From positions 4,177-49,142 of the forward strand of contig PAQL01000024.1 of the NCBI GenBank assembly GCA_002709295.1: a stretch of 44,966 bases of DNA. The letters run 5' to 3'. Below, piece after piece: positions 1 to 44,966 of this stretch. Within the stretch, counting starts at the first letter, position 1. Each line of letters begins with the position of its first letter. A model generated the notes under the pieces. That model saw only the letters and a list, made by a program, of their open reading frames with translations. It did no database searches and was not told the origin of the DNA. A program made the translations under genes and the position numbers. The DNA is from Phycisphaerae bacterium. GTDB taxonomy: Bacteria; Planctomycetota; Phycisphaerae; Phycisphaerales; SM1A02.

Positions 1-384
1 GGCACCTGCTTCCTCTGCTGCCGCGAGGCGGTCAAGGCGATGCGTCGATCCGGTCGCCCGGCCGCCGACGGTGGTCGGATCGTCAACGTGATCGCCAGGC
101 CTGCGCTCGAGCCCGTCGGGGGCATGATCGCCTACTCGACGAGCAAGGCGGCGGTGGCGAGCCTCACCCGGTGTCTGGCCGCGGAGGTCCGTGACGAGGG
201 GATCCTCGTCAATGCGGTGGCCCCGTCGATCATGGACACGCCTGCGAACCGTGCGGCGATGCCCGACGCCGACGTGGATGCGTGGCCCCGGGTCGAGGAG
301 GTGGCTCGTGCCATGGTCTGGCTGGCCAGTCCCGCGAACGCCCTGACCACCGGAGCCCTGGTGCCGGTCTACGGGCGGGCGTGA
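1..384 (+). CDS. SDR-family NAD(P)-dependent oxidoreductase, C-terminal part (5' truncated)
   Basis: The reading frame is open from the first base of the window, so the N-terminal Rossmann cofactor-binding part lies upstream. What remains is the second half of a short-chain dehydrogenase/reductase: the GGRIVNV strand, the active-site Tyr-x-x-x-Lys (YSTSK), and the NAVAPSIMDTPANR segment followed by WLASP and GALVPVYG, which close the typical SDR fold. The position normally held by the catalytic Ser (13 residues before the Tyr) is Ala in an IARPALEP context. A subgroup of SDRs related to dihydropteridine reductase also departs from the classic Ser at this place, so this may be a subgroup trait and not decay. 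The substrate cannot be inferred. The gene stands alone, followed by about 110 bases holding the promoter of the next gene. Confidence 0.88.
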   Translation, partial: GTCFLCCREAVKAMRRSGRPAADGGRIVNVIARPALEPVGGMIAYSTSKAAVASLTRCLAAEVRDEGILVNAVAPSIMDTPANRAAMPDADVDAWPRVEEVARAMVWLASPANALTTGALVPVYGRA

Positions 385-484
385 TCTTGGAGGTGGGGGT
401 GGTCGGAAATCGGGACTGTCGTGCGTCCGGTCGACGATTCGCATGATTCGAACCCGATCTCCGATCCGGACCCGGATTGCGTGC

Positions 485-490
485 TACGTT
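485..490 (+). promoter_or_regulatory. -10 box (TACGTT), extended TGC, leaderless start
   Basis: TGC-TACGTT fits an extended -10 element. Its last base is followed by exactly six bases and then the ATG at 497, so transcription would begin at or next to the start codon. No -35 hexamer is recognisable. The same TAnnnT-six-base-start arrangement recurs upstream of six other genes in the window. Confidence 0.55.
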
Positions 491-496
491 GATTTC

Positions 497-1957
497 ATGA
501 GGAACCTCATCTGCCTGCTCGTTCTCGCTCTTCCGGCCGTTCCCACGCTCGCTCAGAACGGAAACGACGACTGTTCGAACGCCATCGAGATCGTCTTCGG
601 AGACACCTGGTTCTCGACCACCAGTGCCACCGATGACGGGCCGGAACTGCCCCCCGACTGCAACGAGGGGTTCGGCACCGGATTCGGTTCGGACATCTGG
701 TTCACCCTCCTCGCCGATCAGTCGGGGGGCATCGTGGTGTCGACCTGCGACACCGCGGACTACGACACCCGGCTCGCGGTCTACACCGGATGCGACGGAG
801 TCCTGATCGCCTGCAACGACGACGGTGAGGACTGCAGTGGATTCACCTCCCGGATGACCTTCGACGGCGTTGAGGGTGAGACGTATCTGCTCCGGGTCGG
901 CGGATTCGACGGTGAGCGCGGCACCGGGACGATCAGCGTCGAGTACGGCGACGGCCCTCCCGGCTCCTCGAACATCGACTTCGATCACGACGGGCTCACA
1001 AGGCAGTACCGGCTCCACGTGCCGGAGGATCTTTCCGAGTCGCCCCCCCTGGTGCTGGTGCTGCACGGCTACGGGGGAAACAACAACGACATGGCCAACA
1101 ACTACGGCTGGCGTGAACTCGCGACCGAGGAGGGATTCGTGGTGGCGTTCCCCAACGGGACCCGCGACCAGTGGAACAGCCGGTTCTGGGATGTGGACTA
1201 CGCCTTCCACGGTCAGTTCGACATCGACGACGACGGCTTCCTCTCCTCGCTCGCCGTCCACCTCCAGGACACGCTGGGCGTCGATCCGGAGCGGACCTTC
1301 GTCACCGGGTTCTCCAACGGAGCCGAGATGTGCTTCCAGCTCGCCTGTCGGGAATCCGCGACCTTCCGCGGCTTCGGACCGGTGATCGGGATGATGCTGG
1401 ACACCCTCTGGGTGGACTGTGAGCCGGAGTTCCCGCGACCGATCATCACCATGAACGGCACCCTGGACGACGTCACACTGTTCGATGGGGACATGGGCAA
1501 CACCGGCGGTTGGGGGGCGTATCACTCCATCCCGGACATGGTGGCGTTCTGGGTCGACGAGCTGGAGACTCCCGAACTCGAACGCGTCTTCCTGGACGAC
1601 ATCAACCCCGTGGACGGCAGCACGGTGCGGCTGGACATGTACAGCAGCCTCGATCACGACCGTCGGCTCTGGTACTACCAGGTCGATGGCGGTGGCCACG
1701 ACTGGCCCGGCCGGTGGGGGAACATGGACATCGACGCCACCCGCGAGGTCTGGGACTTCTTCAAGGCGATCGATGCCGACGAGCCGGAGGAACCGGGTGA
1801 ACCGGCGGACCTGAACGGCGACGGGGTCGTGAACGCCGCCGATCTCGGCTACGTCCTGGCCTTCTGGGGGATTGGAAACGCGGGAGCCGACCTCAACGGT
1901 GACGGCAACACGGATTCCGCGGACCTCGGCATCATCCTCGCCGCATGGACCGGATGA
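497..1957 (+). CDS. Secreted PHB-depolymerase/feruloyl-esterase-like hydrolase with dockerin-like tail
   Basis: About 486 residues. The ATG at 497 is chosen over the upstream in-frame ATG at 443 because it begins a clean signal peptide (MRNLICLLVLALPAVPTLAQ) and sits six bases after a -10-like box. Residues about 20-155 form a beta-rich pre-peptidase-like domain (NDDCSNAIEI...DIWFTL...STCDTADYDT). Residues about 160-430 are an alpha/beta hydrolase of the LpqC/esterase-PHB-depolymerase group: LVLVLHGYGGN, the nucleophile elbow GFSNG with Ser273, and a late His in GGGHDWPG. From about residue 436 to the end there are two EF-hand-like dockerin repeats (LNGDGVVNAADLG and LNGDGNTDSADLG) typical of Phycisphaerae surface proteins. 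The tail ends in AAWTG and lacks the terminal WG-x-C seen in the other tails of this window. Likely an exported, surface-attached polyester or acyl-ester hydrolase; the substrate is unknown. Confidence 0.85.
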   Translation: MRNLICLLVLALPAVPTLAQNGNDDCSNAIEIVFGDTWFSTTSATDDGPELPPDCNEGFGTGFGSDIWFTLLADQSGGIVVSTCDTADYDTRLAVYTGCDGVLIACNDDGEDCSGFTSRMTFDGVEGETYLLRVGGFDGERGTGTISVEYGDGPPGSSNIDFDHDGLTRQYRLHVPEDLSESPPLVLVLHGYGGNNNDMANNYGWRELATEEGFVVAFPNGTRDQWNSRFWDVDYAFHGQFDIDDDGFLSSLAVHLQDTLGVDPERTFVTGFSNGAEMCFQLACRESATFRGFGPVIGMMLDTLWVDCEPEFPRPIITMNGTLDDVTLFDGDMGNTGGWGAYHSIPDMVAFWVDELETPELERVFLDDINPVDGSTVRLDMYSSLDHDRRLWYYQVDGGGHDWPGRWGNMDIDATREVWDFFKAIDADEPEEPGEPADLNGDGVVNAADLGYVLAFWGIGNAGADLNGDGNTDSADLGIILAAWTG

Positions 1958-1981
1958 CCGGCGCTCGGCGGATCGGTTCGC

Positions 1982-2647
1982 TCAATCCAGGCCGAAGTTC
2001 GAGGATCCGATCAGGGTCAGCAGCTCCATCCTCGCCGCGGAGTCCTCGAGGAACACGCCGTGGAGCTTGCTGGTGGTGGTCCACGCCCTGCTCTGGCGGA
2101 CGCCCCGGTAGCACATGCAGAAGTGACGGGCCTGGATGATCACTGCGACCCCCTGGGGATTGAGCTCCTCCTGGATGGTGTTGGCGATCTGGGCGGTCAG
2201 CTTCTCCTGGACCTGGAGCCGCTTGGAGAAGATCTCGACGACCCTGGCCAGCTTGGAGAGCCCGACCACCCGGCCGTCGGGGATGTAGGCGACGTGGGCC
2301 TTCCCGACGAAGGGCACCATGTGGTGTTCGCAGTGGCTGTGGATCTCCATGTCCTGGAGCAGCACGAGTTCGTCGTAGTTCTCGACCTCGGTGAAGGTCC
2401 GCTTCAGCGGTTCCTTCGGGTCGGCTCGGTAGCCCCAGAAATGCTCGTTCATCGCCTTCACGACCCGCTTCGGGGTGTCGATCAGACCCTCGCGGGCAGG
2501 ATCGTCTCCCACGAAGCCAAGCAGCGCCTTGACATGGCTCATCGCCTCGCGGCTCTCGGGGCTGTCGGGGTCGAATTCGGTGTACGGGCGGGGCTCGATC
2601 ACTTCTGGATCTCCGGCTTCGTCATGTTTCGGGGTCGAATCGGCCAT
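1982..2647 (-). CDS. folE: GTP cyclohydrolase I
   Basis: 221 residues, the normal length. It converts GTP to 7,8-dihydroneopterin triphosphate, the first step of folate (and pterin) synthesis, in the cytoplasm. Visible family features are TPKRVVKAM, the zinc-binding CEHHMVPFVGKAHVAYIP segment, VVGLSKLARVV, and ARHFCMCYRGV, which supplies the third zinc ligand Cys, followed by TTTSKLHGVF. The start MADSTPKHDE is chosen because the frame upstream of it has no homology and GGAGCC lies 12-7 bases before this ATG. It converges with the esterase gene (24 bases between the stops) and diverges from hutF. Confidence 0.96.
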   Translation of the reverse strand: MADSTPKHDEAGDPEVIEPRPYTEFDPDSPESREAMSHVKALLGFVGDDPAREGLIDTPKRVVKAMNEHFWGYRADPKEPLKRTFTEVENYDELVLLQDMEIHSHCEHHMVPFVGKAHVAYIPDGRVVGLSKLARVVEIFSKRLQVQEKLTAQIANTIQEELNPQGVAVIIQARHFCMCYRGVRQSRAWTTTSKLHGVFLEDSAARMELLTLIGSSNFGLD

Positions 2648-2716
2648 GGTACCGGCTCCGGGTTCGTTTCGCGGGGCTTCCGGAGGCACTCCCCGGGGTG
2701 AAATCCCTGCTGCTCG

Positions 2717-2722
2717 TAGGAT
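2717..2722 (+). promoter_or_regulatory. -10 box (TAGGAT), leaderless start of hutF-ROK operon
   Basis: TAGGAT ends six bases before the GTG start at 2729, the same geometry as six other genes here. No Shine-Dalgarno sequence precedes the GTG, which fits a leaderless transcript. Confidence 0.5.
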
Positions 2723-2728
2723 GCAACC

Positions 2729-4033
2729 GTGAATCACGGACAGACATCTTCGGTTCTCAGACCCCGCCTTCTCGTTCTGGACGATGGAAGGCTCGAATCC
2801 GGACACGAGGTCGTGATCTCCGGAGACCGGATCGAGGCGATCCGGCCCGCGACCGGTCCCTGCGACTGGGAGGTCTGCCTGCTTCCGGGATTCGTGAACG
2901 GGCACAGTCACGCCTTCCAGCGAGGCATGCGAGGGCAGGGAGAGTCCTATCCCGACGGGGCGGGGAGCTTCTTCACCTGGCGGGAATCCATGTACCGACT
3001 GGTGGAGTCCCTCGATCCCGATCGCTGCCATGAGATCACCCGGAGATGCTTCGAGGAGATGCTCGACGCCGGGATCACCACCGTGGGTGAGTTCCACTAC
3101 GTCCATCACGGTGCCGATGCCGGACGAGATCACGCTCTCGACGAGGCGGTCGTCAGGGCCGCGTCGGATGCGGGCATCCGTCTCATGCTGCTTCACGTCG
3201 ACTACGTGCGCGGCGGCTTCGACGATCGCCCGCTCGCCGGAGGTCAGTGCCGGTTCGACACCGGTTCGCTCGACGACTTCCTTGCGTCCCATGAACGCAT
3301 CCGCGATCTCTGCCGGGGCTCCCTGGCCGGGGCGGCTCCGATCTCCCATTCCACGCGGGCGGTTCCCATCGATCGGATCGTCGCGGTTCGCGAGGCGGCC
3401 AGGTCGCTGGACACCGTCTTCCACATCCACCTCGAGGAGGTGGTGACGGAGATCGAGGACTGTCGAACGCGGCATGGCACGACCCCGATGCGTCTGCTCC
3501 TCGATCATGGTGTGATCGACGATCGCGTCACCGCGATCCACTGCACCCACTCGGTCGAGTCCGATCTTCGCGACCACGCCTCCGCGGGTGGACGGATCTG
3601 CCTCTGCCCGAACACCGAGGGAAACCTGGGAGACGGCATCCCCGACCTGGCGACGATCCGTGATGCCGGCATCCCGCTTTCGATCGGCACCGATCTCAAC
3701 AGCCGGATCGCTCCGGCGGAGGATCTCCGCTGGATCGAATACGTGCAGCGGATCCACCGCACGATGCGGGGTGCGGTGGTCGCCGACGGTCGGACCGGTC
3801 CGCCGCTCCTGGCCATCGGCAACCGCCACGGTGCGGACAGTCTGGGAATCCACGCGGGTGCCATCGCGCCCGGTCGACTGGCGGACTTCGTCGCCTTCGA
3901 CCCGGGGCATCGAACCCTGGAAGCGGTCGAACCCGGATCGATGATCGAGGCGATCATCTTCGGCACCGGGCCCGAGGCGGTCGTCGGCACCTGTGTCGGT
4001 GGACGCTGGCTGCGGGGAGGACCGCAGGGATGA
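2729..4033 (+). CDS. hutF: Formimidoylglutamate deiminase-like amidohydrolase
   Basis: 434 residues, GTG start. A metal-dependent amidohydrolase closest in sequence pattern to HutF, which deiminates N-formimino-L-glutamate to N-formyl-L-glutamate in histidine degradation. Diagnostic stretches are LPGFVNGHSHAFQRG (metal ligands His59 and His61), the TWRESMYR segment, AGITTVGEFHYVHH, the HIHLEE motif (His232/His234), CTHS after His271, and the IGTDLN aspartate (Asp322). These are the ligands expected for an amidohydrolase metal site. The next gene (ROK kinase) begins inside its last codon (ATGA overlap), so the two are co-transcribed. No other hut genes are in the window, so a related guanidino or purine-type substrate remains possible. 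Confidence 0.8.
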   Translation: MNHGQTSSVLRPRLLVLDDGRLESGHEVVISGDRIEAIRPATGPCDWEVCLLPGFVNGHSHAFQRGMRGQGESYPDGAGSFFTWRESMYRLVESLDPDRCHEITRRCFEEMLDAGITTVGEFHYVHHGADAGRDHALDEAVVRAASDAGIRLMLLHVDYVRGGFDDRPLAGGQCRFDTGSLDDFLASHERIRDLCRGSLAGAAPISHSTRAVPIDRIVAVREAARSLDTVFHIHLEEVVTEIEDCRTRHGTTPMRLLLDHGVIDDRVTAIHCTHSVESDLRDHASAGGRICLCPNTEGNLGDGIPDLATIRDAGIPLSIGTDLNSRIAPAEDLRWIEYVQRIHRTMRGAVVADGRTGPPLLAIGNRHGADSLGIHAGAIAPGRLADFVAFDPGHRTLEAVEPGSMIEAIIFGTGPEAVVGTCVGGRWLRGGPQG

Positions 4034-4953
4034 GTCGCCCGGGACGCATCGGAGTCGACCTTGGAGGCACCAAGATCGAGGCCGTCGCGATGGTCGACGG
4101 CGAGATCGTGGTGCGCGAGCGGATTCCGACCCCGCAGGGCGACTACGAGGGCACGATCGCGTCGATCCGCGACCTCGTCGCCTCCGTCGCCGCAAGGGCC
4201 GGGCTCGATGAGGCCTCACCGGTCGGAGTCGGCACGCCGGGATCGGTGCACCGGGCCTCGGGTCTCCATCGAAACTCGAACTCGACGTGTCTCAATGGAA
4301 AGCCGTTCGAGGCGGATCTGGGCAAGGCGATCCCTCGACCGGTGCGCACCGCCAACGATGCCAACTGCTTCGCACTCTCCGAGGCGGTGGATGGCGCCGC
4401 CGCCGGAGCCGGGGTGGTCTTCGGGGTGATTCTCGGCACCGGAGTCGGAGGCGGGGTGGTGATCGACGGCCGGGTGATCGACGGTCGCAACGGCATCGGC
4501 GGCGAGTGGGGACACATGTCGATGCCTCATCGAGGACAGGATCCCGCCCTCTCGGGACGCGACTGCTACTGCGGTCGTGTCGACTGTCTCGAACAGTACC
4601 TCTGCGGACCTGCCCTGGAGGGCGAGTATGAACGTCTCGCCGGTCGGCCGAGGAAGCTTCCCGAGATCGTCGCCGACGTCGGGAACGACGACGTGGCGCG
4701 GGCCTTGATCGACCGCTTCCACGATCGCCTCGCCGAATGCCTGGTCACGGTGGTGAATCTTCTCGATCCCGATGCGATCGTGATCGGGGGAGGGGTCAGC
4801 AACCTCGAATCGATCTACGAGGTCGTCCCCGGCCTGCTGCATCCGAGGGTCTTCGGCGGCGTCTGCGACACTCCGGTGCTCCGGAACGTCCACGGGGACT
4901 CCAGCGGGGTTCGTGGGGCGGCGTGGCTCTGGCCGGAGACCCGGTCGGATTGA
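4030..4953 (+). CDS. ROK-family sugar kinase
   Basis: 307 residues. The N-terminal phosphate-binding motif GVDLGGTKIEA, the GTGVGGGVV glycine loop, the GGEWGHM segment with the ROK histidine, and the zinc motif Cys179-Tyr-Cys181-Gly-x3-Cys186 with EQY identify a ROK kinase of the fructokinase/glucokinase/N-acetylhexosamine kinase type. It phosphorylates a hexose with ATP; the exact sugar cannot be told from sequence. The start overlaps the stop of the hutF-like gene by four bases (translational coupling), although no obvious metabolic link joins the two. It converges with the dadA-like gene, with only four bases between the stop codons. Confidence 0.92.
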   Translation: MSRPGRIGVDLGGTKIEAVAMVDGEIVVRERIPTPQGDYEGTIASIRDLVASVAARAGLDEASPVGVGTPGSVHRASGLHRNSNSTCLNGKPFEADLGKAIPRPVRTANDANCFALSEAVDGAAAGAGVVFGVILGTGVGGGVVIDGRVIDGRNGIGGEWGHMSMPHRGQDPALSGRDCYCGRVDCLEQYLCGPALEGEYERLAGRPRKLPEIVADVGNDDVARALIDRFHDRLAECLVTVVNLLDPDAIVIGGGVSNLESIYEVVPGLLHPRVFGGVCDTPVLRNVHGDSSGVRGAAWLWPETRSD

Positions 4954-4957
4954 ATCC

Positions 4958-6229
4958 TCAGCCCACTCGTCCGAATCGCACCGGATCCATCAGGGGGGTG
5001 TCGATGGAGGACGCTCCGTCGCAGACGATCTCACTGACCAGCCGTCCGGTGATCGGGCCGAGGGTCATGCCCATCATGGCATGACCGGTCGCGACCACCA
5101 GTCCCTTCGCCCATGGGACCTCGCCGATCATCGGCATGCCGTCCGGCGTGCAGGGTCGGTAGCCGGCCCACTCGCTGCCGAGACGGGATCGGTCCAGTTC
5201 ACGGACATACCGGCCGGCGGCGGCGACCAGGTTGTCCAGGCGCGACTTCGTCCACGGCCGGCCGTGTCCGGCGATCTCCAGCGTGCCCGCGAGTCGGAGT
5301 CGGTCGAACATCGGGGTGAAGGCGATGAAGGTCTCGCGGAACACGCCGCCGGTCCGCGGGGTGTGAGGCACCGCTTCGAGTTCCCGGTGGTATCCACGGG
5401 CGGGTTCCAACGGCACCTCGAGGCCGACGGTCGCCGCGAGGGGGCCCGTCCATGTGCCGGCGGCGAGGACCACGCGACCGGACCGAAGGTCGCTTCCATC
5501 GGCGAGTCGAACCCCGCCGATCCGTTCCTCCTCGACCAGCAGGCGTTCCACGCCGGCGTCGGCCCCCTCGAGGATCTCGACCCCTCGTCGCCTCAGGTCC
5601 TCGCGCAGGCCCTTCATGAAGGCCGTGGGGTCCATGGTCGCGCTCTGGTCGTACCGCACGGCGCCGACGACCTCGTCGGTGAAGGCGGGGTCCTCGGCCC
5701 GCAGCTCGTCGCCGTCGATGGTGCGGGCGGTGTATCCGAACTTCGAGAGATGATCGATCTCCCGGGTCGCCTCTGCGAGACTGTCCGAGCCCAGGCAGAC
5801 GTCGAGCCATCCGGACGAGCGCCAGTCGCATTCGATCGAGGCTTCTTCGAGCATGAGATCGAAACCCCGCGAGGTCTCCCAGCCCATGTGGGCGAGAATC
5901 GACATGCAGCGTTCGAAGTGTGCGGTGGTGCAGTGACGATGAAAGGTCCACAACCACCGGACGAGATCACCGTCCAGGCGAGGTCGGATGTAGAGGGGAC
6001 TGTTGGGATCGAACATCCACTTCAGTCCCTGCATGCTCACCCCGGGTCGGGTGAGCGGGGGGTGTCCGTACACGATCAGGCCGGCATTGCCGAAGCTCGC
6101 GCCGTCGGTGATCGGTTCGTGGTCGAGGACCCGGCAGGGAACGCCGCGCCGAGCCAGCCACCAGGCACTGGCGAGGCCGATGATGCCGCCTCCGACGACG
6201 AGGACCGGACTGTCGGCGTTCTGAACCAT
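4958..6229 (-). CDS. dadA: FAD-dependent D-amino-acid dehydrogenase / DAO-family oxidoreductase
   Basis: 423 residues. The N-terminus has the dinucleotide-binding motif VVGGGIIGLASAWWLARRG followed by an Asp-His at the end of the second strand. Then come FGNAGLIV, a typical DadA feature, the middle substrate domain, and the C-terminal FAD-contacting region GYRPCTPDGMPMIGEV followed by ATGHAMMGMTLGP. It matches D-amino-acid dehydrogenase (oxidative deamination of D-amino acids to 2-oxo acids, electrons to the respiratory chain). Related DAO-family enzymes such as hydroxyproline or glycine oxidases are alternatives. The ATG at 6229 is directly before the conserved N-terminus. Confidence 0.88.
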   Translation of the reverse strand: MVQNADSPVLVVGGGIIGLASAWWLARRGVPCRVLDHEPITDGASFGNAGLIVYGHPPLTRPGVSMQGLKWMFDPNSPLYIRPRLDGDLVRWLWTFHRHCTTAHFERCMSILAHMGWETSRGFDLMLEEASIECDWRSSGWLDVCLGSDSLAEATREIDHLSKFGYTARTIDGDELRAEDPAFTDEVVGAVRYDQSATMDPTAFMKGLREDLRRRGVEILEGADAGVERLLVEEERIGGVRLADGSDLRSGRVVLAAGTWTGPLAATVGLEVPLEPARGYHRELEAVPHTPRTGGVFRETFIAFTPMFDRLRLAGTLEIAGHGRPWTKSRLDNLVAAAGRYVRELDRSRLGSEWAGYRPCTPDGMPMIGEVPWAKGLVVATGHAMMGMTLGPITGRLVSEIVCDGASSIDTPLMDPVRFGRVG

Positions 6230-6252
6230 GGGATCCCGGGGACGCGGAAGTC

Positions 6253-6282
6253 GATCCGGAGACGGTGGACCGCCTCCGGATC
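6253..6282 (-). terminator. GC-rich inverted repeat after thioredoxin-like operon
   Basis: Arms GATCCGGAGACGGT and ACCGCCTCCGGATC pair with one mismatch around a two-base loop. It lies between the stop of the thioredoxin-like gene (6297) and the start of the dadA-like gene. There is no U-run, so it may be a weak terminator, an RNA-stability hairpin or a protein site. Confidence 0.4.
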
Positions 6283-6296
6283 CGTGACGGCTGCTT

Positions 6297-7457
6297 TCAG
6301 GCGGGCTGACGGGAGGCGGCGTCGCGGTACAGCTCGAGGACCTTCGTCATCTCCTCACGCATCCGGTCGTCGGCCTTGTCCACCGCCTTCTTCTGATACT
6401 TCACCGCGGAGCCGATATCGCCCTTCTCGAAGTAGGCGCGGGCGAGGGTGTCGAGAATGGCGGCGTTGTTGCCGCCGGCGGCCTCGTTGGCGGCCTTGGC
6501 GACCGACATCGCGAACTCCAGATCCCGGTTCCTCACTGCGGGGTCGTCGAGCACGTACCACGCCATGCTGTTGAGCATCATCGAGTCGTGCCGGTTGGCC
6601 TTCAGCAGCTTCCATCCGAGTTCATAGCCCGATTCGTCGTCGACCGGACCCACGAGCAGGCGGAACTTCATCATCTCGAGGTCGGAGTTGTCGGGAAGCT
6701 GCTGCATCGCCCGGTCGAGCGTCTTGAGCGTGTCGGTGTAGTCGCCGCTCTGCCTGCTCTCCCGCATGCTCATGCTCACCTGACGCATGATCTGCTTCGA
6801 CTTCTCGGCCTCGTCGAAATCCTTCCGGGCCTTCGCGACGTCCCACTTGCCGTCGATGATCTTCGCCAGCGGTTCGTCCATCCGCATGGGATGGCCGATC
6901 CAGGCGACACGGCCCTCCTGGTCGACCACGAAGGCGCAGGGGATGCCGGTCTGTCGCGCGGCCCTCATGTAGGCGTTGTTGGTCCGGGATTCGTCGTCAA
7001 GCGCCATCGTGTACCGGGTCTTCTCGTCCCATTCGGGCTTGGCGAGAAACTCCCTGACCACCTCCGGCTTCTCACGGGTGACCCCGATGATGGTGAGGCC
7101 CCGGTCGGCGTGCTTCTGCTGGAGTTCACTGATGTGGGGCATGCCGGCCCGGCACGGTCCGCACCAGGTCGCCCAGAACTCCATGACCGTGACCCTGCCT
7201 TCGGGAAAGGCCTCGAAGTCGGTGTCGCCCTTGAGGATCTCGGCGAGGTGCGGCATGGGTGCCTGGTCGCCGATCCGAAGGAGCTTCATCCTCTCCTCCT
7301 GGCCGGCCTTCTCGGCGGGGGCCGCGGCAGGGGCGATCTTCTTCGCGGGGATGCTGTCCTGTGCGGCGACCTTGGCCGGCCCGTGCTGGGCCACGGCGAT
7401 CGAAGCAAGACCGAGGGCGAAGACGCTTGTGGCGACGATCTGGAGGGGGCTGGGCAT
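6297..7457 (-). CDS. Secreted TlpA/ResA-like thioredoxin-domain protein with TPR-like C-terminus
   Basis: 386 residues from the ATG at 7457 (preceded by GGAG at suitable spacing); an upstream ATG at 7481 would only add eight residues before the signal peptide. Residues 1-25 are a signal peptide (MPSPLQIVATSVFALGLASIAVAQ). Residues about 65-200 are a TlpA/AhpC-type thioredoxin domain with the strand VTVMEFWATWCGPCR; the redox pair is Cys99 and Cys102, and a cis-Pro region follows in TGIPCAFVVDQEGR. The C-terminal half is helical with TPR-like repeats (DTLARAYFEKGDIGSAVKY). Probably a periplasmic thiol-disulfide reductant or redox chaperone. It follows a paralogue on the same strand after 118 bases, and the two are likely co-transcribed. 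Confidence 0.85.
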   Translation of the reverse strand: MPSPLQIVATSVFALGLASIAVAQHGPAKVAAQDSIPAKKIAPAAAPAEKAGQEERMKLLRIGDQAPMPHLAEILKGDTDFEAFPEGRVTVMEFWATWCGPCRAGMPHISELQQKHADRGLTIIGVTREKPEVVREFLAKPEWDEKTRYTMALDDESRTNNAYMRAARQTGIPCAFVVDQEGRVAWIGHPMRMDEPLAKIIDGKWDVAKARKDFDEAEKSKQIMRQVSMSMRESRQSGDYTDTLKTLDRAMQQLPDNSDLEMMKFRLLVGPVDDESGYELGWKLLKANRHDSMMLNSMAWYVLDDPAVRNRDLEFAMSVAKAANEAAGGNNAAILDTLARAYFEKGDIGSAVKYQKKAVDKADDRMREEMTKVLELYRDAASRQPA

Positions 7458-7575
7458 CTCGGATCTCCGACTGGGATGCATGACGGTTCCGGACCACCCG
7501 ATCCGGCCCGGAGAGCCTATCGCGCCGGTCCCTCCGGCAAGCGGTGGATCCCCCGGGTTGCCGGTGAACGCTTGC

Positions 7576-8727
7576 TCAGCGGGGCTGACGGGGCGATCGG
7601 TAGGGTCGCGGCAGCTCGCCGGGTGCGAGACGACCCGCGGTGTAGGCCTCGAGGTTGGCCCGGATGCCGTCGCCATGCCAGGTGTCGGGGGCGAGTCCGG
7701 CGGCCTTCCGCTGGAGGCGGATCGCCTCGCTGGCCTCGCCTCGCAACCAGTGGATCCGGGCGAGCGTGTCCAGATGTCCGTAGTCCATCCATCCCTGGAC
7801 CGCGTTGCTGCGACGGCTCGCCTCGAGTGCGAAGTCGAGGTCCCTCGTCCGGACGTTCGGGAAGGACACCGTGTGCCAGGCGAGTTCGTTCAGGGTGATG
7901 GGGCTGCGGGGGAATCGTTCGATGATCTCACGTCCGAAGTCGTAGGCCTGTTCCGGCCGGTCGGCATCCGCGAGCAGGATGTCGAACTTCCTCACCAGCA
8001 ATGGGGTGTTTCGCGGATCCAGGGTCAGTCCCTCATCAAGGGTTGCGATGACCTCGTCCCATGAGAGTTGTCCGCGGTTGGCCTGCGAGCGTTGCTGCTG
8101 GACCGTGCCCATCAGGTTCATCCGTGCCTCGTAGACCAGGGCGTCGCGACGATAGTCGCCGGGATTCCAGGTGTTCGAGACGATGTCGGCGAGGGGCCGA
8201 AGCATCCTGGTCAGCGGCGAGTGGTAGGAGATCCGGCCCTCCCGGTCGATCGCGATCACCGCGGGCAGCGAGGTGATACCGAGGGGCTCGAGGAACGCCC
8301 TGCGCCAGGTGTCTCCCTCGTCGACGATGGTCCTTGGAGTCACCGGCGAACGCCCGGGAAGGTTCATGAGGACCTGTTCGGCCCGGTCTTCGGGACCAAG
8401 GGCGATGGAGATGCCATCGATGTGATCCTGATCTCGATCGACCTCTCCCAGTCGGGCGAGGTCATCACCGGCACCTCCCACGAAGGGTGACCAGAACACC
8501 ATGAGGGTGTATCCGTCCCGGGACCAAGCCTCGAGAGGAGGGCCGATCAGCGGCTTCCCGGCCTCGGGCAGGGGGGCGGGTTCTCCGAGCATCCGGAGCT
8601 CGCGGATCGTGGAGTCGTCCGGAGCGAATCGGGAGGTGGCGATGGGCGGAAGTTCCGTCGGGGCCTCCTGGAGGGCCGGAAGGCTTCCGAGGGACAGGAC
8701 GATCCCGAAGGTGGCCAGCGTCATCAT
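7576..8727 (-). CDS. Secreted thioredoxin-fold protein lacking the CXXC motif, TPR-like C-terminus
   Basis: 383 residues; signal peptide MMTLATFGIVLSLGSLPALQ. It has the same architecture as its downstream neighbour (thioredoxin-like domain, then helical TPR-like half ending in YGHLDTLARIHWLRGEASEA). The redox motif is gone: the strand reads TLMVFWSPFVGGAG, with Trp79-Ser-Pro-Phe-Val where the neighbour has Trp98-Cys-Gly-Pro-Cys. The later SLPAVIAIDREGRISY strand, which carries the cis-Pro, is kept. So it is a tandem duplicate that keeps the fold but cannot do dithiol exchange at this site; a structural, binding or regulatory role is inferred. The ATG at 8727 sits six bases after TAGGAT, which supports the first of the two adjacent ATGs as start. 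Confidence 0.8.
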   Translation of the reverse strand: MMTLATFGIVLSLGSLPALQEAPTELPPIATSRFAPDDSTIRELRMLGEPAPLPEAGKPLIGPPLEAWSRDGYTLMVFWSPFVGGAGDDLARLGEVDRDQDHIDGISIALGPEDRAEQVLMNLPGRSPVTPRTIVDEGDTWRRAFLEPLGITSLPAVIAIDREGRISYHSPLTRMLRPLADIVSNTWNPGDYRRDALVYEARMNLMGTVQQQRSQANRGQLSWDEVIATLDEGLTLDPRNTPLLVRKFDILLADADRPEQAYDFGREIIERFPRSPITLNELAWHTVSFPNVRTRDLDFALEASRRSNAVQGWMDYGHLDTLARIHWLRGEASEAIRLQRKAAGLAPDTWHGDGIRANLEAYTAGRLAPGELPRPYRSPRQPR

Positions 8728-8733
8728 GTCTAC

Positions 8734-8739
8734 ATCCTA
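8734..8739 (-). promoter_or_regulatory. -10 box (TAGGAT), leaderless start of thioredoxin-like operon
   Basis: On the minus strand TAGGAT is followed by six bases (GTAGAC) and ATG. It is one of two divergent leaderless-type promoters packed into 56 bases together with the folD promoter. Confidence 0.5.
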
Positions 8740-8771
8740 CCCCGGTCGCCGTCCGATCCGCGGTCCCGGAC

Positions 8772-8777
8772 TATCCT
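8772..8777 (+). promoter_or_regulatory. -10 box (TATCCT), leaderless start of folD
   Basis: TATCCT, six bases, then the folD ATG at 8784. The upstream promoter half would overlap the divergent promoter of the thioredoxin-like operon, so the two could compete or share a regulator. Confidence 0.5.
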
Positions 8778-8783
8778 CCGCGG

Positions 8784-9629
8784 ATGTCCGCCCAGCTCAT
8801 CGATGGCAAGCAGCTCAGTTTCGCGGTGCGGAGGCAGGTCGCTCGCCGGGTCGCGGAGGCCCGCCGACCGGTGCGCCTCGACGCGGTCATCGTCGGAGAG
8901 GACAAGGGCGCGGACATCTACGCTCACAACCAGCGGAAGACCTGTGCCGCGGTCGGCATCGAGTACCACCTGCACCGTCTGCCGGCCGATGTCGTTCAGG
9001 ATGACGTCGTCGAGGTGGTCGCCGGTCTCAACGCCGGGGAGTCGGTCACCGCGATCATGGTGCACATGCCCCTCCCCGAGGGGCTCGAGGCGGAGGCGAT
9101 CCAGTCCCTGATCGATCCGACCAAGGACGTCGAGGGGGTCAATCCGGCGAACATCGGCAACATCGTCTACGGCCGTCGGAGTCTCGTTCCGTGCACCGCC
9201 CTTGCGAGCGTCGAGATGATCGAGTCGACCGGAGTCGAACTTCGCGGCAAGCGTTGCGTGATCGTGGGGGCGAGCAACATCGTGGGCAAGCCGATCGCGG
9301 TCCTGCTGATGCGGGCCGAGGCGACGGTGATCTCGACCAACAAGCACACCGAGGACCTGCCGGGGCTGACTCGCAGCGCGGATGTCCTGGTCAGCGCGGC
9401 CGGCGTGCCGGGGCTGATCACCCGCGACATGGTGAAGGAGGGGGCGGTGGTGGTCGATGTCGGGATCAACCGCATCCAGGGCGAGGACGGCAAGCGGCGC
9501 ACCGTGGGCGACGTCGCCTTCGAGGAGGTGAGCGAGGTCGCGGGTCACCTCAGCCCGGTGCCCGGCGGCGTGGGTCCGATGACGGTGGCGATGCTGCTTC
9601 GAAACACCTGCGAAGCCGCCCTGGGGTGA
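8784..9629 (+). CDS. folD: FolD-family methylenetetrahydrofolate dehydrogenase/cyclohydrolase with substituted catalytic residues
   Basis: 281 residues, normal length. FolD interconverts 5,10-methylene-, 5,10-methenyl- and 10-formyl-tetrahydrofolate. The fold markers are clear: an N-terminal substrate domain, PCTALASVEMIE, the NAD(P) segment GASNIVGKPIAVLL, ADVLVSAAGVPG, VVDVGINR and PVPGGVGPMTVAMLL. The catalytic centre is altered. The Tyr-x3-Lys motif reads Tyr46-Ala-His-Asn-Gln50 with Gln for the catalytic Lys. The usual VQLPLP reads VHMPLP with His94 for the catalytic Gln. The usual KDVDG reads KDVEG with Glu117 for Asp. In the human enzyme these positions are Lys56, Gln100 and Asp125. 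The dehydrogenase half may be retained while the cyclohydrolase step is lost or done differently (inference). Start supported by TATCCT-six bases-ATG. Confidence 0.93.
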   Translation: MSAQLIDGKQLSFAVRRQVARRVAEARRPVRLDAVIVGEDKGADIYAHNQRKTCAAVGIEYHLHRLPADVVQDDVVEVVAGLNAGESVTAIMVHMPLPEGLEAEAIQSLIDPTKDVEGVNPANIGNIVYGRRSLVPCTALASVEMIESTGVELRGKRCVIVGASNIVGKPIAVLLMRAEATVISTNKHTEDLPGLTRSADVLVSAAGVPGLITRDMVKEGAVVVDVGINRIQGEDGKRRTVGDVAFEEVSEVAGHLSPVPGGVGPMTVAMLLRNTCEAALG

Positions 9630-9948
9630 TGATTCGAGGATCGCGTTCCGTTCTCAGCGGTGTTCACCGGGGGAGGTGACCGGCATCACGGTTCCGTCGA
9701 CGTCTCCAGGGGCGATCGTGTCGTCCTGGATGGCACCTCCAGCATCCCGATGGATGGGGGCGTCCTCTGCGGTGGAGCGGCGTTGTTCACGCTCACCACG
9801 GCCGGATGCCGCGAATTTCCCAAACCGCGGATATTCCCGCAGACATTCCGACTTCTCTGCGTATGGACTGATGACGGGCGGTCATCCACAGCCGTTTCGT
9901 CTCATTTCTCGTTCCGTGGGGTGGTCCGACAGGCAGGAAGGTTTCAGG
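9630..9948. other. Gap of 319 bases between folD and the sigma factor gene
   Basis: I see no gene here. Frames are open by chance through part of it, but nothing resembles a protein family. The last 15 bases contain AGGAAGG, the probable ribosome-binding site of the sigma factor gene. The promoter of that gene must lie here but I could not identify a convincing box. Confidence 0.5.
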
Positions 9949-10533
9949 ATGTCCGATGGTGAATCCGCCGAGAGGCGGTCGGCGATCGTTCTCGATCTCT
10001 TCGACCGGTATTACGACAGGGTCTTCGCGTTCGCACGTCGGTCCGTGGGGCCGAACCTCGCCGAGGATGCGACCCAGGAGGCGTTCCTCCGACTTCTTCA
10101 GCATCCGCGACTCGAGGAACTCGAGATCTCGATCAGCTACATGCTCCGGGTGGTTCAGAACATCCTGCGACGGCGGCACACCCGCACCGCGAGGCTTCGG
10201 GAGATCCTCGAGCAGGAGATCAAGCCCAGGCAGCGACGGAAGGAAGCCGATGGGACGAATGGGATCTACCAGCGTCCCGAACCGCGGACGGTGCTGGAGA
10301 ACATGGATCTCGAACTGGCCCTGAACCGGTTGTCCAACGACGAGCGGGACACGATCCGACTGGTGGTCTGCGAGGGTCTGAGCTACGCCGAGGCGGCGAG
10401 AAGCCTCGGAGTGTCGGTGACCACGGTCAACAACTGGCGACATCGAGGACTGGCCCGGCTTCGTGGTCTGGTCCATGCCGAGGGCGTCCTGCATCAGAAG
10501 CGGAATCGGACCTGCCGCGGACAGACCGGCTGA
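9949..10533 (+). CDS. ECF-type RNA polymerase sigma factor
   Basis: 194 residues from the ATG at 9949, which has a good AGGAAGG site upstream; the frame is open further upstream but without homology. Region 2 is seen in DLFDRYYDRVFAFARRSVG...LAEDATQEAFLRLL, where the DATQEAF stretch is the region 2.2 signature, and in the following ISYMLRVVQNILRRRHTR. Region 4 is seen in LNRLSNDERDTIRLVVCEGLSYAEAARSLGVSVTTVNNWRHRGLARL, a helix-turn-helix that reads the -35 element. Length and lack of region 3 put it in the ECF group. No anti-sigma factor is adjacent; the next gene encodes a surface protein, which may or may not be a target. Confidence 0.93.
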   Translation: MSDGESAERRSAIVLDLFDRYYDRVFAFARRSVGPNLAEDATQEAFLRLLQHPRLEELEISISYMLRVVQNILRRRHTRTARLREILEQEIKPRQRRKEADGTNGIYQRPEPRTVLENMDLELALNRLSNDERDTIRLVVCEGLSYAEAARSLGVSVTTVNNWRHRGLARLRGLVHAEGVLHQKRNRTCRGQTG

Positions 10534-10837
10534 CCGACGATCAGAATCCGATCCACAAGCCAATTCTCCTCTCCGAACGCCCGGAGCCGGCTCTCGCCGC
10601 TCCGGGCGGTGCTGATTGATGCATCGGGGGGCTCATGGCGGATTCTGGCGGTGGAAATCCGCCTCATTGATGCTGATCGGGTGTCTGAAATGCAGTGCTT
10701 CGGATAGGGGATTTCATCATTGAAGCCCGAAGTCTGATCACGGATAGTGTGTCATCTGCCGGATCCTCCCTCGGCATGACGAAAGCGGCGTCCGGGACCG
10801 GATGCACACCAGAAGAAACAGCGCGAATCGGAGAATC
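10534..10837. other. Gap of 304 bases before the lectin-like surface protein gene
   Basis: No gene seen. It holds a hairpin at 10578-10608 and a possible -10 box TAGTGT at 10745-10750 (weak). The final bases contain GGAG about six bases before the ATG at 10838. Confidence 0.45.
10578..10608 (+). terminator. Hairpin after sigma factor gene
   Basis: Nine-base arms CGCCCGGAG and CTCCGGGCG enclose a 13-base loop, 45 bases after the sigma factor stop codon. There is no U-run, so termination by this hairpin is only probable. Confidence 0.4.
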
Positions 10838-13072
10838 ATGATGATGTTGAAGATGAACAAGGCAACCTCGATCGGTGGCATGGTCCTCGTGATCTCCACG
10901 GGATCGGCGGTGGCGGACTTCAATGATGCGGTCGTGGTCCGCTATTCGGTGCTGGCGACCGAATACGACGGTACGCCGGTGAACGTGACGGTCGAGGACC
11001 TCTACCTGCTCACCGACGATCCCAAGGATGTCGATCTGAACATCTACGAACTCGACCTGGTTCGAAGTGGAAGGGTTCCGTACTTTCAGAGTCCGACGGC
11101 CCCGACCTGGCTTCCCGGGAACCTCGGTGATCCGTTCGACTCCTCGGCGGTCCGGTTCGCGGATTCCTTCGTGACCGTCGGCGGCTTCGCCGGTGGCACC
11201 ACGGCTCCGGCCCAGATCCCCGGCGTCGCGCCGGCGACCGGGATCGATCCATTCTTCGGCGGCGACGACGTCGCATATCCCATGGATCGAGCGGGCTGGT
11301 ACAACGGTTCGCCCCCGAACCTGCAGGGCCTGGCGACCTCGACCCCCGCAGGTCTCGGGGTGCTGGTCGGGCGATTCGCCTACGACGGTCCCTTCACGAT
11401 CGTGGGATCCACCTTCTTCGCGACCTGGAACCAGGGCATCGGCACTCCGGGCCAGCAGGCGGGCTTCACGGTCCGTGAGTTCATCGACTGCAACGGCAAC
11501 ATCATCGAGGATGCATTGGAGATCGCCGATTCCTCGATTCCCCCGAGCGAGACCGCCATTCGCTGGGAAGTCGCCGACGGTGGCAACGGCAACTGGTACG
11601 AACTCGTGACCGTTCCGACCACGATCCCCGACGCCGATCTCGCGGCGAAGGCCCGGGGCGGTTACCTGGCGACCTTCTCCCTCCCCGGCGAGAACACCTT
11701 CGTCGCCAACGCCTTCAAGTTCCAGTCGGACTCCGCATCGGTCGGCGGCATCCAGCGACAGCCAGCGGTCGAGCCGGTCGGCAGCTGGTTCTGGGATACC
11801 AACGAACCCTGGAACGGGGTCGATTGGAACGTGAACGAACCCAACGACACCGCGTACTTCGGTGGCGCCGAAGGGCGGATGGAGATGTATCTCTTTCCCT
11901 CCCGTCTCGGTCGCTTCAACGACGTTTCCGGCGACTCGCCTCGGGCCTATCTCATCGAATGGGACGCCGCTGCCGATTGCAACGGCAACGGGATCATCGA
12001 CACCTGCGACATCGCGAGTGGTCTGGAGTCCGATCTGAACGGCAACCGGATCCCAGACAGCTGCGAGGCGCTGGAGGTTCCCGCCGAGTACGCGACCATC
12101 CAGTCGGCGATCGATGCCGCTCCCGAGGGTGGATTGGTCATGGTGGCCCCGGGCACCTACAACGAGACACTGCTCTTCCCCGAGGACGGTCGCAACCTGG
12201 TCCTTGCTTCGGTCGAAGGTCCCCTGGAGACCACGATCGACGGTTCCGGTCTCGAAGCCTCGGTCATCGAGGTCTCGGGTGGACAGACCATGCGCACCCG
12301 CATCCAGGGGTTCCGGCTGACCGGAGGCGAATTCGGTTCCCAGCTTCCCGGCGTGCCCGCCTTCGTGGGCGGCGGCCTTCTGGTCTTCAACGCCGATCTG
12401 GACATGGACGACTGCATCATCGCTGGCAACAGTTCCGGCTTCGGAGGCAACGCCTACGTACTGGAGTCCGCGGGCGAGATCCGAAACTGCCTCTTCAGCG
12501 ACGGATTCGCCCAGAGCGATGGTGGCAACCTCATGCTCTTCCGAAGCGAGACGGTGGTCACCAACTGCGCGATGCTCGACGGCTGGGCGGTCAACGACGG
12601 TGGCGGCATCAAGGTCGTCTACGGCAACGTGGACATGATCGACTGTCAGATCTCGGGCAACCTCGCCAACACCGGCGGCGGAGCGATGTACTTCGAGTCG
12701 CCCAAGGAGCCCTCGAGCTTCAACTTCCTCCGCTGCGACGTCACGGAGAACGACGCGAAGGCCGGTGGCGGTTTCTGGAGTCGTCCGACCGAGAACGGGC
12801 CGAACCTCGCCGAGACCACGGTCTGCGAGAACGAACCAGACAACTTCTACGGTCCTTACAACGACCTTGGAGGCAACACGTTGTGCGTATGCCTCGGCGA
12901 CCTCAACAACGACGACCTGGTCAACGGCGTCGACCTCGGGCTCTGGCTCGCAGTCGCGGGCCTGGACTGCCCGGACAACGGCTTCTGCCCCGAGGACTTC
13001 AACGGTGACGGCACGATCACCGGCGGCGATCTCGGGGTGCTGCTCGCCAACTGGGGCGGCTGCCAGCCCTGA
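10838..13072 (+). CDS. Secreted C-type-lectin-like / parallel beta-helix protein with dockerin-like tail
   Basis: 744 residues from the ATG at 10838 (GGAG upstream); the frame opens earlier at 10802. A signal peptide ends near GSAVADF. Residues about 25-220 are an unrecognised domain. Residues about 250-375 look like a C-type lectin fold: GGYLATFSLPGENTFV, a Trp-rich SWFWDTNEPWNGVDWNVNEPND segment split over two strands, and a closing AYLIEWD. Flanking it are DCNGNxI...D motifs resembling calcium-binding thrombospondin type 3 repeats. Residues about 410-650 form a right-handed beta-helix of the pectate-lyase/NosD type, starting with PAEYATIQSAIDAAPEGGLVMVAPGTY. The last about 60 residues are two dockerin-like repeats (LNNDDLVNGVDLG, FNGDGTITGGDLG) ending NWGGC. 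Likely a carbohydrate-binding cell-surface protein; whether the helix has lyase activity is unknown. Confidence 0.85.
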   Translation: MMMLKMNKATSIGGMVLVISTGSAVADFNDAVVVRYSVLATEYDGTPVNVTVEDLYLLTDDPKDVDLNIYELDLVRSGRVPYFQSPTAPTWLPGNLGDPFDSSAVRFADSFVTVGGFAGGTTAPAQIPGVAPATGIDPFFGGDDVAYPMDRAGWYNGSPPNLQGLATSTPAGLGVLVGRFAYDGPFTIVGSTFFATWNQGIGTPGQQAGFTVREFIDCNGNIIEDALEIADSSIPPSETAIRWEVADGGNGNWYELVTVPTTIPDADLAAKARGGYLATFSLPGENTFVANAFKFQSDSASVGGIQRQPAVEPVGSWFWDTNEPWNGVDWNVNEPNDTAYFGGAEGRMEMYLFPSRLGRFNDVSGDSPRAYLIEWDAAADCNGNGIIDTCDIASGLESDLNGNRIPDSCEALEVPAEYATIQSAIDAAPEGGLVMVAPGTYNETLLFPEDGRNLVLASVEGPLETTIDGSGLEASVIEVSGGQTMRTRIQGFRLTGGEFGSQLPGVPAFVGGGLLVFNADLDMDDCIIAGNSSGFGGNAYVLESAGEIRNCLFSDGFAQSDGGNLMLFRSETVVTNCAMLDGWAVNDGGGIKVVYGNVDMIDCQISGNLANTGGGAMYFESPKEPSSFNFLRCDVTENDAKAGGGFWSRPTENGPNLAETTVCENEPDNFYGPYNDLGGNTLCVCLGDLNNDDLVNGVDLGLWLAVAGLDCPDNGFCPEDFNGDGTITGGDLGVLLANWGGCQP

Positions 13073-13103
13073 TCCTCGCAACGTCTTCTGAGGCCGTGAA
13101 ACC

Positions 13104-13145
13104 AACGCCCCGCGGATGCCCCTGTACGGCGTCCGCGGGGCGTTT
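13104..13145 (+). terminator. Intrinsic terminator
   Basis: Stem of about 15 bases (CGCCCCGCGGATGCC against GGCGTCCGCGGGGCG, one G-U pair) with a short loop, followed by TTT. It begins about 32 bases after the stop of the lectin-like protein gene and would also separate it from the convergent serpin gene. Confidence 0.8.
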
Positions 13146-13180
13146 GCCCCGGATCGGTCGTGTGGAGGATCCTCGGACGC

Positions 13181-14446
13181 TCAGCCGCGGGGGTTCACGA
13201 CCCGGCCCATGAAGTAGATGGTGCCGGCGACGCGATCCCTCACCAGGTACATGAACGGACGGTCGAGGGTCATCTCGACGGGCCGAGGCCTCGGCCTGAC
13301 GCTTCGGCTGGTGGTGATCGTGGTGAGCGCCGCTGCCTCGGTGCCCGATTCATCGACCTTGATCACCGCATCCTGCGTGGCGTCGGTGATCGTGGGCGAG
13401 GCTCCCTCCAGCATTCGACCGAGATCGGGAGTCGCGAAAAGACCGGTCGAGGTCATCGCCCCGAGCAAATCCTTGAGGTCGAGCTCGCTGGAGATCTCGA
13501 ACTTCGGAAGCTCGAGCGCGACGGTGCGTCTCTTCATCGCACGGTCCCATCCGGCGACGGTGGCGGAGGAGAGCGTCTTCTCGAGATCCGCGAGGGATCG
13601 ACCCTCCCTCGGAAGCACCAGGGTCATGGAGACCTCGTCGCCCACGTAGGGCAGCTCGATGATCTGGGCGTCCTCGTTCTCGAGGTACCGATGGCCGGTT
13701 TCCTGGCTCATGGTGGGCACGTTGATCGAACCGCCATCGCTCAGGGTGAAGGGGCGGTACCTCGTCATGGCCGTCTTGAACTCGACCTTCCAGGTCGCGT
13801 CCAGGTGGACGGTGTTCATGAGGATCAGGAGGTCCGCGGGCGAGACCGGGCCCGGAGCCTCCTTGATCAGGCCGTTGGTGTTCTCATCGACCCACGTGTT
13901 CATCCTCTCCTGCACCGCATCGGGATCGTTGAAGTCGACCGAGAAGATCTCGCCGGCGATGTTCGACTCGAGGTCTCGGGCGTACCCGGGACGGACGCGG
14001 ACATCCTTGCCCGCCCAGCAGGAACTGGCGATGTCGATCCGACAGGTCTCGTCGTCGCCCTGTCGGTCGATGTGCCGGCGCAGATTCCCGAAGGAGGCCA
14101 TGATCTCATCGGCGGGCACGGGGTAGTGGAAGAGGTCCTCGAGAAGGTGGGCGGTGTCCGCACTGCTTCCGGCGTACAAAAGCGCGAAGCACTCGGAGAT
14201 GCCGTAGGGGGAGAGGACGAGGTTCCTGCCGGGGTGGATGCCCCGGCGGTAGAAGTCGTAGGCGAACTCCTGGTTGGCCTTGGAGAGCGAACGCAGGGCG
14301 GTGCGGTCGATCTTCGCCTCCACCTTCTCGGCGGAGGTCTCCTTCTCGTCGTCGGCGATGACGGTGCTTGCGCTCGATCCCAGGAGAAGGCTGCCGAGGC
14401 CGAGGGCCAGGAGGGTGGAGGTCGTTCTGGTGGTTGAAGGTGACAT
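13181..14446 (-). CDS. Secreted serpin (serine protease inhibitor family)
   Basis: About 421 residues from the ATG at 14446, which opens a signal peptide (MSPSTTRTTSTLLALGLGSLLLG) ending near STVIADD. The frame extends upstream to 14578 without homology. Serpin features in order: NLVLSPYGISECFALLYAGS (helix B/C), LLILMNTVHLDATWKVEF, the strand region with FTLSDGG and VPTMSQ, ELPYVGDEVSMTLVLPR, LPKFEISSELDLKDLL, and the C-terminal DRPFMYLVRDRVAGTIYFMGRVVNP. The hinge before the reactive loop, ESGTEAAALTT near residue 365, has the small residues expected of an inhibitory serpin, followed by an Arg/Pro-rich loop. It probably inhibits an external or self-made serine protease; two subtilases are encoded elsewhere in this window. 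Confidence 0.93.
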   Translation of the reverse strand: MSPSTTRTTSTLLALGLGSLLLGSSASTVIADDEKETSAEKVEAKIDRTALRSLSKANQEFAYDFYRRGIHPGRNLVLSPYGISECFALLYAGSSADTAHLLEDLFHYPVPADEIMASFGNLRRHIDRQGDDETCRIDIASSCWAGKDVRVRPGYARDLESNIAGEIFSVDFNDPDAVQERMNTWVDENTNGLIKEAPGPVSPADLLILMNTVHLDATWKVEFKTAMTRYRPFTLSDGGSINVPTMSQETGHRYLENEDAQIIELPYVGDEVSMTLVLPREGRSLADLEKTLSSATVAGWDRAMKRRTVALELPKFEISSELDLKDLLGAMTSTGLFATPDLGRMLEGASPTITDATQDAVIKVDESGTEAAALTTITTSRSVRPRPRPVEMTLDRPFMYLVRDRVAGTIYFMGRVVNPRG

Positions 14447-14657
14447 GATTCGGATGTTCCCGGAAGAGGGTGTCATGGTGCCCCGGTGATGGATCGCCGG
14501 CAGGAATCGACGGCGAGCACCACCACATGGCCACCCGGGGGACAGTGTCCACGAATCGGCGGGGAGATGAAGGATCATTCCACGAAAACGCCCCTGCGGA
14601 TCTCTCGGGGGCCGAAGCCGGCGAGGGGGGCGGAGGTGATCCGATGGGACGGGGTGC

Positions 14658-15605
14658 TCAGAGTTCCCGGCCGAAGAGTCGTTCCGACGCCTCGCGATAG
14701 CGATCCATCGTGCGATCGACGATGTCGGAAGGAAGGGCGGGCCCCGGAGGCTCCTTGTCCCACTCGCCGCGTTCGACGAGTTCCAGCAGGTGATTGCGCA
14801 CGAACTGCTTGTCGAAACTGGCCTGCTCGCGGCCGGCCTCGTAGTCCTCGGCCGGCCAGTACCGGCTGGAGTCGGGGGTGAGGACCTCGTCGCAGATCAG
14901 GAGATCGCCGGTCGGTTCGCCGTCGAAGTCGATCGCGTGTCCGAATTCGAACTTGGTGTCGGCGAGGATCACGCCTCGCGCCGCGGCGTAGTCGGCCGCG
15001 GCGTCGTAGATCGCGAGGGTGAGATCGCGCAGTCGTTCCATCAGCGTCTCGCCGGCGATCGAGGAGGCGCGGGCGAAGTCGATGTTCTCGTCGTGTCCCT
15101 CGGTGGCCTTGGTCGCCGGGGTGAAGATGTTTCTCGGAAGACGACCGCATCGCTCGAGGCCCTCGGGGAGCTGGATGCCGCAGACCGTGCCGTCCGCGAC
15201 GTACTCGTTCCAGCCGCTCCCCGCGAGATAGCCGCGGGCCACGCATTCGATGGGGACGACCTCGACGGCCCGACAGAGCATCATCCGGCCCTCGAGCATC
15301 TCGCGATCGTCGTCGCTGATCCCGGGGACGTCCCGGGGATCCGTGGAGATGAGGTGGTCGCCGACCAGATCGAGTTCGCGGATGAACCGGAACCAGCCGA
15401 CGCTGGTCTCGGTCAGGAGCCGACCCTTGCCCGGGATGGGGGTCGGCATCACGACGTCGAAGGCGCTGATTCGATCGGTCGCGACGACGAGGACCCGGTC
15501 GGGGCCGAGCTCGGTCGGCACCCGGTAGACATCGCGGACCTTTCCCTGGCGTCGATCGGGAAGAGGGAGGTGGGTTTCGAAGACGGGATCGGCGGCGGTG
15601 GGCAT
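14658..15605 (-). CDS. purC: Phosphoribosylaminoimidazole-succinocarboxamide synthase (SAICAR synthetase)
   Basis: 315 residues, the longer bacterial/yeast-like form. The enzyme joins CAIR and aspartate with ATP in purine synthesis. Visible motifs are RQGKVRDVY (ATP loop), VATDRISAFDVVM, VECVARGYLAGSGW-type segment (here PIECVARGYLAGSGWNEY), GHDENIDF, ADTKFEFGH and the LICDEVLTPDSSRYW signature, followed by SFDKQFVRNHL. The ATG at 15605 follows TAGAAT by six bases, so the mRNA may be leaderless. It stands alone between the serpin and the GH10-like operon, which diverges from it. Confidence 0.97.
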   Translation of the reverse strand: MPTAADPVFETHLPLPDRRQGKVRDVYRVPTELGPDRVLVVATDRISAFDVVMPTPIPGKGRLLTETSVGWFRFIRELDLVGDHLISTDPRDVPGISDDDREMLEGRMMLCRAVEVVPIECVARGYLAGSGWNEYVADGTVCGIQLPEGLERCGRLPRNIFTPATKATEGHDENIDFARASSIAGETLMERLRDLTLAIYDAAADYAAARGVILADTKFEFGHAIDFDGEPTGDLLICDEVLTPDSSRYWPAEDYEAGREQASFDKQFVRNHLLELVERGEWDKEPPGPALPSDIVDRTMDRYREASERLFGREL

Positions 15606-15611
15606 GGGGGG

Positions 15612-15617
15612 ATTCTA
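15612..15617 (-). promoter_or_regulatory. -10 box (TAGAAT), leaderless start of purC
   Basis: On the minus strand TAGAAT is followed by six C bases and the purC ATG. The C-run excludes any Shine-Dalgarno sequence, which strengthens the leaderless reading. Confidence 0.6.
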
Positions 15618-15720
15618 CGCCCTCTCCAGGTGCTCACGATGGAAGATCCCCCCGCGGGACCGCCACAACGGGGGCGATTCCGACAAAAGTCCGGAACGGC
15701 GATGGATGATCCCGCATCGG

Positions 15721-15726
15721 TACAAT
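15721..15726 (+). promoter_or_regulatory. -10 box (TACAAT) of the GH10-like/HHH/mfd operon
   Basis: TACAAT is close to the sigma-70 -10 consensus. The predicted transcription start is near 15733, which leaves a leader of about 20 bases containing GGAG before the GTG at 15753. Confidence 0.5.
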
Positions 15727-15752
15727 GAGGGACGAATCCACCCGGAGTCGAC

Positions 15753-17339
15753 GTGGCCGAATTCCAGTTCCAACTCGACGAGCGAACCGGCATCCGGCTG
15801 GGCCGGCCGCCCCTGGGCGTCCGCATGCTGGGCCCCGGAGATACTCGTCTGAGGGCGGAGATCCGTTTTCGACAGGATCCTCACGGGGGCACCTTCGTCA
15901 TCCGCACCAAGGACGTCGCCGACGCCGCCCTCCGGGTCCAGGTCGACGTGGGGCGGGCCGGGGAGATCGTCCTGCAGACCTGTCTGCTGCCTCCCCGGGA
16001 GAAGCCCTACGACCTCGCCCTCGAACTCGCCCGCCACCGGGTGAAGACCTTCATCCAGAAGAGCGAGGACTGGCTGATGTTCGATCCCGCGTTCGCTCCG
16101 GACGCGGTGGATCACTTCGAGACCGCCCGTCACACCTTCACCGACGCCCTGGTCGCCTCCGACCTCGCGGCGGAGGGCCAGCTCGCGGCCGATGCCATCG
16201 ACCTCGGACTCCTCGCGACCGACGAACTCGCGGACGCCCACGCCGAGATCCTGCTGCACCGACGGTACGCACGCAAGACCGCGTCGCATGCGACCCTTGC
16301 GACCACGATCTGTCCGAGCACCGATCCCTCGGTGATCGGTCCGACCCTCCGGGACTTCGATGTCATCACCATCCCGTTCCGGTGGGGGGACGTGGAGCCG
16401 GTCAAGGGACGTTTCGACTTCTCCCGACTGGATGCGTGGGTTCAGTGGGCGAGGGATGCCGGAAAGCCGGTGATCGCAGGTCCGCTGGTCGACTTCGCCC
16501 CCGGTTCCCTGCCTCCCTGGGCCGAGGTCTACCGACACGACTATTCGACCCTGCGCGATCCCCTCTACGACTACCTCGATGCGACGGTGGGTCGGTACAT
16601 CAACCATGTCGGCATCTGGAAGATCAGTGCAGGCATGCATCTCTGCCGCGGCGGTCGTCGACCCCTGGCGGAGATGGTCGACGCGACCCGGACCGCGACT
16701 CTCGTGGTCCGACGTCACAAGCGATCCGCAAGGAGCATGATCGAGGTCCACGATCTCTTCGGTGACACCAGGGCCAAGCTCTCGGGGTCGTTCGGACCGT
16801 TCGAGTTCCTCGAGAGACTCTCCGCCGAAGGACTGCGATTCGAGAGCGTCGGTGCGAGGATCGCGGTCGGGGGCACCGAGCCGGGCACTCGAAGTCGGGA
16901 TCTCATGACGATCAGCGACACCCTCGACCGGTTCTTCGGTCTGGAGCAGTCGGTGCTGCTTTCCGCGGTGGGGGCCCCGTGTCGCCCGCTCGGAGAGGGG
17001 GCCGGACGATGGGGCGAGGCCTGGACGCCCGATCGGCAGGCGGAATGGATCGATCGCATGTTCGCGATCGCGATGAGCAAGCCCTATGTGGAGTCGTTCT
17101 GCTGGTCGGCGCACACCGACGGAGCGACTCCCGATCCCGGAGGCGGAGTCGGTTTCGGCATCGTCGAGGAGGACGGCACGCCCCGGCCGGGATTCGAACG
17201 GCTGGTGAGCTGGCGACGAAGGATCGGTCGTCCACTGGGTCCCTGGCGACCTCCGGTCCATGCCGGAGACGGAGGAACCTCGGAGGGCGTGACGGAGCTT
17301 CCGGAGCACCTGGGTGGTGGAGCGACTCCCGGTGACTGA
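15753..17339 (+). CDS. GH10-like TIM-barrel protein, catalytic glutamates not conserved
   Basis: 528 residues, GTG start with GGAG about nine bases before. No signal peptide, so probably cytoplasmic. Residues about 1-190 form an unrecognised N-terminal module with a beta-rich start and helical end. From about 195 the pattern resembles glycoside hydrolase family 10 (endo-xylanase-like barrels): DVITIPFRWGDVEPVKGRFDF, LDAWVQWARDAGKPVIAGPL, then PYVESFCWSAHTDG near the end. Where GH10 has W-D-V-V-N-E the protein has Trp289-Lys-Ile-Ser-Ala-Gly294, and where it has T-E-x-D the protein has Ser404-Ala405-Val-Gly. Both catalytic Glu appear lost, so hydrolysis is doubtful; a binding or scaffold role is possible. 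It overlaps the next gene and is two genes upstream of mfd. This family assignment rests on pattern only. Confidence 0.7.
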   Translation: MAEFQFQLDERTGIRLGRPPLGVRMLGPGDTRLRAEIRFRQDPHGGTFVIRTKDVADAALRVQVDVGRAGEIVLQTCLLPPREKPYDLALELARHRVKTFIQKSEDWLMFDPAFAPDAVDHFETARHTFTDALVASDLAAEGQLAADAIDLGLLATDELADAHAEILLHRRYARKTASHATLATTICPSTDPSVIGPTLRDFDVITIPFRWGDVEPVKGRFDFSRLDAWVQWARDAGKPVIAGPLVDFAPGSLPPWAEVYRHDYSTLRDPLYDYLDATVGRYINHVGIWKISAGMHLCRGGRRPLAEMVDATRTATLVVRRHKRSARSMIEVHDLFGDTRAKLSGSFGPFEFLERLSAEGLRFESVGARIAVGGTEPGTRSRDLMTISDTLDRFFGLEQSVLLSAVGAPCRPLGEGAGRWGEAWTPDRQAEWIDRMFAIAMSKPYVESFCWSAHTDGATPDPGGGVGFGIVEEDGTPRPGFERLVSWRRRIGRPLGPWRPPVHAGDGGTSEGVTELPEHLGGGATPGD

Positions 17340-17739
17340 ACCGTCGACGGCGTGCGTCGGAACACCTGACCAGGCGACGAACCGGACTCCCGACCCTCCG
17401 GGGACCCGGACCGCGATGCTGATCTTCGCGGGGCTCGGCCTGCTCGGGCTTGTCGTGGTGGCGGTCGATCTTCACCGATCGCTTCGATCCATCGAGGCGG
17501 TGCCGGAGTCCGCGCTGGACGGTCGTCGACTCGATCCCGGCGGGGCGACCCTTGCGGAGTGGACCCTGGTGCCCGGCATCGGTCCGTCGGTCGCCGGTCG
17601 CATCGACGCGGCGAGAAGGGACGGACGACTCGGCCCGCTGCAGTCCGTGTCCGGGGTGGGACCGATCACCCTTCGGGAGGCGGCCCCGTACCTGGTTCAT
17701 CCTTCCGCGGCGGGGTTCCGGCGGGGATCCGGTCGATGA
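17314..17739 (+). CDS. Small membrane-anchored helix-hairpin-helix protein (ComEA-like)
   Basis: About 141 residues from the GTG at 17314; a GTG at 17332 is an alternative. Either start overlaps the preceding gene. One transmembrane segment (AMLIFAGLGLLGLVVVAVDL) lies near residue 35-54. The C-terminal half has two helix-hairpin-helix turns, TLVPGIGPSVAGRI and SVSGVGPITLREA, as in the DNA-binding domain of ComEA. Its stop overlaps the mfd start (ATGA), so the three genes are coupled. A role in DNA uptake or DNA binding at the membrane is inferred from the fold; no other competence gene is nearby. Confidence 0.78.
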   Translation: MVERLPVTEPSTACVGTPDQATNRTPDPPGTRTAMLIFAGLGLLGLVVVAVDLHRSLRSIEAVPESALDGRRLDPGGATLAEWTLVPGIGPSVAGRIDAARRDGRLGPLQSVSGVGPITLREAAPYLVHPSAAGFRRGSGR

Positions 17740-20700
17740 GCGTCGCCGGACCGAAGTCGAGGGAGGTTCCGTGGTGGATCGAGCGGATCACCGCGGATCC
17801 AGCCATCACGACTCTGCTGGGACTGGTCGCCGAGGGTGGAGAGGTCTCGGCTCGAGGGGTCGCCGGGAGCAGCACCACGATGCTGGTGGCGACGATCTCC
17901 CGGCAGGCCCCGGGTCCCGTGGTGATGGTGGTCCCGCATCTGGATGATGCCGACGAGGTCGTCGAGGAACTGGCCGATCTCGGAATCGATGCCGCGAGTT
18001 TTCCGGCCCTCGAGGTCATGCAGGGGGAACGCGAACCGGGAGTCGACCTGGTCTCGGCCAGACTCGGGCTGGTCCGCTCCGCCCTCGAGGCCCGGCTTCC
18101 CGAGGTCATCGTCGCTCCGTTCCCCGCCCTGATGCAGGGCGTGCCACCGGTCGCCGATCTCCAGGACCGACTTCGAGTGGTGCGGGAGGGCGACCGGATC
18201 GATCCCGCCGAACTGGCCCGATGGCTCGGGGAGGCGGGATGGTCGCGGATCGACATCGTGGAGAATCCCGGAGAGTTCGCGATTCGCGGGGGGGTGGTGG
18301 ACCTCTTTCCGACCGGGGGTGCGATGCCGGTCAGGCTGGATCTCTTCGGGGACGAGGTGGAGCGTCTTCACGAGATCGACCCTCGGTCCCAGGCGAGTGA
18401 TCGACGAATCGAATCGGTCGAACTGGTCGGGGCCACCGAGGGACTTCTGGCGGCGGGCAACACGCCCTTCACGACGCTTCTTCCCCGGACCACCACCATC
18501 GTGCTGGCCGAGCTCGGGGAGATCGTCGAACAGGGACGTGGCTACTGGGAGCGTGTGCGCGACTCCGGAGGGGTGCAGGCCCCTCCCGCGACCCTTGCCG
18601 GACTTCGCGAGGTGGGGCGGTGTCTTCTGGACGTCAACGAGTTCTCGGCCAGTCAGGTGGAGGATCGGGCGGTCTCGCTCTCGCCGGCCCCGTTGCCACC
18701 CTTTCCGGAGGAGATCGGCAGGGCGATGGACGACCTCCTCGAGCTCGCGGTCGAGGATGACGTGGCTCTGGCCTGCTCGACGGATGCGGAATGTGAACGG
18801 GCCCGGGAGATTCTCGATCGACGCCGCGCGGACGATGCGGAAGGAGCGGATCGGATCAGGGTCGAACGGATCCATGTCCATCGCGGTTTCCGATGGCTCG
18901 AGGAGGATGGACGATCCGGTTTCTCGCTGGTGCCCTTCCACGAGATGCTCAATCGCTGGGGGGTCCGTCGTCGTGGGGGTCGCTCGGTCCGCGGGGGGGC
19001 GAGTCGGCAGGAGTTCCTGCGGTTCGAACCCGGTGATCTGGTGGTGCATCGCGATCAGGGGATCGCCCGCTTCGTGGGACTCGGATCGCTTCCCCGCGAG
19101 GATGGTCCCGATCAGGAGGTGATGACGCTCGAGTTCGAGGGAGGCTCCCACCTGCACGTTCCGCTCTCACGGATCGAGCTCGTGCAGAAGTACGTGGGTG
19201 CGGGAAGCACCAGTGCCCCCGGTCTCTCCACTCTCGGGGGCCGACGCTGGAAGCGACAGAAGGAGAAGGTCTCGGATGCGGTCCAGGATCTCGCCGGTGA
19301 GATGCTCCGGGTGCAGGCGGCGAGGACCGCGCCCCCCGGCATCCGCTTTCCCGCCGACACCGACTGGCAGCGGGAATTCGAGGCGGAGTTCCCCTACGAG
19401 GAGACCGAGGACCAGGTCTCGGCCATCGCCGCGGTGAAACGCGACATGGCCTCGAGCACCCCGATGGATCGTCTGGTCTGCGGAGATGTCGGTTTCGGCA
19501 AGACCGAGATCGCGATCCGTGCCGCCTTCAAGGCGGTCGAGTACGGTCGCCAGGTCGCGGTCCTGGTGCCGACCACGGTTCTTGCGGAGCAGCATGAGCG
19601 GACCTTCCGCAACCGGTTCCGCTCGTATCCCTTCCGAGTCGAGTCCATCAGCCGCTTCAAGACCGGCAGCGAGGAGAAGGAGCTGCTGGGGGAACTCGCC
19701 GACGGGGTCGTGGACGTCCTGATCGGCACCCATCGGATCCTCTCCCAGGATGTCCGGTTCAAGGACCTCGGTCTGGTGGTGATCGACGAGGAGCAGCGAT
19801 TCGGGGTCGAGCACAAGCAGAAGCTGCTGGCCGCCCGCACCGTCGCGGACGTGCTCACCCTGAGCGCGACTCCGATCCCCCGGACCCTGCACATGGCGAT
19901 GCTCGGGCTTCGGGACATCTCGAATCTGACCACCGCGCCTCTGGACCGACGGGCGATCGTCACCGAGGTGATCCCGTGGAACCAGCGTCGTCTGGCCCAG
20001 GCGGTCCGGCGTGAACTGGCCCGAGAAGGCCAGGTCTTCGTCGTGCACAACCGGGTCCACGACATCGAGAGCTTCGCGGACGAGATCCGGAGCCTCGCAC
20101 CCGATGCACGGATCATCATCGGTCACGGCCAGATGTCGGACCGTGAACTCGAGAAGGTGATGCTCGCCTTCATTCGCCGTGAAGCCGACATCCTCGTCAG
20201 CACCACGATCATCGAGAGCGGAATGGACATTCCCAGCGCCAACACGATGATCATCCATGACGCCCATCGCTTCGGTCTCGCCCAGCTGCATCAGCTTCGA
20301 GGCCGGGTCGGTCGCAGTCGTCACCGTGCCTACTGCTATCTGCTGCTGCCGTCCGAGCGTCGGATGACCGAGGACGCCCTCCGTCGTCTCAAGGCGATCG
20401 AGGACTACTCCATGCTCGGAGCGGGATTCCGGATCGCGATGCGTGATCTGGAGATCCGCGGCGCCGGCAACCTGCTCGGTGCCGAGCAGTCCGGCCACAT
20501 CGCCTCGGTCGGCTACGAGATGTACTGCAGGCTCCTGGAGGACGCGGTACGCGATCTGACCAGCGATCGCCGCGTGGTCGCCGGCGACACGATCGTGGAC
20601 ATCGGTCTGGAGGGCTCGATCCCCCGGGGGTACGTGCCCAACGACCAGCGAAGGATGGATGCCTATCGCCGCATCGGCGAGGCGGACGCCTTCGAGCAGA

Positions 20701-21881
20701 TCGACGGCGTGGTCCGGGACCTCGAGTCCGCCTACGGCGATCTTCCCGCGAGCGTCGCTCGTCTGGTCGAGCTCGCGGAGATCAGGCTGGCCAGCGCCCT
20801 CACCGGGGTGCGAAGCCTGTTCGTGAAGGATCGGGACGTCGTCTTCCGGACGACCTCTCCCGCCAGTCTTCAGGAGGCTCTCGACGGGGCGGAGGGAACG
20901 GTCCGGATGATCGCCCCCGACGGGGCGGGAGGCACCGTGGAGGCGACCGAGGGTGCGGAGGTCGAGATCTACTATCGCCCGCCGGAGGCCTTCCTCGAAC
21001 CGGAGAGTCTGGCGACGATCCTTCGTCGCAGACTTCGCACCCGGGCGGAGGCGGAAGCGGCATCCATGACACCCGCCGTCGAGTCGTCCGCCGAGGAGCC
21101 GGCGGGGGGATGTCCGGTGCCTCGCTCGAGGGGATGGGAGTGGATGCCTCCGGAGTTCGCCCGAATCACGATCTCAGCCCGCTTCCATTCCGGGGTCGGT
21201 CTCGGGGCCACCGGGCGTCGCGGGGGCTCCAGACTCGCAGTGGATTCGAAGGCGGTCCAGTTCCACGGCGGCGATCCGTTCTCGATGCTTGCGGAACAGC
21301 GGCTGCATGAAACGAAGGAACAGCCCGGGGATCCCCTTGATCCGCAGGCTCCACTGCTGAGTGACCCTCGTTCTTCGATCGGGAAGAGGCTCGAGGTCGA
21401 AGGAGACCTCGATTTCGTGGTATCGGCCACGCATCACCATGGCCGACCGGGTCGGTGGCACGTGCTCGACCACCTCGCCCTCGCTCTTCATGCTTCCGCC
21501 ATCCGGAGTCCTGGCCGTGAACAGGAACCTCGTCCCCACTCCACCGTCCTCGGCGATGTGGGTCGGGCGTGCCGAAGTCACGATCCCGCTCCATGCCGGG
21601 ATGTGGTCGGTGGCGAGGATGAAGACGTCCTCGATCGGACGTTGGATGTCCATGTCGGCCGTGGTAATCATGGTCGGATTCGCGAATCAGGTACCTACTG
21701 CGCACCGGAGCGGCTCCTCAGCCGTCGTCTCCACCGGTGGCATCGCCTTCGAAGTGTCCCGGGTCGTCGACGCCGCCGGGGGGAAGGCCTTCGGGTGCGT
21801 TCCAGATCATCCGGTCGGGTGCGATCTCATCCTCGGCGTGCAGGCCACCGATCGTGGAATCTAGGCCCATGCTCTTCATGA
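17736..21881 (+). CDS. mfd: Transcription-repair coupling factor Mfd, with an unusual long C-terminal frame
   Basis: Mfd removes RNA polymerase stalled at DNA damage and recruits UvrA. The ATG at 17736 overlaps the previous stop. In order: the UvrB-like N-terminal part (FPALEVMQGE, the ENPGEFAIRGGVVDLFP segment), the RNA-polymerase-interacting domain (FEPGDLVVHRDQGIARFVG), the translocase with Walker A CGDVGFGKTEIA near residue 586, DEEQ at about 684, TLSATPIPRTLHMAMLGLRDI, QLRGRVGRS, and a C-terminal D7-like domain ending near ILRRRLRTRAEAEAAS (about residue 1110, base 21065). A normal Mfd ends about there. This frame stays open to 21881, about 270 more codons that run antisense to the SRPBCC gene and part of a DUF2007-like gene and resemble nothing. 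A one-base shift would give a stop at 21067-21069. Confidence 0.93.
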   Translation: MSVAGPKSREVPWWIERITADPAITTLLGLVAEGGEVSARGVAGSSTTMLVATISRQAPGPVVMVVPHLDDADEVVEELADLGIDAASFPALEVMQGEREPGVDLVSARLGLVRSALEARLPEVIVAPFPALMQGVPPVADLQDRLRVVREGDRIDPAELARWLGEAGWSRIDIVENPGEFAIRGGVVDLFPTGGAMPVRLDLFGDEVERLHEIDPRSQASDRRIESVELVGATEGLLAAGNTPFTTLLPRTTTIVLAELGEIVEQGRGYWERVRDSGGVQAPPATLAGLREVGRCLLDVNEFSASQVEDRAVSLSPAPLPPFPEEIGRAMDDLLELAVEDDVALACSTDAECERAREILDRRRADDAEGADRIRVERIHVHRGFRWLEEDGRSGFSLVPFHEMLNRWGVRRRGGRSVRGGASRQEFLRFEPGDLVVHRDQGIARFVGLGSLPREDGPDQEVMTLEFEGGSHLHVPLSRIELVQKYVGAGSTSAPGLSTLGGRRWKRQKEKVSDAVQDLAGEMLRVQAARTAPPGIRFPADTDWQREFEAEFPYEETEDQVSAIAAVKRDMASSTPMDRLVCGDVGFGKTEIAIRAAFKAVEYGRQVAVLVPTTVLAEQHERTFRNRFRSYPFRVESISRFKTGSEEKELLGELADGVVDVLIGTHRILSQDVRFKDLGLVVIDEEQRFGVEHKQKLLAARTVADVLTLSATPIPRTLHMAMLGLRDISNLTTAPLDRRAIVTEVIPWNQRRLAQAVRRELAREGQVFVVHNRVHDIESFADEIRSLAPDARIIIGHGQMSDRELEKVMLAFIRREADILVSTTIIESGMDIPSANTMIIHDAHRFGLAQLHQLRGRVGRSRHRAYCYLLLPSERRMTEDALRRLKAIEDYSMLGAGFRIAMRDLEIRGAGNLLGAEQSGHIASVGYEMYCRLLEDAVRDLTSDRRVVAGDTIVDIGLEGSIPRGYVPNDQRRMDAYRRIGEADAFEQIDGVVRDLESAYGDLPASVARLVELAEIRLASALTGVRSLFVKDRDVVFRTTSPASLQEALDGAEGTVRMIAPDGAGGTVEATEGAEVEIYYRPPEAFLEPESLATILRRRLRTRAEAEAASMTPAVESSAEEPAGGCPVPRSRGWEWMPPEFARITISARFHSGVGLGATGRRGGSRLAVDSKAVQFHGGDPFSMLAEQRLHETKEQPGDPLDPQAPLLSDPRSSIGKRLEVEGDLDFVVSATHHHGRPGRWHVLDHLALALHASAIRSPGREQEPRPHSTVLGDVGRACRSHDPAPCRDVVGGEDEDVLDRTLDVHVGRGNHGRIRESGTYCAPERLLSRRLHRWHRLRSVPGRRRRRGEGLRVRSRSSGRVRSHPRRAGHRSWNLGPCSS
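21174..21671 (-). CDS. SRPBCC (START/polyketide-cyclase-like) family protein
   Basis: 165 residues from the ATG at 21671; the ATG at 21653 is an alternative. The pattern is that of the SRPBCC hydrophobic-ligand-binding fold: an opening strand with IQRPIEDVFILATDHIPAW, a central GVGTRFLFTAR strand, VVEHVPPTRSAMVM, a strand ending SFDLEPLPDRRTRVTQQW, and the long C-terminal helix around FLRFMQPLFRKHRERI. The codons have strong G/C bias at third positions on this strand. The whole gene lies antisense within the open mfd frame, and I judge the minus strand to be the true coding strand here. The ligand is unknown. Confidence 0.68.
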   Translation of the reverse strand: MITTADMDIQRPIEDVFILATDHIPAWSGIVTSARPTHIAEDGGVGTRFLFTARTPDGGSMKSEGEVVEHVPPTRSAMVMRGRYHEIEVSFDLEPLPDRRTRVTQQWSLRIKGIPGLFLRFMQPLFRKHRERIAAVELDRLRIHCESGAPATPGGPETDPGMEAG

Positions 21882-22051
21882 TCCGCTCGAGGATCGACCT
21901 GGTCCTCGATCCTGATCGTCATCATCGCCGCGGCGAACGGGCTCTGATCTCCGGAGGGCAGGTCTGCGCAGTCGGCATGAATCCCTTCGGCCTCGAGTTC
22001 GGCGAGAAGTCGGTTTCCGATGACGGCGGGCAGGGTGGCGAGTTCCTTCAT
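21718..22051 (-). pseudogene. DUF2007-like small protein gene, frameshifted
   Basis: The ATG at 22051 has a strong GAGGAG site. The product begins MKELATLPAVIGNRLLAELEAEG, closely matching the intact paralogue just upstream. After RIEDQVD the frame runs into 21 residues without homology and stops at 21827. Skipping one base near 21892 restores a frame reading LERIMKSMGLDSTIGG and ending in HFEGDATGGDDG at 21718, which parallels the paralogue's ending (YFEGDSAAEDDD). So either a real one-base mutation or a sequence error splits this gene. DUF2007-type proteins are small putative signal-transducing proteins of unknown function. Confidence 0.65.
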
Positions 22052-22111
22052 CAAGGTCCTCCTCGAATGACGACGACCGATGGACCCCGGCCCGGGTCGG
22101 GGCCCGGGTTC

Positions 22112-22378
22112 TCAATCATCGTCCTCGGCGGCGGAGTCGCCCTCGAAGTACTCGGTGTGGTCGCCGGCCTCCTCCTGGAGTCGTTCGAGGATCGCCCTCG
22201 CCTTCTCCAGATGCGCCTCATCCTCGACCCAGATCGTGACCGAGGGCATGGCCAGTCCCGGGATCGCTCCCAGGGAACCCGGGGCCATGTCCGAGCTTCC
22301 GGCGGGGATCCCCTCGGCCTCGAGTTCGGCCAGGAGGCGGCTCCCGACGATGGGGGGCAGGGTGGCGACGTCTTTCAT
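22112..22378 (-). CDS. DUF2007-like small protein
   Basis: 88 residues from the ATG at 22378, preceded by GGAG. It opens MKDVATLPPIVGSRLLAELEAEGIPA, then a Gly/Ala/Pro-rich stretch, then PSVTIWVEDEAHLEKARAILERLQ and an acidic tail. The 'RLLAELEAEGIPA' helix plus 'V-x-I-x-V-x-x-x-x-x-L-E-K-A-R-x-I-L' end match the DUF2007 (putative signal-transducing protein) pattern. It is the upstream member of a tandem duplication; the downstream copy is frameshifted. The function is unknown. Confidence 0.72.
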   Translation of the reverse strand: MKDVATLPPIVGSRLLAELEAEGIPAGSSDMAPGSLGAIPGLAMPSVTIWVEDEAHLEKARAILERLQEEAGDHTEYFEGDSAAEDDD

Positions 22379-22598
22379 GGAGGCGCTCCGGTGACGCAAT
22401 GGATGCGGCGAATCGAGATCCAGTAGGCCGCCCCCGTGGGCGCCGGGGCCATCGTGGCCTCCACCGATGTCGGCGTCAAGTGATGAACCGGGATTGCGGC
22501 GTCTCCCGGATCCACGGGATCGATCGGAGGAGGACTCCCTTGATTGCGGTGGGTGTTAGCCTCTCCAGCGGAAATCGTCCGAGAGTCCAGGAGCCACG

Positions 22599-23930
22599 AT
22601 GAACCAGGAAACAAGCGAGACGACCGGCGAGAAGGTCCATGGAGCGATCACCGAGTCCTCCGAGGTGGTCTCCTCCAGCCTCGAGAAGTGGCTTCAACCT
22701 CTCGAGTCCAGTCCGATGCTCTACGCGGTCGTGGTCTCGGCAGCCCTGCTGCTGATTCTCTGGCTGCTCCATCTCGCCTTTCGCTTCCTGGTCATCCGTC
22801 CTCTGGTCGGCAACAAGCTGATCGATGTGACGAAGCTTCTTCACGCCGAGGATCTGAAGAGGAGCAAGGTGCTCTCGAGCCTTGCCTCGATCCTCTCCAC
22901 GGCCGTCGTGAGCATGGTCATCGACATGCTTCCGCGATTCGAGCCGAACTACCTCGCCGACGCACATCGTTTCGTGGACGCATTGTTCATCTTCTTCATC
23001 GCCCAGTTCGTGGTTCGCACCGCGAATCTGATGGACTACGCCTACTCGAGGCTTCCATCGGTGGATCGGCCGGGAGCGCTTCGTGGCTACGTGTCGGTCG
23101 GGACCTTCCTCGTCTACGGCGGGGCGTTGATCCTGATGGTCTCGACCCTGCTCGCGAAGTCGCCGGTCTACTTCCTGACCGGACTGGGGGCGGTGTCCGC
23201 GCTGCTGCTCATCCTCTTCCGGGACACCCTGCTCTCGATGTTCGCGAACATCATCGTGACGACCGGCGATCTGGCCAGGGTCGGCGACTGGATCCACGTG
23301 CCCTCGAGCAGTGCGGACGGCTACGTCATCGACGTCTCCCTGAACGTCGTGAAGGTCCAGAACTTCGACAAGACGATCACCGTCCTCCCGACCTACCTGC
23401 TGGTGCAGGAGTCCTTCGTGAACTATCGGGGGATGTACAAGGCGGGCGGCAGGCGGATCAAGCGGTCGATCATGCTCGACCAGAGAACCATCCGCCCGCT
23501 TTCGGACGAGGAGATCAGGGCGTTGTCCGCGATTCCGCTCGTCGACAAGGCGCTGGAACTGGATCGTGCCGCCCTCACCTCGGTCGAGGGGCAGGATCGG
23601 ACGACCAACAGCGGACTCTTCCGTCACTACGTGCTGGCCTATCTGCAGACCCATCCGAAGATCCACAACGACGATTTCACCATGCTCGTGCGACAGCTCC
23701 AGCCCACCGACGAGGGGCTTCCGATCGAGCTCTACTGTTTCGTGAAGGACACGGCGTGGGCCGCCTACGAGGAGGTTCAGGCGACGATCTTCGATCAGCT
23801 TCTGGCCACGCTTCCGGCCTTCGGACTTCGAGTCCTGCAGGGGGAGAGCGACTTCGCCGAACCCGATGCCGTTCCGAGGCGGCTGGAGGTGTCGCCGGAG
23901 ACCTTCAAGGCGGAATCAGCCGGATCCTGA
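22599..23930 (+). CDS. Mechanosensitive ion channel, YbdG/MscM-type MscS family
   Basis: 443 residues, with AGGAG ahead of the ATG. About five hydrophobic segments lie in the first 210 residues (YAVVVSAALLLILWLL, LSSLASILSTAVVSMVIDML, FVDALFIFFIAQFVV, GTFLVYGGALILMVSTLL, LTGLGAVSALLLILF). The MscS pore/beta region follows: FRDTLLSMFANIIVTTGDLARVGDWI, then VIDVSLNVVKVQNFDKTITVLPTYLL. The inserted segment around VNYRGMYKAGGRRIKRSIMLD and the length match the YbdG subfamily (miniconductance channel of E. coli). It protects against hypo-osmotic shock in the inner membrane. Monocistronic in appearance; it converges with a small minus-strand ORF. Confidence 0.92.
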   Translation: MNQETSETTGEKVHGAITESSEVVSSSLEKWLQPLESSPMLYAVVVSAALLLILWLLHLAFRFLVIRPLVGNKLIDVTKLLHAEDLKRSKVLSSLASILSTAVVSMVIDMLPRFEPNYLADAHRFVDALFIFFIAQFVVRTANLMDYAYSRLPSVDRPGALRGYVSVGTFLVYGGALILMVSTLLAKSPVYFLTGLGAVSALLLILFRDTLLSMFANIIVTTGDLARVGDWIHVPSSSADGYVIDVSLNVVKVQNFDKTITVLPTYLLVQESFVNYRGMYKAGGRRIKRSIMLDQRTIRPLSDEEIRALSAIPLVDKALELDRAALTSVEGQDRTTNSGLFRHYVLAYLQTHPKIHNDDFTMLVRQLQPTDEGLPIELYCFVKDTAWAAYEEVQATIFDQLLATLPAFGLRVLQGESDFAEPDAVPRRLEVSPETFKAESAGS

Positions 23931-23943
23931 CCTCGGGTCGATC

Positions 23944-24147
23944 TCAGGCCGCGACCGGCAGGTCGGGCGTCGGCTCGATGGAGATCGGGACGGCCTTCGA
24001 CTCCGCGCGGAGGGAGGTCTCGATCAAGGGGGCATCGTTCGTCATCGGGATGGTGACGGTGAGCGGCGTGAAATCCTGCCGGGGGCAGGATTCCGGGCGC
24101 CGACCCCCGTTTCTCCGGCAGATGCCCTGACAGCTTCCCTCGCACAT
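23944..24147 (-). CDS. Small Cys-rich hypothetical protein
   Basis: 67 residues from the ATG at 24147, which has GGAG seven bases upstream; the frame also contains an ATG at 24192. The first 21 residues contain four Cys (MCEGSCQGICRRNGG...SCPR), possibly a metal or disulfide site. The remainder is unremarkable. Codons show the same strong G/C third-position bias as neighbouring genes (GTC, ACC, ATC, GAG, CTC), which is the main reason to believe it is expressed. I do not recognise it. Confidence 0.45.
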   Translation of the reverse strand: MCEGSCQGICRRNGGRRPESCPRQDFTPLTVTIPMTNDAPLIETSLRAESKAVPISIEPTPDLPVAA

Positions 24148-24332
24148 GATCGATCTCCGGTGGGTGAGGCAGAGGAAACGAACCTTGTCCATGAAATCGG
24201 CGGACCGAACACAGGCATTCGGTCATCTCGCGCGGAATGCGGCGAAACGTGCGTTTCGGGGCGATGGCCGGCCACGGGAGGCCGGGGATCGAATCACGCG
24301 TGGAGAGATCGTCGGCCCTCCCCTGAAACGAG

Positions 24333-24367
24333 ACGAAGGCATCGGTCGGTGAGACCGATGCCTTCGT
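24333..24367 (-). terminator. Intrinsic terminator of tRNA-Ser
   Basis: A perfect 15-base stem (ACGAAGGCATCGGTC with its complement) and a five-base loop. On the minus strand it begins 16 bases after the tRNA 3' end and is followed by CTCGTTTC, a short T-rich stretch. Confidence 0.75.
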
Positions 24368-24382
24368 TGGCGTTCGTGGGAA

Positions 24383-24472
<90 letters not shown>

Positions 24473-24482
24473 CGGGTTGCGG

Positions 24483-24488
24483 AGTGTA
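24483..24488 (-). promoter_or_regulatory. -10 box (TACACT) of tRNA-Ser, extended TGC
   Basis: TGC-TACACT on the minus strand places transcription initiation just upstream of the tRNA 5' end at 24472. The same GC-TACACT sequence precedes purD. Confidence 0.55.
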
Positions 24489-24508
24489 GCAGGCCTGAGG
24501 ACCGATTC

Positions 24509-24988
24509 CTATGTGGCGTCGGACACCGGGATGGTCTCGATCGGCGTGGACTCCAGCACGTCGTACCGGCCACCCGGGAGACCCATGGACTCCGGAAGCG
24601 TCGTCCTCACCAGGGGGGGGCGTCCGGCTTCCAGCAGGATCCGGGCCATGGCTCGCTCGGAGGCCTGCTCGGGGGAGGGCCTCCATTCGAGCAGGTGCAT
24701 GTCGTCCCGCTGAAGTTCGGCGGAGACGACGTCGAATCGTCGCTGATCGAGGATGGCCCCGTGACGGTCACGCAGCTTGAGTTCGATCACTTCCGGGGAG
24801 AGAAGGGCTTCGAGGGTCGTGGAAGCCGGTTCGGACCCGGGTCCGGTCGCCGGCTGGATGGCCCGCCAGAGAACCCTCCAGGTGGGTGCCGGGACGGAGT
24901 CGATCCGGCTCGACGGGCCCACGACATCCTTGCGAGGCCGGGTCACGGCCATGGTGTCGGGCGAGGTCTGGTGGGGGAGGATCGACAT
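24509..24988 (-). CDS. Hypothetical protein downstream of the GbsR-like regulator
   Basis: 159 residues. Its ATG lies two bases after the stop of the regulator gene, so the two are almost certainly co-transcribed. The sequence is soluble-looking, Arg/Glu-rich, and without signal peptide or membrane segment; middle parts read VIELKLRDRHGAILDQRRFDVVSAELQRDD. I recognise no family. Its genetic coupling to a MarR/GbsR-type regulator suggests an accessory role in the same response (inference). Confidence 0.62.
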   Translation of the reverse strand: MSILPHQTSPDTMAVTRPRKDVVGPSSRIDSVPAPTWRVLWRAIQPATGPGSEPASTTLEALLSPEVIELKLRDRHGAILDQRRFDVVSAELQRDDMHLLEWRPSPEQASERAMARILLEAGRPPLVRTTLPESMGLPGGRYDVLESTPIETIPVSDAT

Positions 24989-24990
24989 GG

Positions 24991-25575
24991 TCAGAGAAGT
25001 GAAGTCAGAAGTCGGACCGCGACATCGAGTCCCTTGCCGCCCCGACCGATGAAGCGGTCGCTGAGGCGATCGAGTCTCTTGAGGGCGTCCTGCATGGACT
25101 CCAGCCGGGCAAGATGTTCCTTCGCGGCTCGGGGATCGGCCGCGGATGCGACGTCCTCCCTCGCAATGGAGCTCGCGTCGTCCAGAGCGGCCAGGAGTGG
25201 TTCGAGTTCCCGCCTCTTTCGGGCCCGGACGATCAGACTGAGAAGGGTCCAGACGTCCTGCTCGGCCTGGAAGTGGTCCTTCCGATCGCCTCGCAGTCGC
25301 ACTCTGGTGACGATGCCCCAGTCGGCCAGTTGGCGAAGGGTCGTGGAGACGTTGCCGCGTGAGACCTGGAGTCGGTCCATGATCTCATCGGCGCAGAGGG
25401 GGCGGCCTTCGATGAAGAGCAGGGCGTGGATCTCGGCCATGGAACGGGGAACGCCCCATGAAGAGCCCATTTCCCCCCAGTGGCTGATGAAGGCCTCCTT
25501 GGACCTGCGGAGTTCATCCGGGGATTCTTCCCGGACCTTGTCCTCGGCGGGCGAGATGGGGCCTTCGGATGCCAT
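24991..25575 (-). CDS. GbsR/MarR-family transcriptional regulator
   Basis: 194 residues. A winged helix-turn-helix spans about residues 40-100: WGVPRSMAEIHALLFIEGRPLCADEIMDRLQVSRGNVSTTLRQLADWGIVTRV, followed by the wing with RGDRKDHFQAEQDVW. The remainder is helical (dimerisation). The arrangement GRPLxADEIxxxLxVSRGNVSxxLRxLxxWGIV is characteristic of GbsR-type regulators. A perfect inverted repeat (25609-25640) lies upstream of its promoter box, and autoregulation is likely. ATG at 25575 supported by TAGACT-six bases-ATG. Confidence 0.9.
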   Translation of the reverse strand: MASEGPISPAEDKVREESPDELRRSKEAFISHWGEMGSSWGVPRSMAEIHALLFIEGRPLCADEIMDRLQVSRGNVSTTLRQLADWGIVTRVRLRGDRKDHFQAEQDVWTLLSLIVRARKRRELEPLLAALDDASSIAREDVASAADPRAAKEHLARLESMQDALKRLDRLSDRFIGRGGKGLDVAVRLLTSLL

Positions 25576-25581
25576 GTCCGA

Positions 25582-25587
25582 AGTCTA
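25582..25587 (-). promoter_or_regulatory. -10 box (TAGACT), leaderless start of GbsR-like regulator
   Basis: On the minus strand TAGACT is followed by six bases and the ATG. The palindromic operator begins 21 bases further upstream, so a bound dimer would overlap the -35 position. Confidence 0.55.
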
Positions 25588-25608
25588 GTCGATGGAAGGA
25601 TCTAGAAA

Positions 25609-25640
25609 GGCGAACTTTCAGAAGATTCTGAAAGTTCGCC
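25609..25640. promoter_or_regulatory. Perfect palindromic operator upstream of GbsR-like gene
   Basis: Arms GGCGAACTTTCAGAA and TTCTGAAAGTTCGCC are exact reverse complements (15 bases each) around a two-base GA spacer. It lies 34-65 bases upstream of the regulator's start codon and overlaps its -35 region. It is unlike a terminator: AT-rich core, no U-run, and upstream of a promoter. The best reading is an autoregulatory binding site for the dimeric winged-helix protein. Confidence 0.72.
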
Positions 25641-25674
25641 CTCACACTGATCACAGGGGATCCGGGTTCATGAA

Positions 25675-25707
25675 CAGGGGTCCCGTCCGATGTGGACGGG
25701 ACCCCTG
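25675..25707 (-). terminator. Terminator hairpin of the large subtilase gene
   Basis: A perfect 14-base stem (CAGGGGTCCCGTCC with its complement) and a five-base loop, about 40 bases after the stop at 25746 on the minus strand. Only TT follows, so it may act with other factors. Confidence 0.65.
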
Positions 25708-25745
25708 GATGGAATCATTGGTGCGGGTAACGAAGGCCCCATGCA

Positions 25746-28700
25746 TCAGAGGGGGGCGTTGTCTCCGTTGACCACCAGCTCGACCTTGTCGTACAGCGCG
25801 GAGAAGGTGGAGTCTCCGACGAAGCCGAAGCTGAGGTTGTAGAACCGGATGTCGACGTTGTTGTCGTCGTCGATGAAGTTCTTGATCAGCAGCGTGCCGG
25901 CCTGTCCGAACTGGTAGTTCTGCTCGGTGAAGGCGTCGGGCAGCAGGTTCACCCCCAGTGGGATGTACCGGTTGACCGTGAAGTCTCTGGCGTAGGCGAC
26001 CTCGAAGACGCCCGGCAGGGTCACACGACGGTTGACGATGACCTCCATGCTGATGATGTCCTCGGCGTCGGCCGGGCTTTCGAAGAGGAGGCCCAGGTCG
26101 GTGGTCTCGCCGGTCACCAGGTAGGTGAGGCCTTCGTTCCGCTGGCCCATGTTGGCGGGCTCGGAGCGGATGACCAGAACGTTGCCGTCGCCTTCCTCGG
26201 CGAGCGAGAACTTGTTGCCGCGGATGCGGTCACCGTAGTGGATGGTCACGGAGCCGTTGAAGCCCTGGCCGATCTGGGTGAGCACGCCGATGGCGGCTGC
26301 CGGCCCGTTGGGCACCGGCGGAACGAGGGCGATGGTCCGGGGATCGACGGAGTTGTTCACCCCGCCACCGGTGGCACCGGGGTACCCGACGCTGAAGCCC
26401 TCGTCGTTCTCCTCGCCCTCGCAGCCGTTGATCATCCGGTCGGTTGAATCGATCGCTCCCATGGCACTCAGGACCTGGGTCGCACTCAGGGGCGTGTCGT
26501 AGAACATCTGACCGAAGCCGAGGACCCACGCCGAGAAGCCGGCGATCTGAGTCGCGGCGGCACTGGTTCCCTGGAACTGGATCGACTGGTGAGGCCAGGG
26601 GGTGCCGCCGAAGTTCCCCTCGTTGCCGAAGAGGTACCCGTCGGAGACTTCAACGGAGGTGAACGGATTGAAGAGCGGCGGAAGAGGGTTGGTTCCTCCT
26701 TCACGGGGACCGGTGTAGCTCTTCAGCCAGTCTCGTTCGAGGGGATCGATCTCGTTCTGAGGAATGCCCTCGGGCGGAACCTGGCTTCGGTAGAGGTCGC
26801 CGAACCCGATGGTCGGGATGCCCATCCCCCAGCCACTGACGGTGTGTCCCTGGCCCAGGATGTTGACTTCGGACTCGGCACCGAAGTAGTTCGAACCCGC
26901 CCAGCGGGTCGCCGGGGGTGCGAGGGGCGTGCCGAAGCCCTGGAATCCGCAGCTCGGCCACCCGGCGCTGAAGGTCGGGGCGGCTTCATCGGTGTTGGTC
27001 AGGAAGGGTTCTCCCCAGAACGGAGAGGCTGCAGGTTCTCCCATGACCGGCGTGCACGCGGTCACGATGATCGAGGGGAGGTCCTGGGTGTCGCCTTCGC
27101 CTTCGCCCGCAGCGGCGGAGGCCGCACATTCCTCACCCGCGTTTCCGGCGGCTTCGACCACGACGATGCCCGCGTCGCGAGCGAGATTGATGAGCGAGGC
27201 ATAGAGCCCGTTCGAGCTGAGGTACTGGCCTCCGCTGATCGCGGGGGCGGGGAAGTCCGCCTGAGCGGGTTCCTGGTTGTTGGGGCCCGCGAAGGTGCCG
27301 ATCTCGGGATCGGTGCCCGTTTCCCCCTGAACGGTCTGAATGGGGAGGCAGAGGATCGATCCCGGCTCGAGGTCGCTGATCGCCGAGATGATGGCGGTCG
27401 AGAGTCGGGCGCCCTCCTCGCTGCTCAGGGAGGGGTAGAAGCGGACGCGGGAACCCCACGTCATGCCGGTGAAACCGAAGTTGTTGTTGCCCGCCACCAG
27501 GGCACCGATCACGGCCGAGCCGTGACTGGCGTTGTTGCGGAGGAGCTCGCCTCCGGGGCCCTCGAGCAGGACCATCGACTGGCCCTCTTCGAAGACCACG
27601 TTTCGTTCGTCCTCGGGGATCAGGTCGCCGTAGCGGTCGTAGATGAACTCCTCGTGACGCTCGAAGGCGGCGATGTCGACCACACCGATCTCGGTCCGCC
27701 GTCCGGTGGGACAGAGCTTGATGTTCTCGTAGATCTGCAGGTTGTAGAGATCGGTCGCGAACTCGGGGAACGGGTTCGTGGCATCCTTCAGCGGAATGCT
27801 GCCGTCGGCGTTTCTGGTGATGACCTCGTAGCAGTCCTCGCACTCGTACGGGTTGCCTTCCGCGTCGAGCGCCTCGCCGTTGTTGCATTCGGTGAGATCG
27901 ACGATCTCGAACTCGGCGCCGTAGAGCCAGACCCTGGTGGGGTTGGGAAGGCTGCCGAGGAATCCGCTGGCCGGACCGGAGCCCACGTCGAACGCGGGGT
28001 TGTCACTCGGGGGGGAGCCGTAGCGTCGCCAGGCCTGGCCGGCGAGCCGGATCATGCCGGGCAGGTTGTATCCGGTGGCGGTCTCGAAGCCGGACGCGGC
28101 GAACCAGGTCTCGGGGTTCTCCGGTGCCAGGTCGGCGAAGGCGTTGGTGGCCGTGCTCAGCATGTACTGCTGGATGCTGTTGGTCTGATAGGTGTAGGGC
28201 GGGAAGCTGAACACGTCGGCGGGCGGAATCGGCACCGGGACCGGATCCGGAATCGCCTGGGTCAGCCATTCACCGAAGACGACTCCACCACCGACGCCGT
28301 CGTTGGAGAGGAAGTTCGGGGTCTCGGTGGCGGGATTGTCCGCAGGGACCACCCGCGGGGTGTCGCCCATCGGGCTGGCAGGGTGAACCGGAGTCTCGAA
28401 GCTCAGCCACTCGACGATGTGCAGGTCGTTCAGCCTTCGGCCGAGGGCCAGAAGTTCCCTGCCCTTGATGCCGTCGGGGAAGGACACCACGGTGAAGGAG
28501 GCAAGGTCCGGAGCGAGCCGGTTGCTGTGCCTGAGTGCCTTTCGGGTGACCTTGGCCAGTTCCGAGGGGGACTTGTTGATCAGCTGCTGGATGGTGGCGT
28601 CGTAGTCGTCGAGGATTCCGGTCACCACGTCGACGTCGATGCCGCCGGCGCTGATCAGCGTGTTGGACGGGAAGAGGTTCGCGCGGACCCTGGCGTCGTT

Positions 28701-29003
28701 GCGGAACTTGACCAGCACGCGTCCGGTGCCGACGAAGCCCTTGCCGTTGTCCACGGTGGGAAGACGGAGTTCTTCAGTCGGAGTCTTCTTGAAGACCCGT
28801 GCCGGCTGGACCGTCTTCGCGCGGTTGCTGGGAGGTCGGAAATCGAAGTCGACTTCGGGAAGCTCGAAGCCGCCCATGGCCGCGACGCGGGCAGCCGCGA
28901 TCTGGCCGGGAGTGGCGTTGTCTCGAGCATCCTGAACCGACGCCATGGTGGCGGAGGCGGTCAGGGTGGCGAGGCCGATGACGGCGAAGGGTCGCAGCAT
29001 CAT
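25746..29003 (-). CDS. Large secreted subtilase (S8 family)-like protease
   Basis: About 1085 residues from the ATG at 29003, which starts a signal peptide (MMLRPFAVIGLATLTASATMAS); the frame is open to 29102 without a better start. Residues about 25-420 are an N-terminal region with a propeptide-like part. The subtilisin domain has Asp443 in IGVVDIAAF, His494 in NNASHGSAVIGALVAG, the oxyanion Asn in VEAAGNAGEE and Ser814 in GTSAAATQIAG. The Asp motif lacks the usual D-T/S-G. The 320-residue distance from His to Ser is well above normal and implies an inserted region. The last about 200 residues are beta-rich and there is no dockerin or PEP-CTERM tail. Probably released or outer-surface; the substrate is unknown. 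Confidence 0.85.
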   Translation of the reverse strand: MMLRPFAVIGLATLTASATMASVQDARDNATPGQIAAARVAAMGGFELPEVDFDFRPPSNRAKTVQPARVFKKTPTEELRLPTVDNGKGFVGTGRVLVKFRNDARVRANLFPSNTLISAGGIDVDVVTGILDDYDATIQQLINKSPSELAKVTRKALRHSNRLAPDLASFTVVSFPDGIKGRELLALGRRLNDLHIVEWLSFETPVHPASPMGDTPRVVPADNPATETPNFLSNDGVGGGVVFGEWLTQAIPDPVPVPIPPADVFSFPPYTYQTNSIQQYMLSTATNAFADLAPENPETWFAASGFETATGYNLPGMIRLAGQAWRRYGSPPSDNPAFDVGSGPASGFLGSLPNPTRVWLYGAEFEIVDLTECNNGEALDAEGNPYECEDCYEVITRNADGSIPLKDATNPFPEFATDLYNLQIYENIKLCPTGRRTEIGVVDIAAFERHEEFIYDRYGDLIPEDERNVVFEEGQSMVLLEGPGGELLRNNASHGSAVIGALVAGNNNFGFTGMTWGSRVRFYPSLSSEEGARLSTAIISAISDLEPGSILCLPIQTVQGETGTDPEIGTFAGPNNQEPAQADFPAPAISGGQYLSSNGLYASLINLARDAGIVVVEAAGNAGEECAASAAAGEGEGDTQDLPSIIVTACTPVMGEPAASPFWGEPFLTNTDEAAPTFSAGWPSCGFQGFGTPLAPPATRWAGSNYFGAESEVNILGQGHTVSGWGMGIPTIGFGDLYRSQVPPEGIPQNEIDPLERDWLKSYTGPREGGTNPLPPLFNPFTSVEVSDGYLFGNEGNFGGTPWPHQSIQFQGTSAAATQIAGFSAWVLGFGQMFYDTPLSATQVLSAMGAIDSTDRMINGCEGEENDEGFSVGYPGATGGGVNNSVDPRTIALVPPVPNGPAAAIGVLTQIGQGFNGSVTIHYGDRIRGNKFSLAEEGDGNVLVIRSEPANMGQRNEGLTYLVTGETTDLGLLFESPADAEDIISMEVIVNRRVTLPGVFEVAYARDFTVNRYIPLGVNLLPDAFTEQNYQFGQAGTLLIKNFIDDDNNVDIRFYNLSFGFVGDSTFSALYDKVELVVNGDNAPL

Positions 29004-29197
29004 TCTTCTGGAATCTCCGGATCTCGTGGCGAACGACCGGATGGCCGTCGCGAAAAGGCATGCGTTCGTGAATCGCATCGTGCGAGTCTTCAGGGTGATC
29101 ATCGTTGGAAGGGGTTTCCGCAGGATGATCCGAGGGGTTCCATCCCCTCGATACGGGCTTCCATCCGGGACTACGCGGATGAAGGCCAGAGTCGAAT

Positions 29198-29203
29198 GAT
29201 ACC
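29198..29203 (-). promoter_or_regulatory. Possible -10 box (TATCAT) of the large subtilase gene
   Basis: TATCAT on the minus strand, between the subtilase gene and purD. It would give a leader of roughly 190 bases if translation begins at 29003. No -35 element is recognised; weak evidence. Confidence 0.3.
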
Positions 29204-29259
29204 CGGATTTTTCGATCTACGGGACCGGGATGGGGGGTGAATGGACGGTTCCTGTGGTC

Positions 29260-30630
29260 TCAGGGGACCCGGGGTGCCAGGACTCGGCCGCCGATGTCCG
29301 AGCGGTGGAACGCCCCGGCGAACTCGATCATCCCGGCCGCCTCGTTGGCGAGGGCCTGGGCTCGACCCAGATCCGCGGCGAGGGCGGTCACACCCAGGAC
29401 CCGGCCGCCGTTGGTGACCAGTCGGCCTTCCTGATCGGTGGTGGTGCCGGCATGGAACACGATCACCTCCTCGCCATCCTCTCCGAGGGCCTCGGCGGCT
29501 TCGATTCCGGAAATCGGATGGCCGGTGGTGATCGATCCCGGATAGCCCTCCGAGCAGAGAACCACGCAGCAGGCCGTTCTGGGGTCGGTTTCGAGGCCTC
29601 GTCCCGCTTCTGCGAGGGCATCGAGCTGGCCGGCGGCGGTGGCCCACAGCACCTCGAGCACGTCGCCCTTGAGCCGGCTCATCAGCGGCTGGCACTCCGG
29701 ATCACCGAACCGGCAGTTGTATTCGAGGACTCTGGGGCCGCCCGCCGTGAGCATCAGGCCGGCGTAGAGCACGCCTCGGTAGGTGATGCCCTCCCGCCGA
29801 AGGGCGTCGATGGTCGGCACGAGGACATCCCGTTCGATCTCCCGCATGACCTCCTCCGAGGCCAGAGGGGTCGGACAGTAGGCGCCCATGCCCCCCGTAT
29901 TGGGGCCCACATCGCCTTCTCCGACCTGCTTGTGGTCCTGGCACGGATCCAGGACCCAGATCGAGCGACCGTCGACCAGGGCGAGGACACTCATCTCCTG
30001 ACCGAGGAGCTTCTCCTCGATGACCACGGTGGTCCCGGCGTCACCGAACTCACCCCGGCCGGGGCGCTCGGGATCGGTGCCCATGATGCGTTCCACGGCC
30101 GCCACGGCCTCCTCCGGGGTGTCGCAGACCACGACCCCCTTGCCCGCCGCCAGCCCGCTGGCCTTGACCACGCACCCTTCCTCCCGAGTCTCGGCGAAGG
30201 GAAGGGCCTGCTCGATCCGGGTGAAGGTGCGACCTTCGGCCGTGGGGATCGCGCCGGCCCGCATGATGTCCTTGGACCAGGCCTTGTCTGCCTCCAGTCT
30301 GGCCGCGGACTTCCCGGGGCCGAAGACCAGTCGATGCTCCCCGGCAAGCTCGTCCGCCCACCCCTCCGCCAGAGGCACCTCGGGGCCGATCACCACCAGG
30401 CCGATCTCCTCTCGGTCGCACCATCGATTCAGACGGAACAACTCGCGGCCGGAGATCGGTTCCGGGCATGGCCGTCCCAGAGCCTTCAGGCCGGCATTGG
30501 CGCCGGAATCCACCCAGAGCGTGCCCAGCCGGGGTGATTGGCGAATTCGCCATGCCAGGGCGTGTTCCCGTCCGCCACCGCCGATGAGAAGGACGTTGAG
30601 CCGATCGGGACAGGGTCGATTGGACGACAT
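29260..30630 (-). CDS. purD: Phosphoribosylamine-glycine ligase (GAR synthetase)
   Basis: 456 residues, slightly longer than typical. ATP-grasp enzyme of purine synthesis that joins glycine to phosphoribosylamine. Markers: LLIGGGGREHALAWRI at the N-terminus, the VVIGPEVPLAEGWADEL segment, FGPGKSAARLEADKAWSKDIM, VVKASGLAAGKGVVVC, EEKLLGQEMSVLAL, DHKQVGEGDVGPNTGGMGAYCPTP, and the metal-binding LEYNCRFGDPECQPLM. The ATG at 30630 has a strong AAGGAG site and a TACACT promoter box upstream. Monocistronic and divergent from the next gene. Confidence 0.97.
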   Translation of the reverse strand: MSSNRPCPDRLNVLLIGGGGREHALAWRIRQSPRLGTLWVDSGANAGLKALGRPCPEPISGRELFRLNRWCDREEIGLVVIGPEVPLAEGWADELAGEHRLVFGPGKSAARLEADKAWSKDIMRAGAIPTAEGRTFTRIEQALPFAETREEGCVVKASGLAAGKGVVVCDTPEEAVAAVERIMGTDPERPGRGEFGDAGTTVVIEEKLLGQEMSVLALVDGRSIWVLDPCQDHKQVGEGDVGPNTGGMGAYCPTPLASEEVMREIERDVLVPTIDALRREGITYRGVLYAGLMLTAGGPRVLEYNCRFGDPECQPLMSRLKGDVLEVLWATAAGQLDALAEAGRGLETDPRTACCVVLCSEGYPGSITTGHPISGIEAAEALGEDGEEVIVFHAGTTTDQEGRLVTNGGRVLGVTALAADLGRAQALANEAAGMIEFAGAFHRSDIGGRVLAPRVP

Positions 30631-30658
30631 GCAGGACTCCTTTGAAGGGCAGGGGGGA

Positions 30659-30664
30659 AGTGTA
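30659..30664 (-). promoter_or_regulatory. -10 box (TACACT) of purD
   Basis: GC-TACACT on the minus strand, predicted start of transcription near 30652, leader of about 22 bases with AAGGAG. Identical hexamer to the tRNA-Ser promoter. Confidence 0.5.
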
Positions 30665-30712
30665 GCGGGCCGCGGACCCGACCCCGAATCCCGATCGAAT
30701 CCACCGTTGTGC

Positions 30713-30718
30713 TACATT
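30713..30718 (+). promoter_or_regulatory. -10 box (TACATT), extended TGC, upstream of secreted hypothetical gene
   Basis: TGC-TACATT, predicted start near 30725 and a leader of about 55 bases with GGAG before the ATG at 30780. It shares the intergenic region with the divergent purD promoter. Confidence 0.5.
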
Positions 30719-30779
30719 TCCGAGCCGATCGCGGCCCATTCGTGCCGCCAACGATTCCCGTCCCGACCGGAGCTCGTCA

Positions 30780-32249
30780 ATGGGGTTCGCACCGTTCCGT
30801 CCGCTCAGTCATCTCTTCGTGGCCACCAGCGTCATGATCGCCGGGGTTTCGGCGACCGCACGGGCCGACGAGGACGTCGCCCGAGCCTTGAATCAGATGA
30901 TGCCGCAGGTCAGCGGGGAGAACAAGGCCTGGACCGGCCTGTTCGACGCCTACCTCGACCTGACGCCGTGCCCGAGGGAGATCGGGCCCGATTTCGATCA
31001 GATCGACGTCTGGCCGGGCATGGACGACTGGGCCGCCATCGAGGACTGGGCCTCCAGCAACCAGTCTCTGGCCGCGGCTCTCAAGGAGGCTTCGGGCAAG
31101 ACCATCATGGGGCTGCCGTACGGCCGGGATTCGGTCGACGCTCGTTATCGCGACGCCGGTCTCTTCGCCAGGGTGGACATCGAGGACGGCGGAGAAGTCA
31201 AGATCGACTTTCCCTACATGAACGCCTTCCGGACCTTCTCGACCTGGTCCGCCGCGGAGATGTACCGACGGTTCGAGGCCGGTGAATGGAAGGAAGGCTT
31301 CGATGCGATGATCGACAACGCCCGGGTGCTCCGCCAGCTCTGCGACCGGCAGATGCTCTCGGAGAAGTCCCAGGCGATGCTGATGCTCGCCGAGGCGATG
31401 TCCGTCATGAGGGACGGCCTCTGGAGCTACGTCGGCAAGATCTCGACGGAGGAGCTTCGACGCATCTCCACCGAGGAACTTCCATTCCTCCGCGTCTCGG
31501 ACGCGGAGAAGCTCGAACGACTCGAACTTCCCGAGGGTGACCGCATCGTGGTCGAAGCGATCCTCGACGAGGTCTTCGGCGGTTCGAGCACGCCCGATCC
31601 CCAGCGGCTCGGAGAGGTCTTCGGGGTGATCCAGTCCGGAGTGAGTCCCCTCACCCGGTTCGGGGCCACCAAGCGGTGGGAGAAGATCGCGGAGTATCAC
31701 GGCAGCCTCGAGGCATCCCGGGACAAGCTCGTGGACGTCTACGACGACTGGTGGCGACGCTGGCGGATCCGCCCCTACGACCCGATCCAGGAGGTTCCGA
31801 CCGAGTTCTCGCGGCTCAACGAGGTGCGTTACGCGATCATCGCGGAGTCGGTCGCCGACCTCGAGGATCTCTTCGATCTTCGACTGAGGCTCATCGTCGA
31901 GATCAACGGAACCATCATGGCCGCCGGCCTCTGCGGCTACCGCACCGACCGGGGTGTGTGGCCCCGCGACCGGGAACAGGCGTACGTGACCTACATCCCC
32001 AAGCGGTTCGACTTCGATCCGTTCGACAAGATCTACGGCCGGTTCCTCTTCGAGTACCTCGGCGACGATCGCGAGGCGGTGGACACCGACTACGGCCGTC
32101 TCTACGTCGAGAACTGCGTGGTCTACGCACGCGGCAGGGATCACGAGGACTCCGGTTTCAAGGAGGCCACGCTCGACGGCATCACCGGCGACATGATCGT
32201 CTGGCCGCCGCTGCGGGCCCTCGCAAGGGAACAGGGACTCATCGACTGA
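30780..32249 (+). CDS. Secreted hypothetical protein
   Basis: 489 residues, with GGAG upstream of the ATG. Signal peptide of about 29 residues (HLFVATSVMIAGVSATARA). The mature part is mostly helical, acidic, rich in Trp and Tyr, with stretches such as WSAAEMYRRFEAGEWKEGFDAMIDNARVLRQLCDR and DEVFGGSS; the C-terminal part has a FDPFDKIYGRFLFEYLG segment. No dockerin or PEP-CTERM tail. I do not recognise a family; helical periplasmic proteins of this size are frequent in planctomycetes. It is followed on the same strand by trxB after 90 bases. Confidence 0.78.
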   Translation: MGFAPFRPLSHLFVATSVMIAGVSATARADEDVARALNQMMPQVSGENKAWTGLFDAYLDLTPCPREIGPDFDQIDVWPGMDDWAAIEDWASSNQSLAAALKEASGKTIMGLPYGRDSVDARYRDAGLFARVDIEDGGEVKIDFPYMNAFRTFSTWSAAEMYRRFEAGEWKEGFDAMIDNARVLRQLCDRQMLSEKSQAMLMLAEAMSVMRDGLWSYVGKISTEELRRISTEELPFLRVSDAEKLERLELPEGDRIVVEAILDEVFGGSSTPDPQRLGEVFGVIQSGVSPLTRFGATKRWEKIAEYHGSLEASRDKLVDVYDDWWRRWRIRPYDPIQEVPTEFSRLNEVRYAIIAESVADLEDLFDLRLRLIVEINGTIMAAGLCGYRTDRGVWPRDREQAYVTYIPKRFDFDPFDKIYGRFLFEYLGDDREAVDTDYGRLYVENCVVYARGRDHEDSGFKEATLDGITGDMIVWPPLRALAREQGLID

Positions 32250-32339
32250 TCCCGTCGTCGGGATCGACCATCGGTCGGTGGAACCGGCCTTCCAGAAGAG
32301 CCATCCCCGGCCACACGGGTCGGACAGGAGCGCAGTTGC

Positions 32340-33323
32340 ATGGGTGACGCCGATCGCATCGAGAACGTGGTGATCATCGGAAGCGGCCCCGCCGGCTGGA
32401 CCGCGGCGATCTACGCGGCCCGGGCGAACCTGGAGCCCTTGTGCGTGATCGGCACGCCCCGGCAGGATCCGGCCCCGGTGCTTCCCGGCGGGCAGCTCAT
32501 GCTGACCACCGAGGTCGAGAACTATCCCGGATTCCCGGATGGGGTCACCGGCCCCGAGATGATGCAGATGTTCCAGAAGCAGGCCGAACGCTTCGGCACC
32601 CGGGTCCTCGGCGCCGACGTGGAACGCTGCGAGTTCGGGGAACGCCCCTTCGCTCTGCACCTCTCCAACGGCGACGTGGTCCGCGCGAAGTCGGTGATCA
32701 TCGCGACCGGAGCCACCGCCAACTGGCTGGGGCTGGAGAACGAGCTTCGACTCGCGACCTCCGGTGGCGGGGTCTCGGCGTGTGCGGTGTGCGACGGTGC
32801 CCTCCCGGTCTTTCGCGACAAGCCGCTCGCGGTGGTCGGTGGCGGCGACACCGCGATGGAGGAGGCGGCCTACCTGACCAAGTTCGCCTCGACCGTGCAC
32901 ATCATCCACCGCCGGGACGAGTTCCGGGCCTCCAAGACGATGCAGGAGCGGGTTCTGGCCGCCCCGAACGTCAAGGTCCACTGGAACAAGGCCGTGGTCG
33001 ACGTCCTCGGGGACGACTTCATCACCGGCATCCGTCTCGAGGACACCCGGGATGGAAGTCACGAGGATCTCGACGTCAGCGGATTGTTCATCGCGATCGG
33101 ACACGCGCCGGCGACGAGGTTCCTCGAGGGCAGCGGGATCGACTTCGACGACAGCGGCTACGTCGCCCTCCCGGACGGTGGCACCAGTGAAACGAACATC
33201 GAGGGCGTCTTTGCCGCGGGCGACGTCGCCGACCACGTCTACCGCCAGGCGATCACCGCCGCGGGCATGGGTTGCCGTGCCGCCATCGACGCCGAACGCT
33301 GGCTCGCCGAACAAGGGGACTGA
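32340..33323 (+). CDS. trxB: Thioredoxin reductase
   Basis: 327 residues. NADPH-dependent flavoprotein that keeps thioredoxin reduced. It has the FAD motif IIGSGPAGWTAAIYAARA, PGGQLMLTTEVENYPGFPDGVTG, the redox-active Cys148-Ala-Val-Cys151-Asp-Gly, the NADPH motif VVGGGDTAMEEAAYL followed by HIIHRRDEFRASK, and GVFAAGDVADHVYRQA. The ATG at 32340 has AGGAG upstream. Only three bases separate its stop from the symporter gene, so they form an operon. It could supply electrons indirectly to periplasmic thioredoxin-like proteins such as those at 6.3-8.7 kb (inference). Confidence 0.96.
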   Translation: MGDADRIENVVIIGSGPAGWTAAIYAARANLEPLCVIGTPRQDPAPVLPGGQLMLTTEVENYPGFPDGVTGPEMMQMFQKQAERFGTRVLGADVERCEFGERPFALHLSNGDVVRAKSVIIATGATANWLGLENELRLATSGGGVSACAVCDGALPVFRDKPLAVVGGGDTAMEEAAYLTKFASTVHIIHRRDEFRASKTMQERVLAAPNVKVHWNKAVVDVLGDDFITGIRLEDTRDGSHEDLDVSGLFIAIGHAPATRFLEGSGIDFDDSGYVALPDGGTSETNIEGVFAAGDVADHVYRQAITAAGMGCRAAIDAERWLAEQGD

Positions 33324-33326
33324 CCC

Positions 33327-34664
33327 GTGAAGAAGGACGGACTGATCACGATCCTGATCCTCGTGGGGCTCGTCGGGGGCGCGATCCTCGGGCAGGTGCT
33401 CCATGGAAACTCCGCGGATCCGGTCGCCACCGGTGAACGCTGGATGGACCTGGGCAAGATCGTCCTCGTCCGTCCGCTGATGCTGCTGGTCCTCCCGCTG
33501 GTGTTCCTCTCGGTGATCGTGGGCGTGACCTCGATCGGCGATCCCTCGCGGCTCGGCGTGGTCGGAGGCACCACACTGGTCTACTACTTCGGCACCATGA
33601 TCGCCGCGGTGGTCCTGGGTGCGGTCCTGGTGACCACCATCGCTCCCGGCGAGGGCCTGCCCGCGGATGCGGTGGCGAGCCTGCAGAGCCAGGGAGCGGC
33701 CGAGTACCAGGAGAACACCGGGCTTCGGGGGGCGATGGACACCGCCAGCGACAAGGGCCTGGGTGGAGCCTGGATGAGCATCCTCGAACAGGTCATTCCG
33801 ACCAACTTCTTCGCCGAACTCGCCAACCGCCGGACCCTCGGGGTGATCGTCTTCGCGTTGCTGCTCGGCCTGGCCCTGGCCTCGATCGGTGAGGCCGGTG
33901 CCCCGGCGATCGCGACCCTCCGCTCGTTGTTCGACGGAACCATGAGGCTGGTCCTCTGGATCCTGTGGCTGACCCCGATCGGAGTCTTCCTCCTGGTCAC
34001 CGGCACCGTCGCGAAGATCGGTTTCGGTTCCCTCGTGGGGCCGCTGGGGGCGTACATGATCACGGTGCTGGTGGGTCTGGCGATCCACGCATTCATCACC
34101 CTGCCCACGGTGCTGGCCCTGTTCGGTCGCGTCAATCCCTATCGATTCATGCTTCGCATGCGGAAGGCGCTGCTGACCGCCTTCGGCACCGACTCGAGTT
34201 CCGCGACCCTGCCGGTCACCATCGAGACCGCGATCGATCAGGGAGGCTGCAGCAAGCGGAGCTCGAACTTCGTCCTGCCCCTCGGAGCGACCGTCAACAT
34301 GGACGGCACCGCTCTCTACGAGGCGGTCGCGGTCGTCTTCATGTTCCAGCTCTGGGGCATCGAGCTCGGGGTCGGTGAACTGGTGATCGTGGTGGTGACC
34401 GCGACCCTGGCCGCGGTGGGAGCCGCCGGCATCCCCAGTGCGGGCCTGGTCACCATGGTCATCGTGGTCGCCGCGGTGAACACCAGTCTCGCGGGCCGGG
34501 GCATCCAGCCGCTGCCTCTCGAGGCGATCGGTGTCATCATCGGCGTCGACCGGATCCTCGACATGTGCCGCACCACGGTGAACGTCTGGGGCGATGCGGT
34601 GGGGGCGAGGTTGATCTCCCGACTGGCTCCCGACGACGAGGAACCGGCCGCCGCGGCGGCCTGA
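33327..34664 (+). CDS. Dicarboxylate/amino acid:cation symporter (SDF family)
   Basis: 445 residues, GTG start three bases after the trxB stop. Inner-membrane transporter of the GltP/DctA (SLC1-like) family, importing glutamate, aspartate or C4-dicarboxylates with H+ or Na+. Eight or so membrane segments plus the two re-entrant loops: the serine-rich TDSSSATLPVT hairpin, VNMDGTALYE, AAGIPSAGLV in the second hairpin, and the substrate-binding DRILDMCRTTVNVWGD helix. The extracellular loop between segments 3 and 4 (about residues 105-150) is moderately long. The C-terminus ends in an Ala run. It converges with aspS. Confidence 0.93.
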   Translation: MKKDGLITILILVGLVGGAILGQVLHGNSADPVATGERWMDLGKIVLVRPLMLLVLPLVFLSVIVGVTSIGDPSRLGVVGGTTLVYYFGTMIAAVVLGAVLVTTIAPGEGLPADAVASLQSQGAAEYQENTGLRGAMDTASDKGLGGAWMSILEQVIPTNFFAELANRRTLGVIVFALLLGLALASIGEAGAPAIATLRSLFDGTMRLVLWILWLTPIGVFLLVTGTVAKIGFGSLVGPLGAYMITVLVGLAIHAFITLPTVLALFGRVNPYRFMLRMRKALLTAFGTDSSSATLPVTIETAIDQGGCSKRSSNFVLPLGATVNMDGTALYEAVAVVFMFQLWGIELGVGELVIVVVTATLAAVGAAGIPSAGLVTMVIVVAAVNTSLAGRGIQPLPLEAIGVIIGVDRILDMCRTTVNVWGDAVGARLISRLAPDDEEPAAAAA

Positions 34665-34716
34665 CCATCGCGCACCCGGGAGAGACCCTGATCCACCCGT
34701 GACCGAACGGGACGTC

Positions 34717-36504
34717 TCAGGACGTCGGCACGGTCCGGACGTGAAGCTCCTTCATCTGCTCGTCGTCGATCGGACCCGGAGCGTCGATCATGAGATCGCC
34801 GCCGGACTGGGTCTTGGGGAAGGCGATGACGTCGCGGATGTTGTCGGTGCCCACCAGGTGCATGATCAGACGATCGAGACCGAACGCGATGCCGCCGTGC
34901 GGCGGGGCGCCGTGCTTGAGGGCCCGCAGCAGGAAGCCGAACTTCATCTCCGCCTCCTCGGGCGTGAGCCCGATGAGGTCGAAGACCTTCTGCTGCACCT
35001 CGGGGCGGTGGATACGAATGGAACCTCCACCGATCTCGCTCCCGTTGCACACGAGGTCGTAGCCGGCGCTGATGCAGTTGCCGGGGTCGGTCTCCAGCAG
35101 CCCCTCCTGCCCGGGGTTGGGTGCGGTGAAGGGGTGGTGCAGGGCGACCCAGCGGTTGGATTCGACGTCGAGTTCGAACATCGGGAAGTCGACGACCCAG
35201 ACGAACTTCCAGGCGTCCTCGTCGATGAGTTCGAGATCCCGGGCCACCTTGATGCGGAGTTCGCCGATCGCCTTGGTGGCGACCTCCCAGGTGTCGGCGG
35301 TGAAGAAGACGGTGTCGCCCTTCTCGCATCCGAGTCGTTCCATCAGTTCGTCGGCGATCGGTTCGACGAACCTCGCGACGCCGGACTCGAAGCCCTCGCC
35401 GTTGCACTTGGTGGTCGGCACGCCGCCGGCTCCGAAGAGCTTGATCCACTCCGAGTACCCGTCGGTCATCTTGCGGGTGAGCCTCTCGGCACCTCCGGGC
35501 ACGCGGAACGCCTTCACCACGCCGGAGCCCATCGGGCTCTTCTTCTCGAGCGCCGAGGTGAACACGCCGAACTCGGTCTTCGCCGCGAGATCGGAGATGT
35601 CGGAGATCTCCAGTCCGAATCGCAGGTCGGGGCGGTCGATGCCGTAGGTCTCCATCGCCTCTCGCCAGGTCATCCGGGGGATCTCGCCGACGTCCACGCC
35701 CAGCATCTCCTGCCAGAGCGCTGCGGCGAATCCGCCCATGGTCTCGAGCACGTCGTCACGGTCGACGAAGCTCATCTCGAGGTCGATCTGGGTGAACTCC
35801 GCCTGCCGGTCGGCCCGCGGGTCCTCGTCCCGGAGGCACTTGGGCAGCTGGATGTACCGCTCGCAGCCCGCGATCATGAGGATCTGCTTGAAGAGCTGGG
35901 GACTCTGGGGCAGGGCGTACCAGTCCCCGGCCTCCAGGCGACTGGGCACCACGAAGTCGCGGGCGCCCTCGGGCGTCGACTTGATCAGCAGGGGGGTCTC
36001 GATCTCGAGGAAGTTCCGGTCGTGGAAGAAGGCGCGGGTGAACTGCGCCACCCGTGAGCGGGTCTCGAGGATCCGCTGCATCTTCGGTCGACGAAGATCG
36101 AGGTAGCGGTTCTTGAGCCGGATCTCCTCGTTCATCTTCTCGGCTTCGTGGTCGTCGGGAAGGATCGGCGGCGTCTCGGCCTTGTTGAGGATCTCGAGCT
36201 CGGAGGCGAGCACCTCGATCTCCCCGGTGGCGAGCTTGGGATTGGCGCCACCACCGCGCTCCCGGACGGTGCCACGAACCGCGATGACGTCCTCTCGCCG
36301 CAGCCCCTGGGCCGCCTCGACCACCTCCGTAGGAACGTCCGCGGTGTCGAAGACGATCTGGGTGAGACCCTCACGGTCCCGGAGGTCGATGAAGACCAGG
36401 GCCTTGGAGTGGTCTCGATAGGTGTTCACCCATCCGGCGAGCACGACGGTCTCGCCGATGTTCCCGGGGCGAAGGGCCTGGCACGAATGCGTCCGCTTGA
36501 GCAT
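34717..36504 (-). CDS. aspS: Aspartyl-tRNA synthetase
   Basis: 595 residues from the ATG at 36504; the open frame continues upstream to 37011 but only as an antisense shadow of lpxB. Class II synthetase. N-terminal OB-fold anticodon domain (VVLAGWVNTYRDHSKALVFIDLRDREGLTQIVFD), motif 1 in FHDRNFLEIETPLL, the LPQSPQLFKQILM segment, motif 2 in LRDEDPRADRQAEFTQIDLEMSF, the bacterial GAD insertion (about residues 300-420) and motif 3 in GGIAFGLDRLIMHLVG. Length and GAD insertion mark the bacterial type. Whether it is discriminating or also charges tRNA-Asn cannot be told here. Confidence 0.97.
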   Translation of the reverse strand: MLKRTHSCQALRPGNIGETVVLAGWVNTYRDHSKALVFIDLRDREGLTQIVFDTADVPTEVVEAAQGLRREDVIAVRGTVRERGGGANPKLATGEIEVLASELEILNKAETPPILPDDHEAEKMNEEIRLKNRYLDLRRPKMQRILETRSRVAQFTRAFFHDRNFLEIETPLLIKSTPEGARDFVVPSRLEAGDWYALPQSPQLFKQILMIAGCERYIQLPKCLRDEDPRADRQAEFTQIDLEMSFVDRDDVLETMGGFAAALWQEMLGVDVGEIPRMTWREAMETYGIDRPDLRFGLEISDISDLAAKTEFGVFTSALEKKSPMGSGVVKAFRVPGGAERLTRKMTDGYSEWIKLFGAGGVPTTKCNGEGFESGVARFVEPIADELMERLGCEKGDTVFFTADTWEVATKAIGELRIKVARDLELIDEDAWKFVWVVDFPMFELDVESNRWVALHHPFTAPNPGQEGLLETDPGNCISAGYDLVCNGSEIGGGSIRIHRPEVQQKVFDLIGLTPEEAEMKFGFLLRALKHGAPPHGGIAFGLDRLIMHLVGTDNIRDVIAFPKTQSGGDLMIDAPGPIDDEQMKELHVRTVPTS

Positions 36505-36546
36505 CTGGTTCCGGATCCGAAATGGGTCGGGGAGGAGGTGAGACGG

Positions 36547-36552
36547 CGGATG
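36547..36552 (-). promoter_or_regulatory. Possible -10 box (TACCAT) of aspS
   Basis: TACCAT on the minus strand, within the 109-base divergent region shared with lpxB; it would give a leader of about 36 bases. No -35 element seen. Confidence 0.3.
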
Positions 36553-36601
36553 GTACCGGAGGTGGGGGTGGGGATGGAGCGTGTCGATCTCCCCGCAGCG
36601 G

Positions 36602-36607
36602 TATTCT
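36602..36607 (+). promoter_or_regulatory. -10 box (TATTCT), leaderless start of lpxB
   Basis: TATTCT, six bases, ATG at 36614. This geometry is the main argument for choosing this ATG over the in-frame GTG at 36581. Confidence 0.5.
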
Positions 36608-36613
36608 CCGGAC

Positions 36614-37846
36614 ATGAGACCGGAACAGGACGCCCCCGGCCGCCCCGCCGGGACCGGATCCCGGCGATCCCCCGAGGGTGGGGTGGTGCTGTTCACGGCC
36701 TTCGAGCCCAGCGGGGACGCCCATGCCGCCCCGGTCATCGCCGAGCTCCGGCGGCGACGTCCGGAGCTCCGGATCTGCGCCTGGGGAGGCCCGCGGATGG
36801 AGGAGGCGGGGGCGGAGATCATCGAGCGCACCAGCGAGGACGGGGTGATGGGGCTCGGTGGATTCCTCAAGGCCTTCGAGATGAAGCGGACCATCGACCG
36901 CATCGACACCTGGGCCCGCGAGCACCCGGTGGGGCTCCATGTGCCGGTGGACAGCCCGTCCGCGAACTTTCCGATCTGCCGACGTCTGCGCCGGCGGGGG
37001 ACCCGGACCATCCATCTGATCGCACCGAAGGTCTGGGCGTGGGGGCACTGGAGGGTTCGTCGCCTCGTGCATCACAGCGATCACGTCCTCTGCATCCTGC
37101 CCTTCGAGGAAGCGTGGTTCGGCGAACGCGGCGTCGACGCGACCTTCATCGGTCATCCGGTCATGGCCAAGCCGATCGACGAGGCCGCGCTGGCCGAGGG
37201 ACGTCGCGCCCTGCCCCCGGGCGAACCCAGGATCATCGTCCTTCCCGGGAGCCGCAGCGGGGAGATCAAGGCGAATCTCGGACATCAGCTGGAGGCGTTC
37301 TCCACGATCCGGGGACGCTTCCCGGAGGCGGCCGCGGTGATCGTGGCCGCCAACGAGCGGATCGCCGCGACGGTTCGAACCCGATTCGACCCGCTGCCCG
37401 ATGGCGTGACCCTGCAGGAGGGGGGACTCGAGACCGTGATCTCGTGGGCGGATCTCGCCCTGGCGACGAGCGGAACGGTCAGTCTCGATCTGGCTCGCCA
37501 GGACTGTCCGATGATCGGGAGCTACGCGATCCCCCGGTGGCAGATGCCGGTCGCCTCCCTGATGGTCAGGACCCCGTGGAAGCTCCTGCCCAACATCGTC
37601 GCCGGCGAGGAGATCGTTCCGGAGTTCGTCCCCTACGTCGCCTCTCGCGGGGCGGAGCCGATCGTGGAGGCGGCCATGCCCCTGCTCGAGGACCCCGAGG
37701 CCCTGACGGCCATGCGGGCGAGTCTGGCGGAGGTTCGGTCCCGGTTCGAGGGGATCGATCCCGGCGAGGTCGCGGCCGAGCGGATGCTCGCCCTGGTCGA
37801 CGTCTGGTCGGGGGCGGCCCGGGATCCCGCATCCCCTGAAGGCTGA
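36614..37846 (+). CDS. lpxB: Lipid-A-disaccharide synthase
   Basis: 410 residues. LpxB, a family GT19 glycosyltransferase, joins UDP-diacylglucosamine and lipid X to give the lipid A disaccharide at the inner membrane. It shows FTAFEPSGDAHAAPVIAEL (the ligand-binding start, usually AGExSGD), AWGGPRMEEAGAE, VMGLGGFLKAF, HLIAPKVWAWGHWRV, FIGHPVM, VLPGSRSGEI, and LATSGTVSLDLARQDCPMI. The opening reads FEPSGD where AGExSGD is usual. Its presence supports a lipid-A-containing outer membrane in this organism. It stands alone and diverges from aspS. Confidence 0.92.
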   Translation: MRPEQDAPGRPAGTGSRRSPEGGVVLFTAFEPSGDAHAAPVIAELRRRRPELRICAWGGPRMEEAGAEIIERTSEDGVMGLGGFLKAFEMKRTIDRIDTWAREHPVGLHVPVDSPSANFPICRRLRRRGTRTIHLIAPKVWAWGHWRVRRLVHHSDHVLCILPFEEAWFGERGVDATFIGHPVMAKPIDEAALAEGRRALPPGEPRIIVLPGSRSGEIKANLGHQLEAFSTIRGRFPEAAAVIVAANERIAATVRTRFDPLPDGVTLQEGGLETVISWADLALATSGTVSLDLARQDCPMIGSYAIPRWQMPVASLMVRTPWKLLPNIVAGEEIVPEFVPYVASRGAEPIVEAAMPLLEDPEALTAMRASLAEVRSRFEGIDPGEVAAERMLALVDVWSGAARDPASPEG

Positions 37847-37944
37847 ATCCGAACTCTCCGAATCCACGTCCCATATCGCCGGCTCACGGCCGTTTATGTG
37901 GCTCTCAAACGCCCTTTTCGGTGGGCGGAGGCTGTTTTCGGCGC

Positions 37945-37950
37945 TATGTT
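37945..37950 (+). promoter_or_regulatory. Possible -10 box (TATGTT) upstream of dockerin-tailed paralogue
   Basis: GC-TATGTT resembles the other boxes in the window. It would give a leader of about 70 bases before the ATG at 38028. Confidence 0.35.
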
Positions 37951-38027
37951 GAGGGCACTTGATGGTGAACGCCGCACCGCGCACCATCGTCGAATCACCC
38001 AGCCCTGTTTCACAATCGGACCTCTCC

Positions 38028-38735
38028 ATGATCTCTCCTCGCACGTTCGTCTCCGCCGCCTTCGCCTTCTCCATCTCCCTCAGCGGAGCCACCGCGGACG
38101 TGGTCTTCGACGAAGCGGTCGATGGAGAACTGTCCGCGAACCCGAACGCCCCCACGATGGTCGACGTCGTGGCGGGGAGCAACACCGTCAATTTCACCAC
38201 CGACCAGCAGGGTGACGATCGGGACATCTTCACCTTCAACGTCGCTGAAGGCTTCGAATTGACGGGCGTCATTCTCGAGCTCTTCGACACCAACTCGAAG
38301 GATCCCAACAACCTGGCATTCATCGGCTTCTCGGCCGGCGACGTCCTCGGTACCGATCCGCTCGCCCCCAATCCCACGCCACTGCTCGGCTACGCCCTCG
38401 TGGCCGAGGCCGACTCCGGCACCGACATCTTCAGCATCATGGGCCAGGGTGGAGGGTCCCAGGGCTACGACGGGCCCCTCGGTGCGGGCGACTACACCTT
38501 CTGGGCTCAGGAGACCAGCCTCACCGTCGATGATTGGAGCGTGACCCTGGTCATCAACGAACTGCAGGCGCCCTGCCCGGCCGATCTCGACGGGGACGGC
38601 GTCGTCAACGGTGCCGACCTCGGGCTGTTCCTCGGAGCGTGGGGAACCTCGCCCTGCAAGTCCGACATCAACGGAGACGGCGTCTGCAACGGCGCCGATC
38701 TCGGTGAGATGCTCATCGCCTGGGGTGACTGCTGA
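38028..38735 (+). CDS. Secreted beta-rich protein with dockerin-like tail (tandem paralogue A)
   Basis: 235 residues from the ATG at 38028, where a signal peptide begins (MISPRTFVSAAFAFSISLSGATA); the frame opens upstream at 37959. The mature domain (about residues 25-180) starts DVVFDEAVDGELS and contains DDRDIFTFNVAEGFELTGVILELFDT, LLGYALV and YDGPLGAGDYTFWAQE. It is clearly homologous to the product of the next gene. The tail, from about residue 182, is a two-repeat dockerin-like module (LDGDGVVNGADLG, INGDGVCNGADLG) with extra Cys, ending AWGDC. The domain looks like an extracellular beta-sandwich; its function is unknown. The two paralogues are 93 bases apart on the same strand. Confidence 0.85.
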   Translation: MISPRTFVSAAFAFSISLSGATADVVFDEAVDGELSANPNAPTMVDVVAGSNTVNFTTDQQGDDRDIFTFNVAEGFELTGVILELFDTNSKDPNNLAFIGFSAGDVLGTDPLAPNPTPLLGYALVAEADSGTDIFSIMGQGGGSQGYDGPLGAGDYTFWAQETSLTVDDWSVTLVINELQAPCPADLDGDGVVNGADLGLFLGAWGTSPCKSDINGDGVCNGADLGEMLIAWGDC

Positions 38736-38828
38736 CCCACCGGGTCGGACGGGAGGAATCCTCTCCGGTCCACGGGCCGACCCCGTCCGTTCGTGATTCG
38801 TTCTTCGCCCGCGACCGAGGAGTCCAGC

Positions 38829-39422
38829 ATGAGATCCGTCAGCAGATCGACCGTCTCCGCCCTCACGGCCCTCGTGGCCACGGGGATCGCCGCGGCCGAC
38901 GTCGTCTACGACGAGGCGGTCGACGGGGACCTGTCCGACCTGGGTTCGGCCCCGACCTTCATCGACTTCTCGGAGGGTGTCAACAACGTCCTCTTCGTGA
39001 CCGACCCCGGTTCCGATCGCGACATCTTCACCTTCACGATCACCGAGGGCTACGAGCTCGCGGGGCTGGTGGTGGAGGAGTTCGACACCAACAACGACGT
39101 CAATCTGGCGTTCATCGCGATCACGCCCGGCGCCTTCCTGCCCTACGACCCCGACGAACCGGACACCGAGCAGATGCTCGGGTACGCCCTGTTCGACGAG
39201 AACTACGTGGGAAGCGACATCTTCCTCGAGATGGGGACCGCCTTCGGCACCATCGGCTACGACGGCCCCCTGGGGCCCGGCGACTACACGATCTGGGCGC
39301 AGGAGAACGGTCCCTCGGTGGACATCTGGAACCTCGGATTCGTGGTGAACCAGGTGCCCGCGCCCGGTGCGATCGCGGTGCTCGGCCTCGCCGGTCTCGC
39401 GACCGGTCGTCGACGGGACTGA
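38829..39422 (+). CDS. Secreted beta-rich protein with PEP-CTERM-like tail (tandem paralogue B)
   Basis: 197 residues from the ATG at 38829 (GAGGAG upstream). Signal peptide (MRSVSRSTVSALTALVATGIAAA), then a domain homologous to paralogue A: DVVYDEAVDGDLS, SDRDIFTFTITEGYELAGLVVEEFDT, MLGYALF and YDGPLGPGDYTIWAQE. The tail differs: VPAPGAIAVLGLAGLATGRRRD, a V-P-x-P motif, a hydrophobic segment and a basic end, the layout of PEP-CTERM exosortase sorting signals. So this copy would be processed through an exosortase-type route at the membrane while paralogue A carries a dockerin-like module. No exosortase gene is in the window. Confidence 0.85.
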   Translation: MRSVSRSTVSALTALVATGIAAADVVYDEAVDGDLSDLGSAPTFIDFSEGVNNVLFVTDPGSDRDIFTFTITEGYELAGLVVEEFDTNNDVNLAFIAITPGAFLPYDPDEPDTEQMLGYALFDENYVGSDIFLEMGTAFGTIGYDGPLGPGDYTIWAQENGPSVDIWNLGFVVNQVPAPGAIAVLGLAGLATGRRRD

Positions 39423-39428
39423 GTCCAC

Positions 39429-39454
39429 CCGGAATGGGTCAGGATCCATTCCGG
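39429..39454 (+). terminator. Hairpin right after paralogue B
   Basis: Perfect nine-base arms CCGGAATGG and CCATTCCGG with an eight-base loop, starting six bases after the stop codon. No U-run. Confidence 0.45.
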
Positions 39455-39483
39455 CGGCATTCGACATTCCATGGATCATGACC

Positions 39484-39516
39484 ACGGTGGCGTGCCCTTG
39501 AAGGGCACGCCACCGT
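39484..39516. terminator. Long perfect hairpin, probable terminator
   Basis: Sixteen-base arms (ACGGTGGCGTGCCCTT and its complement) around a single G, followed by CCTT. It lies between paralogue B and the kinase gene. As a second stem after 39429-39454 it would make termination firm; the symmetric structure could also act on the opposite strand. Confidence 0.6.
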
Positions 39517-39597
39517 CCTTCGGGGAGTTCCTTCGGGCTCTTGTCCTTGAGGCTTGGTGCCGACTCTGTCAGAATCAACCCGGACGGAGGACGATCC

Positions 39598-42500
39598 ATG
39601 ATCGATCAATCGGATGGCGGCCGAGATCTTCCTGTGACCCGGTGGCTGCAGGGGGTTCGTGACCTCTACCTCGAACTGGTCGAGCTCGAAGGAGATGCCC
39701 GCGCCGTCCATCTCGATCGGAAATGCGGTGATGATGCCGTTCTCCGCGCGGTGGTCGAGAGACTGCTGGCCGCGGAAGATCGCATGGATGATCGTGAGGA
39801 GCAGGTGGGGCAGGCGGGCGAGAAGTCATCGGAGAGCCTCGCGACCGGCGTCACCGTGAAGGATTCACATCCACCGGGCGGTTCCAGCGGCACCTTCTGG
39901 CAGGGGGATGCGATCGGTCCCTACACCGTGGTCAGGGAGCTCGGCGAGGGCGGGTTCGGTTCGGTCTACCTCTGCGAGCAGCTCGAGCCGGTCAGGCGCA
40001 GGGTCGCGGTCAAGGTCCTCAAGGCAGGCATGGACTCGAGGGCGGTGCTGGTCCGCTTCGAGGCTGAACGTCAGGCGCTTGCCGTCCTGAACCACCCGTC
40101 GATCGCGAAGGTCTTCGATGCAGGGGTCACCGGGAACGGCCGGCCGTACTTCGTGATGGAGTTCGTAGGTGGCGTCCCGATCAACGAGTTCTGTGACGAA
40201 CGGAAACTCGACACGCGGGCCCGATTGAAGCTCTTCGCGAAGGTGTGCGAAGGGATGCAGCATGCACATCAGAAGGGGATCATCCATCGGGATCTGAAGC
40301 CCGGCAACATCCTTGTCTGCGACGAGGATGGAGACGTCCCTCAGCCGAGGATCATCGACTTCGGGATCGCGAAGGCGACGGGGGAGGACCTCACCGAGGA
40401 GCCCCTGGTGACCCGGATGGGGCAGATGATGGGGACGCCTGAGTACATGTCCCCGGAGCAGGCCTCGGGCCTGGTGGACGAGATCGACACGCGAACGGAT
40501 GTCTATTCGCTGGGGGTGGTGCTGTATCAGCTGATCTGCGGACGACTTCCCTTCGAGCCGGACGAGCTCCGGGCTCGAGGTCACCGCGAGATCCAGAGGA
40601 TCATCTGCGAGGAGGATCCGCCGCGACCGAGTCTCAGACTGTCCACCGGGCACTCGAAGGAAGGTGATGAGGACAAGGAACCGACCGGGATCGCAAGGGC
40701 TCGAGGTACGACGGTGGAGAGTCTGACCAGCGACCTTAGAAAGGAGCTCGAATGGATCCCCCTCAAGGCCATGCGGAAGGAACCCGAGGCTCGTTACGGA
40801 TCGGCCATGAGCCTGGCCGAGGACGTTCGTCGGTATCTGGATGGTGAAGCGCTAGAGGCGGGTCCCGAGTCGAACTGGTATCGGTTTCGGAAGACCTTGA
40901 AACGACACAGGACTCCAGCGATCGCAGCCGCCCTGGTGGTGATGTCGATGATCATCGGGTTGATCGCCTCGACGAACTTCGCGATCAAGGCCCGTGCGGC
41001 CCAGAACGAGTCCGAGGATCTGCTTGTCGCAGTCGTGGTCGGCAAGGCGCTGGATGCCGCCATGATTGGTGATTCCTCGGCGGCGCAGCCGCATCTCCAA
41101 CTCATCGATCAATTGGGAGGATCCGATCGCTTTGATGCCGGTCTCGCTCGATCCTTGAGTGACCAGGCGATCGAGAGGATCCCGATCGATGGTGAAAGTC
41201 CCTTCTCCAGGGTGGCCTTCAGTCGCGATCTGGCCGTCGCGGCCAGCGGACATATCGACGGTTCTATCCAGCTGTGGGATACGTCCACCGGCCAGGCCCG
41301 AGAGGAACCCCTCCAGGCCCACGAAAAAAACGTGCACGCCTGTGCCTTCAGTCCCGATGGGACGATTCTCGCCAGCAGCGGCCTTGATGCCCCGGATGCC
41401 GACGAGCCTCGCATCGCGTGGGATGGGAAGCCCCCGGGCGAACCGAAGCGGGTCCCGACGGTCCGGCTGTGGAACCCGGCGACCGGGGAGCCGATCGGAA
41501 AGCCGATGCGCCATCCGGCCAGGGTCTTTGAAATCGTCTTCAGTCCGGATTCCAAGGTGGTGGCGACCATCGCCGGTCGTGACATACGTCTCTGGGAGGC
41601 GACGAGCGGTCTGCCTCTCGGGCGGCTCTTGCAGGTCCCGATCGAACGAGTGATCCAGCCGGTCTCCAACCCACAGGTTGTCGCGTTCAGCCGGGATGGA
41701 AGGGCGATCGTGGCGGGATACTCCGATCACACCATTCGCTGGTGGGATGCCGGGAGCGGTCGGCCGATCGGCGACCCGCTTCGAGGTCATGACGGCTCGG
41801 TCGAAGCGATTGCGGTGAGTCCGGATGGATCGGTGATCGCCAGCGCGGGTCGGGACCGGTTGATTCGTCTCTGGGACGCCGCGACCGGCCGACAGCAGGG
41901 TGATCCATTCGGCGGCGATGGGTCGATGGTCACGACACTCGCGTTCAGTCCCGACGGTTCGCTGCTGGGCAGCGGGAGCGTCGATCGGACGGTTCGTCTC
42001 TGGGAGGTGCCCACGGGCCGGTCATTCGGTGATCCGCTTCGCGGACATGAATCGAGTGTCGACAACCTGGCGTTCAGCCCGGATGGGCGACGCCTGGTGA
42101 GTTCGAGTTCCGATCAGACGATTCGAACCTGGGACGTGGTCAGTCATCGTCACCTTCATGATCCGGATCGCTCGGTGAGATGTCTCGGCTTCGAATCGGG
42201 TGGATCCGGGCTCATGGTGGGAAGCCGGGAGGGTACCATTCATCGCCTTGATGTTCTCACCGGCCGGACCATGGCCGTGCTTGAAGTCGGGGAGCTTGCA
42301 AGCTCGATCCCCTACCGGATGATCAACTGTCTTGCCTCGAGCCCGGACGGACGAGTCCTTGCGGCCGGGTTGCGGGATCGAACCATCCGGATCCTTGATG
42401 CATCCACCGGGCAGGTGATCGGTGATCCCTGGCGCGGTCATGAGGACGAGATCTCGAGCATCGACTTCAGTCCGGACGGGACCACACTCGCCAGCGGAGA

Positions 42501-43125
42501 TTTGGATGGCACTGTCCGGTTCTGGGATGCATCTTCAGGGATCCCGCTCGGCGAGCCGCTGATCGCCGACGAAAGGCTTATCACGGCGATCGCCTTCAGT
42601 CCCGACGGATCGCTGTTGGCCACCGGTGGCCTGGACCGGGGCATTCATCTCTGGGACGCGTCGACCCGGCAGCCGCTCGGCGAGGTCTTGCGTGGACACA
42701 CCAGGCCGATCATGTGTCTTGCCTTCAGCCCTGACGGATCATTGCTGGCCAGTGGAGGAGCAGATGACGCGATCCTCCTCTGGGACATGAGGACGCTCGG
42801 ACCGTTTCGCGAACCGTTTCGTGGCCACGCGAGAGGCGTCACGAGCGTCGACTTCAGTCCATGCGGTTCGCTGCTGGCAAGTGGGAGTATCGATCGGACC
42901 GTGCGTCTCTGGGACGTCGCGACCGGTCAGCCGGTCGGCGATGCTCTGACTGGACATGAAAGGGAGGTCGTGGGCATCGCCTTCAGCCCAGACGGAAGGA
43001 CCCTTGCCAGCGGCAGCACTGACGACACGATCCGCCTCTGGCATGCCGTGCCCCTTCGGGACCGCATCGATGCGATCCGCGCCCGACGGTTGGAACTTGA
43101 CGGGCGGCGATCGACGAATCGATGA
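39598..43125 (+). CDS. Transmembrane Ser/Thr protein kinase with fourteen WD40 repeats
   Basis: 1175 residues from the ATG at 39598 (GGAGG upstream). Residues about 1-100 are an N-terminal helical region common in planctomycete kinases. The kinase domain (about 108-430) has the glycine loop LGEGGFGSVY, Lys139, catalytic HRDLKPGN (Asp232), Asp254-Phe-Gly and GTPEYMSPEQ, so it should be active. A single membrane segment follows at about 440-462 (PAIAAALVVMSMIIGLIAS). Residues about 530-1165 hold about 14 WD40-type repeats of the form AFSPDGSLLASGS-x-D-x-TIRLWD-x-x-TG, enough for two seven-bladed propellers; repeat 8 is degenerate. The kinase would face the cytoplasm and the propellers the other side, which suggests sensing or scaffolding. 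No partner phosphatase is adjacent. Confidence 0.93.
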   Translation: MIDQSDGGRDLPVTRWLQGVRDLYLELVELEGDARAVHLDRKCGDDAVLRAVVERLLAAEDRMDDREEQVGQAGEKSSESLATGVTVKDSHPPGGSSGTFWQGDAIGPYTVVRELGEGGFGSVYLCEQLEPVRRRVAVKVLKAGMDSRAVLVRFEAERQALAVLNHPSIAKVFDAGVTGNGRPYFVMEFVGGVPINEFCDERKLDTRARLKLFAKVCEGMQHAHQKGIIHRDLKPGNILVCDEDGDVPQPRIIDFGIAKATGEDLTEEPLVTRMGQMMGTPEYMSPEQASGLVDEIDTRTDVYSLGVVLYQLICGRLPFEPDELRARGHREIQRIICEEDPPRPSLRLSTGHSKEGDEDKEPTGIARARGTTVESLTSDLRKELEWIPLKAMRKEPEARYGSAMSLAEDVRRYLDGEALEAGPESNWYRFRKTLKRHRTPAIAAALVVMSMIIGLIASTNFAIKARAAQNESEDLLVAVVVGKALDAAMIGDSSAAQPHLQLIDQLGGSDRFDAGLARSLSDQAIERIPIDGESPFSRVAFSRDLAVAASGHIDGSIQLWDTSTGQAREEPLQAHEKNVHACAFSPDGTILASSGLDAPDADEPRIAWDGKPPGEPKRVPTVRLWNPATGEPIGKPMRHPARVFEIVFSPDSKVVATIAGRDIRLWEATSGLPLGRLLQVPIERVIQPVSNPQVVAFSRDGRAIVAGYSDHTIRWWDAGSGRPIGDPLRGHDGSVEAIAVSPDGSVIASAGRDRLIRLWDAATGRQQGDPFGGDGSMVTTLAFSPDGSLLGSGSVDRTVRLWEVPTGRSFGDPLRGHESSVDNLAFSPDGRRLVSSSSDQTIRTWDVVSHRHLHDPDRSVRCLGFESGGSGLMVGSREGTIHRLDVLTGRTMAVLEVGELASSIPYRMINCLASSPDGRVLAAGLRDRTIRILDASTGQVIGDPWRGHEDEISSIDFSPDGTTLASGDLDGTVRFWDASSGIPLGEPLIADERLITAIAFSPDGSLLATGGLDRGIHLWDASTRQPLGEVLRGHTRPIMCLAFSPDGSLLASGGADDAILLWDMRTLGPFREPFRGHARGVTSVDFSPCGSLLASGSIDRTVRLWDVATGQPVGDALTGHEREVVGIAFSPDGRTLASGSTDDTIRLWHAVPLRDRIDAIRARRLELDGRRSTNR

Positions 43126-43142
43126 ATCCCTGCTTCCGGGCG

Positions 43143-44768
43143 TCACTCCGGGCACGGTCCCCAGAAGACGAGGAAGAGACCCAAGTCCGCGCCATCGATC
43201 GTTCCGTCGTCGTTCAGGTCGCCGGCGAAGCCACCGCTTCCGAACCAGGACATGAGGATGCCGAGATCGGCGCCATCGACCACTTCGTCGCCATTGAAGT
43301 CCGCGGCGCACGGGGGCGGGGGCGGATCGATCGCGAGGATGGCGGTCATGACGTCGGGCAGGGGCCCGATGTTCCCGGTTCCCGGGTTGGTCTGCGGGGT
43401 GCCGGTCGTGGCGAGGATCTCCCGGATCTCCTGGCAGCCGAGATTCCGGCCGAGGGTCTCACGGGCGAACTCCTGGACCAGCATGCAGGCGCCGGCCACG
43501 ATCGGCGTGGCACTCGAGGTGCCCGAGAATCCGCTGGAGTAGTCGCAGTTCGCGGTCGAGTCGAAGTCGCCGTATCCGGTGGTCATGACGCAGTTGCCGT
43601 ACCCCTGGAGGTTCAGACGTGAACCATGATTCGAGAAACTCAGGCGGCTTCGGGCGGAGACCCCCCAGCAGTTCGGCCAGGCGGCTCCGGCGCCGACGAT
43701 GATCGATCCCGAATCGTTCTCGGGGAGGAACGGATGGTGGCCGAAGTTGCCGACGGCGTACTCCGGGGCGTCGAGATCCTCGGCACCGTTGCCCGCGGCC
43801 TGCACCACGATCATGCCGTTGGCGATCGCGTTGACCACCGAGTCGTAGTACGGGGGCCACCACTCCATGGGCACGAGCCCGTCCTGGGAGCTGTTGTCCA
43901 CGTAGTTCGGGCCACGGATCTGCACCTCGAGGACGATGACCGATCCCTCGGGCATCGCGGCGGTCGCCCGGTAGACCGCGGCTCCGATGTCGTAGGTCGT
44001 CCCGTCGTAGGTGGGTGAGAAGTAGAGGTCGTCGGATCCAAAGGCGATCCCGGTGGTGCCGACGCCGTTGTCCCGGGACACCATCTCGCCGAAAACCGCG
44101 GTCCCGTGGTCGTTGCCGTAGGGACTGAACGGTTCGAAGCCGAGGACGGTGATCGGAGGAAGATCGCAGTGAGCGTCGTTGAAGTCGTATTCGATGTCGC
44201 ACATCGAGACCCCGGATCCACTGAGTCCGAGCGACCATGCGGGGGTCGCGCCGATCCCACCCTCGGAGGCGGGCCTGAGGTAGGTCTGCAGCGACTCCAG
44301 ATCCCCGCCTCCGATCGAGGGCTTCGGAAGGGGCCGAGGGTTCGGCGGCGCGACCGGAGCGGGGGCCCGTCCCACCATGACCACCCCCTCCCGTTCGGCG
44401 AGCGAGGCGACCAGGAGCCGGACATCGGTCCCCGGTGACAGCTTCACGTAGGCGTCGAACCGCGGGTCCGGGGCGGGCCGCCCGGTTGTGGCCCGTTGCC
44501 TGGCGAGCATGCGATCGAGAGTCGCATCATCCAGATCGGCGGCACCTCGGGTCAGCACTGCACGATCCACCGCGAAGCGCAGGCCACGACCACCTTGGGC
44601 CCCGACCTCTTCGAGCAGGTCCCCGGGGTCGATGGAGCCGTCGGTTCTGAGAAAGATCGTCGAGCTCGGATCTGGAGCGGCATGGAAGGCCTTCCCGGGG
44701 GCCGGGGGGGCCGCTCCCAGTCCGCTGGAGAGGATGATGCCGAGCAGGATGACCGGATGGATTCGCAT
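43143..44768 (-). CDS. Secreted subtilase (S8) with dockerin-like tail
   Basis: 541 residues from the ATG at 44768, with GGAG upstream; the frame is open to 44843. Signal peptide MRIHPVILLGIILSSGLGAA. After a prodomain-like part (about residues 20-160) the protease has Asp191 in SMCDIEYDF, His221 in NDHGTAVFG, the oxyanion Asn in VVQAAGNGAEDL and Ser418 in SGTSSATPIVAG, with several Cys (WPNCWG, NCVM, NCDYSS) likely paired. The Asp motif lacks D-T/S-G, as in the larger subtilase of this window. A Pro-rich linker (DPPPPPC) leads to two dockerin-like repeats (FNGDEVVDGADLG, LNDDGTIDGADLG) from about residue 486, ending FWGPCPE. Likely a surface-attached extracellular protease. It is convergent with the kinase gene (17 bases apart). 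Confidence 0.92.
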   Translation of the reverse strand: MRIHPVILLGIILSSGLGAAPPAPGKAFHAAPDPSSTIFLRTDGSIDPGDLLEEVGAQGGRGLRFAVDRAVLTRGAADLDDATLDRMLARQRATTGRPAPDPRFDAYVKLSPGTDVRLLVASLAEREGVVMVGRAPAPVAPPNPRPLPKPSIGGGDLESLQTYLRPASEGGIGATPAWSLGLSGSGVSMCDIEYDFNDAHCDLPPITVLGFEPFSPYGNDHGTAVFGEMVSRDNGVGTTGIAFGSDDLYFSPTYDGTTYDIGAAVYRATAAMPEGSVIVLEVQIRGPNYVDNSSQDGLVPMEWWPPYYDSVVNAIANGMIVVQAAGNGAEDLDAPEYAVGNFGHHPFLPENDSGSIIVGAGAAWPNCWGVSARSRLSFSNHGSRLNLQGYGNCVMTTGYGDFDSTANCDYSSGFSGTSSATPIVAGACMLVQEFARETLGRNLGCQEIREILATTGTPQTNPGTGNIGPLPDVMTAILAIDPPPPPCAADFNGDEVVDGADLGILMSWFGSGGFAGDLNDDGTIDGADLGLFLVFWGPCPE

Positions 44769-44893
44769 GTGGTGCTCCGCAGCGGGATGGTTCGGGCCTG
44801 ATGGTTCTTCGGTCGCGGTCGATACGACCGGACGGTCTTCCATGGTTGCGACATCGGGGGGCGTGATGACGAAAAAGTCGACCAGTCTGAAAA

Positions 44894-44916
44894 AAACGCC
44901 GGGGCCACTCAGCCCC
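44894..44916 (-). terminator. Terminator overlapping the stop of the last minus-strand gene
   Basis: On the minus strand CGGGGC, a six-base loop (TGAGTG, which contains the stop codon), GCCCCG, then GCG and six T. It is the only hairpin in the window with a strong U-run. Confidence 0.6.
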
Positions 44917-44966
44917 GCCCGACCGGAATCACCGCCACCAGTCCCGCGGCATTGCCGTGCCGATCG
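44909..44966 (-). CDS. C-terminal end of a gene extending beyond the window
   Basis: The last 58 bases read on the minus strand as DRHGNAAGLVAVIPVGRG followed by TGA. Nineteen codons are too few to name a family. Belief that it is coding rests on the terminator hairpin with U-run directly at the stop codon and on G/C-rich third positions. Confidence 0.45.
   Translation of the reverse strand, partial: DRHGNAAGLVAVIPVGRG

Follow-up and report, generated by a model that had tools for sequence, protein, structure and literature searches.

The FolD protein encoded in a 44,966-nt stretch of DNA from a Phycisphaerae bacterium (GCA_002709295.1, contig PAQL01000024.1, positions 4,177-49,142 of the forward strand; hereafter the window) is very probably a dehydrogenase-only member of an old FolD subfamily, the second step of the pathway being carried out by a separate protein of the FchA family. 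FolD usually carries a bifunctional annotation. In the present case, the Gln/Glu form of FolD would perform the first step only, from 5,10-methylene-THF to 5,10-methenyl-THF with NAD(P)+ as the likely cofactor, while the FchA-family protein, a putative methenyl-THF cyclohydrolase whose gene lies on a different contig of this genome (G000:C9:22163-22669), would hydrolyse methenyl-THF to 10-formyl-THF. From the active-site residues, the co-occurrence of the two genes and published E. coli mutants, we infer that the window FolD keeps the dehydrogenase activity and lacks the cyclohydrolase activity.

The folD gene and its product

The folD gene, its domains and the residues discussed below are listed in Table 1. 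Both Pfam domains are complete, with PF00763 at 97.7 bits (cut-off 32.8) and PF02882 at 205.9 bits (cut-off 27), and the PVPGGVGPMT motif is kept, in agreement with a previous reading of the DNA made from the sequence only, which had described fold and cofactor motifs as intact. The best PDB relatives found with phmmer are FolD proteins, and against the NCBIfam FolD models the protein reaches 292.4 bits at most (cut-off 396), falling below the cut-off in all 25 matches listed. An AF2 model computed with 38 sequences shows a mean pLDDT of 95.7, and its nearest solved folds according to Foldseek are FolD/MTHFD structures (T. thermophilus 6v6y and E. coli 1b0a, TM score 0.92-0.96). Such complete domains and such a confident model indicate that the protein is not decayed. 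Indeed, a FolD in decay with little activity of either kind could be invoked because residues implicated in catalysis are lost, but this is extremely improbable given the intact domains and predicted fold, the presence of the same residue pair in 105 copies of the class sample and the fact that no other FolD was found in the genome.

Table 1. Features of the folD gene; positions are counted from the first nucleotide of the window.
Feature	Position	Strand	Description
folD	8784..9629	+	281 aa; ORF and translation; predicted methylene-THF dehydrogenase without cyclohydrolase activity
PF00763, folate-binding catalytic domain	8799..9134	+	Residues 6-117, Pfam
PF02882, NAD(P)-binding domain	9144..9620	+	Residues 121-279, Pfam
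Y46-A-H-N-Q50, YxxxK motif	8919..8933	+	Tyr kept, catalytic Lys replaced by Gln50 (codon CAG, 8931-8933)
His94	9063..9065	+	Codon CAC; aligned with E. coli Gln98; varies within the clade
Glu117	9132..9134	+	Codon GAG; position of E. coli Asp121, in KDVEG
PCTALA, Ala139 and Ala141	9189..9206	+	Pro and Gly in the Lys/Asp group; part of the wider Gln/Glu-group signature

In the window folD is solitary, being flanked by a minus-strand ORF pair (6297-8727) and by the gene of an ECF-type sigma factor located just downstream (9676-10533, plus strand). The two minus-strand ORFs overlap and look like tandem paralogues, one of them with AhpC/TSA-thioredoxin and TPR matches and the other with a weak TPR match. 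A serpin, a kind of protein unusual in bacteria, is encoded at 13184-14578 on the minus strand (PF00079, E 1.6e-89). No cyclohydrolase partner gene was found within the window.

Active-site substitutions

In order to place the substituted residues, the protein was aligned with E. coli FolD (1b0a) using phmmer. Gln50 falls on the Lys of YVASK (Lys54), His94 on the Gln of VQLPLP (Gln98) and Glu117 on the second Asp of KDVDG (Asp121). Translation, codons and alignment thus confirm that these three residues replace those of the catalytic centre, as first noticed in the sequence-only reading. The numbering corresponds to K54 and Q98 of E. coli FolD (PMC5688156, in extract) and to Gln98/Asp121, the bacterial counterparts of human Gln100/Asp125 (PMC3338484, in extract). 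Compared with bifunctional E. coli FolD and the DC domain of human MTHFD1, the window FolD has the same domains, length and predicted fold and shares the Tyr of YxxxK as well as the PLP, KDV(D/E)G and PVPGGVGPMT motifs, but differs by the replacement of the catalytic Lys by Gln, of the positioning Gln by His and of the pterin-binding Asp by Glu. Hence two residues of the bifunctional enzymes, the Lys of YxxxK and its Gln partner, are absent. At the third position, where mutants of human Asp125 reportedly lose both activities, the carboxylate is kept in Glu117, one methylene further out than in Asp.

In the cyclohydrolase step the Lys acts as general acid-base, the Gln positions the Lys and the Asp holds the pterin (PMC3338484, in extract), and much the same roles are described elsewhere with, in addition, an involvement of the Lys in hydride abstraction (PMC3368264, in extract). 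E. coli FolD K54N displays no detectable cyclohydrolase and ~ 19% dehydrogenase activity, and Q98H ~ 1% cyclohydrolase and ~ 8% dehydrogenase activity (PMC5688156, in extract). Q98H (PDB 5o2a) is the same change as His94 and K54N lies at the position of Gln50; since the same positions are changed, the window FolD is predicted to be a dehydrogenase without cyclohydrolase activity. However, K54N and Q98H are laboratory mutants, whereas the form found in the window is natural, widely conserved and also carries Glu at the Asp position. As the mutants lost 81-92% of the dehydrogenase activity, the natural enzyme must compensate elsewhere. The Gln/Glu group also departs from the bifunctional Lys/Asp group by further fixed differences (Tyr61, Gln107, Ala139, Ala141 and others), and these wider changes may keep the natural dehydrogenase efficient.

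A nearby Lys substituting for the lost one had been proposed as an observation that would argue against this reading. None was found by alignment, no column showing a conserved Lys gained in the Gln/Glu group; the strongest gain, at column 239, is 49% versus 0%.

FolD types across the class

The FolD type was next read in 150 sampled genomes of the class, 142 of which were counted at genome level. Five genomes gave no FolD match (G021, G114, G129, G133 and G144), and G079 and G058 (C-terminal fragment only) as well as G082 (N-terminus absent, with Glu and FchA) were dropped from the counts. Among the FolD copies 105 are Gln50/Glu117, 41 are Lys/Asp and one is Arg/Glu, and the mixed states Gln/Asp or Lys/Glu were not seen in any readable copy of the class. 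Residue 50 is therefore Gln in 105/105 copies with Glu117 and Lys in 41/41 copies with Asp117. Position 94 is always Gln in the Lys/Asp copies and varies in the Gln/Glu copies (57 His, 37 Gln, 7 Asn, 3 Leu and 1 Met). The sequence-only reading had proposed three coordinated changes: the coupling of Gln50 with Glu117 stands, but a coordination of all three residues was rejected because position 94 differs within the clade.

The same reading had called for a check of whether the Gln/His/Glu combination is clade-wide. Within the order of the window, families f1, f2 and f5 carry it in 14/14 genomes, together with FchA, versus the canonical Lys/Gln/Asp combination in 10/10 genomes of families f3 and f4, in which FchA was not found (0/10). 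Given these sister families, a clade-wide distribution was rejected.

These counts also bear on another explanation, namely that the Gln/His/Glu FolD is still bifunctional through a different mechanism, the acid-base being, for instance, His94, Tyr46 or a water molecule. Tyr46 is kept in the class (104 Tyr and 1 Phe in the 105 Gln/Glu copies) and the Tyr of YxxxK could come near the cyclohydrolase site in another rotamer (PMC3338484, in extract); moreover, His94 is a possible base and several other columns changed along with Gln50. However, His94 varies across the clade, the E. coli Q98H mutant retains almost no cyclohydrolase activity, as mentioned above, and a bifunctional enzyme leaves unexplained why FchA tracks the FolD type. 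A retained second activity is thus unlikely.

The 10-formyl-THF pathway in the genome of origin

The assembly to which the window belongs (G000) is 95.3% complete in 43 contigs. The sequence-only reading had argued that, if this FolD is the only one, a separate cyclohydrolase or a formate-THF ligase must exist, and the genome content bears this out on the side of the cyclohydrolase. Indeed, a single FolD was found, Fhs (formate-THF ligase, PF01268) was not found in the genome, and an FchA-family gene (PF04961, 113.5 bits in the genome search) is present. The methanopterin-type cyclohydrolase Mch was not found in the genome either, and an H4MPT-type Mch was for this reason rejected as the second step. 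PurH, which consumes 10-formyl-THF, is present. With no Fhs found, FchA is the only route to 10-formyl-THF found in this genome.

The FchA product is 223 aa long (L255:3547-4215, minus strand) and scores 115.4 bits against PF04961 (cut-off 24.5). Over its length it matches the solved structures of the cyclohydrolase 7vg4 and of FTCD; it keeps the PGGG motif and has Asp88 aligned to human FTCD residue 412, an Asp that matters for the cyclodeaminase. Within the FchA/FTCD cyclodeaminase domain family (PF04961; 7vg4, 1o5h, 1tt9) it is nevertheless divergent, since it reaches only 72.8 bits for a cut-off of 275 with the NCBIfam FchA equivalog NF045657 while passing the family-level PF04961 cut-off. 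Its ORF shares 4 bases with the end of an ORF of 689 aa whose translation looks like PheT.

This divergence would fit a different scenario, in which FolD is dehydrogenase-only, the FchA-family gene has another role (for example cyclodeaminase-like) and methenyl-THF hydrolyses spontaneously to 10-formyl-THF. The cyclohydrolase reaction can be spontaneous, and E. coli mutants lacking it survive with slow growth (PMC5688156, in extract). Yet the product keeps both the PGGG motif and the aligned Asp, and the association of FchA with this FolD type in the class, and with non-canonical FolD in a second phylum, would be hard to explain if the gene had nothing to do with the missing step. We consider this scenario quite improbable, slightly more so than a FolD that is still bifunctional.

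Distribution of FchA by FolD type in the class

We next examined the distribution of FchA among the class genomes. FchA was found in 99 of the 101 genomes with only Gln(Arg)/Glu FolD, in the five genomes with both FolD types (5/5) and in none of the 36 genomes with only Lys/Asp FolD, or in 1/36 if the match in G142 is counted. The only PF04961 match of G142 lies in a 574-aa frame with the size of a full FTCD (histidine degradation) and was set aside; taking any PF04961 match as FchA was rejected, since FTCD-size frames also match. The two Gln/Glu genomes in which FchA was not found are G092, 79% complete and without Fhs found either, and G117, 93% complete and with Fhs. Three families (f10, f18 and f22) each contain both FolD types, and there too FchA tracks the type, except for G092 in f10. 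Fhs does not show the pattern of FchA by FolD type, as it is present in 28 and absent from 71 of the FchA-bearing Gln(Arg)/Glu-only genomes, and present in 23 and absent from 13 of the Lys/Asp-only genomes.

FolD and FchA in Bacillota

A second sample consisted of 91 genomes from the phylum of a Syntrophomonadaceae genome (Bacillota, NCBI naming), with FolD in 89/91 (not G276 and G332) and FchA in 53. FchA is present in 36/36 genomes without a Lys/Gln/Asp FolD among the copies read (three genomes called non-canonical-only, G336, G274 and G347, could hold another FolD type) and in 16/53 with such a FolD; 34 genomes with only Lys/Gln/Asp FolD are without FchA. The 36 FchA-bearing genomes without a Lys/Gln/Asp FolD read all have a replaced Lys or Gln: 16 of them display Lys/Glu/Asp, and in the others the Lys position holds Ala, Leu, Ile, Met or Gln, or a mixture is seen. 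Outside the count remain 10 further FolD matches in 9 genomes (G300, G323, G275, G336, G272, G274, G278 with two, and G347 and G259 fragments). G318 has no FchA and carries a Gln/Glu FolD plus a second, Lys/Gln/Asp copy, and is hence only an apparent exception.

The gene neighbourhood shows the same tendency. The FolD start lies less than 2 kb from FchA in 24/36 genomes without Lys/Gln/Asp FolD versus 1/16 Lys/Gln/Asp genomes with FchA, and in this single case (G337) it is a Lys/Glu/Asp copy that stands beside FchA. FolD copies with the Lys kept and the partner Gln replaced by Glu (GIMVELPLP) were observed at Bacillota loci such as L335, L336, L331 and L326; FchA occurs in 17/17 genomes of the sample with this form and is often adjacent. 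More divergent Bacillota FolD copies with Ala for Lys (YEGGAK, GILMFAPLP) are found beside FchA at L367, L369, L370, L372, L376 and similar loci.

At four loci a Gln/Glu FolD adjoins a canonical Lys/Gln/Asp FolD: L170 (G161), L349 (G285), L354 (G327) and L355 (G315). All four are Bacillota genomes, and the gap between the tandem matches is below 1 kb in three of them and ~ 3 kb in G315. Such tandems suggest divided work or mixed oligomers. A Clostridiaceae family sample around L173 (59 genomes of 1.1-2.0 Mb) was rejected as a test of the C. perfringens precedent described below, as it is clearly not the own neighbourhood of that species.

For the pairing of FolD type and FchA, Fisher values are 4.9e-31 in the class and 2.9e-11 in Bacillota, where G318 is counted as Gln/Glu-only without FchA, but both overstate independence, since the FolD gene tree holds only 4 independent pairs. 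On these pairs, taken on supported branches of a tree built without removing the trait columns, FchA changes the same way 1.4 times and the opposite way 0.1 times on average; the phylogenetic association test was dropped for lack of power. The support for the pairing is thus the match across taxa together with the gene neighbourhood.

Gln/Glu FolD in other phyla

In order to look beyond these two samples, named genomes were scanned for a pattern of AT-leaning codons for KDVEG...P...N.G, which demands the Glu and not the Gln. The scan gave 97 stretches, 80 of which were taken as loci, from Omnitrophota, Poribacteria, Firestonebacteria, Elusimicrobia, Chloroflexota, Syntrophomonadaceae, Planctomycetota, Thermoplasmata and others. 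Gln stands at the Lys position in 66/80 loci, and an FchA-like sequence lies in the own locus of FolD (up to 8 kb) in 33/80. The FchA search covered the genomes of 50/80 loci; outside the class-like set FchA was found in 31 of the 36 Gln/Glu genomes searched. The remaining five all have Fhs (5/5), and three of them (G157, G161 and G180) a Lys/Gln/Asp FolD. In 8 genomes of other phyla, none with Gln/Glu, PF04961 matches fell in frames of 555-574 aa and were counted as FTCD-size rather than FchA.

G154 (Thermoplasmata, 0.7 Mb), which goes against the rule, has an Arg/Gln/Glu FolD with neither FchA nor Fhs found, and G164 (a Clostridium MAG) a Lys/Gln/Glu FolD with Fhs present and FchA not found. 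In Thermoplasmata, FolD copies in which Arg replaces the Lys and Glu the Asp occur at L163, L165, L178, L207 and L223; four of these five genomes have PF04961 in an FTCD-sized frame (555-566 aa), and no match was found in the fifth (0.7 Mb).

In a FolD tree of 84 rows, 34 Gln/Glu rows and a single Arg/Glu row group together in one clade (SH-aLRT 98), from a short search with the trait columns included in which 36/81 inner branches are below 80. This clade includes the window protein and rows from several phyla.

Relation to known systems and implications

The FolD of C. perfringens is reportedly a dehydrogenase only, with FchA as the cyclohydrolase. As in that system, which comprises FolD, FchA and Fhs, the genome studied here has a separate cyclohydrolase-family gene; unlike in that system, Fhs was not found. 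Yeast Mtd1 (PDB 1edz/1ee9), a eukaryotic NAD-dependent enzyme, is monofunctional with dehydrogenase activity only. It is a distant homologue of the window FolD (E 9.7e-17) and, judged by a similarity far weaker than that to bacterial FolD, appears to be a separate lineage. Separate FchA enzymes have been described (PMC7219735, in extract), and in C. autoethanogenum FolD and FchA are listed separately with neighbouring locus tags (PMC9040625, in extract). In the literature searched, which included few subscription journals, we found neither a link between replacement of the FolD Lys/Asp and FchA nor a description of the Phycisphaerae case; the Gln/Glu signature, the range of taxa that carry it and the rule of its pairing with FchA were likewise not found in print.

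Together, the substitutions, the intact domains and the pairing with FchA make a dehydrogenase-only enzyme, rather than decay, the best-supported reading of the window FolD, one of the two possibilities suggested from the sequence at the outset. More tentatively, and with perhaps some chance of being right in full, the Gln/Glu FolD could be an ancient lineage of dedicated dehydrogenases, and not the outcome of recent losses, with a re-tuned folate pocket (Tyr61, Gln107, Glu117, Ala139 and Ala141), working in a two-protein unit that passes methenyl-THF to FchA or to a tandem canonical FolD, possibly in a mixed oligomer. If this were true, the residues at K56 and Q100 would tell non-bifunctional FolD genes from sequence.

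Carolacton binds E. coli FolD through Lys54 (PMC5688156, in extract), so Gln/Glu FolD is predicted to be naturally insensitive to it. The finding also bears on the statement that the position of the Asp125 carboxylate is an Asp in MTHFDs (PMC6443876, in extract), given that the carboxylate is kept in Gln/Glu FolD, as Glu. A separate cyclohydrolase gene accompanies the signature of Gln for Lys56 and Glu for Asp125 and, in Bacillota, also other substitutions at Lys56 or Gln100; a residue position would then serve to test which enzyme produces 10-formyl-THF. Furthermore, these proteins would supply natural enzymes with the two steps separated, a matter until now debated through mutants. The two-function label is probably wrong for the Gln/Glu FolD clade across several phyla, and the present reading would correct the annotation and the metabolic models for this multi-phylum clade.
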